Origin: Protofrankia sp. CiT1
Lineage (GTDB): Bacteria; Actinomycetota; Actinomycetes; Frankiales; Frankiaceae
DNA length: 59,385 nt
Assembly (NCBI RefSeq): GCF_917627385.1
Contig: NZ_CAKJTL010000081.1
Span: 1-59,385, forward strand
Direction of reading: 5' to 3'
Shown: positions 1 through 59,385 of the stretch, in pieces
Layout of the letters: each line of letters begins with the position of its first letter
Numbering within the stretch: the stretch's first letter is position 1
Notes under the pieces: model-generated
Databases searched by the model: none
The model's input: only the letters and a program-made list of their open reading frames with translations
Told to the model about the DNA's origin: nothing
Program-made: the position numbers and the translations under genes

Positions 1-2
1 AG

Positions 3-218
3 CGGCGGCAGCGCGAGGTCATCGCGGAGCTGCTCGCGCTGCTCGTCGTGCGGGCGCCGGAGGCACTCGACCCGCTGCTGCGCCCGGCCTGGTCCGCCGC
101 CGCCGATGACGCCGCCCGCCTGCGGGTCGTCGTCGACCAGGTGGCCCGTCTGACGGACGCGAGCGCCGTCCGGCGGCACGCGCAGCTGACTGGCCGTTCC
201 TGGCCGGTGACCCTGTGA
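3..218 (+). CDS. dgt: dGTPase-like HD hydrolase, C-terminal end (partial)
   Basis: The third frame is open from the window edge to TGA at 216-218 and encodes the last 71 residues of a protein. Visible segments include REVIAELLALLVVRAPEALD and the tail VARLTDASAVRRHAQLTG. This resembles the helical C-terminus of actinobacterial dGTP triphosphohydrolase-like proteins, which hydrolyse dNTPs to deoxynucleoside and triphosphate. The catalytic HD domain lies outside the window. Placement directly before dnaG matches the usual actinobacterial order and is the main support for the name, since so short a tail identifies little by itself. Confidence 0.7.
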   Translation, partial: RRQREVIAELLALLVVRAPEALDPLLRPAWSAAADDAARLRVVVDQVARLTDASAVRRHAQLTGRSWPVTL

Positions 219-471
219 CAGCAGGTGGTGCCGCCCTGGTGACGGCCGGCCCCGTGACGCGGCTCCTGGCCCGCGTTGCCGTACCCGGCGGAGATGACCG
301 TTGCTGTTTGCGCACCGCGTGCTTGGAAGATCGGCACTCTGGCGCGCTGACAAGTATCATCACGGGGGAAAGGGCGGACCCGCGGGGGCGGTGGCAAGCC
401 GGTGGCATCAGCTGAGGGGCGGCGGCCCCGGTGTGACGCCGGTACCCCGCCCGGGATGCAGGGAGGGACGT

Positions 472-2361
472 GTGGCCGGACGCATCCGCGACGCAGACGT
501 CGCTGCCGTGCGTGACCGCTCACCGATTGCGGACATCATCGGTGACTATGTGCAGCTGCGTCCCGTCGCTAGTGGTCAGCTGCGCGGCCTGTGCCCGTTT
601 CACGATGAGAAGACCCCGTCGTTCAATGTTCGTCCACAGGTCGGTGCCTATCACTGTTTCGGGTGCGGCGTCGGCGGCGATGTGATCGCGTTTGTCCGGG
701 CGATCGATGCCCTGTCGTTCCCGGAGGCGGTGGAACGCCTGGCCCGCCGTGCTGGGGTTACTCTCAGCTATGAAGGCGGTGGGGTGACCAGCCGCGTGGT
801 CACCAGCCAGCGCCAGCGGCTCCTTGACGCACACCGGGCGGCGGCGGAGTTCTACACCGAGCGGCTGGCATCGACTGAGGCCCGTGAAGGCTGGGAGTTT
901 CTCGCGGCGCGGGGCTTCGATCAGGAAGCGGCGTCGCGGTTCGGCGTCGGCTATGCGCCAGCGGGCTGGGACACCCTGACCCGTCACCTCATGGGCCGGC
1001 ACTTCACCGCCGCGGAGCTCGTCCTCGGCGGCCTGGCGAAACAGAGCAGCCGCGGGAGACTGATCGACAGGTTTCACCGAAGGCTGGTGTGGCCGATCCG
1101 TGATCTCGCGGGAGACGTCGTCGGCTTCGGCGCCCGTCGGCTCGCCGCCGACGATCCCGGGCCCAAGTACCTCAACACCCCTGAGAGCCCGCTGTTCAAG
1201 AAGGCCAGCCTGCTCTATGGCGCGGACCTCGCCCGGCGTGAGATCGCGCGGCGGTATCAGGTTGTGGTCGTCGAGGGTTACACCGACGTGATGGCCTGTC
1301 ATCTCGCCGGCGTGCCGACCGCGGTCGCCTCCTGCGGCACCGCGTTCGGCAGTGAGCACGTGACGGTGTTGCGGCGGCTGCTGATGGACCAGAGCGAACA
1401 CCGCGGTGAGGTCGTGTTCACGTTCGACGGTGACGAGGCCGGCCGCAAGGCCGCCATCCGTGCCTTCGAGTTCGAGGAGCGGTTCGTCACCCAGACCTTT
1501 GTGGCGGTCGAACCGTCCGGGCTGGACCCGTGCGATCTGCGGATGGCGCGGGGCGACGGGGCTGTTCGTGATCTTGTTGCCGGCCGTCTCCCGCTGGTGG
1601 AGTTCGCGATCCGCGGGAAGCTGGCCGAGTTCAACCTCGACACGACCGAAGGGCGGCTGGCGGCGCTGGACGCGTCCGCACCACTGATTAACAGGCTGAA
1701 AGACCGGGGCCTGCGGCACCGTTATGCGGTTAACCTTGACAACTGGCTTGGTTTTCTGGACGAGGAGTTCGTGGTGCGGCGGGTCGCTGAGCACTCCGCA
1801 CGTGTCAACGGGGGTGCCGCGTCCCGTGCCGGCTCCGCCCGCCCGGCGCTGTTGCGCCCACGCGACGCCACCGCGGATGACGCGGTCGTGGCGGTCGAAC
1901 GGGAGGTGCTCAAGGTCGCGCTCCAGTATCCCGGCCTGGCCGGCCCCGCCTTCGACACGTTGCCGGCCGAGTTGTTCACGGTTCCCGCGCATCGCGCTGT
2001 CCGTACGGCCATGATGACGGCCGGTGGTGTATACGCTGGGCTGTCAGCGGCTGGTGATGTCGCGGGCTGGGTTTCCCTGGTGGCCACGGCGGCCGGGGAG
2101 GACGAGCTCCGGCGGTTGGTCACCGGGCTTGCCGTCGAAGCCGTGTTCTGCGACCGCGATGTCGACGACAGGTACGTCGATGAGCAGCTGTCACGTATAC
2201 AGGAGTTGCATGTGACCCGTCGTATCACGGAGCTGAAGTCGCGTGTGCAGCGGCTCAACCCCGTGACCGACGCCGAGACGTTCAAGCACGCATATGGTGA
2301 GCTGATCGCCTTGGAACAGCACAAGCGCCAACTCCGGGAACGGGGCCTGGGTGCCGCGTAA
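472..2361 (+). CDS. dnaG: DNA primase DnaG
   Basis: Synthesises RNA primers at the replication fork. The 629-residue product shows a CHC2 zinc-binding N-terminus ([11 protein letters not shown] near residue 40, then CFGCGVGGD), the primase core, and a Toprim domain with [14 protein letters not shown] near residue 265 and FTFDGDEAG near residue 320. A C-terminal helical region for helicase contact follows. The frame stays open upstream to 301, but GTG at 472 has a good ribosome site (GGGAGGGA at 461-468) and gives the usual N-terminus ([21 protein letters not shown]). The gene overlaps one possible start of the sigma gene, so the two are probably co-transcribed in the classic macromolecular-synthesis order. 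Confidence 0.96.
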
Positions 2362-2401
2362 CCTGGGTCGATCCCGAGAAGGAAGTGACGAGATTCCGCC
2401 C

Positions 2402-3583
<1,182 letters not shown>

Positions 3584-3586
3584 CAG

Positions 3587-3627
3587 CCGGGGGCTGCCAA
3601 GCCCCCGGCCACTGACTCTTTTCAGTG
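3587..3627 (+). terminator. tandem stem-loops ending the dnaG-sigA unit
   Basis: Just past the sigA stop lies a perfect 9-bp stem (CCGGGGGCT / AGCCCCCGG, 3587-3595 and 3600-3608, loop GCCA). A 6-bp stem follows (CACTGA 3610-3615 / TCAGTG 3622-3627) with a T-rich loop. Downstream there are T-runs (ATTTTTTGCG, CTCTTTTTGACC). This looks like a strong intrinsic terminator separating the housekeeping operon from the polysaccharide locus. Confidence 0.8.
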
Positions 3628-3804
3628 ATAAGAGCGATGCTTCCGCGCGTGATTTTTTGCGCTCTTTTTGACCTCTGATGGGTGAGGACCCGAACAACCA
3701 GGGTCTTATGTCGACGGGTTGCCCACGAAACTTGCTGTCACCTCGCCCTGTGAACGTAGCGTCGGATCTCGGGCCGGTGGTGATGGGATTCAGCCGGACG
3801 ACTG

Positions 3805-5025
3805 TCAGGCCGACTCACGGCGCTGGGTGAGTTCTTCCGTGCGCGGTTCCGTCGTGGTGATGGTTCCGTCCGGCTCACTATGATTGCGACCGGGCATGAA
3901 CAGCTGCCGTATCGGCTGGGCCACCTTGAGCGGGGGAGGAGCCCAGTTCTTCAGTCTGAGTGCCGGGCGTTCGATGCCGAACCAGCTCAGCATCGCGACG
4001 AGAATAATTCCTGACAGGCACAATGCGAAATAGGCCACTATTCCGTGTTTTTCCACGCCGTACACAGCGGCGAGTTGTTGTATGGGAAAAGAAAATATGT
4101 AGAGTCCGTATGAGAAGTCATGTTTCATTCCGAAGTGACGGAACGGCAGCCGGATGCTTACCCAAATGCACAGATAGGCAAGAGGGAAATCTATGATGAG
4201 ATGCGGTTCTTTTAGGAACATCGCACCGATCACAGTGGCTCCACAGAGAATGGCCAGCGTTCCCGAGAAAGGAATTTTATCGGCATATAGAAAAATGACC
4301 GATCCGGCCAGAAACAAAAGAATAAAGCGGTTTGTTCCATCGATGAATTCACCGTTAAAAGGGCCGATAGAAAATTTCTCCACCAGCTGACAGTAGATCA
4401 GCGATGCCCAGGTTGAGATGGTTATTCCGACAATGATCAAAGGGTGTTTTCGAATAATTCCAAGAATTCCAAGAATGGCGACCCCAAGATAGCACAGAGC
4501 ATCCCAGTAAAGCGTCCACATAGAGCCGTTCCAGCTGGTCGGAAGCGATGAGTTCGGTGGTGGAAAATAAACTCCAGAAGGCGTTCCAGCTATGTCGTAG
4601 AACCGTATTTTGATCAGTGAATTGGCCAGTACATAATCTATTGGTCCGCGTGGATGAACGGTTAGATATCCGTTGAGGGAACCTCGGACATGATACCAGG
4701 CCAGCGGTGAAAAAAGAAACGCAACAGCGATCAAGCTAACCCAGAAGGCGGGCAGGATACGGAGCGCGCGATGCCATATGAAGCGGGCAGTGCTCCCCGT
4801 CCGAACTCGACTCCGCGTAATTAGGAATCCGCTGATCACAAAAAATCCATCCACTGCCAGGCTGCCAGGATCATATTTACCGAAGCGAATTACACCGAAT
4901 CCACCGAGTGTCCACATGTGGAAGATGATAATGGTCATCGCAAACGTAAAACGAACGAAATGGAGGCCATTGTTCTGGTTGAACTCGGTGGCGATGGTAG
5001 CCTTCGTCGTTTTCTGGCGCGGCAC
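3805..5025 (-). CDS. membrane acyltransferase (acyltransferase-3 / OafA-like)
   Basis: About 406 residues with roughly ten hydrophobic segments. The N-terminal block LHFVRFTFAMTIIIFHMWTL has the R...H arrangement typical of the acyltransferase-3 family, whose members O-acylate sugars of surface polysaccharides at the membrane. LAVDGFFVISGFLITRSRVR and FIWHRALRILPAFW are also family hallmarks. The GTG start at 5025 follows a strong GGAGGAA at 4-5 nt spacing. DNA here is clearly more AT-rich than the flanking housekeeping genes, suggesting acquisition. It stands alone on the minus strand, facing away from the divergent methyltransferase gene. The acyl group and sugar target cannot be read from the sequence. 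Confidence 0.88.
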   Translation of the reverse strand: MPRQKTTKATIATEFNQNNGLHFVRFTFAMTIIIFHMWTLGGFGVIRFGKYDPGSLAVDGFFVISGFLITRSRVRTGSTARFIWHRALRILPAFWVSLIAVAFLFSPLAWYHVRGSLNGYLTVHPRGPIDYVLANSLIKIRFYDIAGTPSGVYFPPPNSSLPTSWNGSMWTLYWDALCYLGVAILGILGIIRKHPLIIVGITISTWASLIYCQLVEKFSIGPFNGEFIDGTNRFILLFLAGSVIFLYADKIPFSGTLAILCGATVIGAMFLKEPHLIIDFPLAYLCIWVSIRLPFRHFGMKHDFSYGLYIFSFPIQQLAAVYGVEKHGIVAYFALCLSGIILVAMLSWFGIERPALRLKNWAPPPLKVAQPIRQLFMPGRNHSEPDGTITTTEPRTEELTQRRESA

Positions 5026-5467
5026 TGCTTCCTCCGGATTTCGTAGTAAATTCCAGCTTTGCGCAGATGTCTGCAGAGATGCGGTGATGGCGCCGGAACA
5101 TTTCTCGATGGCAGAGCGAATTCGTGATGCCCGTGATCTTCTGTGGTGACGTCATTTAGCGAAGAACATCTGAGTTCGTCCTGAACCGACACCGTGGTGG
5201 CGCTTGAGACTGTTGTCGTAACGTATTTGATGCCGTCGCAACTTGGCATTGCTGGGGTACCATCTAATGCCTCGACGCCCGTGGGTGGCGCATGAATGTC
5301 GCGCTGTCCCCCCGGCTCCCCGCAGGGCTAGGATTCGACTCCAGGTCCTTCTATGAAGTTCGCTAGCAGGAATTTGTCCGGATTTTTGTAGTGTCGATCA
5401 GGATGCTGCGGCGAAGATGCGGTCGATTTTTCTCCCGCGGTAAATTATCCTGACGAAGGAGAATATC
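5026..5467. promoter_or_regulatory. divergent intergenic region, AT-rich
   Basis: 442 bases between two divergently read genes hold no convincing coding frame. The region is AT-rich for this genome and must contain the promoters of both neighbours, but no specific promoter or operator could be assigned. The rightward gene has a clear ribosome site (GAAGGAG, 5455-5461). Confidence 0.5.
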
Positions 5468-6310
5468 ATGAATACCATCTCACCTATAATTCGGGCCCTC
5501 CTCGACAGGTTCGGATATAGACATATTCTGGACGCCCGGTGGGTTGCGGCGCTCCTTGACATCACACCATCGGATGAGCGCCCACGGATGGCCCGGTGGT
5601 TGCTTTCGTTGGATGCGCGGTATCAGCATATTTTTAATCATGATCGATGGAAAGGGCATGCTGGTTCGTTTTACATTGAGTTTGTTCAGGATCTGCTCGA
5701 GCCATATCTTCTTCCCGACCTGACTGTTTTGGAGTTTGCTTGTGGGCCGGGAATAATCACTCGGGAGGTTGCCCGGCGGGTGCACGCGGTCGTCGCGGTC
5801 GACGTGTCGCGGGGTGCCATCGCCTGCGCTCAGGCCGTCAACGCGGCTGTGAACATCACATATCTGACTCCAGAAGAACTCAATCGGTCGGGAGGAAGCG
5901 TGGACTTTGCGTACTCCTTCCTGCGATTCGGCCATCTATCCGATGATGTACTGTGTGGCATTTTGGAAACCGTTCACCGCGCATTGCACTCCGGCGGAAA
6001 TCTGCTTATGTGCCTGGACGTCGACGGCCGCGAGCAGATCGCGAAAATGCGTCGATCTGGCAACACCGAAATAGTATGCAGGAATGATATAATTGATCAA
6101 CCTGGCTTCGGTCGACTCGATTTCCGTTCACTGGCGGAACGGGTAGGATTCACTGAAGTGGAGATCGTGTCGCTGGGGCGGGGCGTGCCCGGTCTGGCGA
6201 CCATCCCGCACCAGTACGTTCTTACTGCCCGCAGCCATGATGCCTCCGCGGCAGCGAACGGCTCGCCAGGGAGGCTGGCCGGGGAAAAATCACCGCCAAT
6301 ATCGCTCTGA
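5468..6310 (+). CDS. SAM-dependent methyltransferase, class I
   Basis: 280 residues. The Rossmann SAM-binding motif I is TVLEFACGPGIITREVARRV near residue 85, followed by VVAVDVSRGAIACAQAVN (motif II acidic region) and VDFAYSFLRFGHLSDD (motif IV area). This fits a Methyltransf_11/25-type enzyme. The N-terminal ~60 residues (RALLDRFGYRHILDARWVAALL) are not a recognised domain. ATG follows GAAGGAG at 6 nt. Genes either side serve polysaccharide assembly, so a sugar or glycolipid O-methyltransferase is likely, though the substrate is unknown. Many rare AT-rich codons suggest horizontal origin. Confidence 0.8.
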   Translation: MNTISPIIRALLDRFGYRHILDARWVAALLDITPSDERPRMARWLLSLDARYQHIFNHDRWKGHAGSFYIEFVQDLLEPYLLPDLTVLEFACGPGIITREVARRVHAVVAVDVSRGAIACAQAVNAAVNITYLTPEELNRSGGSVDFAYSFLRFGHLSDDVLCGILETVHRALHSGGNLLMCLDVDGREQIAKMRRSGNTEIVCRNDIIDQPGFGRLDFRSLAERVGFTEVEIVSLGRGVPGLATIPHQYVLTARSHDASAAANGSPGRLAGEKSPPISL

Positions 6311-6405
6311 CGTCATCGTCGTCGGTCGCTGTCGCGTATAGCGCCGGGGACGCCGAGCAGCCACGTTCGCCGGATGGATTTGCCGAGTTCCGTTCCGCAC
6401 TAACA

Positions 6406-7473
6406 TCACCGTGCCTGGGCGGCCTTGGTGAGAATGTCGCCTGTATGCGTGGCGCAGGCATCCCAGTCGTACTTCCTGGGTAGCGGTCCGCACGGTAGTA
6501 TGGTGCCGATCGATTTTTGGAGCACGGTGATAATTTCAAGTTCGTCAAATGGGTCGAAGTAGTATGCCGGCGAAGACCCAGCTATTTCTTCGTTGCTGCA
6601 GGCCCGTGCCACGAGAAGCGGAAGACCGTGCGCATGAGCCTCCAGGAGGGGGTGGCCAAAGGTCTCTCCATAGGACGGCCAGATCAAGCAGTCGGCCCGT
6701 TGGTACATCTCTTCCAGACTTTGGCCGGTCAGGTAACCATGAAATGTCACCCGACTTCTCATGCTATCGATCAGTCGGTTTACTTCCTGCCCATAACGTT
6801 TTTCGGGCATGTCCCCGACGATGTCGAGCGACCATTCGCCGCGCACCTGACGCAGACATCTCAGGAGCCGATCAACATTCTTCCATCGATAAAGCGAAGA
6901 AACGACGAGAAGCCGTCGCACCGGCCGTGGTGACCTCGGCCGGTAGCGATCATTTTCAATTGGGCCGCCGTGGCGAACTATGTGAATCCGTTCAGGTTCA
7001 ATACCGAGCAAAGATGTCGCCGCATCGCGGGCATACGCACTGACAGCAATGTGGGAAGATGCATGCCGTGCCGAGAGCTTTGTGAGCGCCTGTTGGATCC
7101 GGAACCGGACCCGCTCGTGACGACGGTAGTCGCGGTGCAGGGATCCGTCAAAAATTGCTGAATTACGAAACGCAAGCACGAGCGGTATGTCATAGCGACA
7201 GAATGATATCTCTGTCGGTGCGAAGACTACATCGATACGCTCGTTTTTTACTACCTCGTGCCATGTGCGCGAGCGCGCTGCAAGGCGCCCGGACGCGGGT
7301 ACGACATGTAGTTCGGGCGGAATCACGGCCGCGACCTGCGGCCGCTCGACACGAGCCAGAATCGGGCCGACTTCGAGCATGTCGTGCCGGGTAAGGCGTG
7401 GCAGAATGTGGCGTAGGTACGAAATTCCACCACCGGTTGCTGCTGACGACGCATCGATCGCCACACGGATCAT
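6406..7473 (-). CDS. glycosyltransferase, GT4/GT-B fold
   Basis: 355 residues of a retaining GT-B glycosyltransferase that would add a sugar from a nucleotide donor on the cytoplasmic face. The N-terminus carries MIRVAIDASSAATGGGISYL. The donor-binding half has RRLLVVSSLYRWKNVDRLL and a clean E-x7-E motif in YGETFGHPLLEAHAHGLPLL. The start ATG follows AAAGG. Downstream on the same strand, 95 bp away, the convergent methyltransferase gene ends. The Wzy-like gene lies 231 bp upstream in the same direction and may be co-transcribed. Sugar specificity cannot be told. Confidence 0.87.
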   Translation of the reverse strand: MIRVAIDASSAATGGGISYLRHILPRLTRHDMLEVGPILARVERPQVAAVIPPELHVVPASGRLAARSRTWHEVVKNERIDVVFAPTEISFCRYDIPLVLAFRNSAIFDGSLHRDYRRHERVRFRIQQALTKLSARHASSHIAVSAYARDAATSLLGIEPERIHIVRHGGPIENDRYRPRSPRPVRRLLVVSSLYRWKNVDRLLRCLRQVRGEWSLDIVGDMPEKRYGQEVNRLIDSMRSRVTFHGYLTGQSLEEMYQRADCLIWPSYGETFGHPLLEAHAHGLPLLVARACSNEEIAGSSPAYYFDPFDELEIITVLQKSIGTILPCGPLPRKYDWDACATHTGDILTKAAQAR

Positions 7474-7704
7474 TCGACATCAACCTTTACTTGGCAACCT
7501 CCGATCGTCGATCGCAGAGTTGCCATCGGCATTAAAAGGACAAGCGGTAACGGACGATATCCCCCGAGATCGCTTCAACGACTCAGCGGATTCCTTCGGT
7601 GATCCCATGGGAAATCTCTTCGCGATCTGCTGTGGTAAGCGCTTCGCCGCGCACTTTGGTCTCCTTGGTCAGTGGAATCCACGGTATATCATATGTGACG
7701 TGAT

Positions 7705-9105
7705 TCACGCACGGTGCACTGACCCTTTGAGGCCAAGTTCTGATTGCTCGTCAACCAGTATAAGAAGCGTTAGAAAAATCCAGATAAACAGCGCGACCCG
7801 GTTCGCCGTAAATGCAGGGATACCCATTGTTGCTGCCATGCTCAGAAGTAGGACCGCAGTGGCGAACGATCGCTCCGGAGTCCGCCGCGCAGGCCTTCCT
7901 TTAAGCCAATTGTAAATCAGTATAACCAGTATGAAGGAAAAAATTGCCACACCGATGAATCCGCCGACCACCATTATCTCAATCCATGAACTGTCGTACG
8001 GAATGGCAAGACCGCTGGCCCCGTAGCCAAACCACGGATGAGTTTCCGAGACATACTGGAATGCTACACTGAAAGGACCGTTAGCGCTCAGTCGTCCCGC
8101 TGTATATTTACTTTCCACGCTCGTACTACCGATACCATCGAAGAGCGACGCCAGCATCCAGGAGCCTCGCCACCGCGGGATATCGAACTGGGAAGAAAAA
8201 ATTTTAATCAACCCGGCGATGCAGCCGAGGACCAGTAGTCGCCGTGTTCGCTGCCCTTGTCCCATTGCCTGCCACACTGCTAGTGGCAGACCAACTAGCA
8301 AAAAAATCTTTGAAACACTCAGGACTCCACCGACGAGAACAGGTGTCACTGCAAGTCCGAGAAGAACCGGACGGTCTTGGCCGTGTCGGCCGAAAAGATA
8401 AACGGCTGCAAGGAGCGCGAGGGAGTAGGCGACCCCGGCCTCAGCTGGTTGAGCAAAGATCCCCGTCAGTCGACCGTTGTCGAGGGCACGCACAGCAACC
8501 GTCGTCTCAAGAGCGGCCGGAGAATATCCCCAGAACCTCTGCAACTGATTGGTTGGATCACTGAAAAGGCCGGCAAAAGCTATGATCCCGTTGAGAGATA
8601 CCATAACTACAAAAACCCGACTGACTACATTCAGCAGCCTAAGTCGTTTATGTCCCACCGCCAGCCAGCATGCAACCAGAAGTAGCACCGCCAGCGGGTA
8701 GAGGTAGCTGTCGACGCCGGACAGCAGGTTACCTGGGAAAAACTTGCCGAGCACTGGTACTCGGTTCGCATTAACAATAACCAGAAGAAGAAGAGAGGCC
8801 CACAGGATCGCGACACATGCATGTGGATCATCAAGCTTCAATTTTGGCACAAGAAACGGGATGGCCAACAGTAGAGAGCCGTAGACCATCACCTGCTCCG
8901 TCCTGACTCCGACGGTGAGATATGGTCCGAACGCTGCCACGACGACAAGAAAAGGCCAGCTTCGTACAATGATGGATACCTGGCTGTGGACACCGGGACG
9001 CTCAACGGCGGTCACGTGCCCGGAGCAGGCGACGAACCGCTGCAATGCAGGATGATGATCCGCACTGGAGTCAATATGGGCTCGATGGTCCGAGGCTGTT
9101 TTCAC
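7705..9105 (-). CDS. O-antigen ligase/polymerase-like membrane protein (Wzy family)
   Basis: 466 residues with about 10-12 hydrophobic segments. A long extracytoplasmic loop near residues 315-365 contains GRLSANGPFSVAFQYVSETH and HPWFGYGASG, the H-P-x-x-G-x-G pattern typical of Wzy_C/O-antigen ligase proteins. These polymerise or transfer undecaprenyl-linked glycans outside the membrane. GTG at 9105 is preferred over an upstream in-frame start at 9147 because AAAGGAG precedes it at about 10 nt. It is one of two polymerase-like proteins in the window and the more ligase-like of them. Confidence 0.82.
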   Translation of the reverse strand: MKTASDHRAHIDSSADHHPALQRFVACSGHVTAVERPGVHSQVSIIVRSWPFLVVVAAFGPYLTVGVRTEQVMVYGSLLLAIPFLVPKLKLDDPHACVAILWASLLLLVIVNANRVPVLGKFFPGNLLSGVDSYLYPLAVLLLVACWLAVGHKRLRLLNVVSRVFVVMVSLNGIIAFAGLFSDPTNQLQRFWGYSPAALETTVAVRALDNGRLTGIFAQPAEAGVAYSLALLAAVYLFGRHGQDRPVLLGLAVTPVLVGGVLSVSKIFLLVGLPLAVWQAMGQGQRTRRLLVLGCIAGLIKIFSSQFDIPRWRGSWMLASLFDGIGSTSVESKYTAGRLSANGPFSVAFQYVSETHPWFGYGASGLAIPYDSSWIEIMVVGGFIGVAIFSFILVILIYNWLKGRPARRTPERSFATAVLLLSMAATMGIPAFTANRVALFIWIFLTLLILVDEQSELGLKGSVHRA

Positions 9106-9395
9106 CCGACAGCGACTCCTTTCATTTCTCCGGTAGAAAGCCACCACGAACGGCGGTACGGCACACGGTTATTATGAATCATCAGATGCGCCGGCTCGGG
9201 TAGCTGGTAGGCAACACGCCGGGCACCTGAACGGAGAACGGCGGCAGTCGATGTGGGATGCTGTCTTTCCGAGACAAATCACCGACCAACGGCCATCCGG
9301 GTTAATTGAGGGGTAAAATATTCGGTGACCCCGAGACGCAATGCCAACAATCGGCGCATGATCGCATTGACGGGAGCGAGTGGGAATGTCAAGCC

Positions 9396-9433
9396 GATTG
9401 GGCCCCACCGTGCTGGTCTGATTCGGCCCCACT
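9396..9433. repeat. imperfect direct repeats beside the IS remnant
   Basis: GATTGGGCCCCACC (9396-9409) and GATTCGGCCCCACT (9420-9433) are 14-bp near-identical copies 24 bp apart. Short repeated blocks like this are typical of IS21-family ends, and istB-like coding sequence begins less than 100 bp away. They are probably the remaining terminal repeats of that element. The rest of 9106-9499 shows no credible gene. Confidence 0.5.
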
Positions 9434-9464
9434 CGACTCGATCGTCGGACACGGACCGTAAGAC

Positions 9465-9493
9465 CCTTGCGGTCACCGATGGTGACCGCAAGG
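9465..9493. repeat. perfect 13-bp inverted repeat
   Basis: CCTTGCGGTCACC (9465-9477) and its exact reverse complement GGTGACCGCAAGG (9481-9493) flank a 3-base spacer, GAT. It lies at the 3' side of the istB remnant. It could be a terminator stem for that gene or part of another inserted element. No T-run follows on either strand. Confidence 0.7.
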
Positions 9494-9499
9494 ACCAGG

Positions 9500-10203
9500 T
9501 TATCTCCCCGGCGCTGCTTCCGCGTTCCTCAGGGCGCGGGTAGTGCGAAGCCGGTAGGAATCAGTTCCGGTCTGGATGATGTGCGCCCGGTAGGTGAGCT
9601 GGTCGACCACGGCCGCGGCCGGCTGCGGGTCGGTGAAGGTGTTACCCCATTCGGAGAACGGCGAGTTCGACGCGCAGGCGATCGAGGCTTTCTCCTCCCG
9701 CTCGGTGATAATCTGGAACAGCAGCTCAGCGCCGTGGGGATCCAGGCGCAGGTAGCCGACCTCGTCCAGGCAGAGCAGGCAGAGTTTGGCGTAGCGGGTC
9801 AGCAGCCGGTTTAATTGTTTGTCGTCGGCGGCTTCGACGAGTTCGTTGACCAGATGGGCGGTCGTGGTGTAGCGGACCCGACGTCCGGCCTCGGCGGCGG
9901 TGACACCCAGACCGATGAGAAGATGGGTTTTCCCGGTGCCGGAATCGCCGAGGAGAACCACGGGTTCCCCGACGTCGGGATCCAGACACCGGCGGCGAGA
10001 TGGGCGACGGTAGCGGCTTGCAGGCCGGGTATCGCGGTAACGTCGAGGTCTTCCAACCGTTTGATCCGGGGGAAGCGGGCCTCGGCGAGGCGGTGGGTTT
10101 CCCTGTCGTCGCATTCAGCGGCCAGGACCTCGGCGAGGAACGCCAGGTGGGACAGTTGTTGGCGGGCGGCGATCGCGGCCGTCTCATCGGCTCGGGCGCG
10201 CAC
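9500..10203 (-). pseudogene. istB: istB-like IS21-family ATPase, frameshifted and lacking its N-terminus
   Basis: IstB is the AAA+ helper ATPase of IS21-family transposition. Two frames together give a recognisable protein. The first runs from about 10203 to 9985 (LSHLAFLAEVLAAECDD, ARFPRIKRLEDLD). The second runs from there to 9500, with a Walker A PVVLLGDSGTGKTHL, a Walker B LCLLCLDEVGYL, and SNSPFSEWGNTF plus SYRLRTTRA. The join needs a frame change near 9978-9990. The normal IstB beginning is missing and replaced by IS30-type sequence, and no istA is present. The element cannot move itself. Confidence 0.85.
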
Positions 10204-10403
10204 GGTTGGCAGACCCAGGCTGCGACACGCCGCGGCGCGACCGCACGATATGCCGTCGCGCCGCCGTTACGGTCGATCTCCCGAGATATTGTTGAGTGGT
10301 GCCGGCCGAGCAGCTGCCCGATATACCGCGCCGACTTGTGCCGGCTCAGTTCCCGGGAGATAGTCTCCCGCTCCTCGATCTTCAACAGCTCGTGCGAAGC
10401 CAT
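10204..10403 (-). pseudogene. IS30-family transposase, N-terminal helix-turn-helix fragment
   Basis: From the ATG at 10403 about 65 residues read like the DNA-binding head of an IS30-family transposase: KIEERETISRELSRHKSARY and IGQLLGRHHSTISREIDRNG. After roughly residue 65 similarity stops and the istB remnant begins in another frame. No DDE catalytic domain is present. It is a leftover fragment joined to an unrelated element, best explained by successive insertions and deletion. Confidence 0.8.
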
Positions 10404-10750
10404 CTACCGTCCAGTCTGTCAACACTACCGAGATCATCCTATCGGAGTGCCGCTACGACCGTTTGAACTCGCCCAGTCGTAGGTCATCGGGTTGTTCGTC
10501 CACCAGTCCCGATTACTGACCTGCACACTGTCGATGGGCTGTGTCTCGCTACGATGCGACTTGAATTTCAAGAGGACTCCTCGCCTTTCCGACCCTGTAT
10601 CTTCTCTTTGATTGACTATACCATGGGAAAGACAGCTGGTGTCGTTGGTCATCCGCATCATCAGATTTCCCCGGCGGCCTGTCATGGCATTTTTTCGTCC
10701 CTTTCGACTGCTAGCGCGACCAACCCGAAGATCATCGGTAGATGGTCAGT
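10404..10750. other. gene-free stretch
   Basis: 347 bases between the IS30 fragment and the end of asnB. Short open frames exist on both strands but lack ribosome sites or recognisable products. It is probably flanking or decayed insertion-sequence DNA; no terminal inverted repeat could be matched to the IS fragments. Confidence 0.45.
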
Positions 10751-12577
10751 TTAGTGATCACATTTGTCGGTGTCGAGCGATTCAAGCCACGCGTTCAACG
10801 ACGCGAGCGCCCAGATCTCCGCCCAGCGACGGCTGTTGCTTTCAAGTACTCGGCGGCCGATCACCGGGTCGATATGGCTCCAGACCGCGGCCGTCGGATC
10901 TGCAAGCGCACGGACATAGGCCGAGAGCGGCCCAGCGTTCATTTTCTGTTGAACCCCGACGGTGAAGCCCTGTTTGGGCCCGCGTGCGGCTCGAAGCAGA
11001 CGACGGTCGCCGATGGCGCGGGCGAATCGTACTTTTCCGACCCGACCGTCTTCCGCGGCGTGCAGCCCGGCAACGAGAACACACCGGTCCACAAACGGGA
11101 CACGTAGCTCCACCGAGCTGGCCATGGAAAATCCGTCCGCGTCTGGTAGAAGCGTCGCGCTGAGGTAACTGTCCACTTCAGCTCGGATTAGAGCGGCGGA
11201 CGAGCAGCCATCGCCCAGCCGGTCCGGGGGCTGAACATGATCCGGCACAGTGTCGACGAGACCGGTGCCCGCAAGGGCACGCTCGAGGGGCCAGACCGAC
11301 CGATGTAGAAGATCAAAATCCCACACGGTCCGTGGACCGCCAAGCGCGACGAGTGTCTTTGCCTTGGCCGGAACACGCGCTGGAAGCAGGTCAAGTTGTT
11401 GGTCCACCCACCGCCGTGGCCCTGCGGGAAGACGATCGAGCGCGCGAAGAAGTTGCAAGGCCGGAAGCTGCCGAAAATGGCTGTAGCCGCCGAACGCCTC
11501 GTCGCCACCGAGCCCGGAAAGCGCGACCTTGAAGCCGTGGTCCCGTACCGCCCGGCACACGATCCACGTGTTCAACCCGTCGATCGACGGCCGCTGCATG
11601 CGACCAAAGAATGACTCGATGTCCAGGGGATCTCCACCAACCGTCACAACCCGGTGATGATGACTGAACGCTGCGGCGATCGCCGCGGCTCCCGGAGCCT
11701 CGCCCTGCCGTGGCCCCGGTGCAACCGTCAGACAGGTCAGTGTGCTTCCGAGCTCCCGCGCGGCCCACGCGATCGCGGCAGAATCGATACCCGACGACAA
11801 CAGGAGAGCGGTAGGTACATCCGCGCCAAGATGGACGGCAACGGCGTCCAGGAGAGTTGTGCGCAGTGGGGCATCTGTCTCGGGTGCGCCGAGCGGGAGC
11901 GGACCGCCGAGCCGGTCGGGACCGACGATGGTTCCTCGTGCGCGCTCGCCGGATGCATCGATTTCGATCCAGGTGTTTGCCGGCACAGCCTGGATGCCAT
12001 CGAACGGTGATTCATCACCACCCAAGGCGCCCAGATGCAGAAAGCGAGCCACCGCCGCAGCCCGTATGGGCCCGCGGGGTGCTATTGCGGCAAGCGCCCG
12101 TAGCTCCGATGCGAAGGCGACGGTACCGTCTGACAGCCGGCGCCAGTAGAGCGGTTTTATACCAAGAGGGTCACGCGCGAGCAAGATCTTCTGCCGTTGT
12201 ACGTCCGCGGCGGCAAAAGCGTACATGCCCCGTAGCCGCCACAGTTCGCGGGAGCCATGGACCTCGAGGAGGTGCGGTATGACACGTCCGTCGCTTCCGT
12301 GTGTGTCGTCGATCCCCAACCAGCGGGCAACCTCCCGGTGATTGTAAATCTCTCCATTGAAGACTGTGCCGATGGTTCCACTGGCCGACCACAGCGGCTG
12401 GTTACCAGCGTCGGATGGAGCGATGATCCCAAGCCGGGCGATACCTAGCGCAAAAGGTCGAGTGTACATCGCCGCGCTGTGGTCAGGTCCGCGGTGATGT
12501 TGCATCCTGATGAGTGCGGCGACCCGATGTTCTGCCCGATCCTTGTCGGCGTCGACTACGCCCGCGATTCCGCACAT
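10751..12577 (-). CDS. asnB: asparagine synthase-type glutamine amidotransferase
   Basis: 608 residues. The start is fixed by MCGIAGVVDADKD: Cys2 is the N-terminal nucleophile of the class II glutaminase domain. RMQHHRGPDHS and FNGEIYNHREV are glutamine-pocket motifs. The synthetase half has the PP-loop LLLSSGIDSAAIAWAA near residue 255 and LSGLGGDEAFGGY near residue 355. AAAGGAA precedes the ATG. The family normally makes asparagine from aspartate and ATP, but homologues in O-antigen loci (for example WbpS of Pseudomonas aeruginosa) amidate sugar uronates. Given the surrounding glycan genes and the nearby uronate-forming dehydrogenase, sugar amidation is a real alternative. It stands alone between gene-free stretches. 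Confidence 0.9.
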   Translation of the reverse strand: MCGIAGVVDADKDRAEHRVAALIRMQHHRGPDHSAAMYTRPFALGIARLGIIAPSDAGNQPLWSASGTIGTVFNGEIYNHREVARWLGIDDTHGSDGRVIPHLLEVHGSRELWRLRGMYAFAAADVQRQKILLARDPLGIKPLYWRRLSDGTVAFASELRALAAIAPRGPIRAAAVARFLHLGALGGDESPFDGIQAVPANTWIEIDASGERARGTIVGPDRLGGPLPLGAPETDAPLRTTLLDAVAVHLGADVPTALLLSSGIDSAAIAWAARELGSTLTCLTVAPGPRQGEAPGAAAIAAAFSHHHRVVTVGGDPLDIESFFGRMQRPSIDGLNTWIVCRAVRDHGFKVALSGLGGDEAFGGYSHFRQLPALQLLRALDRLPAGPRRWVDQQLDLLPARVPAKAKTLVALGGPRTVWDFDLLHRSVWPLERALAGTGLVDTVPDHVQPPDRLGDGCSSAALIRAEVDSYLSATLLPDADGFSMASSVELRVPFVDRCVLVAGLHAAEDGRVGKVRFARAIGDRRLLRAARGPKQGFTVGVQQKMNAGPLSAYVRALADPTAAVWSHIDPVIGRRVLESNSRRWAEIWALASLNAWLESLDTDKCDH

Positions 12578-13271
12578 GCCTGATTCCTTTCCGGCCGGGA
12601 ACGGCTGTCACGTGTGGGTCCGACGGCGACGAAGGCCGGCACGTCAGGTAAATGCCACCATTCCGATTAGCAACCGTTTGTTGGCCCGGCTGGCTGATCC
12701 AATCTCGTGTACATGAGTTCAGTTCGCGTATCCGGAGATACCCACCGCCTGCCCATCGGGTGGGATACACACGCATTTTTTGTCCCCGACATTTGGTCCC
12801 GGTCCGTGCCACGTAGTTATTCCATGCAAACGCATGAAGTATATCGACACAGTCACGGGCAGCTCTCAGACATGCCGACTGTGCGCATTGAATATCGCGG
12901 ACCATTTCCGGCCAGGACGGCCTTTCGTGCACCTATGCCCGTTTTCCTCATATGCATTCGATGGGCGGGCGGTGTGATTTTTTGTTTGTCCACCATTTGT
13001 CTTCAGGCACGCCTAGGGCCGGGTGGGCCAGGGCTGCGACGAGATCACTCTTGGTTAGACGAGATAGCTCAACGTAGTTGACATCGGTCGGCCTCACCGA
13101 GCCGGCAGGGCGGCAAACCTCCTGCCGTTACGGCGTTTCCTGATCATCTGCGAGGTCCCCACCGAGGCCTGACCGGCGAACCATGTAGTTCAATCAATGC
13201 AGATTGTTACCTTGCCGCAGCCCTGCGGGTGGGCGGTCAGTCCACTCTGCGGAGTGTTGCGGCCTATGTTT
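12578..13271. other. gene-free stretch upstream of asnB
   Basis: 694 bases with no frame that has both a credible start and a recognisable product. The part next to asnB must carry its promoter and supplies the AAAGGAA ribosome site. The remainder is mixed-composition DNA without clear repeats or RNA structure and may be decayed coding sequence. Confidence 0.4.
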
Positions 13272-14615
13272 TCAGAGTGCATCATCCTGGTTCGGAACCC
13301 GGGTTGGCTGGTACTGTTGATCTACAGTTATGATCTTTCCTCGCCGGCTCACGAGCTCGTCCAAAGGGACAACGGTGACGGACACCGCGAGCCGGTCGCC
13401 GACCCGGTCCTGTAGCAGGCGGTGGGCCCGGGCCAGGTCGTTTGTTGCCGGTTGCCGGGCGGCGGCGACACGCAGCTCCACCTCGCCACGCCGTTCCTGC
13501 CGGAACTGGAACCTGTCGAAGACCGCGAATGCGCTGTCGTGGAAGTTCAAGGCAGCGGTGGAGATCGGTTCGTCATCGGCCCCGTAGACCAAGGACTGAT
13601 CCCACCGGCCGCGAATTTCGGTCAGTACGGGGAACGGTGAACCACATACACACCGTGCACCCTCAGAATCCGGTGATCGGAGTGTCCCCCCATCCTCGGT
13701 GTCGTAACGCACGAGGGGCATGGCGGTGTTTGTCATTCCGGTTCCGATGATCCGGCCAGCGACGATCTCGGCTACGCCATAGGTAGGCGTGACATGGTAG
13801 ACGCCGATCCGGCGCGGGCACTCGCCTGCGAACACCACTTTCTCGCTCTGCCCGTACCAGCGCACCACCGGGGCACCGAAGACATCCCGCAAGAGCGGCA
13901 GCTGCCAGTCAAAGGCGCCCTCGCTGGCGAGTAGAACTGCCCGGATTCTGCTCAGTTCCGGGTACGGTCCGGTTCGCGCCACCCAACGCGCGAAGGGCGT
14001 CACAGCCGACGGATACCCCCAGATCGCCACCGGCCGGAAGTCCCGAATTCGATCCAGGAGCTCGGTGAACGTTCGATCAGACAAATGGAATGGCGAGACC
14101 AGGAACTGGTTGTACGTGGGCTGGAACAGGATGGGACGACCGGCGAAGCCTTCACCGAGGCTGCCACCCCGAAAAGTGATCTTCGGGTCGGTTGGCCGTA
14201 CACCTACCCGACCCCACACGTACGCGATATGTGCCCATTCGGTGAAAAAGGACGGGTAGGATATTCTGAGATCGAGGGGCCGTCCGCCGGTGCCGCCGGT
14301 AGTGACTCGCCGAGCTGGCACTCCTGGATGGGCGAAGGATCCGACAACCTGACGAACCGCCTCCTTGGTCAGTATGGGAAGGTCATCAAGCGAACCGTGC
14401 AGGTATTCCGGGCGTGCCCGGTAGTAGGGCACCGATCGAAGCCATCTGTGTTGGAACCTGCTCAGCCGGGCCAACTGCCACTCCCGGACTTCGGCCGCGT
14501 CGGCCATTTCCAACCGGGCGAGCGTACGAAGGTGCGCCTGAACGAGTGGGCTGGTGTACGCAGCCGCGAATGCCGTGGCCGCGGCCCGTGATCCGAACAA
14601 CGAGGTGGTCTTCAT
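13272..14615 (-). CDS. phenylacetate-CoA ligase-like / CapK adenylate-forming protein
   Basis: 447 residues of the PaaK/CapK branch of the ANL superfamily, which activate carboxylates with ATP. Visible are LPILTKEAVRQ, the glycine-rich phosphate loop RVTTGGTGGRPLDLR near residue 110, WGYPSAVTPFARW, VRWYGQSEKVVFAGEC, and the hinge-proximal region TNTAMPLVRYDTEDGG. An in-frame longer start (14723) exists, but ATG 14615 overlaps the upstream DUF362 stop as ATGA, showing translational coupling. CapK-like proteins recur in capsule loci, where they are thought to activate an acyl or amino-acid group for transfer to sugar. Substrate unknown. Confidence 0.86.
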   Translation of the reverse strand: MKTTSLFGSRAAATAFAAAYTSPLVQAHLRTLARLEMADAAEVREWQLARLSRFQHRWLRSVPYYRARPEYLHGSLDDLPILTKEAVRQVVGSFAHPGVPARRVTTGGTGGRPLDLRISYPSFFTEWAHIAYVWGRVGVRPTDPKITFRGGSLGEGFAGRPILFQPTYNQFLVSPFHLSDRTFTELLDRIRDFRPVAIWGYPSAVTPFARWVARTGPYPELSRIRAVLLASEGAFDWQLPLLRDVFGAPVVRWYGQSEKVVFAGECPRRIGVYHVTPTYGVAEIVAGRIIGTGMTNTAMPLVRYDTEDGGTLRSPDSEGARCVCGSPFPVLTEIRGRWDQSLVYGADDEPISTAALNFHDSAFAVFDRFQFRQERRGEVELRVAAARQPATNDLARAHRLLQDRVGDRLAVSVTVVPLDELVSRRGKIITVDQQYQPTRVPNQDDAL

Positions 14616-16111
14616 CGATGCACTGCCGTACGCGGCTCGTGTTCGATGTGCCCCTTCCAGGCGAAGTGTGGTTCGGCATGCAGAGTAACCTCGACCGGCA
14701 ACGCCCCGAGACGGACGTTCCACGGATCATGATCGGAAACGACCTGGATCTCACGCCAGTTACCGGAGGCCAACGGAAGGCTTCGACACATGAACGCCTG
14801 GCGGACCACCGGCACCCGATCCGGGTCGAAGCCAAACAGGTAGGTGACAACCGCGTCAACGGCGGCGGGGGTCGTCCCGCAGGCGAGCAACCGGGAGGGA
14901 AGTGCATCCGGGTTCATCGGACCGTTACGATGACCCGCGATCACCCCATCCACAAGGACGATGTGTCGCCGGTTCGGGTCCGGGGTGTGAGCCACCGTGC
15001 CATCCGCACGGCCGTATTCCACGATCTTGTTCAGGTCCAGGCACATGCGCCACACCGTGTCGTTACCCCACCAGTTGCCGCTGCGCACGACGCTGTCGCC
15101 GTCCCCGAACACCTGGCTGCCGCCACGCCGAGCAACTCGCAATATGCCGCCACCCAGGCGAGGGGCGGCCAGCGCCACCCGTTGGAGCTTGGTCGCAACA
15201 GCCCGCTCAAGGGAGTGCCGGGTATTTCGACTGGGATGCTCGTCACCGCCGCTGTCGGGCCGACCCTCCGTATGATGCGGCAACCAGTTCTTGTCCGCGT
15301 TGACCCCGACGAGGTTTTTGAGCCCAAGCGTGATCCCAGCTTTCTTGTGACTTTTCAACTTCGGGAGGTTGATCACGAGGTCAGATCGCATCACAGTGCC
15401 GGACAGCAGGTACGCGTGCCGACCTCCACGGTGGTGAAAATTCACCACGCGGCTGTCATAATCAGCACCATAGTAGCGGCCGGTGCCACTGTGACCGACA
15501 AACTCGCTGGCCGCGGCGAGGTCGAAGGACATCTCGCCACCGGGATCACCCACCAGGCGGTGCCTGGCCACGACAACGTCATCGACCGTCGTCCATTCCT
15601 CCTTCCGTAGGTCGATCAGGTCCAACGTGAATCCGCGCTCCCGATAAAAACGCTGCAGGTCGTCCATGCCGAGTATGTGTATGATCGCGGAGAATGACGA
15701 ATCAGTCTGTGGTGCGTCAGCGACGACCACCCGTCCAGTGGGCCCGACCGCGGTGAAGGCATAGTCGGCGACGGCCCGGACCACCGAGCCGTGCGTGAGT
15801 ATGTAACGCCATCCACCGGAATCACGCGGATGGCGCTCCCGCACCAGATTTGGTTTGAGTACGACCGTTCCGCCCGGTCCGACAAAATCACCTAGTGGAT
15901 TCCAGCGGGCCGTTTCCACGTACGCGGCGTCCATCCCGGCCAGTGCCAGTACCCGGCGGACCCCAGAGTACACCGGGTTCTTGCTGGGGCTGAGGTGATC
16001 GTGCGTGTACTCGGGATATGCCGTATCAGGGGAGAAGGGCGCCGCGTCCGGGTAGGAGGCGACCTCGGTGCGCGTTACCGATACCTGATACTGGGCAACA
16101 TGTTCGGGCAT
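14612..16111 (-). CDS. DUF362 domain-containing protein
   Basis: 499 residues. The DUF362 core is seen in GGTVVLKPNLVRERHP near residue 80, LTHGSVVRAVADYAF, VVVADAPQTDSSF and the late block LINLPKLKSHKKAGITLGLK-type segment near residue 250 (here VINLPKLKSHKKAG). A later DGVIAGHRNGPMNP also fits. No CxxCxxC ferredoxin motif is present, unlike many DUF362 proteins. The biochemical role of the family is not established. It is the first gene of a two-gene unit with the CapK-like protein (ATGA overlap), and such pairs occur in polysaccharide loci, hinting at a joint modification step. ATG 16111 has an upstream AAGAAGGCAGGGA. Confidence 0.85.
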   Translation of the reverse strand: MPEHVAQYQVSVTRTEVASYPDAAPFSPDTAYPEYTHDHLSPSKNPVYSGVRRVLALAGMDAAYVETARWNPLGDFVGPGGTVVLKPNLVRERHPRDSGGWRYILTHGSVVRAVADYAFTAVGPTGRVVVADAPQTDSSFSAIIHILGMDDLQRFYRERGFTLDLIDLRKEEWTTVDDVVVARHRLVGDPGGEMSFDLAAASEFVGHSGTGRYYGADYDSRVVNFHHRGGRHAYLLSGTVMRSDLVINLPKLKSHKKAGITLGLKNLVGVNADKNWLPHHTEGRPDSGGDEHPSRNTRHSLERAVATKLQRVALAAPRLGGGILRVARRGGSQVFGDGDSVVRSGNWWGNDTVWRMCLDLNKIVEYGRADGTVAHTPDPNRRHIVLVDGVIAGHRNGPMNPDALPSRLLACGTTPAAVDAVVTYLFGFDPDRVPVVRQAFMCRSLPLASGNWREIQVVSDHDPWNVRLGALPVEVTLHAEPHFAWKGHIEHEPRTAVHR

Positions 16112-16511
16112 TCCCTGCCTTCTTGGTAGGAGCGCCGGCCAAAGTACAATGACGGCTGCGGTAACGGTGCGTCGGATGTTTTGATCATCTATAGGATGGT
16201 AGGCGAGCGCCTGAAGTCGATCATTTGATGCACCTAGGGTAGCAGATGATTCACTGAAAGTGATAATCTTGCTGTGTCGGGCATGTTAAGGCTCGAGCGG
16301 TCTGATGGACCAAGAGAACCTGGCAGGTCATCCCGCCCTGCCCCAGCAGACCGTGCTCCGCTAGGGCAGGGGTTTTCTCGCCCCGCGCGTGGCTCTGCTT
16401 CGGGGCGTGCACTGTTGATATTTATCTAATTTAGTAAAAGAATTATTGCCCTTCAAGGATCGTCGCGTCGGTGTTGCTGTTTCGAGATGTTCTTCGGGCA
16501 CAATATGTGAT
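16112..16511. promoter_or_regulatory. divergent leader region with two hairpins
   Basis: 400 bases between DUF362 (leftward) and a glycosyltransferase (rightward). Before the latter lies a stem CCCTGCCC (16336-16343) / GGGCAGGG (16364-16371) followed by GTTTTCT, terminator-like on the plus strand. A second stem CGCCCCG (16379-16385) / CGGGGCG (16401-16407) comes next. With no plus-strand gene just upstream, these may form a leader or attenuator of the glycosyltransferase gene, or be relics. Promoters are not identified. Confidence 0.5.
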
Positions 16512-17705
16512 GTGAAAAATCCTTTCCGTAGTGATCGATTGGCGGAACTGCCTGACCCGGCTGGCACCGTGCTGTTGCTCGCGCCTTCGCTTGGACTTGG
16601 TGGCGGTATCGAGCGGTACCTCTCCACCGTTGTCCGCGCACTCGAGGGGTCGGGCGCAAAGGTCCACAGGATCGATCTGCTCACTCCTGGGCACCACCCC
16701 ACCCCGGCCGCCAAGGCGGTCTTCGTTGCTCGTGCGCTTGCTGTCGCTCGGCGCCACCGCCCTGTTGAGTGCCTGCTGATAGGGCATCCCGGTTTCATGC
16801 CGGTAGCTGTCCCGGTAACGGGTCTGGCCCGTCCGCGCCGGTCGTTCGTCGCGTTCTATGGCACAGACATCTGGGGTACTCCGTCGCTGCGTCGAACACT
16901 GCTCATGCGGCTGTCGGGGGCAAGCCCTCTGACGATCAGCAGCTTCAGTGCGGGTGCCTTATCGTCTCTTGGTCTCCCAGCGGTCCTCCCACCGGGGATC
17001 GATCCGCTGTGGCGACGGACTCTGCTGGAGGCCACCCGGCAGTCCAGCCCAGACCTCCCATCGACGGTACTATCCGTCTTTCGGCTTTCGGACTGGCGTG
17101 GAAAAGGCCTACCGGAGCTGGCCGGAGCCGTCGTGCAGGTTCGGGAGCGGCTTGGCGAAGTGCGCCTGATCGTGGCGGGGCAGGGACCGGCCCCAGCCGA
17201 GCTGGTCGAGTTGCTTGATCGCGTGCAAGCCGAGCTGCGGGTCTCACCGTCTGACGCTGAGCTCGCGGAGCTCTACGCAAAGGCGGGCCTGTTCGCCCTG
17301 TGTACCCGTACCCGAGTAGGGCATCCGTCCAGTGGTGAGGGCTTCGGCATCGTCCTGGTCGAGGCGCAGCTTGCGGGTTGCCCGGTCATCGCGCCATTCT
17401 CCGGCGGCTCGGCCGATGCCTATGTTGCCGGGCTGACCGGTTGGTCGCCGGTAGACGAGTCCACGCAGGCCCTGGCCGATCTGCTACTGAGGCTGTTGTC
17501 CGACCCTGTGCGTTGTGCCGCAGCCGGCCTACGCGCCCGGGAATGGGCGCGGACGGTAACTGAACCTGTGGCATATGCGGAGCAGGCGTGTCGACTTCTT
17601 CTGGGCGCCACGACGTCATCCGGCGCTGTGTCCGAATGTCGACCGGTTTCGCACGTGCACAGCGCCGACGACGGGCAGGTCGCCGACTCGATCCCGCTGC
17701 GCTAA
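16512..17705 (+). CDS. glycosyltransferase, GT4/GT-B fold
   Basis: 397 residues. The acceptor half begins with GTVLLLAPSLGLGGGIERYL, the G-G-x-E/R pattern of GT4 enzymes. The donor half has STVLSVFRLSDWRGKGLPEL and an intact E-x7-E in SSGEGFGIVLVEAQLAGCPV. Would transfer a hexose to a lipid-linked glycan in the cytoplasm. Start is uncertain: GTG 16512 (VKNPFRSDRL) is chosen on family length, while TTG 16446 would add 22 residues; neither has a strong ribosome site. It ends 51 bp from the convergent gmd. Confidence 0.86.
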   Translation: MKNPFRSDRLAELPDPAGTVLLLAPSLGLGGGIERYLSTVVRALEGSGAKVHRIDLLTPGHHPTPAAKAVFVARALAVARRHRPVECLLIGHPGFMPVAVPVTGLARPRRSFVAFYGTDIWGTPSLRRTLLMRLSGASPLTISSFSAGALSSLGLPAVLPPGIDPLWRRTLLEATRQSSPDLPSTVLSVFRLSDWRGKGLPELAGAVVQVRERLGEVRLIVAGQGPAPAELVELLDRVQAELRVSPSDAELAELYAKAGLFALCTRTRVGHPSSGEGFGIVLVEAQLAGCPVIAPFSGGSADAYVAGLTGWSPVDESTQALADLLLRLLSDPVRCAAAGLRAREWARTVTEPVAYAEQACRLLLGATTSSGAVSECRPVSHVHSADDGQVADSIPLR

Positions 17706-17756
17706 CCGGGGGCGAGTCGGCAATCGAGGGGACTGGGAACAACTACGCTGATCGGG

Positions 17757-18776
17757 TCAGTGGCGGAACAGCCGATGATCCGCGTTGTCCGCCCGCTCGA
17801 GGTCATTGCGTTCGGCGGCAAGGTCAGCATCCACCATCATCTGGATGAGAGCCTTGAATCCAACGGCTGGTCGCCAGCCGAGCGCATCCCGCGCCTTGGC
17901 CGCGTCACCGACAAGCACATCCACCTCCGCCGGACGTAGGAATCGCGGGTCCTGGATGACGTATGCGCTCCAGTCATCGATGCCGACGTGGCCGAACGCC
18001 GTGTCGAGAAGCTCACGGATCGAGTGCGTCTCGCCGGTAGCGACAACGTAGTCCTCGGGGGCGTCGCGCTGGAGCATCCGCCACATGGCGTCGACGTAGT
18101 CGCCGGCAAAACCCCAGTCGCGGCGTGCGTCAAGATTGCCGAGTGTAATCTTTTCCTGTACGCCCAGCGCGATCCGTGCCACACCGCGACTGATTTTCCG
18201 GGTCACGAACTCCACGCCGCGCCGCGGGCTCTCATGATTGAAAAGAATACCGGACACGGCGTACGCGCCGTAGGATTCACGGTAGTTGACACTGATGTAG
18301 TGGCCAAAGGTCTTGGCAACCCCGTACGGCGAGCGTGGGTGGAACGGTGTGGTCTCGCGCTGCGGGGTCTCCCGCACCTTGCCAAACATTTCCGAGCTCG
18401 ATGCCTGATAAAAGCGGATTCGATCCATTTCGTCCGAAGTGACTATCCGGATCGCCTCCAGCATGCGCAGGACGCCGATGCCGGTTGTCTCGCCGGTCAG
18501 TTCCGCCTGCCGCCACGACAGCCCGACGAACGAGATTGCGCCCAGATTGTAGACCTCGTCCGGTTGTGCGATTTCGACCGCTCCGATGAGGGATGGCAGG
18601 TCTGTCAGGTCTCCCTCCAGCAGCCGGATCCCCGGCAGCGCCTTCTCGACCATTGCGATCTTCGGATTCGACTGTCCGCGAACGAGGCCGAATACCTCGT
18701 ATCCCTTGTCGCTCAGCAACTCACCCAGGTAGAGGCCGTCCTGGCCGGTGATGCCGGTGATCAGCGCGCGTGGCAT
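17757..18776 (-). CDS. gmd: GDP-mannose 4,6-dehydratase
   Basis: Converts GDP-D-mannose to GDP-4-keto-6-deoxy-D-mannose, the precursor of GDP-fucose, GDP-rhamnose and related deoxysugars. 339 residues of the extended SDR family: NADP-binding ALITGITGQDGLYLGELL, FYQASSSEMFGKVRETPQ with the catalytic Ser/Glu region, SPYGVAKTFGHYISVNYR with the Y-x3-K pair, then LFNHESPRRGVEFVTRKIS and GNLDARRDWGFAGDYVDAMW, all hallmark Gmd segments. No fcl/GMER or rmd homologue is visible nearby, so the next reductase must be elsewhere or unrecognised. Divergent from the methyltransferase gene, with 98 bp between. Confidence 0.95.
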   Translation of the reverse strand: MPRALITGITGQDGLYLGELLSDKGYEVFGLVRGQSNPKIAMVEKALPGIRLLEGDLTDLPSLIGAVEIAQPDEVYNLGAISFVGLSWRQAELTGETTGIGVLRMLEAIRIVTSDEMDRIRFYQASSSEMFGKVRETPQRETTPFHPRSPYGVAKTFGHYISVNYRESYGAYAVSGILFNHESPRRGVEFVTRKISRGVARIALGVQEKITLGNLDARRDWGFAGDYVDAMWRMLQRDAPEDYVVATGETHSIRELLDTAFGHVGIDDWSAYVIQDPRFLRPAEVDVLVGDAAKARDALGWRPAVGFKALIQMMVDADLAAERNDLERADNADHRLFRH

Positions 18777-18874
18777 GCGATGTCCTCCCTATTGCGACTC
18801 AAGGTGTGCGGTATATTGCGCATCGTAGTCGACTTTCGTTGTCGGCTAGCGTCACTACCTGGGGGAACAGCCTG

Positions 18875-19561
18875 ATGGCTCTGGATCTGAAATATCGAAA
18901 CGTCGGTAACAGGCCCCTGCTCGATCTCATTCGGACGAAACCCGGCCGAGCGCTTGACTGCGGCTGCGGGGCAGGTGACAACGCTCGGCTGCTGGTTGAA
19001 CGCGGCTGGAAGGTCACCGGAGTCACTAACGATCCGGCGGAGCTGACCGCGGCAAGGGAGTTCTGTGAAATGGTACATTTTGGCGATTTGACGGCGGGTC
19101 TTCCGTTCGCCGAGGACGCTTCCTACGACCTGGTGCTGTTGTCGCATATCCTTGAGCATCTTGCCGATCCCGTATGTCTGCTCGCGGAGGCCCGACGTGT
19201 AGTCGCGGTAGACGGGCTTGTCGCGGTGGCACTCCCCAACGTACTGCACTACAGCCAGCGAGCGAAGTTTCTGCGCGGCCAGTTCGAGTACACACGTACC
19301 GGGCTGATGGACGTCACCCATCTTCGCTTCTTCACGTTCGACTCCGCCCGCACGCTGGTCTCCACAAATGGATTTGACGTGGTAACCGCATTGCCCGATG
19401 GAGGACTCCCCTGGTGGCGGCTGCGCAACGTGCTGTCGGCGGACGTGACAGGCCGACTCGACCTCTGGGCTTCTCGGCGGCAGCCGAATCTTCTGAGCCG
19501 GCAGGCCGTCTTCCTGGCCCGACCCACATCCCAGCCGAGCGGTGTGAGCGGCCAAGCATGA
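18875..19561 (+). CDS. SAM-dependent methyltransferase, class I
   Basis: 228 residues with motif I GRALDCGCGAGDNARLLVER near residue 23, motif II VTGVTNDPAEL, and YDLVLLSHILEHLADPVCLL (Methyltransf_11/23 type, with the H-x-L-E-H pattern of SAM enzymes acting on small molecules or sugars). ATG 18875 is chosen over the longer open frame from 18770 because GGGGGAA precedes it at 7-8 nt. It ends 19 bp before the convergent O-methyltransferase gene, and sits beside gmd, so methylation of a GDP-derived sugar or a glycan end is plausible but unproven. Confidence 0.83.
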   Translation: MALDLKYRNVGNRPLLDLIRTKPGRALDCGCGAGDNARLLVERGWKVTGVTNDPAELTAAREFCEMVHFGDLTAGLPFAEDASYDLVLLSHILEHLADPVCLLAEARRVVAVDGLVAVALPNVLHYSQRAKFLRGQFEYTRTGLMDVTHLRFFTFDSARTLVSTNGFDVVTALPDGGLPWWRLRNVLSADVTGRLDLWASRRQPNLLSRQAVFLARPTSQPSGVSGQA

Positions 19562-19580
19562 CGACCTGCCCGCATGTTGA

Positions 19581-20420
19581 CTAGCGTCGCCAGTAGGCGC
19601 CGCAGGCGTCGATCCGAATCAGCGGGACATCGATTCCCTCGGCCGTTCGAAAATCCTGAACCGCGCGCCGGCAGCCTTCGACCGCCCAGTAATCGTCGAT
19701 GATGCAGAAGCCGCCCTCGACGAGCTTGGGATACAGCGCACGCAATGCCTCGATGGTGCTCGAGTACATGTCGCCGTCCAGCCGCATGACGGCAAGCTGC
19801 TCGATCGGTGCACCTGGCAAGGTGTCGGAGAACCAGCCGGGTAGGAACCGCACCTGGTCGTCGAGCAGTCCATAACGGCGAAAATTCTCCTTGACCTCCG
19901 TCAAGGAAACGGCGAGCTCGGGTACCGTGTGGTGCCGGTCACCGGCGTCAGCCGGATAACGCTGCGGATCCGGCTCGGGCAGCCCGGCGAACGAGTCCGC
20001 AACCCAGACCGTCCGGTCCGTGATCCCGTGGGCGGCCAGAATCCCGCGCATCAGGATGCACGAGCCGCCACGCCAGACACCTGTTTCGATCAGATCACCG
20101 GGAATCTGGCCGCGCAGGACCTGCTCAACACATTCCTGTAGATTGTCGAGTCGTTTAGCGCCCACCATGGTGTGTGCGAGTCGAGGCCAATCGCCACCGT
20201 TCTGGCGAACCTCGGGCGATATCATTCTTGCTACTGACAGATTGCGTTGTTCGAGCAGCCTTTGCAGGAGTCGCGCGCTTTTACGCCCGCGCCATACGGC
20301 GCCGTCCCGCCCGTCCCACAACGAGAAGGAAAGAACCTGCTTCAGTAGTTCCACGTATCTTTCGGTCAAATCTTGGGAAATTTTTTCCGTGGTGGTGACC
20401 GATGCTGCTGATCCATCCAT
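19581..20420 (-). CDS. TylF/MycF-family sugar O-methyltransferase
   Basis: 279 residues of the macrocin-O-methyltransferase family, Mg-dependent enzymes that methylate sugar hydroxyls. Features: GDLIETGVWRGGSCILMRGI (SAM site) near residue 110, VWVADSFAGLPEPD, and LAVMRLDGDMYSSTIEAL and GGFCIIDDYWAVEGC, carrying the metal-binding aspartates. AGGAGAG precedes the ATG. It is the last gene of the long minus-strand operon, 13 bp after the polymerase gene. Methylated sugars such as 2-O-methylmannose have been reported as characteristic of Frankia, so a role in such a sugar is possible; this is inference. Confidence 0.9.
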   Translation of the reverse strand: MDGSAASVTTTEKISQDLTERYVELLKQVLSFSLWDGRDGAVWRGRKSARLLQRLLEQRNLSVARMISPEVRQNGGDWPRLAHTMVGAKRLDNLQECVEQVLRGQIPGDLIETGVWRGGSCILMRGILAAHGITDRTVWVADSFAGLPEPDPQRYPADAGDRHHTVPELAVSLTEVKENFRRYGLLDDQVRFLPGWFSDTLPGAPIEQLAVMRLDGDMYSSTIEALRALYPKLVEGGFCIIDDYWAVEGCRRAVQDFRTAEGIDVPLIRIDACGAYWRR

Positions 20421-20433
20421 CCTGTTTCTCTCC

Positions 20434-21900
20434 TCAGCTGTCTCGTCCTGGCGTCGCCAGGTTTTTCTGCTGTTGGCCGAAAGGCTGATTTGACATTATT
20501 GTTCCGTCAGCTTTTCCTGAATCGCTGTGAATCTTCGGAAGAATTTTACCGACCGTTCTCGCGATTATCAGTATGGCTATGATGAAGAATTCCGTTCTCG
20601 CCATGGAGATGACACTCAGCGCGACCGGCGTGCCTATATCCAGTGCGTACTGTGCGACTATTATCCGTAGGGCAAGGAAACTGGCCGTCGATATCCGGCC
20701 CAAGAGGCGGAAGATCCGGTCGATGCCGAAAACGTACAGTCCGGAGATGGCCACCGATCCGATGATTCCGAAGTTGACGAGAGAGTCGCCGAACTGGGTG
20801 ATGGTAGAAGATGTCCTGGCATTTGCTGGTAGGCCAAAATAACTGTGGGCGACACGTCGCCCGTACAGCACCGATGCCTTGTCCGGATTAATTAGACGAG
20901 GTACTGCCGCGGCGATCTGATCGTGTAGGGAAACCGCTTCCTGTGCTCCATGATCATCTCGTAGCTCGCTGGCACGCATAAGAGCATCTCGGTAGTCGAG
21001 CCGCTCAATGACCGTTTCGAAGACGTTGTCGGTGTTGACGGGTGGTGGCGCCAGTCCACTCTCACCCAGCTGGCTTGCGATATTGGTTCGTATGGTGGCG
21101 CCGAAGATGAAAAGCGCAATGACTCCGCCTCCCAGTATAATGGCAGGGACGATCTGTTTCCGGTGGCGAATCGTCTCGAGCCCGCGGAGCCCAGCGAGCA
21201 TCACCGCGATGATGAAGATCGGTCCAGCGCCGCGAAAGCCCGTATAAGCGAGTGCGACCGCATGTAGCACCATGAGGCAGCCAGCTGTGACGCCGGTCGG
21301 GGACAGCGACCTGCCGGCGGCGTGCGCACTCAGCACTGCGGTTCCGGCGAGTACCGCTCCGCTCTGCGCAAAGAGGCCCAGGTAGCCGCCGCCGCTCGAT
21401 GCGCCCGTGTACTGGGCCGCAAGTCCGGTCGTGCCATCGACGATGAGGAACACGTGTACGACCAGCGCTCCAGCGGAGAGCGCGAGGACAGTTTTTCCGG
21501 AATGCTCCTCTTCGCCGGTGGACAGCTGTCGTTTGCTTGGCCAAGCATGGGTTAAGGTGCCCGCGAAGAGCGCGGCAGCGATCCACAGCGCTGCGTAGGT
21601 ATCGACCGGACCAGCGGTCACGGTGATCGTAGACTCGCGTAGGCGGGCCGCGATGACGAGCCCGACCGCGATAGTCGCGACATAGACGACAACCAGCTTT
21701 GACAATGACCGCCAGACCGCCAGCCCAGTCAGTCCAGCGAGTGTTACGAGAATTATTGGGTGGACGCCTAGAGAGGTGAATACGAGTATACAGCCGAGGC
21801 CGAGACCTGCAATCCACACCGGATCATGCCGTGTGGTTTTTTTCTCGGCGGATATTATGCGCTGGTATGTGGTGACGGCACTCACGCCCATGACGCCCAT
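20434..21900 (-). CDS. polytopic membrane protein, Wzy-like polysaccharide polymerase
   Basis: 488 residues with about twelve hydrophobic stretches, for example WIAGLGLGCILVFTSLGVHP and LVVVYVATIAVGLVIAARLR. A large polar loop lies near residues 270-380 (VNTDNVFETVIERLDYRDAL, DKASVLYGRRVAHSYFGLP). The topology and the place between the GT2 and the O-methyltransferase genes fit an oligosaccharide-repeat polymerase; sequence alone gives weak family support, as is usual for Wzy. Three starts are possible: 21900, 21891, and GTG 21885, which overlaps the GT2 stop as GTGA. The longest is listed. Confidence 0.72.
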   Translation of the reverse strand: MGVMGVSAVTTYQRIISAEKKTTRHDPVWIAGLGLGCILVFTSLGVHPIILVTLAGLTGLAVWRSLSKLVVVYVATIAVGLVIAARLRESTITVTAGPVDTYAALWIAAALFAGTLTHAWPSKRQLSTGEEEHSGKTVLALSAGALVVHVFLIVDGTTGLAAQYTGASSGGGYLGLFAQSGAVLAGTAVLSAHAAGRSLSPTGVTAGCLMVLHAVALAYTGFRGAGPIFIIAVMLAGLRGLETIRHRKQIVPAIILGGGVIALFIFGATIRTNIASQLGESGLAPPPVNTDNVFETVIERLDYRDALMRASELRDDHGAQEAVSLHDQIAAAVPRLINPDKASVLYGRRVAHSYFGLPANARTSSTITQFGDSLVNFGIIGSVAISGLYVFGIDRIFRLLGRISTASFLALRIIVAQYALDIGTPVALSVISMARTEFFIIAILIIARTVGKILPKIHSDSGKADGTIMSNQPFGQQQKNLATPGRDS

Positions 21901-22763
21901 CGTGCGGGACGAGGCTCGTCGGGCAGGGGCGTGTTAACGGTAGGCAGGCGCCACAAGCCGTCGATCAGTCCATGGAAGGCAAGTGAGCTGTACAGGTACC
22001 CGCGCCTGCGAAGCAGGTCCTTCATGACGATGGTGGGCAACAAGACCAGAGCCGACCAGAGCACCACCAGCACGGTGCGTAGCCGCCAGCCCCGCATCCG
22101 GACGAACCAAAGCCTGTTGCGGACGCTGTAGTATACGTAACGCCCGGCGGGAATCGTGCCGCCGCTTGCGTGCCACGCGTGTGCCGGGCTGAGCATGACA
22201 CGCCATCCGGCATCCCGTGCGCGGTGGCAGAAGTCGGCATCCTCGAATCCGAGGAAGTAACGCCCGTCCATCGGGACACTCTGGTGGCATTCGGCCTTGA
22301 TGAACATGACGGCGCCGGTGACCCACTCGGCCTCGCACGGTTGGGCAAGGCGCGGTGTCCGCAGGACTCGAGGCGCCGCGAGGAAGCGGGTGAGCACGGC
22401 GGCACCAGACTGGAGCCCGCGTGCGTTGACCAGCGTCGGGCCGACCACGCCGACGTCGTCGCGGGACAGCAGCTCAAGGCATTCTTTGATAGTCACCTCG
22501 GCCAGCTCGATATCGTTGTTGAGCAACAGATAACAGGATGCGGCGGGATATATATCGGTGGCATGCAGAAAACCGCCCGCGAATCCGAGATTGCGTGCTG
22601 GGACGATCCAGGAAATTTCATCAGGAATATCATTTGGACGTTCCGAAAGATCATTTGCGACAATTGTCACCTGATTTACAAGAGTGCTCTTGTTCAGTTC
22701 AACGGCGAGTTTTACGGTTGGCCCGACGGGCCCCCAGTGGATTATGACGGCGATGTTCTTCAT
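21882..22763 (-). CDS. glycosyltransferase family 2 (rhamnosyltransferase-like)
   Basis: 293 residues of an inverting GT-A enzyme. IVPARNLGFAGGFLHATDIY and CYLLLNNDIELAEVTIKECL carry the nucleotide/DxD-like acidic site. RYFLGFEDADFCHRARDAGW contains the ED motif with the catalytic base expected for WbbL/RfbF-type rhamnosyl- or fucosyl-transferases. The C-terminal RLRTVLVVLWSALVLLPTIV is a probable membrane-associating segment. The start ATG overlaps the flippase stop (ATGA at 22760-22763), so the gene is coupled into the operon. A deoxysugar donor would agree with gmd nearby, but specificity is not proven. Confidence 0.87.
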   Translation of the reverse strand: MKNIAVIIHWGPVGPTVKLAVELNKSTLVNQVTIVANDLSERPNDIPDEISWIVPARNLGFAGGFLHATDIYPAASCYLLLNNDIELAEVTIKECLELLSRDDVGVVGPTLVNARGLQSGAAVLTRFLAAPRVLRTPRLAQPCEAEWVTGAVMFIKAECHQSVPMDGRYFLGFEDADFCHRARDAGWRVMLSPAHAWHASGGTIPAGRYVYYSVRNRLWFVRMRGWRLRTVLVVLWSALVLLPTIVMKDLLRRRGYLYSSLAFHGLIDGLWRLPTVNTPLPDEPRPARWASWA

Positions 22764-24085
22764 GGTTGTTCAACAAATGTTGTGCGGCGCGGGGAAGTAC
22801 GTCTTACGGCCGCGCTGAACAGCAGCGTAGCGGACAGGGTGTAGACAGTCGTTGACGTGGCGGAAATAAAGACGAGATTACCTGTCGGCACAGTCACGCA
22901 AAGGCCTCCGATGGTCAGTGTCACGGCCAGCGCCTGCGTTTGGTAGACGCTACGTTGACCTGCGAGGATGAGCAGGGCGTGAATCAGGAGATAGTCGACG
23001 GACAGCGGGATTGCAGCGAGGACGAGGACCCGGGTGGGCGCTACCGCGGGGAGGAATTCTCTGCCATAGCAGAGGGTAATCAAATTGGGTGCAAGAAGGG
23101 TAATCGGTAAAGCAAGAGCAGTCGCCACGGTGAGCGCCCACATCACGCCGCGGCGAATCAGGAAACGTTGGTGTTCCAGGCTGGTGGCCTGCCGCAGCCG
23201 GCTGAATGCAACCATCCCGACGGCCTGGCCGAGCGCAGTGCAGGTGAGACTCGCCGTGGCCGCGACGCCGTAGAACGCGATGCTGGCCGTGGGCAGGGTC
23301 ATGGCGACGACCACCGAGTCGAGTCGATAGATTATTTGTGCCCCGACAGCGGTTGGGAACGCTATGGCCGCGCCGAGCACAAGTGATCGAGCTGGGACGG
23401 TGCTACGTAGTCCATGCAGCGCATTCAAGCCACCCAGAGTCCGGACGAGCACCCCGACCGCGGGGAGAGCGACGCCAGCCCCTGAAGCGAGAATCCAGAC
23501 ACCGACGTCGCGTGTGCCGGCGAGCCAGGCGGTTACCAGCAAAAGCAGGCTCCCGAGCATGGGGATGAGCCGTACGGCCTGGAACTCGCCGGTCATCCGT
23601 GATCGTCGTTGCGCCATGCCGGAGGCCAGGGAGGAGGCGACACCGCCCGCGGTGGCCGCCGCCGCGCCGATGACCGCGGGTGCATCCAGCCATGGCTGAA
23701 CGCGGGTGGCCGCAAGTGCTCCGAACAGCGCGCATCCCGCAAGTGCCACCGCCGTGACCTGGGCAAGCAACGGGCCGACGAGGTCGCCGTCGGATCCACG
23801 GTCGGTGACTACCGCCTGCGTCACGCCGAGGGTGAGCACGACAGCCGCCACACCGGCCATGGTTTGAGTGGCTACGAAAGCTCCCCGGTCGTTTGGGCCG
23901 AGCAGCCGCGCGGTCACAATCCCCGACGCCATGCCGATGAGCATCCCCGAAGCGTTGCCCGCGGCGACGGCGATTGCGGACGGTATGGCTAGGCGTCGTG
24001 ACCTCCGGTGCTGGGCGGTCCGCCGTCCAGCCCGCGGCCCACGGGTGTCGGTACTGCTGATGACCTCGGTGTTTGACGGAGTCAC
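22760..24085 (-). CDS. Wzx-like polysaccharide flippase (MOP superfamily)
   Basis: 441 residues with about twelve to fourteen membrane segments. SAIAVAAGNASGMLIGMASG and IVTARLLGPNDRGAFVATQT are typical of the polysaccharide transporter family: the G-P-x-x-R/Y-G motif after the first helix. Would flip undecaprenyl-diphosphate-linked repeat units to the outer face. GTG 24085 is chosen because it overlaps the upstream stop as GTGA; the frame extends to 24133 inside the previous gene. It is the only flippase candidate in the window, although two polymerase-like genes are present. Confidence 0.87.
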   Translation of the reverse strand: MTPSNTEVISSTDTRGPRAGRRTAQHRRSRRLAIPSAIAVAAGNASGMLIGMASGIVTARLLGPNDRGAFVATQTMAGVAAVVLTLGVTQAVVTDRGSDGDLVGPLLAQVTAVALAGCALFGALAATRVQPWLDAPAVIGAAAATAGGVASSLASGMAQRRSRMTGEFQAVRLIPMLGSLLLLVTAWLAGTRDVGVWILASGAGVALPAVGVLVRTLGGLNALHGLRSTVPARSLVLGAAIAFPTAVGAQIIYRLDSVVVAMTLPTASIAFYGVAATASLTCTALGQAVGMVAFSRLRQATSLEHQRFLIRRGVMWALTVATALALPITLLAPNLITLCYGREFLPAVAPTRVLVLAAIPLSVDYLLIHALLILAGQRSVYQTQALAVTLTIGGLCVTVPTGNLVFISATSTTVYTLSATLLFSAAVRRTSPRRTTFVEQP

Positions 24086-26343
24086 TTCGGGGCGTTTGCT
24101 GTATCGGTTGTGGCATGGGCTGGTGACGACCAAGCGGTTGCTTGGGCTGTCGCAGCCGCCGCGGCCAGGACATGGAACGTGGAGTCCAGGCCGCAGGCTG
24201 GTGCCAGGTCACCGCCCCGGCCCCCGATCCGCCGGCGGAACTCGCCGACGGCGGCCATATGGCCCTTGTCCTGGCGCCCGTGCCAGACGCTGCGCCCGGC
24301 GACGGTCAGATCGCGGAAATCGTCGAGGACGAGATGCAGATCGCCCGCGAGAGCTTCCACGCGTTCCTTGCCGATCCCGGGCGGGCGGGCCGAGGAGTAC
24401 ACGATGACCGAGGTCGACCCGTCAACGTGCCCGAGAACGACCGTCACGTCATCGACGGCCGGAGCGCCATGGGCTCCGGCGGCGTGCGTCCGTATCGATA
24501 TGATCTTTGAGGGATTGAGGAACATGCAGGTGTCGACGAAGTGGCACACCTCCCCGAGCAGGCGCCCACCCTGGCGGCGGTCGGCGTACCAGTGCTTGTC
24601 GCTGACCGGCCCGGCCGCGACCCGGTAGACCAGCGTGAGGGGAGACGTCCGGCGCTCAAGGTGCTCTCGGGCGAGTGTGGCAGCGGGCGACCAGCGACGG
24701 TTGAAACCAACGAAGAGGACCCGGTCATTACGACGTGCGGCGGCATCGACCTTCTCCAGCTCCTCGAAGGACAGCGCGAGCGGCTTCTCGCACCAGACAT
24801 GGCAACCCGCGTCGAGCGCCGTCACGACCAAGTCGGCATGGGAGTCGTGCGGGGTTGCGATGACGACCACGCCGACATCGGGATCGGTGATGACGGCCTC
24901 CGCGCTGCCCGCGACTTTGGTGAACCCCGCGCGTTCGCCGAACCGCCTGGCTGTCAGGCCGCTGGCGGAGCTCACCGCTATGAACCGGTCGAAGCCGGCA
25001 GCACGGAAGGCCGGGAGCAGCACAGCGGACGAGAAGGCTCCGGCGCCGATCCAGCCCACTGCGTGGCGACCGCCAGAGGCGGCCGGTCTGTCCGTGTCCA
25101 CGGCACGGCGCTGCCCTGGCAGGCCCGGCAGCTTTGGTATCCCAGGTAGCTCCAGCAGGCGCGGCCGATGCGCCGCGCTCGTCCGCGGCGTGGGAAGGAC
25201 GATGGTTTCCCTGAGGGTTCGGGCGGTGTCATAGTCGAAGCGGATAGCCAGGTACGGCTCGCTCCTGCTCTCGATCAGGGTGTAGGCGGCGGTCGCGTCG
25301 TCGATCGCGAAACTGTGCGTGACGAGATCCTTGACTGTCAGCCGGCCGGTGGCGAGCAGATCAAGGACAGCCTCCAGATTGCGGCCTTCGGTCCAGCGGA
25401 CCTGCCCGGCTGGGTAGTCGACTCCCCAGTCCTCGTACGCGCGCTCGTAGCGTCCAGGCCCGTACGAGCGCGCGAAGCGTACCGACAGTTCCCGGTCGTA
25501 GAAGGGGGTGCGGTCCAGATCGAGGCCGACGTCGCCGACGACCACGACCGTGGCGCGGTCCCGGCAGCGAGTCGGCACCCGGGCCATCAGTTCCGAGGTT
25601 TGTGTGGCGGCGCAGACCAGCACAGCGTCGGCGCCCCGGCCGCGGGTCCACCGCAGCACCTCAGCGGTTGTCGCCTCGCCCTGTTCCCGCAGCGTGTGGA
25701 CGCCGGCCCGCGCGGCGGCGGCCAGCGGTAGATCAGCGATGTCGACACCGGCCACGTCGCATCCGCTCGCGAGCGCGATCCGAGCGGCGAGCTGACCGAC
25801 CAGCCCGAGGCCCGCGACCACCACTTTTGCGCCCGGTCCGACATCGGCGAGGCGCAATCCGTGCAGGGCGATCGAAGCGACTGTGGCGAACGCGGCGTCG
25901 GTGGCCTCGACCCCGTCCGGAACAGGTACGCAGAGCAGACCGGGCACCGCCTGCACCTCGGCATGGCTGGCCCAGCCGGCCCCGCCGGTTGCGACAAGCC
26001 GGCCCGGGGAGATTCCACTGACCATCTCTCCGATTTCCACCACGGTGCCCGCAGCGCTGTAGCCGAGCGGTACGTCTCCGCCGAGCCGTGCCTGAACTGC
26101 CCGGACGGCTGTGGAAATCCCGTCGGTCCGGGCCCGTGCCGCCACCTGGCGGACCAGGTCGGGACGGGCCCGAGCCTTCGCCACCAGCCCTGACTGGGCA
26201 AGTGCCGTCACCGCTCGTTCGGTGCCGGGGGAGACGATGCTCGCCATGGTCCGGACAAGGACCTCGGTGGGCCCGATCCTGGGGGCGGGAACGTCGAGAA
26301 CCTCGACCGCGCCACCCCGGACGGCCTGCACTACCTGCTTCAT
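24082..26343 (-). CDS. bi-domain oxidoreductase: MDR dehydrogenase fused to Gfo/Idh/MocA
   Basis: 753 residues. Residues 1-370 form a medium-chain dehydrogenase-like unit (KQVVQAVRGGAVEVLDVPAP, MASIVSPGTERAV, nucleotide fold VVVAGLGLVGQLAARIALAS) without the usual zinc-ligand GHE motif. Residues 400-720 form a Gfo/Idh/MocA unit (VGWIGAGAFSSAVLLPAFRA, CHVWCEKPLALSFEELEKVD with the EKP motif, GEVCHFVDTC). This fusion is widespread in exopolysaccharide loci next to heparinase-like genes; its reaction is not established, but oxidation and reduction of a sugar nucleotide or glycan uronate is likely. ATG 26343 overlaps the heparinase stop (ATGA). Confidence 0.9.
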   Translation of the reverse strand: MKQVVQAVRGGAVEVLDVPAPRIGPTEVLVRTMASIVSPGTERAVTALAQSGLVAKARARPDLVRQVAARARTDGISTAVRAVQARLGGDVPLGYSAAGTVVEIGEMVSGISPGRLVATGGAGWASHAEVQAVPGLLCVPVPDGVEATDAAFATVASIALHGLRLADVGPGAKVVVAGLGLVGQLAARIALASGCDVAGVDIADLPLAAAARAGVHTLREQGEATTAEVLRWTRGRGADAVLVCAATQTSELMARVPTRCRDRATVVVVGDVGLDLDRTPFYDRELSVRFARSYGPGRYERAYEDWGVDYPAGQVRWTEGRNLEAVLDLLATGRLTVKDLVTHSFAIDDATAAYTLIESRSEPYLAIRFDYDTARTLRETIVLPTPRTSAAHRPRLLELPGIPKLPGLPGQRRAVDTDRPAASGGRHAVGWIGAGAFSSAVLLPAFRAAGFDRFIAVSSASGLTARRFGERAGFTKVAGSAEAVITDPDVGVVVIATPHDSHADLVVTALDAGCHVWCEKPLALSFEELEKVDAAARRNDRVLFVGFNRRWSPAATLAREHLERRTSPLTLVYRVAAGPVSDKHWYADRRQGGRLLGEVCHFVDTCMFLNPSKIISIRTHAAGAHGAPAVDDVTVVLGHVDGSTSVIVYSSARPPGIGKERVEALAGDLHLVLDDFRDLTVAGRSVWHGRQDKGHMAAVGEFRRRIGGRGGDLAPACGLDSTFHVLAAAAATAQATAWSSPAHATTDTANAPK

Positions 26344-28241
26344 GTTTGTCTCGCCTTCTCCATATGCAGGCCGCGCGCGTTCCTGCCGGTTTTCCCGGTC
26401 GTCTGCCGGACGGCAGCGAGGTCCGTACGGATCTCGATCGGCAGCTGCGTGTCGATGACATAGACGACGGTGAGTGCCGGCACCGTGTGCTGCCACCCGA
26501 CGGCCCGCCGAGCCGGGCGGAGGTCCCAGCGCCCTGACGATCGTGGTGCGGCGGTGGCACCCGCATCGGTGACCCGGGTGTGCAGGATGATCTCCTGCCC
26601 GGCCGCGGTGCGGATCCGCACGGTGCGCGCGGGGTCCTCCACGGTGGCGCCGGTGTCGGGCGCGAGCGGGAAGTGGACCTCCACCTGGTGGCGTCCAGCG
26701 CCGGTCACCCGATCGTCGATGCGCACCCGATCGGCGCTGACGCGGAAGCGGCGTTGGTGTGTCGGGTGTCCAGGCAGGTTCCGGTAGCCGTCGTGGGACG
26801 CGGTGAGGGCGGCCTCGCCGCCGTCCACCGCCATCTGGATGATGGTCGGACGGGCCCGGCGACCGGCGCGGAACGCACCCCAGACCTCGGTCGAGTCGAT
26901 CCCGTCGATGACGACCGTCGCGTGCGCCGCGGTGGAGCGCTCGGCGGCGCGGACAGGCCCCGGCTCATAGGTCGAGGTCGCGGTGTCGACGATCAGCGGG
27001 GCGCCGTCCCACCAGAGCAGGAACGCGAGCGTGTCGGCATGGGCGTGCGCGGGCAGCGTGTCCGGGCACGCGGGCCCGACGTCGGCGAGCAGATGCCAGC
27101 GTCCCGCACGCAGGGCCGCGAGACCGGTCTCGGCGAGCAGCCGGAGCCCTGTCGGGCTCCGGCCGGACGTCCGCCTCGTGGGCGCGACTCCACCGGACAG
27201 CAGGTCGGCGACGGCGCCGGCGGGGACCGGGTAACCGTCGTTGAGCAGGGGCACGCTGCCGTCCGGCCCGACGACCACGCGCAGCCACTGTCGCATGCGG
27301 ATGACCGCGTCGGTCAACTCGTCGGGTACCGCCGCCGCGGTGGCCGCCAGCAGGCCGACCACGTCGTCGAGATCGGCGAGTACCTGGCAGTGGTAGGCGG
27401 GAGCCCGTTCGAAGTGACCGCCGTCGGTCAGCACCTGGTGACGGACCTCGGCACGCAGCATGTCGACCCACGGGTGGTACCTGCCGGTCTCCGCGGTGTC
27501 TCCGATGGTGACCGCCAGGCCGATCAGGGCCTTGAGATTCTTGATGAGATGGTTGCCGCCGACGTCGGTTTCCAGGTGGAGCCGCAGGAAGGCCTCGTGC
27601 CGGCCGAGGTCCGCGCGCATCGTCGGCATGACCGCGCTGTTGCGGGCCAGCGGTTCGAACAGCGCGCACAGCGTCCATGCGCGCAGCGACGCGACGTAGG
27701 GCGCCCAAGCGGTGCCACGGGGAGCCGCGGTGGCGGTCCGCCAGGACGTGTAGAGCCGGGCGAACACCGACCGGGCCTGATCACGGTCGGGATGGGCCGT
27801 CAGTGACCAGGCCCAGTCCCAGTAGTGCAGGTGGTAGCGCCACAGCAGCGGCGCGTCGGCCTGCACCCAGTCGGCCGCGCGTGGGTTCTCGCCGGGCCGG
27901 TACAACCGGCGGGTGTGGCCGAGCAGAGTCAGCGATCCGTCCAGGATCTCGGTCGGGTCCGGTCCGGTGCCGGCATGGCGCCCGTCGAACGGCACGAATG
28001 AGCGCGGCCAGTTGGCTGAGCACGGCCAGCTGTCACCAGCCGGCGCGGCCAGGCCGAGTATCCGTTCGGCGGTCCGGGGTATCCGGGAGGCGAATGCTCG
28101 CTGGGTGCGCAGGCGCGCGCGGGCGAGGATCTGCCCCGGCTGAAGGTAGGCGACGGTGCGGAGATATCGGCCCGCTTGCGTGCCCGCGGAGCTGGTGACA
28201 GCACCGGGATCGAGCTCTGGCAGATGACGAAGAACCGTCAT
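26340..28241 (-). CDS. heparinase II/III-family protein
   Basis: 633 residues. The N-terminus (RYLRTVAYLQPGQILARARL) is the standard head of heparinase-like proteins in biosynthetic loci. The toroid follows, with WRYHLHYWDWAWSL and FLRLHLETDVGGNHLIKNLK near residue 210. GGHFERAPAYHCQVLADL and AHAHADTLAFLLWWDGAPLI near residue 405 carry the Tyr/His residues expected at a lyase or epimerase active site. No signal peptide is visible, so it probably acts in the cytoplasm. That argues against simple degradation and for processing or epimerisation of the lipid-linked glycan. ATG overlaps the SDR gene stop. Confidence 0.88.
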   Translation of the reverse strand: MTVLRHLPELDPGAVTSSAGTQAGRYLRTVAYLQPGQILARARLRTQRAFASRIPRTAERILGLAAPAGDSWPCSANWPRSFVPFDGRHAGTGPDPTEILDGSLTLLGHTRRLYRPGENPRAADWVQADAPLLWRYHLHYWDWAWSLTAHPDRDQARSVFARLYTSWRTATAAPRGTAWAPYVASLRAWTLCALFEPLARNSAVMPTMRADLGRHEAFLRLHLETDVGGNHLIKNLKALIGLAVTIGDTAETGRYHPWVDMLRAEVRHQVLTDGGHFERAPAYHCQVLADLDDVVGLLAATAAAVPDELTDAVIRMRQWLRVVVGPDGSVPLLNDGYPVPAGAVADLLSGGVAPTRRTSGRSPTGLRLLAETGLAALRAGRWHLLADVGPACPDTLPAHAHADTLAFLLWWDGAPLIVDTATSTYEPGPVRAAERSTAAHATVVIDGIDSTEVWGAFRAGRRARPTIIQMAVDGGEAALTASHDGYRNLPGHPTHQRRFRVSADRVRIDDRVTGAGRHQVEVHFPLAPDTGATVEDPARTVRIRTAAGQEIILHTRVTDAGATAAPRSSGRWDLRPARRAVGWQHTVPALTVVYVIDTQLPIEIRTDLAAVRQTTGKTGRNARGLHMEKARQT

Positions 28242-29107
28242 GCCAGTAGCTCCGCTTCGGCTCGGATGCCCTGCTGGAATGGCCGTGGGTCGAAGTCGAG
28301 GTCGGCGGCCGCGTCGTCGATGGGGAACGCCTTGTCCTCGGCGAGTCGGGCGATCTGCTCAGCACGCAGCTTCGGTCTGGCAGCCAGCCGTTCGTAACCG
28401 CTCACGACTGCGAGAGTGGCTCTCAACGGAAGCGCAACGGTGAGGATCTGGCGACCGACCGCTGCTCCAGCCTCCTTGACGATCGTGCGGAAGGTAAGCG
28501 CTTCGGGCCCGGCAATGGTGTACGTCCGACCGATGGTCGTGTCCCGCTGGGCCGCCTCCAACACGGCGGAGGTGAGATCGTCGACGTGGACGGGCTGCTG
28601 AAGACGGTTGCCGCCGCCGGGCAGTGGCAGCACCTTTGACCTGCGCAGGGCGGCGAGCAAGCGGGCCATGTTGCGGTCGTCCGGCCCTCCGTAGATCATC
28701 GTGGGCCGCAGGATGGTCCAGTCGAGCCCGCTGCCGGTAATCGTTGATTCGGCCTGCGTGCGAACTCGTTTCGTCGAGGCCGGGAGCGTTGTGAAGATCG
28801 CCGTTGTCGAAATGAAGATCGCACGGTTCAGTCCGGCGTCTTCGGCCGCTGACACGATCATGTCCGCGTGCCCGAACCCGAGCGAGGCAAGGTTGATCAG
28901 TATGTTGCCCTTCGACGCCCGGAAGGCGGCGTCCACCGAGGCCGGGTCGTCAAGGTCGCCGGGAACGGCTTCGGCGCCGGCCTCTTCGAGGGCGCGAATC
29001 GCTGCGGCGCTGCGGGCGAACCCGACCACATGATGACCTTCGCCGATCGCGCGGGCGACGACTCGGCGCCCCAGGAAGCCGGTTCCACCAGTCACCAACA
29101 TCCTCAT
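28238..29107 (-). CDS. atypical NAD(P)-binding SDR-family protein
   Basis: 289 residues with the Rossmann head MRMLVTGGTGFLGRRVVARA and GDLDDPASVDAAF, then LDWTILRPTMIYGGPDDRNM and QQPVHVDDLTSAVLEAA. This matches atypical SDRs (NmrA/NDUFA9-like sugar-epimerase relatives). In the place of the catalytic tyrosine there is FISTTAIFTTLPASTKRVRT, with no Y-x3-K, so ordinary epimerase or dehydratase chemistry is doubtful. It lies between the WbuB-like transferase and heparinase genes with 4-base overlaps at both ends, so it belongs to the operon. The role could be binding or reduction of a sugar-lipid intermediate; not determined. Confidence 0.82.
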   Translation of the reverse strand: MRMLVTGGTGFLGRRVVARAIGEGHHVVGFARSAAAIRALEEAGAEAVPGDLDDPASVDAAFRASKGNILINLASLGFGHADMIVSAAEDAGLNRAIFISTTAIFTTLPASTKRVRTQAESTITGSGLDWTILRPTMIYGGPDDRNMARLLAALRRSKVLPLPGGGNRLQQPVHVDDLTSAVLEAAQRDTTIGRTYTIAGPEALTFRTIVKEAGAAVGRQILTVALPLRATLAVVSGYERLAARPKLRAEQIARLAEDKAFPIDDAAADLDFDPRPFQQGIRAEAELLA

Positions 29108-30468
29108 GTCAGCTCCCGCTGCCCGGTATCGGTTGTCTGGACGATTGCGGACGGCGGGGAGACGGCGGTCGCCCTGACCGTGATCGGCTCAGCGACATTC
29201 GCCGTCCGCTGCTTCGGCACGACAGCCGAGCGGCCCGTCACCTCCTCGAGAAGGGTGCGATAGCGGCGCGCAAGCACCGCGCGGTCGAAATGATCCGTGA
29301 CGTACGCACGCCCCGCCACGCCCATCGCCTCGCGCCGGTGCGGATCGCCGGCCAGGCTCCGGATCGCGTCGGCGAGCGCGGTGGGGTCTTCCGGCGGAAC
29401 GACAACACCGCCCGCCGCGGCGAGAATACGGGCGGCCTCACCGGCGAGTGCGCCGATGACTGGGCGTCCGGCGGCCAGCAGCTCGAACATCTTCGACGGG
29501 ATGAACGTGGTGAACAGGGGCACGTCCCGCAGCGGGACAAGGCAGATGTCGGCCGCGGCGACGATTCCCGCAACCTCGTCGCGGCGTACCGCAGCATGCA
29601 TGGTGACGTTGGTGAGACCACGTTCGGCCACCCGGTCGGCGACTCGCTGCCGGTCGGCTCCCTCGCCGACGAAGGCGATGTGTACGGGTTCTCCAACGAG
29701 TTCGGCGGCCGCGTCCACGACCGAGGGCAGGCCTTGGGAGATCCCATGGGCGCCGATGTAGACCACGAGGGTGTCTCCGGATCGGGCACCCAGGGCCGCC
29801 GACGGCGGATCGGACGGGCTGAACCGGCGCAGATCGGCCCCGTTGTGAATGGTGTGGACCTTCCTGGCTGGGATGCCGCGCCCGATGATGTCATCCCGGA
29901 AACCGTCGGTCACGGTGACGACGGCGTCCGCGGCCCGGTAGGCGGCGAGCTCCAAGCGTTCGAGCACGGCGATGACACGGCGGTTACGCAGCACCCCGAG
30001 CTGCACGAAGATTGCCGGCCACAGGTCGCGGACCTCGACCACCAGGCGGGCCCGCCGCAGGCGCGCCAGCAGCCATGCCGAACCGAGCGGGAAGAAGGTC
30101 GGCGACGACACGACGATGACGTCGGCCCCACCGGCCGCATTCCCGCCGAGCAGCACGCTGGTCACCATGAACGACAGGTGACCGAGAGTCCGCCGCACGA
30201 TGCCCTTGTTCGGCGTTGCGTACACCCACGTCCGTACCACACGGTAACCGTCGCGGTGTTCGACTCGTCGCCACGCACCGCGGTACTCCGGCGGGATGAT
30301 TCCGGTGGGGTGGTTGGGCATCCCGGTCAGGACTGTCACGTCGACGCCGTCCGCGGCCCATTCCCGGGCGGTCTCGGCGAGCCGGGCCTGCGGGGCGCCG
30401 ACCTCGGGTGGGAAGTAGTGGGTGATCAGAAGCACCCGGAGTCGTTGTGTAGTCGCCTTTGCGGTCAT
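29104..30468 (-). CDS. glycosyltransferase, GT4 family, WbuB-like
   Basis: 454 residues. LRVLLITHYFPPEVGAPQAR, MPNHPTGIIPPEYRGAWRR and VVEVRDLWPAIFVQLGVLR are characteristic of WbuB-type fucosamine/ManNAc-related transferases. The donor-binding half has VVYIGAHGISQGLPSVVDAA and TFIPSKMFELLAAGRPVIGA. It is the first gene of the minus-strand operon; GAGG precedes the ATG. The last ~35 residues (TANVAEPITVRATAVSPPSA) are low-complexity and extend past the fold. Probably adds the second sugar to the WecA-primed lipid; donor unknown. Confidence 0.9.
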   Translation of the reverse strand: MTAKATTQRLRVLLITHYFPPEVGAPQARLAETAREWAADGVDVTVLTGMPNHPTGIIPPEYRGAWRRVEHRDGYRVVRTWVYATPNKGIVRRTLGHLSFMVTSVLLGGNAAGGADVIVVSSPTFFPLGSAWLLARLRRARLVVEVRDLWPAIFVQLGVLRNRRVIAVLERLELAAYRAADAVVTVTDGFRDDIIGRGIPARKVHTIHNGADLRRFSPSDPPSAALGARSGDTLVVYIGAHGISQGLPSVVDAAAELVGEPVHIAFVGEGADRQRVADRVAERGLTNVTMHAAVRRDEVAGIVAAADICLVPLRDVPLFTTFIPSKMFELLAAGRPVIGALAGEAARILAAAGGVVVPPEDPTALADAIRSLAGDPHRREAMGVAGRAYVTDHFDRAVLARRYRTLLEEVTGRSAVVPKQRTANVAEPITVRATAVSPPSAIVQTTDTGQRELT

Positions 30469-30881
30469 CGGGCTACCTCGACTGTGAGTACGTGATGGAG
30501 GCGGACTTCACGGATCTCCCTTGAGCGAGGAACGGCTTGGAGCGACCGGCAATAGGGGACGCGGCGCCGCGGGGCTGGGGCACGCAGCTCGCGTCATCGC
30601 TCTCCGTCCATCACTGCGTGATGCACGGGTACCCCGGCTCGTCGGTCGCCACCCACCACCTCCGGTGGCTCCCTCCACCGCCTCGCGATGCACGCACCCC
30701 AGTTCCGCTCCTTGATCCACACTCTTATTGCCGGGCGCTCTTATTGCCGGTCGCTCTTAGGCGCGCACTGTCAGTGCTTTGGAGCTTAGCGTGCCTATCT
30801 GGATACGATCCGTATGCACACTGCGGGCGCGGCGGCCGGAGCCTCGCCCGGCCGCGCCATCGACCACGCAGGGAGTCCGTC
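30469..30881. promoter_or_regulatory. divergent promoter region between the wbuB-like operon and wecB
   Basis: 413 bases without a gene. It must hold the promoters for the eight-gene leftward operon and for wecB. A 16-bp unit, CTCTTATTGCCGGGCG (30722-30737) then CTCTTATTGCCGGTCG (30738-30753), is tandemly repeated and followed by a third partial copy CTCTTAG (30754-30760). Such phased repeats often bind a regulator. Ribosome site for wecB: GGGAG at 30871-30875. Confidence 0.6.
30722..30760. repeat. 16-bp tandem repeat, two and a half copies
   Basis: The two full copies differ at one base; the third keeps the first seven bases only. The array lies about 120 bp upstream of the wecB start and about 255 bp from the start of the opposite operon. 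Confidence 0.75.
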
Positions 30882-32048
30882 GTGCATGTGCTCTTCGTCG
30901 CCGCTGCTCGACCCAACTTCATGAAGGTCGCGCCGGTTCTCGCCGCGATCGTCGCCCGCGGCGCACAGGCCACGCTGGTGCACACCGGGCAGCACTACGA
31001 CAGCGCAATGAGTGGTGTGTTCTTCGATGAGCTCGGTCTGCCCACCCCGGACCACTTCCTCGGGGTCGGTTCGGGCAGCCACGCGGCCCAGACCGCGGGT
31101 GTGATGACGGCGTTCGAGCCGCTGCTCGAGGACGTCCGCCCGGATGTCGTCGTGGTGGTCGGTGACGTCAACTCCACACTGGCCTGTGCGCTGGTCGCGG
31201 CGAAGGCAGGTGTTCCGCTCGCCCATGTCGAGGCCGGCCTGCGCAGCCGCGACTGGTCGATGCCGGAGGAGGTCAACCGGGTGGTGGTGGACCGAGTCGC
31301 CGACCTGCTGCTCGTACCGTCCGCGGAGGCCGCGGACAACCTCCGGCGCGAGGGCTACCGGCCGGACCAGATCCACCTCGTCGGCAACGTCATGGTCGAC
31401 ACCCTGCTCACGAACGTCGAGCGGGCGCGGCAGGGGCCAACGCTGTCCCGACTCGGCCTCGCACCGGGCGGGTACGGACTGGTGACGCTGCACCGCCCGT
31501 CCAACGTGGACGACGCGGACGTTCTTGCGGGCCTGCTCGGAGCCCTCGCAACGGTGGCAGTGCGATGCCCACTCATCTTCCCCCTGCATCCCCGGACCCG
31601 GGAACGCATCAACGGCCGGCTCCCGGCGGGCGTGACGGCGCTTCCGCCCGCTGGCTACCTCGACTTCCTGGCTCTGCAGGCCGGAGCGCGGCTTGTCCTG
31701 ACGGATTCCGGCGGGGTCCAGGAGGAGACGACCGTGCTGGGGGTGCCCTGCCTGACGTTGCGTGACACGACGGAACGCGCAATTACTGTCACTGAAGGTA
31801 CCAATCAGATCGTCGGCACCGATCCCGAACGGATCGTCGAGGCGGCGCAGAGCGCTCTCACGTCACCGCCGCCACCGCGGCGGCCCGCGCTGTGGGATGG
31901 CTGTGCTGGCAGGCGAATCGCGGAGGTGCTTCTCGCGGGGGCCTACGGTCGGCCCGGCAGCCGGCCGACCGACATCCTGACGGATGTCCTTGTCGAACCG
32001 GCCACCGGCGACAGCGGTGTCGCTGTCGTCCGCCAGTTCGCCCCGTAG
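30882..32048 (+). CDS. wecB: UDP-N-acetylglucosamine 2-epimerase (non-hydrolysing)
   Basis: Interconverts UDP-GlcNAc and UDP-ManNAc. 388 residues with LFVAAARPNFMKVAPVLAAI, VHTGQHYDSAMSGVFFDELG, VVVVGDVNSTLACALVAAKA, HVEAGLRSRDWSMPEEVNRV, VTLHRPSNVDD and LTDSGGVQEETTVLGVPCLT, a complete set of family motifs including the catalytic acidic residues and HR pair. GTG 30882 is chosen because GGGAG lies 6 nt upstream and the protein then has normal length; the frame extends far upstream without similarity. With the dehydrogenase at 36145 it would supply UDP-ManNAcA. Confidence 0.96.
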   Translation: MHVLFVAAARPNFMKVAPVLAAIVARGAQATLVHTGQHYDSAMSGVFFDELGLPTPDHFLGVGSGSHAAQTAGVMTAFEPLLEDVRPDVVVVVGDVNSTLACALVAAKAGVPLAHVEAGLRSRDWSMPEEVNRVVVDRVADLLLVPSAEAADNLRREGYRPDQIHLVGNVMVDTLLTNVERARQGPTLSRLGLAPGGYGLVTLHRPSNVDDADVLAGLLGALATVAVRCPLIFPLHPRTRERINGRLPAGVTALPPAGYLDFLALQAGARLVLTDSGGVQEETTVLGVPCLTLRDTTERAITVTEGTNQIVGTDPERIVEAAQSALTSPPPPRRPALWDGCAGRRIAEVLLAGAYGRPGSRPTDILTDVLVEPATGDSGVAVVRQFAP

Positions 32049-32333
32049 TTCGCCGGCCGTTGTTCGGACCACATTGTGGCCGCCTCGGCAGACCACGCCG
32101 TCGGTGTTCAGGCATTGTGTGATCGGTGCCAGACGGACGGCCGTGGTACGGGTGACAGCCGGGGCGAAAAGGCTCCGGAGAGGCGCCGAAGCGCTGCATT
32201 CCGGACGAGTCCAGCGGGTTATCCTCTGATATCTCAGGTGAGGCATCCGGCACGTCTGCATTTCGGGGGAAATGATGTTTGTCCACAGTGGCGGCCGTCT
32301 CGGCCACAAGCCCGCGGCCACGCCGTCGGCTCA

Positions 32334-34226
32334 ATGGTGAAGCTGCTCGCGCCCGGCCGTCGGGCGCGGCTCCGGGCTGTCTATGGATACATGTTACCGA
32401 GTGTTTCTTCAGCTGATTCTGCTGCTTCCACCCTTTCCACTGTTTCCGCGGATGTCTTTTCAACGACACGGGTAACCGCGCCGGGCCAGGCCGGCGAGCG
32501 GGTCGGTTCCGCTAGCGCAGGCATTGCGCCGATGACGGCGGAACCGGCGCCGCTTGTCGGTCTCGTCGCCACCGCCATCCCGGTCTGGACGATGTTGTTG
32601 ATTGTCGCGACACTGCTGGCCTGGCCGATGGCGTACGCCGAGTTCGCCTCGTTGCTGGGGAGCGGTATGTGTCTCGCCGCTGTGATCTTCCTGGTTGAAC
32701 TGGCTGGACTGGCTGTCCGCTTCCGGCCCACGGATCGCGAGATTCAGCCTGACCGCCCCGGCCGTGCGTGTGGGCGGGTCGACGAACTGACCGGCCTGGC
32801 CAACCGGCACGGCTTTCTCGACCAGGCCACTCATGCGTTCGCTGATATCTCGGGCAGCTGTTCCGTAGGGGACGGAGGCCCCGAGCGTACGCGGCCCGGA
32901 TCCTCCGGTTATGTTTCCTTCGTTCTACTGCTGATCGACATCGATCGGTTCAATGAGATCAACGGCAGCCTGGGGAACGAATACGGCGACCGCCTACTGA
33001 TTGAGGTAAGCCGGCGGATCAGCGTGGTCAGGAGGCCGAGGGATATCGTCGCACGAATCGGTGGGGACGAGTTCGTGCTGCTGCTGCACGGCATCGATGC
33101 GCAGCGGGCCCGGACAGTGGCGGCCGAGACGTTGGCTCGTGTCCGCAACGCTCTGGAGGTGCCGTTCGTCCTGGCCGGGATGCGGGTACCGCTGGAGGCG
33201 AAGATCGGTATCGCCGTTGCTCCCGAGCACGGTCGCGACGTTGGTGAATTGCTGTGTAACGCCGCCATTGCCCTGCGTGAAGCGAAGAAGGCGCGTGCTG
33301 GTCACAGCATGTACGACACACGGCTGGTTCGGCCCAGCCCGGCCCAGTTACGGCTGCGTACTGAGCTTCGCGCGGGCCTTCAAGGCGGGCAGATCGAACT
33401 GCGCTACCAGCCCAAGGCGGATCTGCGCACGGGCCGCGTCAGCGGGATGGAGGCGTTGGTGCGATGGCGCCATCCCACTGACGGCGTCCGCTCGCCGGAC
33501 ATTTTTCTCCCCGACATGGAAGCGGCGGGTCTGATGCCGGAGCTGACCTTGCTCGTCCTGCGGATGGCACTGAGCGAGTGCGCACGCTGGCGCGCGGCCG
33601 GGGCGGAGCTGTCGGTGTCGGTGAACGTTCCCGTGTCCGTGATCGTCGACTCCACCTTCGCACCGGTGGTGCACGATGCGCTCGGCGCGGCCGGAGTCCC
33701 TCCCGCCGCCTTCTGCGTGGAGATCACCGAGGATTCTGTGATGACGCGGCGTGAAGATGCCCAGCGCACGCTCGCCCGATTACGGGCGCTTGGCGTCCGG
33801 GTCAGCCTTGACGATTACGGCACCGGCTACTGCTCACTGGCCTACCTGCGTGATCTTCCGGCGGATGAGCTCAAGCTCGACCGGGTCTTCCTTCGTGACA
33901 TCGAGTGGGACACTTCAGCCGCGGAGATCGTTCGTTCGGCTATTGCCCTGGCGCATACGCTCCGGCTGCGGATGGTCGCCGAAGGCGTCGAGACCATCCG
34001 GTTGTGGGCGCTGTTGGCAGCCTGGGGATGCGACGAGGCACAGGGCTATTTCATCTCTCGGCCGATGACCGGCGACGAGGTCCTGCCCTGGTTGGGCCAG
34101 TGGGCCCGGCACCCTCGGTTATTTCAGGAAATGATCATTATGGGTGGGGATATGACGGTAGAGGTCAGCCGGTCATGCGTGCGGCGAGAGTCAGGAGCCC
34201 AAGTGGCCGCGCCAGCGCGGCGCTGA
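32334..34226 (+). CDS. membrane-anchored GGDEF-EAL c-di-GMP enzyme
   Basis: About 630 residues from ATG 32334. Two membrane helices (VATAIPVWTMLLIVATLLAW, GMCLAAVIFLVELAGLAVRF) precede a GGDEF domain with intact IGGDEFVLLL near residue 243 and an inhibitory RxxD site (RPRD) five residues before it. The EAL domain shows MEALVRWRHP, SVNVPVSVIV, EITEDSV, DDYGTGYCSLAYL, ELKLDRVF and VAEGVET, so both catalytic sites look usable. Start uncertain: in-frame GTG 32238 or 32076 are alternatives, none with a clear ribosome site. Embedded between wecB and the phosphatase gene, whose 3' end it overlaps by 62 bp on the opposite strand. Confidence 0.9.
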   Translation: MVKLLAPGRRARLRAVYGYMLPSVSSADSAASTLSTVSADVFSTTRVTAPGQAGERVGSASAGIAPMTAEPAPLVGLVATAIPVWTMLLIVATLLAWPMAYAEFASLLGSGMCLAAVIFLVELAGLAVRFRPTDREIQPDRPGRACGRVDELTGLANRHGFLDQATHAFADISGSCSVGDGGPERTRPGSSGYVSFVLLLIDIDRFNEINGSLGNEYGDRLLIEVSRRISVVRRPRDIVARIGGDEFVLLLHGIDAQRARTVAAETLARVRNALEVPFVLAGMRVPLEAKIGIAVAPEHGRDVGELLCNAAIALREAKKARAGHSMYDTRLVRPSPAQLRLRTELRAGLQGGQIELRYQPKADLRTGRVSGMEALVRWRHPTDGVRSPDIFLPDMEAAGLMPELTLLVLRMALSECARWRAAGAELSVSVNVPVSVIVDSTFAPVVHDALGAAGVPPAAFCVEITEDSVMTRREDAQRTLARLRALGVRVSLDDYGTGYCSLAYLRDLPADELKLDRVFLRDIEWDTSAAEIVRSAIALAHTLRLRMVAEGVETIRLWALLAAWGCDEAQGYFISRPMTGDEVLPWLGQWARHPRLFQEMIIMGGDMTVEVSRSCVRRESGAQVAAPARR

Positions 34227-34836
34227 TCTGTTCGGCGCAGTACCGAAATGCCTCGATCGAGGCTCCGATCGGGTCGGCGATGTCGTCGTCGGTGGGACGC
34301 TCAGGCCGGGTCAGGCCCCGACGCCCCACCGCGAGGGCAACCAGCGCGTCCCCGTATGCCGGCAGCGAGCCAGCCGCATCGCCGTCGGAGGGGAGGCCGG
34401 TGGAGACGATGTCCGCGAGGGTGATTCCGGCGGTCAGACGGGCGAACTCCCGCAGCGTGAAGGTACGGCGCACGGCTTTCGGCACCATCGTCACAACGAT
34501 GCCGCGGTGTTTGCGCTCCGCGCACAGCACGAGGCCGGCGCTGCGTACCGTGTCGACGTCGATGCGGTGCGCCCTGAACCCAGCTGGGTTGAGGCCTCGT
34601 TCGGCGAGGACTGTCGCGGTGTGGGGGTGCATGGGTGCGTAGGCACGGGCGTGTGTCCCGGCACTGCTGACGGTCACCGAATCCCTCTCGGCGCCCAGAC
34701 CGGCCCGTAGCGCCGCGGCGGCGACGTACTCGGCCGTCGGTGACCGGCAAAGATTGCCCTTGCAGACCATCAGCACGTGCCACGGCGCGGGCACAGCGCT
34801 GGGAGGTGGCGCGATGGGGGTGGCTCCAGACCTCAT
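34165..34836 (-). CDS. low-molecular-weight protein-tyrosine phosphatase
   Basis: 223 residues. The P-loop is HVLMVCKGNLCRSPTAEYVA (C-x5-R-S) near residue 25. VSSAGTHARAYAPMHPHTAT follows, and the general-acid aspartate probably lies in DDDIADPIGAS. This is the Wzb/Ptp type that, in capsule loci, dephosphorylates a tyrosine kinase; no such kinase is in the window. It is longer than the usual ~150 residues, with an insert near 105-155. ATG 34836 shares its A with the TGA of the WecA-like gene (TGATG); GTG 34839 is an alternative giving a GTGA overlap. Confidence 0.9.
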   Translation of the reverse strand: MRSGATPIAPPPSAVPAPWHVLMVCKGNLCRSPTAEYVAAAALRAGLGAERDSVTVSSAGTHARAYAPMHPHTATVLAERGLNPAGFRAHRIDVDTVRSAGLVLCAERKHRGIVVTMVPKAVRRTFTLREFARLTAGITLADIVSTGLPSDGDAAGSLPAYGDALVALAVGRRGLTRPERPTDDDIADPIGASIEAFRYCAEQISAALARPLGLLTLAARMTG

Positions 34837-36035
34837 CACGCCGCCGGCGTGTTGCGGGCCGGGTCGGGCTGTCCTTCGGCTCCGGTGTGCTCCGCCGGGA
34901 GTCGCCCGCTCCTGTCTGCGACCGCCCTGGCACGTCTGGTGGCTAGGAGGAGGCGAGGCAGCATGAGGTATCCGCAGATGAGCAGGATGGCCAGGGCAGC
35001 GGAGCCGAGTCGTACCGCAAGTGCCGCGCTGTAGCTGATAAGACCGAAAGCGGCGCTGGCCGCGGTCAGCGCTGAAACGAGCAGCGTGGCGCGGGTATGT
35101 GATCCGCCCATCACCGTGAGCTGTTGGTAGACGTGGTCACGGTGCGGCGTGTACCAGCCCTTGCCGGAGCGGATCCGTCGCGCCAGGGTGCAGGACGTGT
35201 CAGCGAGGTAGACCAGAAGCGGCGCGACAACGGTCTCGGGCCGGACTCCGTGCGCTACCGCGATCAGTGCCAGGACGGCGATCAGTGCGCCAAGGGCGTA
35301 GCTGCCCACGTCACCGAGAAAGATCTTTGCGTGCGGGAAGTTGTAGGGGCCGAAACCGAGTGCGACGCCGACCGCCATGGCGCCGCCGTAGCGCAGGGTA
35401 TCGAGCCCTTCCCAATGCCCGACAAGTGCGAAGGCGATGCCGGTCACGAGGGTCTGGCCAGCGGAGATACCGTTGATGCCGTCCATGAAGTTAAAAGAGT
35501 TGGTGAAACCGGTGATCCACACCGCGGCCGCGCAGGCGGCCGGCAGCACGAGCTGGACCGGGAGGTCCGGGCGGGTGACAACGAACCAGGCTGCGACCGT
35601 CGTACCTGCCGCCGCTATCTGGAGGCCGAGCCGGCGCGGTGCGGGGACGCCGTGGACGTCCTCGATGAGGCCGATGAGACCGAACAATGCGACCGCGACA
35701 ACCACTACGAACATCTCAGGAGGGGGCGTGACCGCCGGATCGATGACGGGGACCAGCGTTCCCGTGAACAGCCCGAGGGCGACGGCCACGCCGCCGCCTC
35801 GGTAGGTCGGCACCAGGTGTGACGATCGTTCGGTCACCTGGTCGACTGCCGCAAGGCGGCGCATCCAATTGATCACGATTGGTGTCATGGTCATGGTGAC
35901 CAGGAGCGCGACCACTGCCGAGAGCACCACGTCGTCCGCCACTCCTTCAGGTCCGTTCTTGAGTGCCACCGGGATGGCCACTTTATGTAGCAGTAAAATT
36001 ACTCCCTGTGTTGCCAACTCTTCGCCGTGTCGCAT
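34836..36035 (-). CDS. wecA: polyprenyl-phosphate sugar-1-phosphate transferase (WecA/TagO, MraY family)
   Basis: Integral membrane enzyme that transfers GlcNAc-1-P (or a similar sugar) to undecaprenyl phosphate, starting glycan synthesis. Visible are TPIVINWMRRLAAVDQVTER, HLVPTYRGGGVAVALGLFTG, FGLIGLIEDVHGVPAPRRLG (catalytic D motif), FTNSFNFMDGINGISAGQTL, FLGDVGSYALGALIAV and GKGWYTPHRDHVYQQL (the H-R-D-H loop). About eleven hydrophobic segments. Start uncertain: ATG 36035 used (399 aa); upstream GTG 36119 and later GTGs are possible. Divergent from the dehydrogenase gene by about 110 bp. Confidence 0.93.
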   Translation of the reverse strand: MRHGEELATQGVILLLHKVAIPVALKNGPEGVADDVVLSAVVALLVTMTMTPIVINWMRRLAAVDQVTERSSHLVPTYRGGGVAVALGLFTGTLVPVIDPAVTPPPEMFVVVVAVALFGLIGLIEDVHGVPAPRRLGLQIAAAGTTVAAWFVVTRPDLPVQLVLPAACAAAVWITGFTNSFNFMDGINGISAGQTLVTGIAFALVGHWEGLDTLRYGGAMAVGVALGFGPYNFPHAKIFLGDVGSYALGALIAVLALIAVAHGVRPETVVAPLLVYLADTSCTLARRIRSGKGWYTPHRDHVYQQLTVMGGSHTRATLLVSALTAASAAFGLISYSAALAVRLGSAALAILLICGYLMLPRLLLATRRARAVADRSGRLPAEHTGAEGQPDPARNTPAA

Positions 36036-36144
36036 CGGGGTCGTGGCTGAGCTCTGGGCTCGGGTGCGTTTCTGGGTGCGCTTCCGTTGCGACACGCACC
36101 GCGGCGTCCCTCTCGGCAATCTCTTGATCTGCGACTCTCTGCGT

Positions 36145-37449
36145 ATGAGTCGTTGCGGAAAGTTGGTTGTCGTTGGCCAGGGCTATGTGGGCCTGCCGTT
36201 GGCGATGCGGGCGGTCGATGTCGGCTGGTCGGTCGTCGGGATCGAGATCGACGAAGGACGGGTCAAACGGCTCGGCATCGGCGAGTCGTACGTGGAGGAC
36301 ATCCCGGACTCGATCGTGGCCGCCGCACTCGAAAGCGGTCGTTACCACGCGTCGTCCCACTACGCGGACGCCGCCGGGTTTGACGTGGCTGTCGTGACGG
36401 TTCCGACGCCGCTGCGGGACGGCGTTCCGGACCTGTCCTACATCGAGAGCGCCGGGCGCAGCCTCGGTGCGCAGCTGGTGGCCGGGACGACCGTGGTGCT
36501 GGAGTCCACGACGTACCCGGGCACCACCGACGAACTGTTCGGGCCTCTGCTGGAGGAGTCCTCCGGGCTGGTCGCCGGGGACTCGTTCTTCCTCGGATAC
36601 TCGCCGGAGCGGATCGACCCGGGCAATCCGACCTGGAACCTGGTCAACACCCCGAAAGTAGTCTCGGGGATCGACGTGGCGTCGCTGCGGGCCGTACGGG
36701 AGTTCTACGACACCCTCGTCGAACGGACCGTGCCGGTGGCGGCCATCCGTACGGCGGAACTGACCAAGTTGCTGGAGAACACCTTCCGGCACGTCAACAT
36801 CGCTTTGGTGAACGAGCTGGCGATGTTCGCCCACGAGCTGGGGGCCGACGTCTGGGAGGCCATCGAGGCGGCGTCGACCAAGCCGTTCGGCTTCCTGCGC
36901 TTCACCCCCGGTCCCGGCGTCGGCGGGCACTGCCTGCCGATCGACCCGTCCTACCTGTCGTGGCGGGTGCGGCGTAGCCTCGGGCGTAGCTTCCGGTTTG
37001 TGGAGCTCGCCAACGATGTGAACGACAACATGCCCGACCATGTCGTGCGCCGGGCCGTGGAGATGCTCAACCGTCGGCGCATGGCTGTGAACGGCAGCCG
37101 GATCCTCCTGCTGGGGCTGGCCTACAAGAAGAACACCAGCGACACTCGGGAGTCCTCGGCGGTGCGGGTCGCCGCTCTGCTCGCCGCTCTCGGCGCGGAC
37201 GTGCGAGCCGCGGACCCTCATGTCGACGACTCCTGCCTGCCGTCGGGCGTGGCCTTTGTCGAGGCGGACGCCCAGGAAGTGGCCGCCGCCGACCTGGTCG
37301 TAGTCCTGGTCGATCACGATGCCTTCGAGCGGGGCCTGGTGGCACGCAACGCCCGCGCTGTTCTCGACACCCGCTGTTGGCTGCCGTCGCGGCGCTCCGG
37401 AGGCCATGATGATGTTGAGGTTGCCGAGGCTGATGTTGTCCTCCTGTGA
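36145..37449 (+). CDS. UDP-N-acetyl-hexosamine 6-dehydrogenase (WecC/WbpA-like)
   Basis: NAD-dependent four-electron oxidation of a UDP-hexosamine to the uronate. 434 residues: KLVVVGQGYVGLPLAMRAV, VVTVPTPLRDGVPDLSYIES, FLGYSPERIDPGN, ELTKLLENTFRHVNIALVNE, KPFGFLRFTPGPGVGGHCLP with the catalytic Cys, and LLLGLAYKKNTSDTRESSA. The KPFGF...GGHC block is the WbpA/WecC style rather than UDP-glucose dehydrogenase style. With WecB nearby, UDP-ManNAc is the likely substrate, though UDP-GlcNAc is possible. ATG 36145 has no recognisable ribosome site, so it may be leaderless; longer frames upstream overlap wecA. Confidence 0.92.
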   Translation: MSRCGKLVVVGQGYVGLPLAMRAVDVGWSVVGIEIDEGRVKRLGIGESYVEDIPDSIVAAALESGRYHASSHYADAAGFDVAVVTVPTPLRDGVPDLSYIESAGRSLGAQLVAGTTVVLESTTYPGTTDELFGPLLEESSGLVAGDSFFLGYSPERIDPGNPTWNLVNTPKVVSGIDVASLRAVREFYDTLVERTVPVAAIRTAELTKLLENTFRHVNIALVNELAMFAHELGADVWEAIEAASTKPFGFLRFTPGPGVGGHCLPIDPSYLSWRVRRSLGRSFRFVELANDVNDNMPDHVVRRAVEMLNRRRMAVNGSRILLLGLAYKKNTSDTRESSAVRVAALLAALGADVRAADPHVDDSCLPSGVAFVEADAQEVAAADLVVVLVDHDAFERGLVARNARAVLDTRCWLPSRRSGGHDDVEVAEADVVLL

Positions 37450-37566
37450 CGAGCGGTCCCCGTCCCGGCCGTCGGGTGGGTCGCTTGAGCGTTGGCGGCG
37501 CCGAGTGCGCCGACCGGCTGGTGGTACTCGCCTCGTCGCCGGTCAGGCCGTCGCCGGTCAGGCCGC

Positions 37567-38742
37567 GTGAGCGCCGCCCGGCCACGGACGGTGCTCCACG
37601 TCGTCGACACCGTGAACCGGAGTGGTCTGCTGCCGCGCACCGTCGAGCTGATGAGCCGGCTCGATCCGACTGAGTTCCGGCTGGTGTTCTGCGCCCTAGC
37701 CGGCGGACCGGGAGCGTTTGATCACGAGATCCGCTCGCTCGGGGGACAGGTGTACCACTGCCGGCTCGGCCTGTCCTTCCCGCGTGCTTTCTTCCTGTTG
37801 CTTCGCCAACTGCGGCCGTCGGTAGTCCACTCGTGGGCGCGGACATCCACCGGGACTGTGCTCGGGCTCGCCCGGATGGCCCGGGTGCGGCGGCGCGTCG
37901 CCCATCTCCACGACAGCCTGGGCGGGCGGGGCAGCAGCCCGGTGACGTGGCTGGGGCGCGCTGTCGACCGGGGCCTGATTGACGCTGGCGCGACCGATCT
38001 GCTGGCGGTGTCCGAGACCACCATCCGCAGGTTCTGGTGTTCCCAATGGCGGGCCGACCCGCGCTGCCGGGTGATCTACGACGGACTGGCGGTCGAGCCG
38101 TTTGGCGTTGCCATCGCGGCCCGGCGGCGAGCGCTGGAGGCCGCGCCGGCGGGCGCCGACATCCCGATCACCATGCTTCACACCGGACGGCTCGCGACGA
38201 ACGACACGGGCCGGCTTCGCCCGGTGGAGATCCTTGCGGCGCTCAGCGCCCGCGGGGCCGACGCCCGCCTGCGGCTCGTCGGGCCTCAGGAGCCCGCGGA
38301 AACCGCGGCGCTGCTCGCCGCCGCGGTCAGGCATGATGTCCGCGATCGTGTCGAGCTGCTCGGGGAACGCGACGACATCCCGCGGCTGCTGGTCGCCGCG
38401 TCCTTGTTGCTGGTCACCTCCGACCGCGAAAGCCTGCCCAGCGCTGTGCCGGCAGCCTGCGCGGTGGGCACTCCCGTGCTGTCCGCGGACCTGGCCGGCG
38501 TAGGGGAGATCTCTCGGCTCCTGCCAGGGATCACCATGCTGCCGTTGTCCGCCGCGGACGGGCTCTGGGCCGACGCCGCGCGGGCGCTGACCGACGTCCC
38601 GCCATCGCTGGACGATCGACGGGCCGCGCTGCGGCACTTCGTCCGCTCACCGTTCACGATCGAGAACTGGCAGCGGGAGCTGACCGCGATATGGTCCGGG
38701 TCGCTTTCCACAGCCCTTCCAGCACTGCGCGGAAAGTCATGA
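37567..38742 (+). CDS. glycosyltransferase, GT4-like
   Basis: 391 residues from GTG 37567 (VSAARPRTVLHVVDTVNRSG); the frame is open from 37492. LVFCALAGGPGAFDHEIRSL and VVHSWARTSTGTVLGLARMA belong to the acceptor half; HTGRLATNDTGRLRPVEILA and VELLGERDDIPRLLVAASLL to the donor half. Where E-x7-E is expected the sequence is DRESLPSAVPAACAVGTPVL, so the second glutamate is replaced by alanine. The fold is clear but activity is less certain. It follows the dehydrogenase gene by about 117 bp, in the same direction, and is the last gene of the locus. Confidence 0.82.
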   Translation: MSAARPRTVLHVVDTVNRSGLLPRTVELMSRLDPTEFRLVFCALAGGPGAFDHEIRSLGGQVYHCRLGLSFPRAFFLLLRQLRPSVVHSWARTSTGTVLGLARMARVRRRVAHLHDSLGGRGSSPVTWLGRAVDRGLIDAGATDLLAVSETTIRRFWCSQWRADPRCRVIYDGLAVEPFGVAIAARRRALEAAPAGADIPITMLHTGRLATNDTGRLRPVEILAALSARGADARLRLVGPQEPAETAALLAAAVRHDVRDRVELLGERDDIPRLLVAASLLLVTSDRESLPSAVPAACAVGTPVLSADLAGVGEISRLLPGITMLPLSAADGLWADAARALTDVPPSLDDRRAALRHFVRSPFTIENWQRELTAIWSGSLSTALPALRGKS

Positions 38743-38762
38743 TCAAATGATATTTGATCATG
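38738..38762 (+). terminator. AT-rich 11-bp palindrome across the last stop codon of the locus
   Basis: CATGATCAAAT (38738-38748) and its perfect reverse complement ATTTGATCATG (38752-38762) flank GAT. The glycosyltransferase TGA (38740-38742) lies within the left arm. It is stable enough to end transcription, but it has no T-run; a protein-binding site is also possible. Confidence 0.55.
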
Positions 38763-41223
<2,461 letters not shown>

Positions 41224-41345
41224 CCATGGCACGATCATGAATTATCCGCGCGTGCGGCCCGTGCGCCGATCCGGGGGTCCGGATGGGCTGACGTGGGAGG
41301 TTTCGACAACTTTCGCGTGTTTTTGGAAACCCTGGAGCAAACGGC

Positions 41346-42548
41346 GTGAGAATGATTGACGATCTGCAGGTCGACGGGCGCAGGGTTCTCGTCCGCAGCG
41401 ACCTGAATGTTCCGCTGGACCGGTCCGGGGACACTCCCCGAATCACCGATGACGGGCGGCTGCGCGCGAGTGTTCCCACCATCCGCGCGCTGCTGGACCG
41501 CGGTGCCCGGGTGGTCGTCTGCTCCCACCTGGGGCGTCCCAAGGGCATGCCGGACCCGGCGTACTCGCTCGCCCCGCTCGTCGGGCGGCTCGCGCAGCTG
41601 CTTGGGCGGCCGGTCACGTTCGCCGGTGACGGCGGTGGTGACATCGCGGGGCCGTATGCCCAGAAAGTCGTCTCCGAACTCGGCGACGGTGAGGTCGCTC
41701 TCCTGGACAACCTGCGTTTCCACCCCGGCGAGACGAGCAAGGACCCGGCGGTACGCGCCGCGTTCGCGGACCAGCTCGCCGGCCTGGCCGAGTGCTACGT
41801 CGGCGACGCCTTCGGCGCCGTCCACCGGGCGCACGCCAGCGTCGTGGATGTGCCCGCAAGGCTTCCGCACGCCGCCGGAGCGCTGGTAACCAGCGAACTG
41901 AAGGTGCTGGCGGCCCTCACCGGGTCTCCGGCTCGTCCCTACGTGGTCGTCCTCGGGGGCTCGAAGGTCAGTGACAAGCTCGCGGTGATCCGGGCGCTGT
42001 TGCCGAAAGTCGACGCTCTCCTGGTCGGCGGCGGGATGTGCTTTACCTTTCTCGCGGCGCGGGGACATGCCGTCGGCGGTTCGCTGCTGGAAGCAAGCAT
42101 GATCGATACGTGTAAGGAGCTGTTGGGCGAGGGCGGGGACAGGATCGTGCTGCCCACCGACGTGGTGGTGGCCGAGGAGGTCTCGGCCGACGCGGTCACC
42201 GCGGTGGTCCAGGCCGACGCCATCGCCGACGCGCAGAAGGGCCTCGACATCGGCCCGGCGTCGGTGGCGCTGTTCGCCAGCCGGCTGCGCGGTGCCCGCA
42301 CCGTGTTCTGGAACGGTCCGATGGGCGTGTTCGAGCTCCCGCCGTTCGCGGCCGGTACTCGGGGCGTGGCTGAGGCCATTGCCGGGGTCGACGGTCTGAC
42401 CGTCGTCGGTGGAGGGGATTCGGCCGCCGCTGTCCGTACTCTTGGTATCCCCGAGGATTCTTTTAGTCATATTTCCACGGGGGGTGGTGCCAGCCTCGAG
42501 TATCTGGAGGGTAAGGTCCTGCCCGGTCTCGCGGCCCTGGAGGCATGA
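41346..42548 (+). CDS. pgk: phosphoglycerate kinase
   Basis: Makes ATP from 1,3-bisphosphoglycerate. 400 residues: [100 protein letters not shown] and [15 protein letters not shown], a full family set. Start GTG 41346 (ATG 41352 possible) with GGAG upstream. It lies 122 bp after gap and overlaps tpiA by ATGA. Confidence 0.97.
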
Positions 42549-43369
42549 TGGCGATCGACAAGCAAGCCGGCGACGGCAGGAAGCCGCGCGGCAGCGGGCG
42601 GCAGGCGCTGATCGCGGGCAACTGGAAGATGAACCTGAACCACCTCGAGGCGATCGCGCTCGTCCAGAAGGTGGCTTTCGACCTGAAGCCAGCCGAACTG
42701 GACAACGCCGAGGTCGTTGTCCTGCCTCCGTTCACCGACCTGCGCAGTGTCCAGACCCTCATCGATGGTGACAAGCTTGCCATCGGTTACGGCGCCCAGG
42801 ATCTCTCCCCGCACGGTTCCGGCGCCCATACCGGTGACATCAGCGGTGCGATGCTCGCCCGGCTGGGCTGTGGCTACGTGGTGGTCGGCCACTCCGAACG
42901 CCGCGCTGACCACCATGAGGACGACGCGCTGGTGGCGGCCAAGGCGCGGGCCGCCTACAGCCACGGCATCACCCCGATCGTGTGCGTGGGGGAGCCCGAG
43001 ACGGTCCGGGCGGCGGGCAGCCATGTCACCCACGTTCTCGACCAGATCGACGGTTCGCTCGACGGGATCACCCTGGAACAGGTCCGCACGCTGGTCATCG
43101 CCTATGAGCCGGTGTGGGCGATCGGCACCGGGCGGACCGCCTCCGCGCAGGACGCACAGGACATGTGCGCCGCGATCCGGGGGCGGCTCGCCAAGCACTT
43201 CGGCGCCGCGGCCGCCGCCGTCATCCGCATTCTCTACGGCGGGTCGGTGAAGGCGTCGAACGCGTCGGAACTGTTCACCCAGCCCGACGTGGACGGCGGT
43301 CTCGTCGGCGGCGCGAGCCTGGACGCGGCGGAGTTCGCGGCGATCGTCCGCAGCGCGCCGCCGAGCTGA
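42545..43369 (+). CDS. tpiA: triosephosphate isomerase
   Basis: Interconverts DHAP and GAP. 274 residues: [56 protein letters not shown] (catalytic His), [20 protein letters not shown] (catalytic Glu) and [17 protein letters not shown]. The ~18-residue N-terminal extension ([14 protein letters not shown]) is longer than the family norm. Start overlaps the pgk stop (ATGA), so the two are translationally coupled. Confidence 0.97.
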
Positions 43370-43387
43370 GTCCTGAGTCCTGAGAAC

Positions 43388-43427
43388 GGACGAGCGGACG
43401 GGCGGACGGGCGGACGGGCGGACGAGC
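43388..43427. repeat. 8-bp tandem repeat, five copies
   Basis: Five head-to-tail copies of GGACGGGC, the first and last as GGACGAGC, directly after tpiA and before a lipoprotein gene. Copy number of such units is prone to change. Confidence 0.85.
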
Positions 43428-43516
43428 CACTGCGCGGCAGGTGGCCTGATCCGGGTGTGCTTGGGTGGCTCCGGTGGCGGGACGCGCTCCCGCCGGGAAG
43501 GGGCTCAGCTCAGACC

Positions 43517-45274
43517 ATGCGACGCAAGCATGCGCTCACCCGGGTCGGCACCGTCGTGGCTGTCCTCGGTCTTGCCTCGGTCGCCTGTACAGGCGCGAGA
43601 CGTCACGGGCAGGTCTCGCCCGCCCCGCTGGTCCCGCCCGCCGCGATCAGCTCCAGGATCATCGCGCCGTCGGATCGGACCGGCGGGACGCTGCGGGTGG
43701 CGGCGACTACCGACTGTGACTCCTGGGACCCGCAGCGGACCTCGGCCGTCCGGTGCTGGAACCAGCAGCGGTGGATCTCCCGCCAGCTGGTGACCTACAG
43801 CGTGGGCGCCGGCGTCGCGAAGCTGGCCGGAGATCTCGCCACCGACGTGCCGACGTCCAAGGACCTGCGTACCTGGACCTACACCATCCGCGCGGGGCTG
43901 GCGTTCGAGGATGGCACACCGATCACGTCCAGGGACATCAAGTACGGGATCGAGCGGGCGTTCGCCACGGACGTGATCACCGGCGGTCCAGGTGAGGTCG
44001 TGAAGCTGCTCACGGACGACAACGCCCCCTACGCGGGACCCTACAACGATCCGGACCCCGATCGCCTCGGTCTCGCCTCGGTGATGACTCCGGATGATCT
44101 GACCATCACGTTCCGGCTGAACCGGCCGTTCGCGGACTGGAACCTCGTGATGGCCTCACCGGTCTCAACCCCGGTGCCACGGGCGCACGACACCGGCGCG
44201 GCCTACGGCGCGCGGCCGGTCGCCTCGGGGCCGTACAAGATTGAGAACTACCGTCCGGGTGAGTCCATCACCCTGGTACGCAACCCGAGCTGGAGCCCGA
44301 AGAGCGACCCGAACCGGTCCGCCTTCCCGGATCGCGTCGTGGAGCGGATGGGGCTTACCGCGGCTGACATCGACAACCGCATCCTGACCGACCAGGTCGA
44401 CGTCGCCGCGGCGCAGACCGGGGTGGGAGCCCAGGCCGCGGCCCGGATCGTCGCGAACCCGAGCCTGCGGGCGGACCGCACTGTCGAGGCACCCACGGGC
44501 ATCCTGCGTTACCTGGCGGTGGTGACCAGGACCGCTCCTTTTGGCAACATCCACTGCCGCGCCGCCGTGGCCTGGGCACTGGACAGGCAGGCCCAGCAGA
44601 GCGCCCGGGGAGGCCCGATCATCGGCGGGGACATCGCCGGGACGATGCTCACGCCGCCGGTGCGTTACTACTCCTGGTTTGATCTCTTCCCGAGCCCCGG
44701 CGGTACCGGCGACCTTTCCAGGGCCAGGGCGGAACTCGCGGCCTGCGGCCAGCCCGCCGGCTTCGCGACGACGCTCGTCACCGGGCCGGACCCGCTGGAC
44801 GCCGCACAGGCCGAGGCGCTCCGTGTCTCGCTGGCCCGGGTCGGTATCACGGTCACCGTCAGCGTTGTGGATGATCCGCAATACCCCGCCGCGGTGATCG
44901 GGACACCCGACCGTGCGCACGCCATGAACTACGGCCTCATACTGACTGCCCGGCAGGGTGACCGGCCAACGCCGTACGCCTTTCTCGGCCCGCTCGCCGA
45001 CGGGCGCGAGATCCGTCCCCAGCACAACCTCAACCTCGCCGAGCTGGATCAGCCCGCGATCAATGCGGACCTCGACCGCGCCATCCAGACGGTGGACGAG
45101 GATGACGCGGCCGGCATCTGGACGGCGCTGGACCGGGCGGTCGTCGCGTCTGGCGCCTACATCCCGTTGCTCTATGATCGGGCACTCAACGTCTACAGCG
45201 ATCGGCTCACCAACATCCGCTACTCGTCGGCCTTCATGATGGTGGACCTCACCTCGCTCGGCGTCGTCCCGTAA
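43517..45274 (+). CDS. ABC-type solute-binding lipoprotein, family 5 (peptide/oligopeptide type)
   Basis: 585 residues. The signal sequence LTRVGTVVAVLGLASVACTG has a lipobox-like SVAC, so the mature protein is probably lipid-anchored outside the membrane. GGTLRVAATTDCDSWDPQRT and FEDGTPITSRDIKYGIERAF are SBP_bac_5 signatures; GPYKIENYRPGESITLVRNP follows. ATG 43517 is preferred to the longer frame at 43457, as it starts the signal peptide and GAAGGGG lies upstream. No permease or ATPase gene adjoins it, so it is an orphan receptor. It is followed by secG at 192 bp. Confidence 0.88.
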   Translation: MRRKHALTRVGTVVAVLGLASVACTGARRHGQVSPAPLVPPAAISSRIIAPSDRTGGTLRVAATTDCDSWDPQRTSAVRCWNQQRWISRQLVTYSVGAGVAKLAGDLATDVPTSKDLRTWTYTIRAGLAFEDGTPITSRDIKYGIERAFATDVITGGPGEVVKLLTDDNAPYAGPYNDPDPDRLGLASVMTPDDLTITFRLNRPFADWNLVMASPVSTPVPRAHDTGAAYGARPVASGPYKIENYRPGESITLVRNPSWSPKSDPNRSAFPDRVVERMGLTAADIDNRILTDQVDVAAAQTGVGAQAAARIVANPSLRADRTVEAPTGILRYLAVVTRTAPFGNIHCRAAVAWALDRQAQQSARGGPIIGGDIAGTMLTPPVRYYSWFDLFPSPGGTGDLSRARAELAACGQPAGFATTLVTGPDPLDAAQAEALRVSLARVGITVTVSVVDDPQYPAAVIGTPDRAHAMNYGLILTARQGDRPTPYAFLGPLADGREIRPQHNLNLAELDQPAINADLDRAIQTVDEDDAAGIWTALDRAVVASGAYIPLLYDRALNVYSDRLTNIRYSSAFMMVDLTSLGVVP

Positions 45275-45288
45275 CGGGCACGTGCCCG
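45275..45288. repeat. 14-bp perfect palindrome after the lipoprotein gene
   Basis: CGGGCACGTGCCCG begins directly after the TAA stop. It could act as a protein-binding site or weak terminator; no T-run follows. Confidence 0.55.
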
Positions 45289-45466
45289 GACGGTTATCAC
45301 CCGGGCAGCCGGGGACGTGGCGTGCCGTTCATACGACCGGGACGCCGTGATGTAACTTGGCACGATTGTTGTACCTCCACTGGAGGCGCGATCATGGTCT
45401 TTCGCGCGCCTGGTGAGGCCTCACAGTGACGGCTGGATGACGACGGCGCGGGAGCAGGTCTAAGAG

Positions 45467-45697
45467 ATGACTGTTGGGCTGTCCATTGCCCTGATCATCA
45501 CGAGTGTGCTGCTGGTGCTCCTCGTGTTGCTGCACCGGGCCAAGGGGGGTGGGCTGTCCACGCTCTTCGGCGGCGGTGTGTCCTCCTCGCTCGGGGGTTC
45601 TTCGGTCGTGGAGAAGAACCTTGATCGATTGACGATCGCCGTCGCGCTGATCTGGATTACCTCCATCATCGGCCTGGGCCTCCTTCTCAAGGAGTGA
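45467..45697 (+). CDS. secG: protein translocase subunit SecG
   Basis: 76-residue membrane protein of the SecYEG channel. The two-helix layout is clear: LSIALIITSVLLVLLVLLHR and LTIAVALIWITSIIGLGLLL flank the conserved loop RAKGGGLSTLFGGG and SSSLGGSSVVEKNLDR. Preceded by GGGAGCAGG. The stop overlaps the next lipoprotein gene by GTGA. Position after tpiA matches actinobacterial order except for the inserted binding-protein gene. Confidence 0.95.
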   Translation: MTVGLSIALIITSVLLVLLVLLHRAKGGGLSTLFGGGVSSSLGGSSVVEKNLDRLTIAVALIWITSIIGLGLLLKE

Positions 45698-47478
45698 GCG
45701 GCCCTGGACGGACACGAACGCCGGCCTTGACGCTGATCGTCTGCCTGGTCGTGCTCTTCGGGGCTGCCGCGGCATGCGCCGAGGGTGGTCCCGGGCCGGT
45801 GCGGGTGACGCCGGTCACGACCACGGTCACCTCCGAGCCGACGGACAAGCCCGGCGGAACGCTGCGCCTGGTCGGCGCCACCATGCCCACCGGTGACCCC
45901 GGCTGGGCGGCTGACCCCGCTTCGAGGATGCTGGTACGGCTGGTATCGCGCCAACTGTATTCCTACCGCGCGAGCACTGACCCGGTCTTCGCCGCGGCAC
46001 CCCAGCCGGATCTGGCGGTTGGCCCCCCTGAGATCAGCGAGGGCGGGAAGGTCTACACGGTCGTCCTGCGTTCCTCGGTGCGCTGGGACACCCCCGGCTT
46101 CAGGCGGGTCACCGCGACCGATGTCGCCCGCGGCATCAAGCGGTTGTGCACCCCGCCGAAGCCTTCGCCCATGCGGGGGTACTTTGCCGCCACCGTGACG
46201 GGTTTCGCCGTCTACTGTGACGATCTCGCGCGGACTCCGGTGGGTGGCGCGCGTGACTTCATCGAGCATCGCGACATCAGCGGTGTCCAGGTCATCGGCG
46301 ATGAGACCATCGAGTTCCACCTGCTTGCGCCGGCCTCCGACTTTGCCGATGTCCTGGCCCTACCGGCGGCGGCACCGGTACCGCAGGAGGCTTTGGCATA
46401 CCCGCCGGATTCGTCGGGCTACCTGGAGCACCTCATCTCCGATGGCCCTTACCATTTCTCGGCGGCCGTGAACGACGAGGCCTACCGGCTCTCCCGTAAC
46501 CCGGCCTGGAGCGCGTCATCGGACGGTGTCCGCCCGGCACTTGCCGACCATGTCACGCTACGCGTCAACATGGACGCCGCCACCGCCCAGGCTGAGATCG
46601 AGTCCGGGCGGGCTGACCTGGCTCTCGACAGTCCCGTACCCGCCGCGGAGGTGGCGGGGCTGGACGCCCGGGCGGACGGTCGGCTGTCCACCGACGGCCC
46701 GGGATCCGTCGTGTCGCTCACCGTGGGGCTGCACGGCCCGGCCGCCGCCGCCCTGCGGGTGAGCGCCGTCCGGGTGGCGCTCACGTACTGCGTGGACCGC
46801 GCGGCCGTCGCGGCGGCTCTCGGCGGGCCTGTCACGGCCACCGCGACCGCGCAGTTGCTGCAGGCCCCCATGGCCGGCTACCAGCCTCGGGATCCCTTCC
46901 CCACGCTCGGCTCGACCGGCGACGCGACCCGTTGCCGGGAGGGCGCGCGGAGCGCGCCTGGCGGTCCGCTGACCGCGCTGACCCTGCTCACCACCGATTC
47001 GGCCGCGGCCGCGGGCGTGGCGTCAGCGCTCCGGGATGGTTTCGCCCGCGGGGGCGTGGCACTGCGCGTCATCGCGGTGCCCGCCGTCGACTATCCTTCG
47101 CGCGCCATGGCGGCCACCGAAAGCCAGTCCTGGGACCTCGCCCTGGACACCGTGACGCCACAGTGGTTCGGCAATGCCGGGCGCACCGTGTTCCAGCCCA
47201 TGCTGGAGCCGGCATGGTCGGGGCCCCGACCGGCCGATGGCGGATACCGTAATGAACAGATCACCTTGTTGCTGCACAGCGCCCTCGCCGAGCGTGATGC
47301 CGCCACCGCCAACACCCGCTGGGGTGATCTGGAACGGGAGCTGCTCACCGATGCCGCGGTTATCCCGTTGGCTGTTACCGTGGTGCCGCGTATGCACAGC
47401 GTTAACGTTCGTGGTTTCGTACGGCTGGGCTCGCTCGACAACGGTGATCCCACCAGCGTATCTATGGGCATTGCGTGA
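45694..47478 (+). CDS. ABC-type solute-binding lipoprotein, family 5
   Basis: 594 residues. Signal sequence LTLIVCLVVLFGAAAACAEG with lipobox AAAC. GGTLRLVGATMPTGDPGWAA, VRWDTPGFRRVTATDVARGI, SDGPYHFSAAVNDEAYRLSR and VALTYCVDRAAVAAAL give the SBP_bac_5 fold. The protein is related to the one at 43517 but clearly diverged. GTG start overlaps the secG stop (GTGA), so it is translated with secG. No transporter partners are adjacent; ligand unknown. Confidence 0.87.
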   Translation: MSGPGRTRTPALTLIVCLVVLFGAAAACAEGGPGPVRVTPVTTTVTSEPTDKPGGTLRLVGATMPTGDPGWAADPASRMLVRLVSRQLYSYRASTDPVFAAAPQPDLAVGPPEISEGGKVYTVVLRSSVRWDTPGFRRVTATDVARGIKRLCTPPKPSPMRGYFAATVTGFAVYCDDLARTPVGGARDFIEHRDISGVQVIGDETIEFHLLAPASDFADVLALPAAAPVPQEALAYPPDSSGYLEHLISDGPYHFSAAVNDEAYRLSRNPAWSASSDGVRPALADHVTLRVNMDAATAQAEIESGRADLALDSPVPAAEVAGLDARADGRLSTDGPGSVVSLTVGLHGPAAAALRVSAVRVALTYCVDRAAVAAALGGPVTATATAQLLQAPMAGYQPRDPFPTLGSTGDATRCREGARSAPGGPLTALTLLTTDSAAAAGVASALRDGFARGGVALRVIAVPAVDYPSRAMAATESQSWDLALDTVTPQWFGNAGRTVFQPMLEPAWSGPRPADGGYRNEQITLLLHSALAERDAATANTRWGDLERELLTDAAVIPLAVTVVPRMHSVNVRGFVRLGSLDNGDPTSVSMGIA

Positions 47479-47642
47479 GAAGTGCGCTTACAGTGACCTG
47501 AAACCGTCGTGCGGATGACCGGCGGTGGTGGGTGCGACGAGGTCGGCCCATCTCGTCTTACACTCGGTCAGGCCGAACCGGCAGGCGCTGGGGGCCGGGT
47601 CCGGAGTCAACCAGCGGGACGAGACAAAGGAGTAGACGGACC

Positions 47643-47978
47643 GTGGCAGGTGGTAACGCCATCCGAGGAAGTCGGGTAGGAGCGGGACCAATGGGGGAGG
47701 CTGAACGGGGCGAGACCGCCCCGCGGCAGCGGATTTCCTTCTGGTGCGCCAATAATCACGAAACCAGGCCGTCGTTTGCGGCGGAGGCCGCGATTCCAGA
47801 GACCTGGGACTGCCCAAGCTGCGGCTTCCCGGCGGGCCGCGACCGTGACAACGTGCCCGCGCCGCCGAAGACCGAACCGTACAAGACCCATCTCGCCTAC
47901 GTCCGGGAGCGGCGTAACGAAAAAGACGGCGAGGCGATCCTGGCCGAGGCCCTTGCCAAGCTGCGGGGCGCCGTTTAG
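47643..47978 (+). CDS. rbpA: RNA polymerase-binding protein RbpA
   Basis: Actinobacteria-specific activator that binds the principal sigma factor and RNA polymerase. 111 residues: VAGGNAIRGSRVGAGPMGEA (the N-terminal tail contacting the promoter-side of polymerase), RISFWCANNHETRPSFAAEA, WDCPSCGFPAGRD (zinc-like Cys/His set) and the sigma-interaction end YVRERRNEKDGEAILAEAL. GTG 47643 follows AAAGGAG at about 10 nt. Partner of the SigA encoded at 2402. Confidence 0.95.
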   Translation: MAGGNAIRGSRVGAGPMGEAERGETAPRQRISFWCANNHETRPSFAAEAAIPETWDCPSCGFPAGRDRDNVPAPPKTEPYKTHLAYVRERRNEKDGEAILAEALAKLRGAV

Positions 47979-48011
47979 AGGCTCCGGCAACAGGGGTGTG
48001 GGTCAAGGAGC

Positions 48012-48037
48012 GGGGCTGGGGTCCGTGCCCCAGCCCC
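48012..48037 (+). terminator. strong hairpin after rbpA
   Basis: GGGGCTGGGG (48012-48021) and CCCCAGCCCC (48028-48037) form a perfect 10-bp stem with loop TCCGTG, 34 bp past the rbpA stop. It probably also serves the convergent pgl transcript. There is no T-run, as is common in high-GC genomes. Confidence 0.75.
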
Positions 48038-48176
48038 ACGGCGCCGCGGCGGCCCTGCCTGACCGTGGAGTTCCGGCCGTGGCACCGGTCGCGGCCTTCG
48101 TCGATCGGTACCACGCGGCCCCGGCTGTTGTGACGCCAATTTGGTGATCCTGGTTGACGTGTGCCGTCTCGACAAC

Positions 48177-48953
48177 CTACCGAGCCGGCGCCGTGGCGCG
48201 TGGTGCCGGAACCTCGGCTGCCGCGGCGCGGTCCAGCAGCCACAGCGTCCGCTCCCGGCCCTGGGCGCCCGCGGCCGGGATCTCTGGGGGGTAGGCGCCC
48301 GAGAGCGCCCGCGCCACCGCGGCGGTCTTCGCGTCCCCTGCGGCGAGCAGCCAGACCTCACGGGCCGCCCGGATGGCGGGGAGTGTGAGGGTGATCCGGA
48401 CCTGCGGCGGTTTGGGGGAGTCGGGGACGGCGACGGCCGTCGCGGTGGCGTGTACGGCTGGGGAATCCGGAAAGATCGACGCTACGTGGCCGTCCGGCCC
48501 GATGCCGAGCAGCAGCACGTCGAAGGATGGGGCGGCGATGTCCGCGCCCGGCGGGGCGTGTTCGGCAAGCAGCTGTGCGTAGGTGGCCGCGGCCGCGTCG
48601 GCGTCGGCCGCGCTGTCCGGATCGCTCATCGCGAAGACCCGAGCCGGGTCCAGGGGCAGCGCGTCGAGCAGCGCCGCCCGTGCCTGGCCGTCGTTACGGT
48701 CGGGCGAGCCGAGGGAAACGAACCGCTCGTCCCCCCACCACACGTCGACCCGCCTCCAGTCGACCGTCTGGACGGCCGGACTGCCGCGCACCGCCCGCAG
48801 CGTCGCCACGCCGATACCGCCACCGGTCAGCACCACCGACGCGGTGCCGCGGGCGGCCTGCGCGTCCGCTAGGCTGATAATCATCCTGGCGGCTGTCGCG
48901 ACGGCGAGCAGGCTCGCGTCGGGGTGGATGATGACCTCGGCAGCCGCGCCCAT
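48177..48953 (-). CDS. pgl: 6-phosphogluconolactonase
   Basis: Hydrolyses 6-phosphogluconolactone in the oxidative pentose phosphate pathway. 258 residues: VVLTGGGIGVATLRAV, RVDVWWGDERFVSLGSPDRN, FDVLLLGIGPDGHVASIFPD (catalytic region) and ITLTLPAIRAAREVWLLAAG. The start ATG shares a base with the opcA stop (TGATG). Last gene of the tal-zwf-opcA-pgl unit. Confidence 0.93.
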   Translation of the reverse strand: MGAAAEVIIHPDASLLAVATAARMIISLADAQAARGTASVVLTGGGIGVATLRAVRGSPAVQTVDWRRVDVWWGDERFVSLGSPDRNDGQARAALLDALPLDPARVFAMSDPDSAADADAAAATYAQLLAEHAPPGADIAAPSFDVLLLGIGPDGHVASIFPDSPAVHATATAVAVPDSPKPPQVRITLTLPAIRAAREVWLLAAGDAKTAAVARALSGAYPPEIPAAGAQGRERTLWLLDRAAAAEVPAPRATAPAR

Positions 48954-49993
48954 CAGCCCGCCGCCCCCGCGATCGTGCCCGTCTTCCGTGTGATCGTGCC
49001 CGTCGTGCCCGTCGTGCCCGGGCTGTCCACGCTGCTCGCCATCGGGTCGCGCCAGATGTGCTCGCGCACCGGGGAACGAGCTGCCAGCCCCTTGACCGTG
49101 CTCCAGGCGGCCAGCGCATCCGCGTAGGGCCCGTCGTGGTCAAGCCTGCGCAGCTCCTCGGCCAGCAGATCGCCGAGACCGCGTTCGGCCAGCGGCACGG
49201 CCCGGTCGGGCTGGCCGGGCCGTTTCAGCACAGCGGTGCGGGAGTCCTGCCGGGCAACCGTCAGTTCGCCGTCATTAAGATCAAAACGTACTTCGGCAAG
49301 CCCGTGGTGCGACTTCGTCTCCACGCTGACCGGTAGCCCCAAACGGTCGGACAGCCACCCGGACAGCAGACAGACGCTGGGGTCGCGGTCGCCGCCGGCA
49401 ATGGTGGCCGCCCGCGGCCTCTCGGTGAGCGACTCGAAGGCGGCGGCGATCAGGGTCCGCCAGGCGGTCAGCCGCGTCCAGGCGAGGTCGGTGTCGCCGG
49501 GGGCGAAGTCCGCCGCCCGCTGGCGCAGCGCGGCGACGGGATCGTCCGCCGCGGACGTGTCGGTGACTCGTCGGTCGGCGAAAACCCCGAGCGGATCGTA
49601 AGCGATGTGGTCCGGCGGGACACCGTGCCACCAGGTGATCACTGGCGCGTCCGGTGCCAACAACGGCAGGACCACCGACTCCGCGTGCAGGCTGAGGCGC
49701 CCGAACATGCGCATGACCACAGCCTCACCCGGCCCGAGCCGCCCCCCGATGGAGACCTCGGCGTCCAACCGCGAACTGGCGGCGTCCAGCTGGCGCCGGA
49801 CGACGATGAGCAGCCGGCACGGGTGGGCCGCCGCCGCCGTGGTCGCGGCGCTCTCAGCGACACCGACGTGCTTTTCGTCCACCACGACCACCAGGGTCAG
49901 CGCCAGGCCGAAGGCGAGCGCGCCGGCCGAGCGCCGCTCGGCCGCCAACGCCCTGACAACGTCGGAGCCGGTCGTGTCCCACAGGGTCGTCAT
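48953..49993 (-). CDS. opcA: glucose-6-phosphate dehydrogenase assembly protein OpcA
   Basis: Allosteric partner of G6PDH in cyanobacteria and actinobacteria. 346 residues: MTTLWDTTGSDVVRALAAER, HPCRLLIVVRRQLDAASSRL, ESVVLPLLAPDAPVITWWHG and FAPGDTDLAWTRLTAWRTLI are typical. ATG 49993 has GGGAGG upstream and is preferred over the longer frame at 50038. The C-terminal 25 residues (SPGTTGTTGTITRKTGT) are low-complexity, encoded by short CCCGTCGTG repeats. Between zwf and pgl, as usual. Confidence 0.93.
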   Translation of the reverse strand: MTTLWDTTGSDVVRALAAERRSAGALAFGLALTLVVVVDEKHVGVAESAATTAAAAHPCRLLIVVRRQLDAASSRLDAEVSIGGRLGPGEAVVMRMFGRLSLHAESVVLPLLAPDAPVITWWHGVPPDHIAYDPLGVFADRRVTDTSAADDPVAALRQRAADFAPGDTDLAWTRLTAWRTLIAAAFESLTERPRAATIAGGDRDPSVCLLSGWLSDRLGLPVSVETKSHHGLAEVRFDLNDGELTVARQDSRTAVLKRPGQPDRAVPLAERGLGDLLAEELRRLDHDGPYADALAAWSTVKGLAARSPVREHIWRDPMASSVDSPGTTGTTGTITRKTGTIAGAAG

Positions 49994-50006
49994 AGGTCGC
50001 CTCCCT

Positions 50007-50055
50007 GGTCCTTCAGTCCACGGTCCTTCAGAGTCCACGGTCCTTCAGAGTCCAC
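50007..50055. repeat. tandem repeat between opcA and zwf
   Basis: Two copies of GGTCCTTCAGAGTCCAC (50022-50038, 50039-50055) are preceded by a shorter 15-bp copy lacking AG (50007-50021). The array lies in the 122-bp zwf-opcA spacer. Confidence 0.85.
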
Positions 50056-50115
50056 CGGGCGCTCCAGCCGCTGGCGGGGGAGCGATCGCGGTCACCGGCT
50101 TCGCGCTCGCCGGCC

Positions 50116-51648
50116 TCACGGCCGCCGCCAGCGACGCCCGTCCCGGGCGAGCATCTCGTCGGCGGCGGCCGGGCCCCAGCTGCCGGCCCGGTAGCGGAAC
50201 GGGACGGTCCTCGCCCAGTAATCCTCCATCGGGTCGATCACCCGCCACGATTCGATCACCTCGGCGTTGTTCGGGAACAGTGTCGCGTCCCCGAGAAGCA
50301 CGTCGAGGATGAGCCTTTCGTAGGCTTCGGGCAGCGACTCGGTGAACGCCTCACCGAACAGGAAGTCCATGGCGACATCGCGGACCTCCATGGCCGAGCC
50401 CGGCACCTTGGACCCGAATTTCAGCGTCACGCCCTCGTCCGGCTGGACCCGGACCACCAGCTGGTTGTGGCCGAGCTCGGTGGTGTCGGTGGTGTTGAAG
50501 GGCAGGTGCGGCGCTGGTTTGAACGACACGGCGATCTCCGTCACCCGGCGTGGCAGCCGTTTGCCGGTGCGCAGGTAGAAGGGCACACCAGCCCACCGGC
50601 GGGTTTCAATCCCGATCCGGACGGCGGCGTAGGTCTCCGTCCGGGACTCCGCGGGGACGCCGTCTTCCTCGAGATAGCCCTTTACCCGCCGGCCGGCGAG
50701 CCAGCCCTGTTCGTACTGGCCGCGGACGGCGTAGCCGGCGAAATCGGCCGGCAGCGAGACCGCCCGCAGCACCTTGAGTTTCTCGTACCGGATGGCCTCG
50801 GCGTTGAAGCTCACCGGCTCTTCCATCGCGGTCAGCGCCAACAGCTGCAGCAGGTGATTCTGCAGGACGTCACGGGCCGCGCCGGTTTCGTCGTAGAACC
50901 CGGCGCGTGAGCCGATACCGACGTCCTCAGCCATGGTGATCTGGACGGAGTCCACGAAGTGGGAGTTCCAGATCGGTTCGAACAAGGTGTTGGCGAATCG
51001 CAGCGCCAGCAGGTTCTGGACGGTCTCCTTGCCCAGATAGTGGTCGATGCGGAATACGTCTTCGGGGGTGAAGACCTCGTCGACCAGCTCGTTGAGCGCG
51101 CGGGCCGAATCCTGGTCGTGGCCGAAGGGCTTTTCGACCACGACCCGCCGCCAGCCCCCGGACGCCTCGTTGGATGCCATGCCGGTGCGTTGCATCTGCT
51201 TGAGGACGACGGGGAAGGCCGAGGGTGGGATGGACAGGTAGAAAGCCGCGTTCCCCGGGATCCCGTGGGTGTGCTCGAGGTCGAGCAGCGTCTGGGCGAG
51301 GGTGTCGAACGCGTGGTCGTCGTTGAACGATCCGGGGACGAGCTTTATCGAGGCGGCAAGGCGTTCCCACACCTCCTCGCGGAACGGTGTCCGCGCCCCC
51401 TCCGCCGCGGCCTCCCGGATGATTTCCGCGAAATCGCTGTCGGTCCAGTCGCGCCGGGCGAACCCGAGGAGTACGAAACCCGGTGGCAGCAGGCCCCGGT
51501 TCGCCAGATCGTAGACGGCTGGGATGAGCTTCTTGCGGGCCAGGTCACCGGTCACCCCGAAGACCACCAACGCACACGGGTCAGGCAGCCGCGGCAGGCG
51601 GCGGTCGCGCGGGTCTCGCAGTGGGTTGGTGTTCACCGTCGGTGTCAC
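50116..51648 (-). CDS. zwf: glucose-6-phosphate 1-dehydrogenase
   Basis: Oxidises G6P with NADP. 510 residues: ALVVFGVTGDLARKKLIPAV (coenzyme fold), RRVVVEKPFGHDQDSARALN, VFRIDHYLGKETVQNLLALR (the catalytic RIDHYLGK), AVRIGIETRRWAGVPFYLRT and GKRLPRRVTEIAV. GTG 51648 is chosen because AGAGGGGG precedes it and the N-terminus then has normal length; the frame runs on to 51732 without similarity. Confidence 0.96.
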   Translation of the reverse strand: MTPTVNTNPLRDPRDRRLPRLPDPCALVVFGVTGDLARKKLIPAVYDLANRGLLPPGFVLLGFARRDWTDSDFAEIIREAAAEGARTPFREEVWERLAASIKLVPGSFNDDHAFDTLAQTLLDLEHTHGIPGNAAFYLSIPPSAFPVVLKQMQRTGMASNEASGGWRRVVVEKPFGHDQDSARALNELVDEVFTPEDVFRIDHYLGKETVQNLLALRFANTLFEPIWNSHFVDSVQITMAEDVGIGSRAGFYDETGAARDVLQNHLLQLLALTAMEEPVSFNAEAIRYEKLKVLRAVSLPADFAGYAVRGQYEQGWLAGRRVKGYLEEDGVPAESRTETYAAVRIGIETRRWAGVPFYLRTGKRLPRRVTEIAVSFKPAPHLPFNTTDTTELGHNQLVVRVQPDEGVTLKFGSKVPGSAMEVRDVAMDFLFGEAFTESLPEAYERLILDVLLGDATLFPNNAEVIESWRVIDPMEDYWARTVPFRYRAGSWGPAAADEMLARDGRRWRRP

Positions 51649-51800
51649 CCGAACCCCCTCTGTCCGTCCAGAATCATCGTGGGCAGGTTCAGAACCGTCG
51701 CCGGACGGCAACGACGGCAGCAACGGCGGCACCTGTCGCCGCGGGTCCGCAAAGAGCGCCCGAGCCGCCGGCCGCCGCTGGCGGGACGCCTCGCCCCGGG

Positions 51801-52910
51801 TCAGCCGCCGGCGGCGTCAAGCTGGCCCTCCACCGCCGTGAGCAGCTGGTTCCAGGAATCCTCGAATTTCTCCACGCCCTCGCGCTCCAGCACCTCGACC
51901 ACGTCGGGGAAGGAGATACCGAGTTCGGTCAGGCGGGCCATCACCGCGCGGGCGTCCTCATAGTACGGTCTGACCGTATCGCCGCTGACCACCCCGTGGT
52001 CGGCGAAGGCGTGCAGCGTGGCCTCGGGCATCGTATTGACCGTGCCCGGGGCAATCAGTTCCTTGACATAGATCGTATCTGGCAGTGCCGGGTCTTTCGT
52101 GGAGGTCGACGCCCACAGCGGCCGCTGCGGCTTGGCGCCGGCCTTGGCAAGGGCCGACCAGCGCGGGGTCGCGAAGGCCTGCTCGTATCGCTCGTAGGCC
52201 AGCCGCGCGTTGGCGATCGCGGCCCTGCCCCGCAGCGCCCGAGCCCCCTCAGTGCCGATTTTTTCCAGGCGGCGGTCCACCTCGCTGTCCACCCGGCTGA
52301 CGAAGAACGACGCCACCGAGGCGAGGGCGGACAGGTCATGGCCGGCCTGCCGGGCCTGCTCGATGCCGGTCATGAACGCGTCCATGACGGCCTCGTAACG
52401 GTTCAGCCCGAAGATCAGAGTGACGTTGACGCTGATGCCCTGGGCGAGGGTGGCAGTGATCGCCGGTAGGCCGGCGAGAGTGGCCGGGATCTTGATGAAC
52501 AGGTTCGGCCGGTCGACCAGCCACCACAGCGCTCGGGCTTCGGCCAGGGTGCGTTCGCTGTCATGAGCCAGCCGCGGGTCCACCTCGATCGACACCCGGC
52601 CGTCCACGCCCGCGCTGGTCTCGTAGGCGGGGCGAAGTACGTCACAGGCGGCGCGGACGTCTGCCGCGGTGATCGCCCGGATGGCCTCACCGACGTCCAC
52701 TCCGCGGATGGTGAGATCGCGGATCTGCTCGTCATACGCGGACCCGCCGCTGATCGCCTTCTGGAAGATGGTCGGGTTGCTGGTGACGCCGACGACGGCC
52801 CGGGTGCGCATCAGCTCGGCGAGGTTGCCGGTGCGTAGGCGGTCGCGGCTGATGTCGTCGAGCCAGACCGCCACTCCGGCGGCGGAAAGCTGGGCCAAGG
52901 TGTCGGTCAT
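51801..52910 (-). CDS. tal: transaldolase
   Basis: Transfers a dihydroxyacetone unit in the non-oxidative pentose phosphate pathway. 369 residues: [77 protein letters not shown] (Schiff-base lysine in the KIPAT block) and [23 protein letters not shown] 52910 with GGAGAGG upstream is preferred over an earlier start at 52946. About 150 bp before zwf. The transketolase gene that normally precedes tal is absent. Confidence 0.95.
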
Positions 52911-53493
52911 CGCGGTGTGACGTCCTCTCCACGGGCGTTGGTACATGGTCTGGCACTATCGGGCCGCACCGTACGGGCACGGCCACGCCGACCACCGCGG
53001 CGGCAGCTGCGGGCAGGTCGCGGCCTGCCCACGGGGCACCGTCGCGCAGGCCCCGCCGCCGTGCCGCCATGATGGCTCTACCCTCTCTCGGTCGCCTCAT
53101 CCCAGCGTCCGGATACTCGCGGCAGGGTGGGAAAGTTAGCGAGAACACCATCCTTCCGCTACCTCTGTTTGAGAATTTATTCGTCTGATGTGCGCCCGCG
53201 GCAGCCTTGGGTGATCGAAGGTCGTGTATTGGCGCTGGTCCGGTGCGTCCTGTACCGCGGTCGTGACCCGAAATTGTGATCTTTTCTGGCCGAATAGTGA
53301 TCTTGTTTGTCGGTGGGTCGCGTGCCGGGCACGGCATCCGGCAGTTAGACTCCGACACGTCGTAGAACCATGTTGTGAGCCCCGGCCGCGGGGCCTGAGC
53401 CTGCGCGGGTGCTCTTCCTCTCCCGCCGATCGCGAGGTCGTCCTGTCCGCCTTGGCCGCGTCCACACCGGTTTCCAGCCTGCCGCAGCGGAAC
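52911..53493. promoter_or_regulatory. divergent intergenic region between tal and ctaB
   Basis: About 580 bases without a convincing gene. It should contain the promoters for the tal-zwf-opcA-pgl unit and ctaB. A stem GGGCAGG (53011-53017) / CCTGCCC (53024-53030) is present. In related cluster orders tkt occupies this place; no tkt remnant is readable here. The frame of ctaB stays open to 53224 but shows no family similarity there. Confidence 0.5.
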
Positions 53494-54426
53494 ATGCCCG
53501 CGCAGCCTGAGCCCGGTGGGCCGGCGGGCCCGGTGAAGTCCCGGCGCCCGGCCGGAGCACTGGCCCGCTCCTACCTCGCCCTGACGAAGCCGCGGATCAT
53601 CGAACAGCTGTTGATCACAACTGTACCGGTGATGCTGCTGGCCGAACGTGGTCTTCCGTCCCTGTGGCTGGTGCTCGCGACCCTGGTCGGCGGGACCTTC
53701 GCGGCGGGCAGCGCGAACACGTTCAACTGCTACATAGACCGCGACATCGACGAGGTGATGGCCCGGACGCGCCGACGGCCGCTCGTCCGGGCAAGCGTCA
53801 CTCCGGCGGAGGCGCTGCGGTTCGGGATCATGCTCGGGGTGGCCGCCACGGCCCTGTTCGGTTTTGCTGTCAACTGGGTCTCGGCACTGCTCGCCGACGG
53901 GGCGATCGTGTTCTATGTCTTCGTCTACACCCTGGGGCTCAAGCGTCGTACCCCGTCCAACATCGTCATCGGCGGCGCGGCCGGGTGCTTCCCGGTGCTC
54001 ATCGGTTGGTCGGCGGTGACAGGGACGGTCGGCTGGCCCGCTGTGCTGCTGTTCGCCGTGATTTTTTTCTGGACGCCCCCGCACTTCTGGGCGCTCGCCA
54101 TCAAGTACCGGGACGACTACGCCGCGGCGGGCATCCCCATGCTGCCGGTCGTCGCGTCTGCCGCAGTGGTGACCAGGCGGATGCTCGGCTACTCGTACGT
54201 CATGGTGGCCGCTTCCCTGCTGCTCGTCCCCATCGCCCACACGGGATGGCCGTATCTGGCGGTGGCCGCCTCGCTCGGTGGCTGGTTCCTGTTTGAGGCC
54301 CACCGGCTGGTCCGCCAGGTCCGCCGGGGCGGGGACATCCAGCCGATGCGGCTGTTCCATATTTCGATCACCTATCTGACGCTTCTGTTCGTCGCGGTCG
54401 CGGTCGCGGCGCTCACCGCTTCCTGA
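53494..54426 (+). CDS. ctaB: protoheme IX farnesyltransferase (heme O synthase)
   Basis: Adds farnesyl to heme B to give heme O for terminal oxidases. 310 residues with about nine membrane segments: [40 protein letters not shown] (the N-x-x-D-x-x-x-D polyprenyl-diphosphate site), [36 protein letters not shown] and [23 protein letters not shown] 53494 fits family length; ribosome site weak. It converges on ctaA. Confidence 0.95.
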
Positions 54427-54549
54427 GCTGAGCTGAGCTGAGCCAAGCCGAGCCGCCGACGGCGGTTTCGCCCGCTTCCGCCGGAGCCGGCGGCGCGATT
54501 CTCGCCGTGCATGCCGGCGTTTGTCAGCCGTTGCCGGAAGTTGATGTTT

Positions 54550-55521
54550 TTATCCGACCGGTACCGCGTCGGGTCCGCGCTCGGCCGGCGCGCAGGCGGC
54601 CGGCGCACCGGCGGGCGCGTCCGGAGCCGGCCGTTCGACCATCGCGAGCCAGACCCACAGGGTGATCATCCACAGTGCGGTGGCCCCGGCGATGTGCAGT
54701 TCCACCAGGCCCACGGGCACACCGGTGAAGTACTGGGTGAACCCGATGCCGGCCTGGGCCAGCACGACGGCGGCGAGCACGGTGGTCGCGCGGACGGCCT
54801 CAGCCCGCGCCTCCCCGAGACGGACCGCGAGAACCATTGCGATCATGAGGCCCACCAGCACCATCGCCGCGTCCGCGTGCAACTGCGCGACATTGGTGAT
54901 ATCGAGCCCGAAGCGTCTGGCCTGGGCCGAGTCCCCGCTGTGCGGGCCGGTGCCGGTGACCACCGTGCCGAGCAGCAGCACGGCGCCGGCGACCAGGGTG
55001 AGCACCCGGGCCAGCCAGCGCAGCTCGGGCCGGCCCACGGGGCGGGCCGGGCCGGGGCCCGATCCGGCCCGGCGGTCCAGCACGATGACGTCCACCAGCA
55101 GCAGCATCGACAGCAGGAAGTGACCGGCCACCAGCGCGGGGTGCAACTTGAAAAGGACGGTCAGCCCGCCGAGCAGCACCTGGCCGAGGAAACCCAGCCA
55201 CAGGCCGAAAGAGAGCATGACGAGGTCACGGCGACGGTCGCGCAGCCGCAGGGAGACCAGCGGCAGCAGCAGCATCACCAGTCCGACGGCGACTGTCAGC
55301 AGGCGATTACCGAATTCGATCCAGCCGTGCGCGGAATACTCCGGCCGGGTGACGAACGAATTGTCGCCACAGGTGGGCCAGGTGGGGCAGCCAAGTCCGG
55401 AGCCGGTCAGCCGGACCGCGCCGCCGGTGACGACAATCAGCGCGAGCAAGGCGACGGAGATCCGGGTGAGTCGCCTGAAAACGGTGGGGCTCACTGTCGG
55501 TATTCTTCGCGATGCGTTCAT
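54550..55521 (-). CDS. ctaA: heme A synthase (CtaA/COX15 family)
   Basis: Oxidises heme O to heme A. 323 residues with eight membrane helices: VVTGGAVRLTGSGLGCPTWP with a conserved CPTWPTC cysteine pair, SAHGWIEFGNRLLTVAVGLV (heme-ligand His, E-x-x-N-R-L motif), FKLHPALVAGHFLLSMLLL and VAQLHADAAMVLVGLMIAM. The C-terminal tail is Ala/Pro-rich. Ends 123 bp from the convergent ctaB stop; the gap holds GAGCT pentamer repeats (54426-54442). Confidence 0.94.
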   Translation of the reverse strand: MNASRRIPTVSPTVFRRLTRISVALLALIVVTGGAVRLTGSGLGCPTWPTCGDNSFVTRPEYSAHGWIEFGNRLLTVAVGLVMLLLPLVSLRLRDRRRDLVMLSFGLWLGFLGQVLLGGLTVLFKLHPALVAGHFLLSMLLLVDVIVLDRRAGSGPGPARPVGRPELRWLARVLTLVAGAVLLLGTVVTGTGPHSGDSAQARRFGLDITNVAQLHADAAMVLVGLMIAMVLAVRLGEARAEAVRATTVLAAVVLAQAGIGFTQYFTGVPVGLVELHIAGATALWMITLWVWLAMVERPAPDAPAGAPAACAPAERGPDAVPVG

Positions 55522-55607
55522 CGCGGGTCATGCTACCGTCTGTAGAAGTTAGTGGGTGCGAGGGAGCCGGGCAGGGTGCCGACAGGGTACGCCATGGCCG
55601 TAAAAGA

Positions 55608-56450
55608 TTATTCCCATTTGAAGGTCCGCGCCGCGAGGGCCAGCGAACCGATGGCCCAGGCGAGCAACACGGCGAGATCCGTGACAGGCAGCCCGGCGGA
55701 GCCCCGCAGGACCGCGCGCAGTCCCTCCGACGCCGCGGCCGTGGGCAGCAGCGCGCCCAGGCTCGCCAGCCAGCCAGGCAGCCGGGAGAGTGGGAAGACG
55801 ATCCCGCCCACGAGCAACAACAGCAGGTAGACACCGTTGGCCGCGGCCAGGGTGGCTTCCGCCCGCAGCGTGCCCGCCATGAGCAGCCCGAGGCCGGAGA
55901 AGGCCACCGTCGCCACCAGCAGGAGCAACGCCACCGACAGCGGGGAGCCGTGCGGATGCCAGCCGGCGCCGAGGCCCACGGCGACTATCAACAGAACCTG
56001 GATGATCTCTACGCCGACCACGGCCAGTGTCTTGCCGGCGAGCAGGATCACGCGTGGCAGGGGGCTGGCGCCGAGCCGTTTGAGCACACCGTAGGAACGC
56101 TCGAAACCGGTCGCGATGGCCTGCCCGGTGAACGCCGTCGACATGACCGCGAGGGCCAGGACGCCGGGGACGAGAAAGTCCACCGGCGCACCCGCACCGG
56201 TGGGCAGCACGTCCACGGCGGTGAAGAACAGCAGCAGGCCAACTGGAATGATCATGGTGAGCAGCACCGATTCGCTGCGGCGCAGCGTCAGCTTCATTTC
56301 GATCATCGTCTGCGCCCGCAGCATGGCCGGCCAGCGCGCGGCACCAGGCGCCGGGCGAAGATCGAGTGGGCGCCGGGCGGCTGGTAGCTGTCCGGCCACT
56401 GTCGTCTCGGATGGTGCGCCGGTGCTGGCACCGGCGTCCATGCCGGTCAC
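55608..56450 (-). CDS. ABC-2 type exporter permease
   Basis: 280 residues with six hydrophobic segments, e.g. SVLLTMIIPVGLLLFFTAVD, FLVPGVLALAVMSTAFTGQA and FSGLGLLMAGTLRAEATLAA. MLRAQTMIEMKLTLRRSESV is the typical amphipathic entry. GTG 56450 overlaps the ATPase stop as GTGA; ATG 56441 is an alternative. Works with the ATPase at 56447 as a two-protein exporter. Genes of this type commonly lie between ctaA and suf genes in actinobacteria; substrate unknown. Confidence 0.88.
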   Translation of the reverse strand: MTGMDAGASTGAPSETTVAGQLPAARRPLDLRPAPGAARWPAMLRAQTMIEMKLTLRRSESVLLTMIIPVGLLLFFTAVDVLPTGAGAPVDFLVPGVLALAVMSTAFTGQAIATGFERSYGVLKRLGASPLPRVILLAGKTLAVVGVEIIQVLLIVAVGLGAGWHPHGSPLSVALLLLVATVAFSGLGLLMAGTLRAEATLAAANGVYLLLLLVGGIVFPLSRLPGWLASLGALLPTAAASEGLRAVLRGSAGLPVTDLAVLLAWAIGSLALAARTFKWE

Positions 56451-57388
56451 GGACGCAGCCCCGAGCCGGTGAGTTCCACGAACACGTCCTCCAGGCTGCG
56501 CTGTTCGACTCTGAGGTCCTCGGCCAGTACACCGTTGCTTGCGCACCACGCGGTCACGGCCGCGAGCAGCTGCGGATCGATCGTGCCGTGCACGACGTAG
56601 CGACCGGCGGGCTCCTCGCGGGCGACCGTCCCGTCCGGGAGGGCCAGCACGAGGCGGTCGATGTCGAGACCCGCGGGTGCCCGGAAGCGCAGCTGCCCCT
56701 CGGCGCCGCCGCGGGTCAGTTCGGCCGGGGAGCCCGCCGCCAGCATCCCGCCATGGTCGACGATCACGACGTGGTCGGCGAGCCGCTCCGCCTCGTCCAT
56801 GGCGTGGGTGGTGAGCACCACCGTCACCCCGCAGACACGCAGCTCTTCGACCAGCTCCCAGGTGGCTCGGCGGGCCTGCACGTCCAGGCCGGCGGTGGGC
56901 TCGTCCAGGAAGACGAGCTCGGGCCGGCCCACCAGCGCCATTGCCAGGGACAGCCGCTGGCGCTGGCCGCCGGACAGGCGCCGGTAGGGCGTGCGCGCTG
57001 CCCCGGCCATGCCGACCCGCTCGAGCAGAGAGCCGACGTCCAGCGGGTTGCGGTGATGAGCGGCGAGCAGCGCGAGCATTTCGCCGGCTCGGGCACCCGG
57101 GTAGACCCCGCCAGCCTGGAGCATGACCCCCACCCGAGGGCGCAGGGCGGCCACGTCGCGCCGAGGATCGAGACCGAGCACCCGCACATGGCCCGCGTCC
57201 GCGTGCCGGAAGCCCTCGCAGATCTCGATGGTGGTGGTCTTGCCTGCGCCGTTGGGGCCGAGCAGGGCCGTCACCGAACCGGTTACCACGCTCAGCGACA
57301 GGTTGTTGACGGCCCGAATGGGTTGGCCGGAACGTGGCCAGTAGGTCTTGACCAGGTCGGCAACCTCGACTGCCAGATCCTCCGCCAC
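56447..57388 (-). CDS. ABC exporter ATP-binding protein (DrrA-like)
   Basis: 313 residues: Walker A LLGPNGAGKTTTIEICEGF, Q-loop VGVMLQAGGVYPGARAGE, signature RRLSGGQRQRLSLAMALVGR, Walker B LVFLDEPTAGLDVQARRATW and switch His VVLTTHAMDEAERLADHVVI. The C-terminal RSLEDVFVELTGSGLRP is the DrrA-type tail. GTG 57388 has TAGGA upstream and is preferred; ATG 57430 would add 14 residues. First gene of the two-gene exporter unit. Confidence 0.92.
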   Translation of the reverse strand: MAEDLAVEVADLVKTYWPRSGQPIRAVNNLSLSVVTGSVTALLGPNGAGKTTTIEICEGFRHADAGHVRVLGLDPRRDVAALRPRVGVMLQAGGVYPGARAGEMLALLAAHHRNPLDVGSLLERVGMAGAARTPYRRLSGGQRQRLSLAMALVGRPELVFLDEPTAGLDVQARRATWELVEELRVCGVTVVLTTHAMDEAERLADHVVIVDHGGMLAAGSPAELTRGGAEGQLRFRAPAGLDIDRLVLALPDGTVAREEPAGRYVVHGTIDPQLLAAVTAWCASNGVLAEDLRVEQRSLEDVFVELTGSGLRP

Positions 57389-57631
57389 ACTGGCGATCCT
57401 ACGGACCACTGCGTGCACGGCGCGCGGCATGTCTCGGCCGGCATGTATCGGTGCAGGTAACGGCAGGCACCGGTACGCGAAGGGCCGGGCGGCAGCGAAG
57501 ATCCGGGCGGCAGCAGCCAGGGCGTGTCCCGAAAGCCATCTGGACGCGGCTCCCGATCGAACGACGGCTTCCGAACCACGCCGCAGGTCAGGTCTGATGG
57601 ACCGTCAACCGCGTGGATCGATACCCGCATC

Positions 57632-57666
57632 GGCCACCGGCCACCGGCCACCGGCCACCGGCCACC
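57632..57666. repeat. 7-bp tandem repeat, five copies
   Basis: Five perfect copies of GGCCACC lie just downstream of the BldD-like gene, in the spacer before the ABC operon. Confidence 0.85.
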
Positions 57667-57682
57667 ATCCAGCAGACATGCG

Positions 57683-58234
57683 CTAACTGTGCCGTCCCCG
57701 AGGTGACGGGGGCCGCTGGCCGGGGCTCGGGTCCGCGAGCGCGCCCCACGCGCCGAGGCGTTGGTACAGGATCAGCGGGGTTGTGCTGTACAGCCGGGCC
57801 AGCGGGCGCAGGTCGGTCCGCCGCAGGCGCAGCACGTCCCGGGAGCTCTCCGCGCGCAGCACCTGGATGATCGCGATCCACCGCCGCAGCGGCCCGGTGC
57901 GGGTCGGTGGCAGTTTGCGCAGCCGGTGCAGGTCGATGGCAAGCGGCGGCAGCCGTACCAGCTCGGGCCTGGCCGACGGTGGCGGGACAAGCATGATCGT
58001 GGCTACGTCGTAGAGCTCGGCCAGTTCCACCAGGCGATGTACGCGCAGCGCGCGGTTGCCGCGTTCGTAGGCGCCGAGGGTGCCTGCCGTCCAACGCCCG
58101 TTGGTCCGCTCCTGGACGTCGAGGAGGGACATCCCGCGTCGGTGGCGGGTGGCCCGCAGCCGGTGCCCCAGCTCCGCGGCGTAGTCCCTGCTTGCACCGG
58201 AGTGGGCCTCGGTCACGCTCTCCGTCCGGGTCAC
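57683..58234 (-). CDS. BldD-like helix-turn-helix transcriptional regulator
   Basis: 183 residues with the BldD layout. An XRE-type HTH (ELGHRLRATRHRRGMSLLDV, WTAGTLGAYERGNRALRVHR) is followed by a C-terminal domain (LAIDLHRLRKLPPTRTGPLR, RWIAIIQVLRAESSRDVLRL). BldD dimers are bridged by c-di-GMP through an RxD-x8-RxxD signature. Here the aligned positions read R127-A-E129, eight residues, then R138-R-T-D141, so the first aspartate is glutamate. It may be a paralogue of the true BldD. Divergent from sufR. Confidence 0.85.
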   Translation of the reverse strand: MTRTESVTEAHSGASRDYAAELGHRLRATRHRRGMSLLDVQERTNGRWTAGTLGAYERGNRALRVHRLVELAELYDVATIMLVPPPSARPELVRLPPLAIDLHRLRKLPPTRTGPLRRWIAIIQVLRAESSRDVLRLRRTDLRPLARLYSTTPLILYQRLGAWGALADPSPGQRPPSPRGRHS

Positions 58235-58582
58235 AACGAACCAGGGACGCCGTTCGCCCCCCTGCCGCAGCCTGGCAGGAGTTGGCCCGCGAGACGACCG
58301 TCTCGTTCATGATCCTATGTTGATAGGAGTGGTCTGCCTGTGGTAGCTCGATCGCCGAAGGTACTGGCGGGGGCCGGGCGCCGGCCCGTCCGCGCTCCCG
58401 GAGACCTCGCGTCACGTCTTCGGCGCGGCCCGGGAAAGGGGTGTGGCGCATCAGACGCTCGGCTCGATCACATGGTCCACGCCCAGGTCAGATGCCACGA
58501 TGGTCAGGTATTCCGACAGCTCGCGCCGACTCGGCACACAGGCTTGTTCGACCCCCGGCGGGAAATAGGGCACAGTGGTGTT
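58235..58582. promoter_or_regulatory. divergent promoter region of the bldD-like gene and sufR
   Basis: 348 bases without a supported gene; the sufR frame remains open to 58340 but lacks similarity there. Promoters for both genes and a probable SufR operator should lie here; no operator could be pinned down with confidence. Confidence 0.45.
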
Positions 58583-59350
58583 GTGAAAAGCATGCCCGAC
58601 GCTTCCAGCGGCACGGTGGCCGATGGCCGTACCCGTGACCGTGTCGCGCGCCTGCTCCTGGAACTCGGTCCCTCGACCGCGGTCACGCTCGCCGCTCATC
58701 TCGGCCTGTCCCCGGCGGCGATCCGCCGGCATCTTGACGCGATGCTCGCCGAGGAAACGATCACGATCCGGTCGGCGCGGGCCGCGGGCCCACGCGGCCG
58801 CGGGCGTCCAGCCCGGCTCTACCAGCTCACCGCGGCCGGGCACGCGGCGGGCCCGACCGCGTACGAAGACCTTGCGGCCAGCGCGCTGAGTTTCCTCGCA
58901 GGCGTCGCGGGCCACCAAGGTGTCGCGGAGTTCGCCGAGGCGCGCGCCGCGGAGCTGGAACGCCGCGTCAAGCCGGCGGTGGCCGACGCCGATCCGGCGG
59001 ACCGGCCGGCGGTGCTGGCGGCGGCCATGTCCGCCGCCGGCTACACCGCCAGCGCCTCGTCACTGCCGACCGGCGTCCAGATCTGCCAGCACCACTGCCC
59101 GGTCCAACACGTCGCGGAGCGATTTCCCGAGCTCTGCGGAGCGGAGACCGCCGCATTGGCGAGGTTGCTCGACTCCCATGTCCAGCGGCTCGCGACAATC
59201 GCGCACGGCGACGGGGTGTGCACGACGCATGTTCCCCTGGAGCCTGCCCCCGTTGCCGCTACCAGTACGTCCACCGGCACCTCCACCGGCTGTACGGCTA
59301 CCGCAATGAACCCCGTCACTTCCACCTCCTCGGAGGGGCCTGTCATATGA
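58583..59350 (+). CDS. sufR: iron-sulfur cluster biosynthesis regulator SufR
   Basis: Winged-helix repressor of the suf operon that senses Fe-S status. About 255 residues: DRVARLLLELGPSTAVTLAA and HLGLSPAAIRRHLDAMLAEE form the DNA-binding head, RGRGRPARLYQLTAAG the wing. Four cysteines in the C-terminal part are arranged C-x3-C-x12-C-x27-C (ICQHHCPVQHVAERFPELCG and HGDGVCTTH), suited to a cluster. The Thr/Ser-rich tail (ATSTSTGTSTGCTATAM) is low-complexity. Start GTG 58583 or ATG 58592. The stop overlaps the next ATG (ATGA), a coupled suf operon. Confidence 0.9.
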   Translation: MKSMPDASSGTVADGRTRDRVARLLLELGPSTAVTLAAHLGLSPAAIRRHLDAMLAEETITIRSARAAGPRGRGRPARLYQLTAAGHAAGPTAYEDLAASALSFLAGVAGHQGVAEFAEARAAELERRVKPAVADADPADRPAVLAAAMSAAGYTASASSLPTGVQICQHHCPVQHVAERFPELCGAETAALARLLDSHVQRLATIAHGDGVCTTHVPLEPAPVAATSTSTGTSTGCTATAMNPVTSTSSEGPVI

Positions 59351-59385
59351 CCACAACTCCCGAGACCGAGATCGACAGTCGGCCA
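59347..59385 (+). CDS. sufB: probable SufB, N-terminal fragment cut by the window edge
   Basis: ATG overlaps the sufR stop (ATGA) and 13 residues are readable (MTTTPETEIDSRP). Too short to identify by sequence; the name rests on sufR being followed by sufB in actinobacterial suf operons. Confidence 0.55.
   Translation, partial: MTTTPETEIDSRP

Follow-up and report, generated by a model that had tools for sequence, protein, structure and literature searches.

The analysed stretch of 59,385 nucleotides from Protofrankia sp. CiT1, referred to here as the window, encodes a BldD-like paralogue (BLP) of a subfamily that is specific to the Frankiaceae. BldD itself acts as a switch in development. 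The fold and the signature of the BldD C-terminal domain are kept in BLP, with three of the four guanine-reading residues invariant and the fourth always acidic. The reading we favour, at slightly better than even odds (about 0.55), is that BLP has retained the ability to bind a cyclic dinucleotide containing guanine, c-di-GMP being the most probable, though its affinity or its route of assembly has changed. The interest of this protein appears to lie in a subfamily restricted to one family of bacteria and having a rebuilt ligand site, rather than in a single Asp to Glu change. No paper on a BldD paralogue of Frankia has been found in the literature searched.

Table 1. Features of the BLP locus with their window coordinates
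Feature	Position	Strand	Remarks
BLP, BldD-like paralogue, 177 aa	57683..58216	-	Pfam PF21179 and HTH_31; ribosome-binding site and probable start conserved in orthologues
c-di-GMP signature R-A-E-x8-R-R-T-D (R121, E123, R132, D135)	57812..57856	-	from translated sequence
Ribosome-binding stretch GGACGGAGAGC	58217..58227	-	nearly invariant across Frankiaceae
Possible leader hairpin, 23-base inverted repeat CAGGGGGGCG-aacg-GCGTCCCTG	58242..58264	-	consensus fold -11.4 kcal/mol
Eroded BldD box TGCCAGGCTGCGG	58265..58277	-	Frankia/Pseudofrankia counterpart: full TNAC-N5-GTNA, mostly TGACAGGCTGTCA
ABC transporter ATPase	56447..57430	-	directly downstream of BLP, co-oriented, constant neighbour
ABC transporter permease	55608..56549	-	
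ctaA-like (haem A synthase family)	54550..55521	-	by resemblance
sufR-like regulator	58583..59350	+	divergent; sufB-sufD-sufC-sufS-sufU beyond window; suf names by resemblance

Domain organisation and start site

The stop codon of BLP lies at 57683 on the minus strand, and the open frame (57683-58234) gives a reading of 183 residues. The start is probably the GTG at 58216, six codons downstream of the earlier 58234, since a ribosome site of the form GGACGGAGAnC-GTG is conserved among the orthologues, most of which lack a usable start at the position matching 58234. The residue numbers given in the earlier note are correct for the 183-residue reading and would shift to those of Table 1 in the shorter protein. 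Just past the stop codon the 7-base unit GGCCACC is repeated in tandem (57630-57668).

The domain family HTH_31 has been assigned to residues 21-77 (34.6 bits against a Pfam cut-off of 27) and PF21179, BldD-like_C, to residues 98-166 (E-value 4e-24; 84.7 bits against a curated cut-off of 27), so that BLP combines an XRE/HTH domain and a BldD-like C-terminal domain as BldD-type regulators do. Searches with phmmer relate it to the DNA-binding domain of BldD (2ewt, 2.8e-16) and to c-di-GMP complexes of the BldD C-terminal domain (5khd and 4oaz, ~8e-13), the signature being aligned without gaps. The likeness to BldD through both domains, noticed at first reading, is thus borne out by Pfam and phmmer alike, and BldD entries are the closest solved sequences.

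The structure model of the whole protein is poor (pLDDT 63), the C-terminal domain reaching about 75. The secondary structure of this domain in the model comprises two beta-alpha-alpha repeats, as in the BldD-like_C fold. At E-values below 0.001 Foldseek matches this part of the model with BldD C-terminal domain entries only, most of them with c-di-GMP, at TM scores mostly of 0.85-0.93 by target length and about 40% identity.

Paralogues, phylogeny and distribution

Three BldD-type proteins are encoded in the genome. They include a canonical BldD on contig C142, with the signature RGDYNGRVLSIRYED, which answers the call for a genome search made with the first description; a second protein on C54, with RDDYAGQVLSIRDGD; and BLP. 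In the tree BLP is placed outside BldD, in a clade apart with 100/100 support, so the description as a BldD paralogue holds on the tree and on the presence of a canonical BldD at another locus. A very long stem (2.3 changes per column) leads to the BLP clade, and the function of BLP may therefore have shifted. Within the clade the two domains are about equally conserved, with 74% invariant columns in the C-terminal and 69% in the DNA-binding domain by manual count. A stem so long, followed by a C-terminal domain so well conserved, leads us to infer one early functional shift with subsequent constraint.

Of 35 Frankiaceae genomes, 32 have an orthologue of BLP; the 360 other genomes of the 395-genome class sample have none. 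A wide distribution is ruled out, as scores fall from 262-348 bits in these 32 genomes to at most 148 bits in all else, and a scan of the genomes of 84,980 species, whose search patterns were taken from the BLP subfamily and so reach only its close relatives, yielded 23 loci, every one in Frankia, Parafrankia, Protofrankia or Pseudofrankia. Most Frankiaceae, considering this genome and 34 relatives, encode three to five PF21179 proteins. In another family of the class exactly one is found in 39 of 41 genomes and none in the other two, and almost all genomes outside the Frankiaceae that have a match in the class sample give one match to the BLP profile. Lineage-specific expansion of BldD-like regulators is a trait of the Frankiaceae in the sample studied.

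The second paralogue, on C54, shares the genome and the PF21179 family with BLP and, unlike it, keeps Arg84, Ser123, Arg130 and Asp116 and belongs to a separate clade.

The genome encodes 13 GGDEF domains. One of them is situated in the window at 32916-33296 (E-value 1.5e-29), within an open frame of 725 codons, and is partial at its start (profile positions 32-158).

Signature motif and the Asp/Glu position

The signature of BLP reads R-A-E-SSRDVLRL-R-R-T-D, its counterpart in BldD being RGD-x8-RQDD. The RAE motif is real and not a chance occurrence; the spacing of RxD-x8-RxxD is kept and the first Asp is Glu, as had been stated. The window protein thus keeps three of the four residues, and all four are present in most orthologues.

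In BldD numbering, Arg114, Arg125 and Asp128 are invariant throughout the subfamily. At position 116 most orthologues have Asp, among them the deepest, G007 (RNDHSRDVLKLRRTD). Glu is found in the five Protofrankia genomes, without exception, and in four Pseudofrankia-type genomes, which rules out an oddity of a single genome; no residue other than Asp or Glu occurs there among the orthologues read. With this column left out of the tree, at least three changes are required at the position, each being a third-position codon difference (GAC versus GAG or GAA). 'RxE' is accordingly best read as a conservative and recurrent swap. The proposal that the Asp to Glu change is the key event is not supported in view of this toggling within one orthologous group, in which the other three signature residues stay constant and RxD prevails.

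Asp116 of BldD touches just one of the two intercalated c-di-GMP dimers, the remainder being done by Arg114, Arg125 and Asp128, and mutation of motif 1 as a whole abolishes c-di-GMP binding (PMC4151990). According to their titles, the PDB entries 5tzf and 5tzg hold the C-terminal domain of BldD D116A bound to (c-di-GMP)2, which indicates that Asp116 can be lost without abolishing binding of the first pair. The residue substituted is the same as in BLP; Ala removes the acid and Glu keeps it, and D116A was made in an otherwise normal BldD. By analogy with these structures, the milder change to Glu is by itself unlikely to prevent binding. It may plausibly affect the second c-di-GMP dimer, and is probably a conservative adjustment of the site of that dimer by which function is not lost. 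Since Asp and Glu forms both occur naturally among these orthologues, the group offers a set of variants for studying the role of the motif-1 acid in c-di-GMP loading.

Other ligand contacts, charge and recognition helix

The contacts named in PMC4151990 have been mapped onto the subfamily, and the ligand site, previously described as altered, is so over a wider range than had been seen (positions 84, 118, 119, 123 and 130). Lys/Arg84 is replaced by Pro (Thr in G007), Asn118 by Ser, Ala or Thr, and Ser123 by Arg or Lys; the window protein has Pro84, Ser118 and Arg123. Arg130 is mostly replaced by Gln, Thr or Leu, although the window protein itself keeps it. Arg119 and Arg126 are gained. Arg84 and Ser/Thr123 are retained nearly everywhere in the other paralogues of the Frankiaceae, and Arg130 is kept in the second paralogue. 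The computed pI of the C-terminal domain is 11.3-12.0 in the subfamily as against 6.4 in Frankiaceae BldD. Judged from these alignments, the hallmark of the subfamily is the loss of the phosphate contacts (Lys/Arg84 and mostly Arg130) and of Asn118 and Ser123 together with a strongly basic C-terminal domain, and not the Asp to Glu change.

These losses, taken with the essential nature of motif 1 in BldD, count against c-di-GMP binding. Three other readings of the site have been weighed. BLP could bind c-di-GMP, in its Glu forms or in all, and halt at the half-loaded (c-di-GMP)2, acting as a monomer, a ligand buffer or a c-di-GMP-independent binder instead of pairing as BldD does. The appearance of BldD D116A as a (c-di-GMP)2 intermediate and the lost phosphate contacts at 84 and mostly 130 agree with such a halt; it is nevertheless rather improbable, since Glu retains an acid reading guanine N1/N2, and most orthologues have Asp, with nothing but these two acids at 116. 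A switch of the site to another ligand or to none, the conserved arginines serving nucleic acid or protein contacts, would fit the long stem branch, the lost contacts and the gain of Arg119, Arg123 and Arg126. We regard it as improbable, because invariant Arg114, Arg125 and Asp128 with an acid at 116 are best explained by guanine reading of the BldD type. Mixed dimers, in which the basic C-terminal domain of BLP and the acidic one of canonical BldD would face each other across the c-di-GMP cage and retune the BldD regulon, draw on the difference in pI and on the invariant signature residues present in both proteins. The recognition helices of the two differ, and this arrangement is very unlikely.

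The helix WKAVVVGSYERGDR of BldD is WTAGTLGAYERGNR in the window protein (GSR in most orthologues), and it departs from BldD at positions 36, 38, 39, 40, 42 and 47. Because of these differences the DNA target of BLP may differ from that of BldD.

For the favoured reading, retained binding of a guanine cyclic dinucleotide, the mechanism would be as follows. BLP, with an XRE-type DNA-binding domain and a BldD-type C-terminal domain, would be paired on DNA, two copies at a time, by the ligand, most likely c-di-GMP. Its affinity or assembly path would be changed relative to BldD, as suggested by the loss of the phosphate contacts and two base contacts and by the new arginines at 119, 123 and 126. 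More tentatively, the stoichiometry in which the rebuilt site binds c-di-GMP, or a guanine nucleotide related to it, may be new, or the ligand may drive pairing with canonical BldD; the Frankiaceae would then read c-di-GMP through two proteins, BldD and a differently tuned BLP.

Compared with BldD of Streptomyces (PMC4151990), BLP shares the two-domain layout, the fold of the C-terminal domain, the signature spacing and Arg114, Arg125 and Asp128. It differs in Glu116, Pro84, Ser118 and Arg123, in position 130 being unconserved among orthologues, in the basic C-terminal domain, the recognition helix, a locus other than that of bldD and a range limited to the Frankiaceae. The divergent pocket bears on how far a BldD site can change and yet read its messenger, and in BLP these nitrogen-fixing symbionts of plants may have a further reader of c-di-GMP besides BldD.

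Upstream region

The BldD box is defined as TNAC-N5-GTNA (PMC4151990). A full box lies 59-63 bases before the BLP start in all 20 sampled orthologues of Frankia and Pseudofrankia; the average background at the same loci is 0.014 per 110 bases, and as the sequences are related the count is not to be read as a probability. The box is degenerate before BLP in Protofrankia and Parafrankia. The window's TGCCAGGCTGCGG retains three of the six defining bases, and no intact box is found in the BLP/sufR part of the window. In all ten Frankiaceae checked, this genome included, a box is present some 235 bases upstream of canonical bldD. The ancestral BLP gene was probably controlled through a BldD box, as is still seen in Frankia and Pseudofrankia, the box having been eroded in the lineage of the window.

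Between the box and the ribosome site the leader carries an inverted repeat that contains many pairs of the G-U type and is conserved in most orthologues. In the alignment of orthologues no pair of this possible hairpin is kept through changes on both sides.

Gene neighbourhood

Downstream of BLP, and in its own direction, lie the ATPase, the permease and ctaA wherever the contig extends far enough, except on two short contigs (on one, L080, none of the three is present). The first candidate targets of BLP would be these co-oriented genes, the ABC transporter and ctaA.

On the other side sufR and sufB are placed divergently. The reported adjacency of BLP and sufR is correct for Protofrankia; elsewhere in the Frankiaceae other genes intervene, and the two are separated by roughly 3 kb in most genomes, by 1.3 kb in L076 and by about 1.1 kb in G007. 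In the two genomes read, the gap contains a lipoprotein gene and glpK (Frankia L067) or glpK (Pseudofrankia-type L076). Being a feature of Protofrankia, the adjacency says little about Fe-S control. The earlier note's tie of Fe-S or redox status to c-di-GMP signalling drew on this adjacency alone and is unsupported. That BLP couples Fe-S status to c-di-GMP via sufR has in its favour the divergent, adjoining genes of Protofrankia, and is most improbable in view of the wide gap in most other genomes with its intervening genes, the absence of cysteine from the BLP sequence and the absence of an intact BldD box from this part of the window.

The sequence ACAGTGGTGTTGTGA (58572-58586) lies over the likely start of sufR in a stretch conserved in the genus, and resembles the mycobacterial SufR site, ACACT-N5-TGTGA. 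Beyond the window, L116 (C81, 70296-71357) is similar, by resemblance only, to a Cas7-family protein of type I CRISPR systems.
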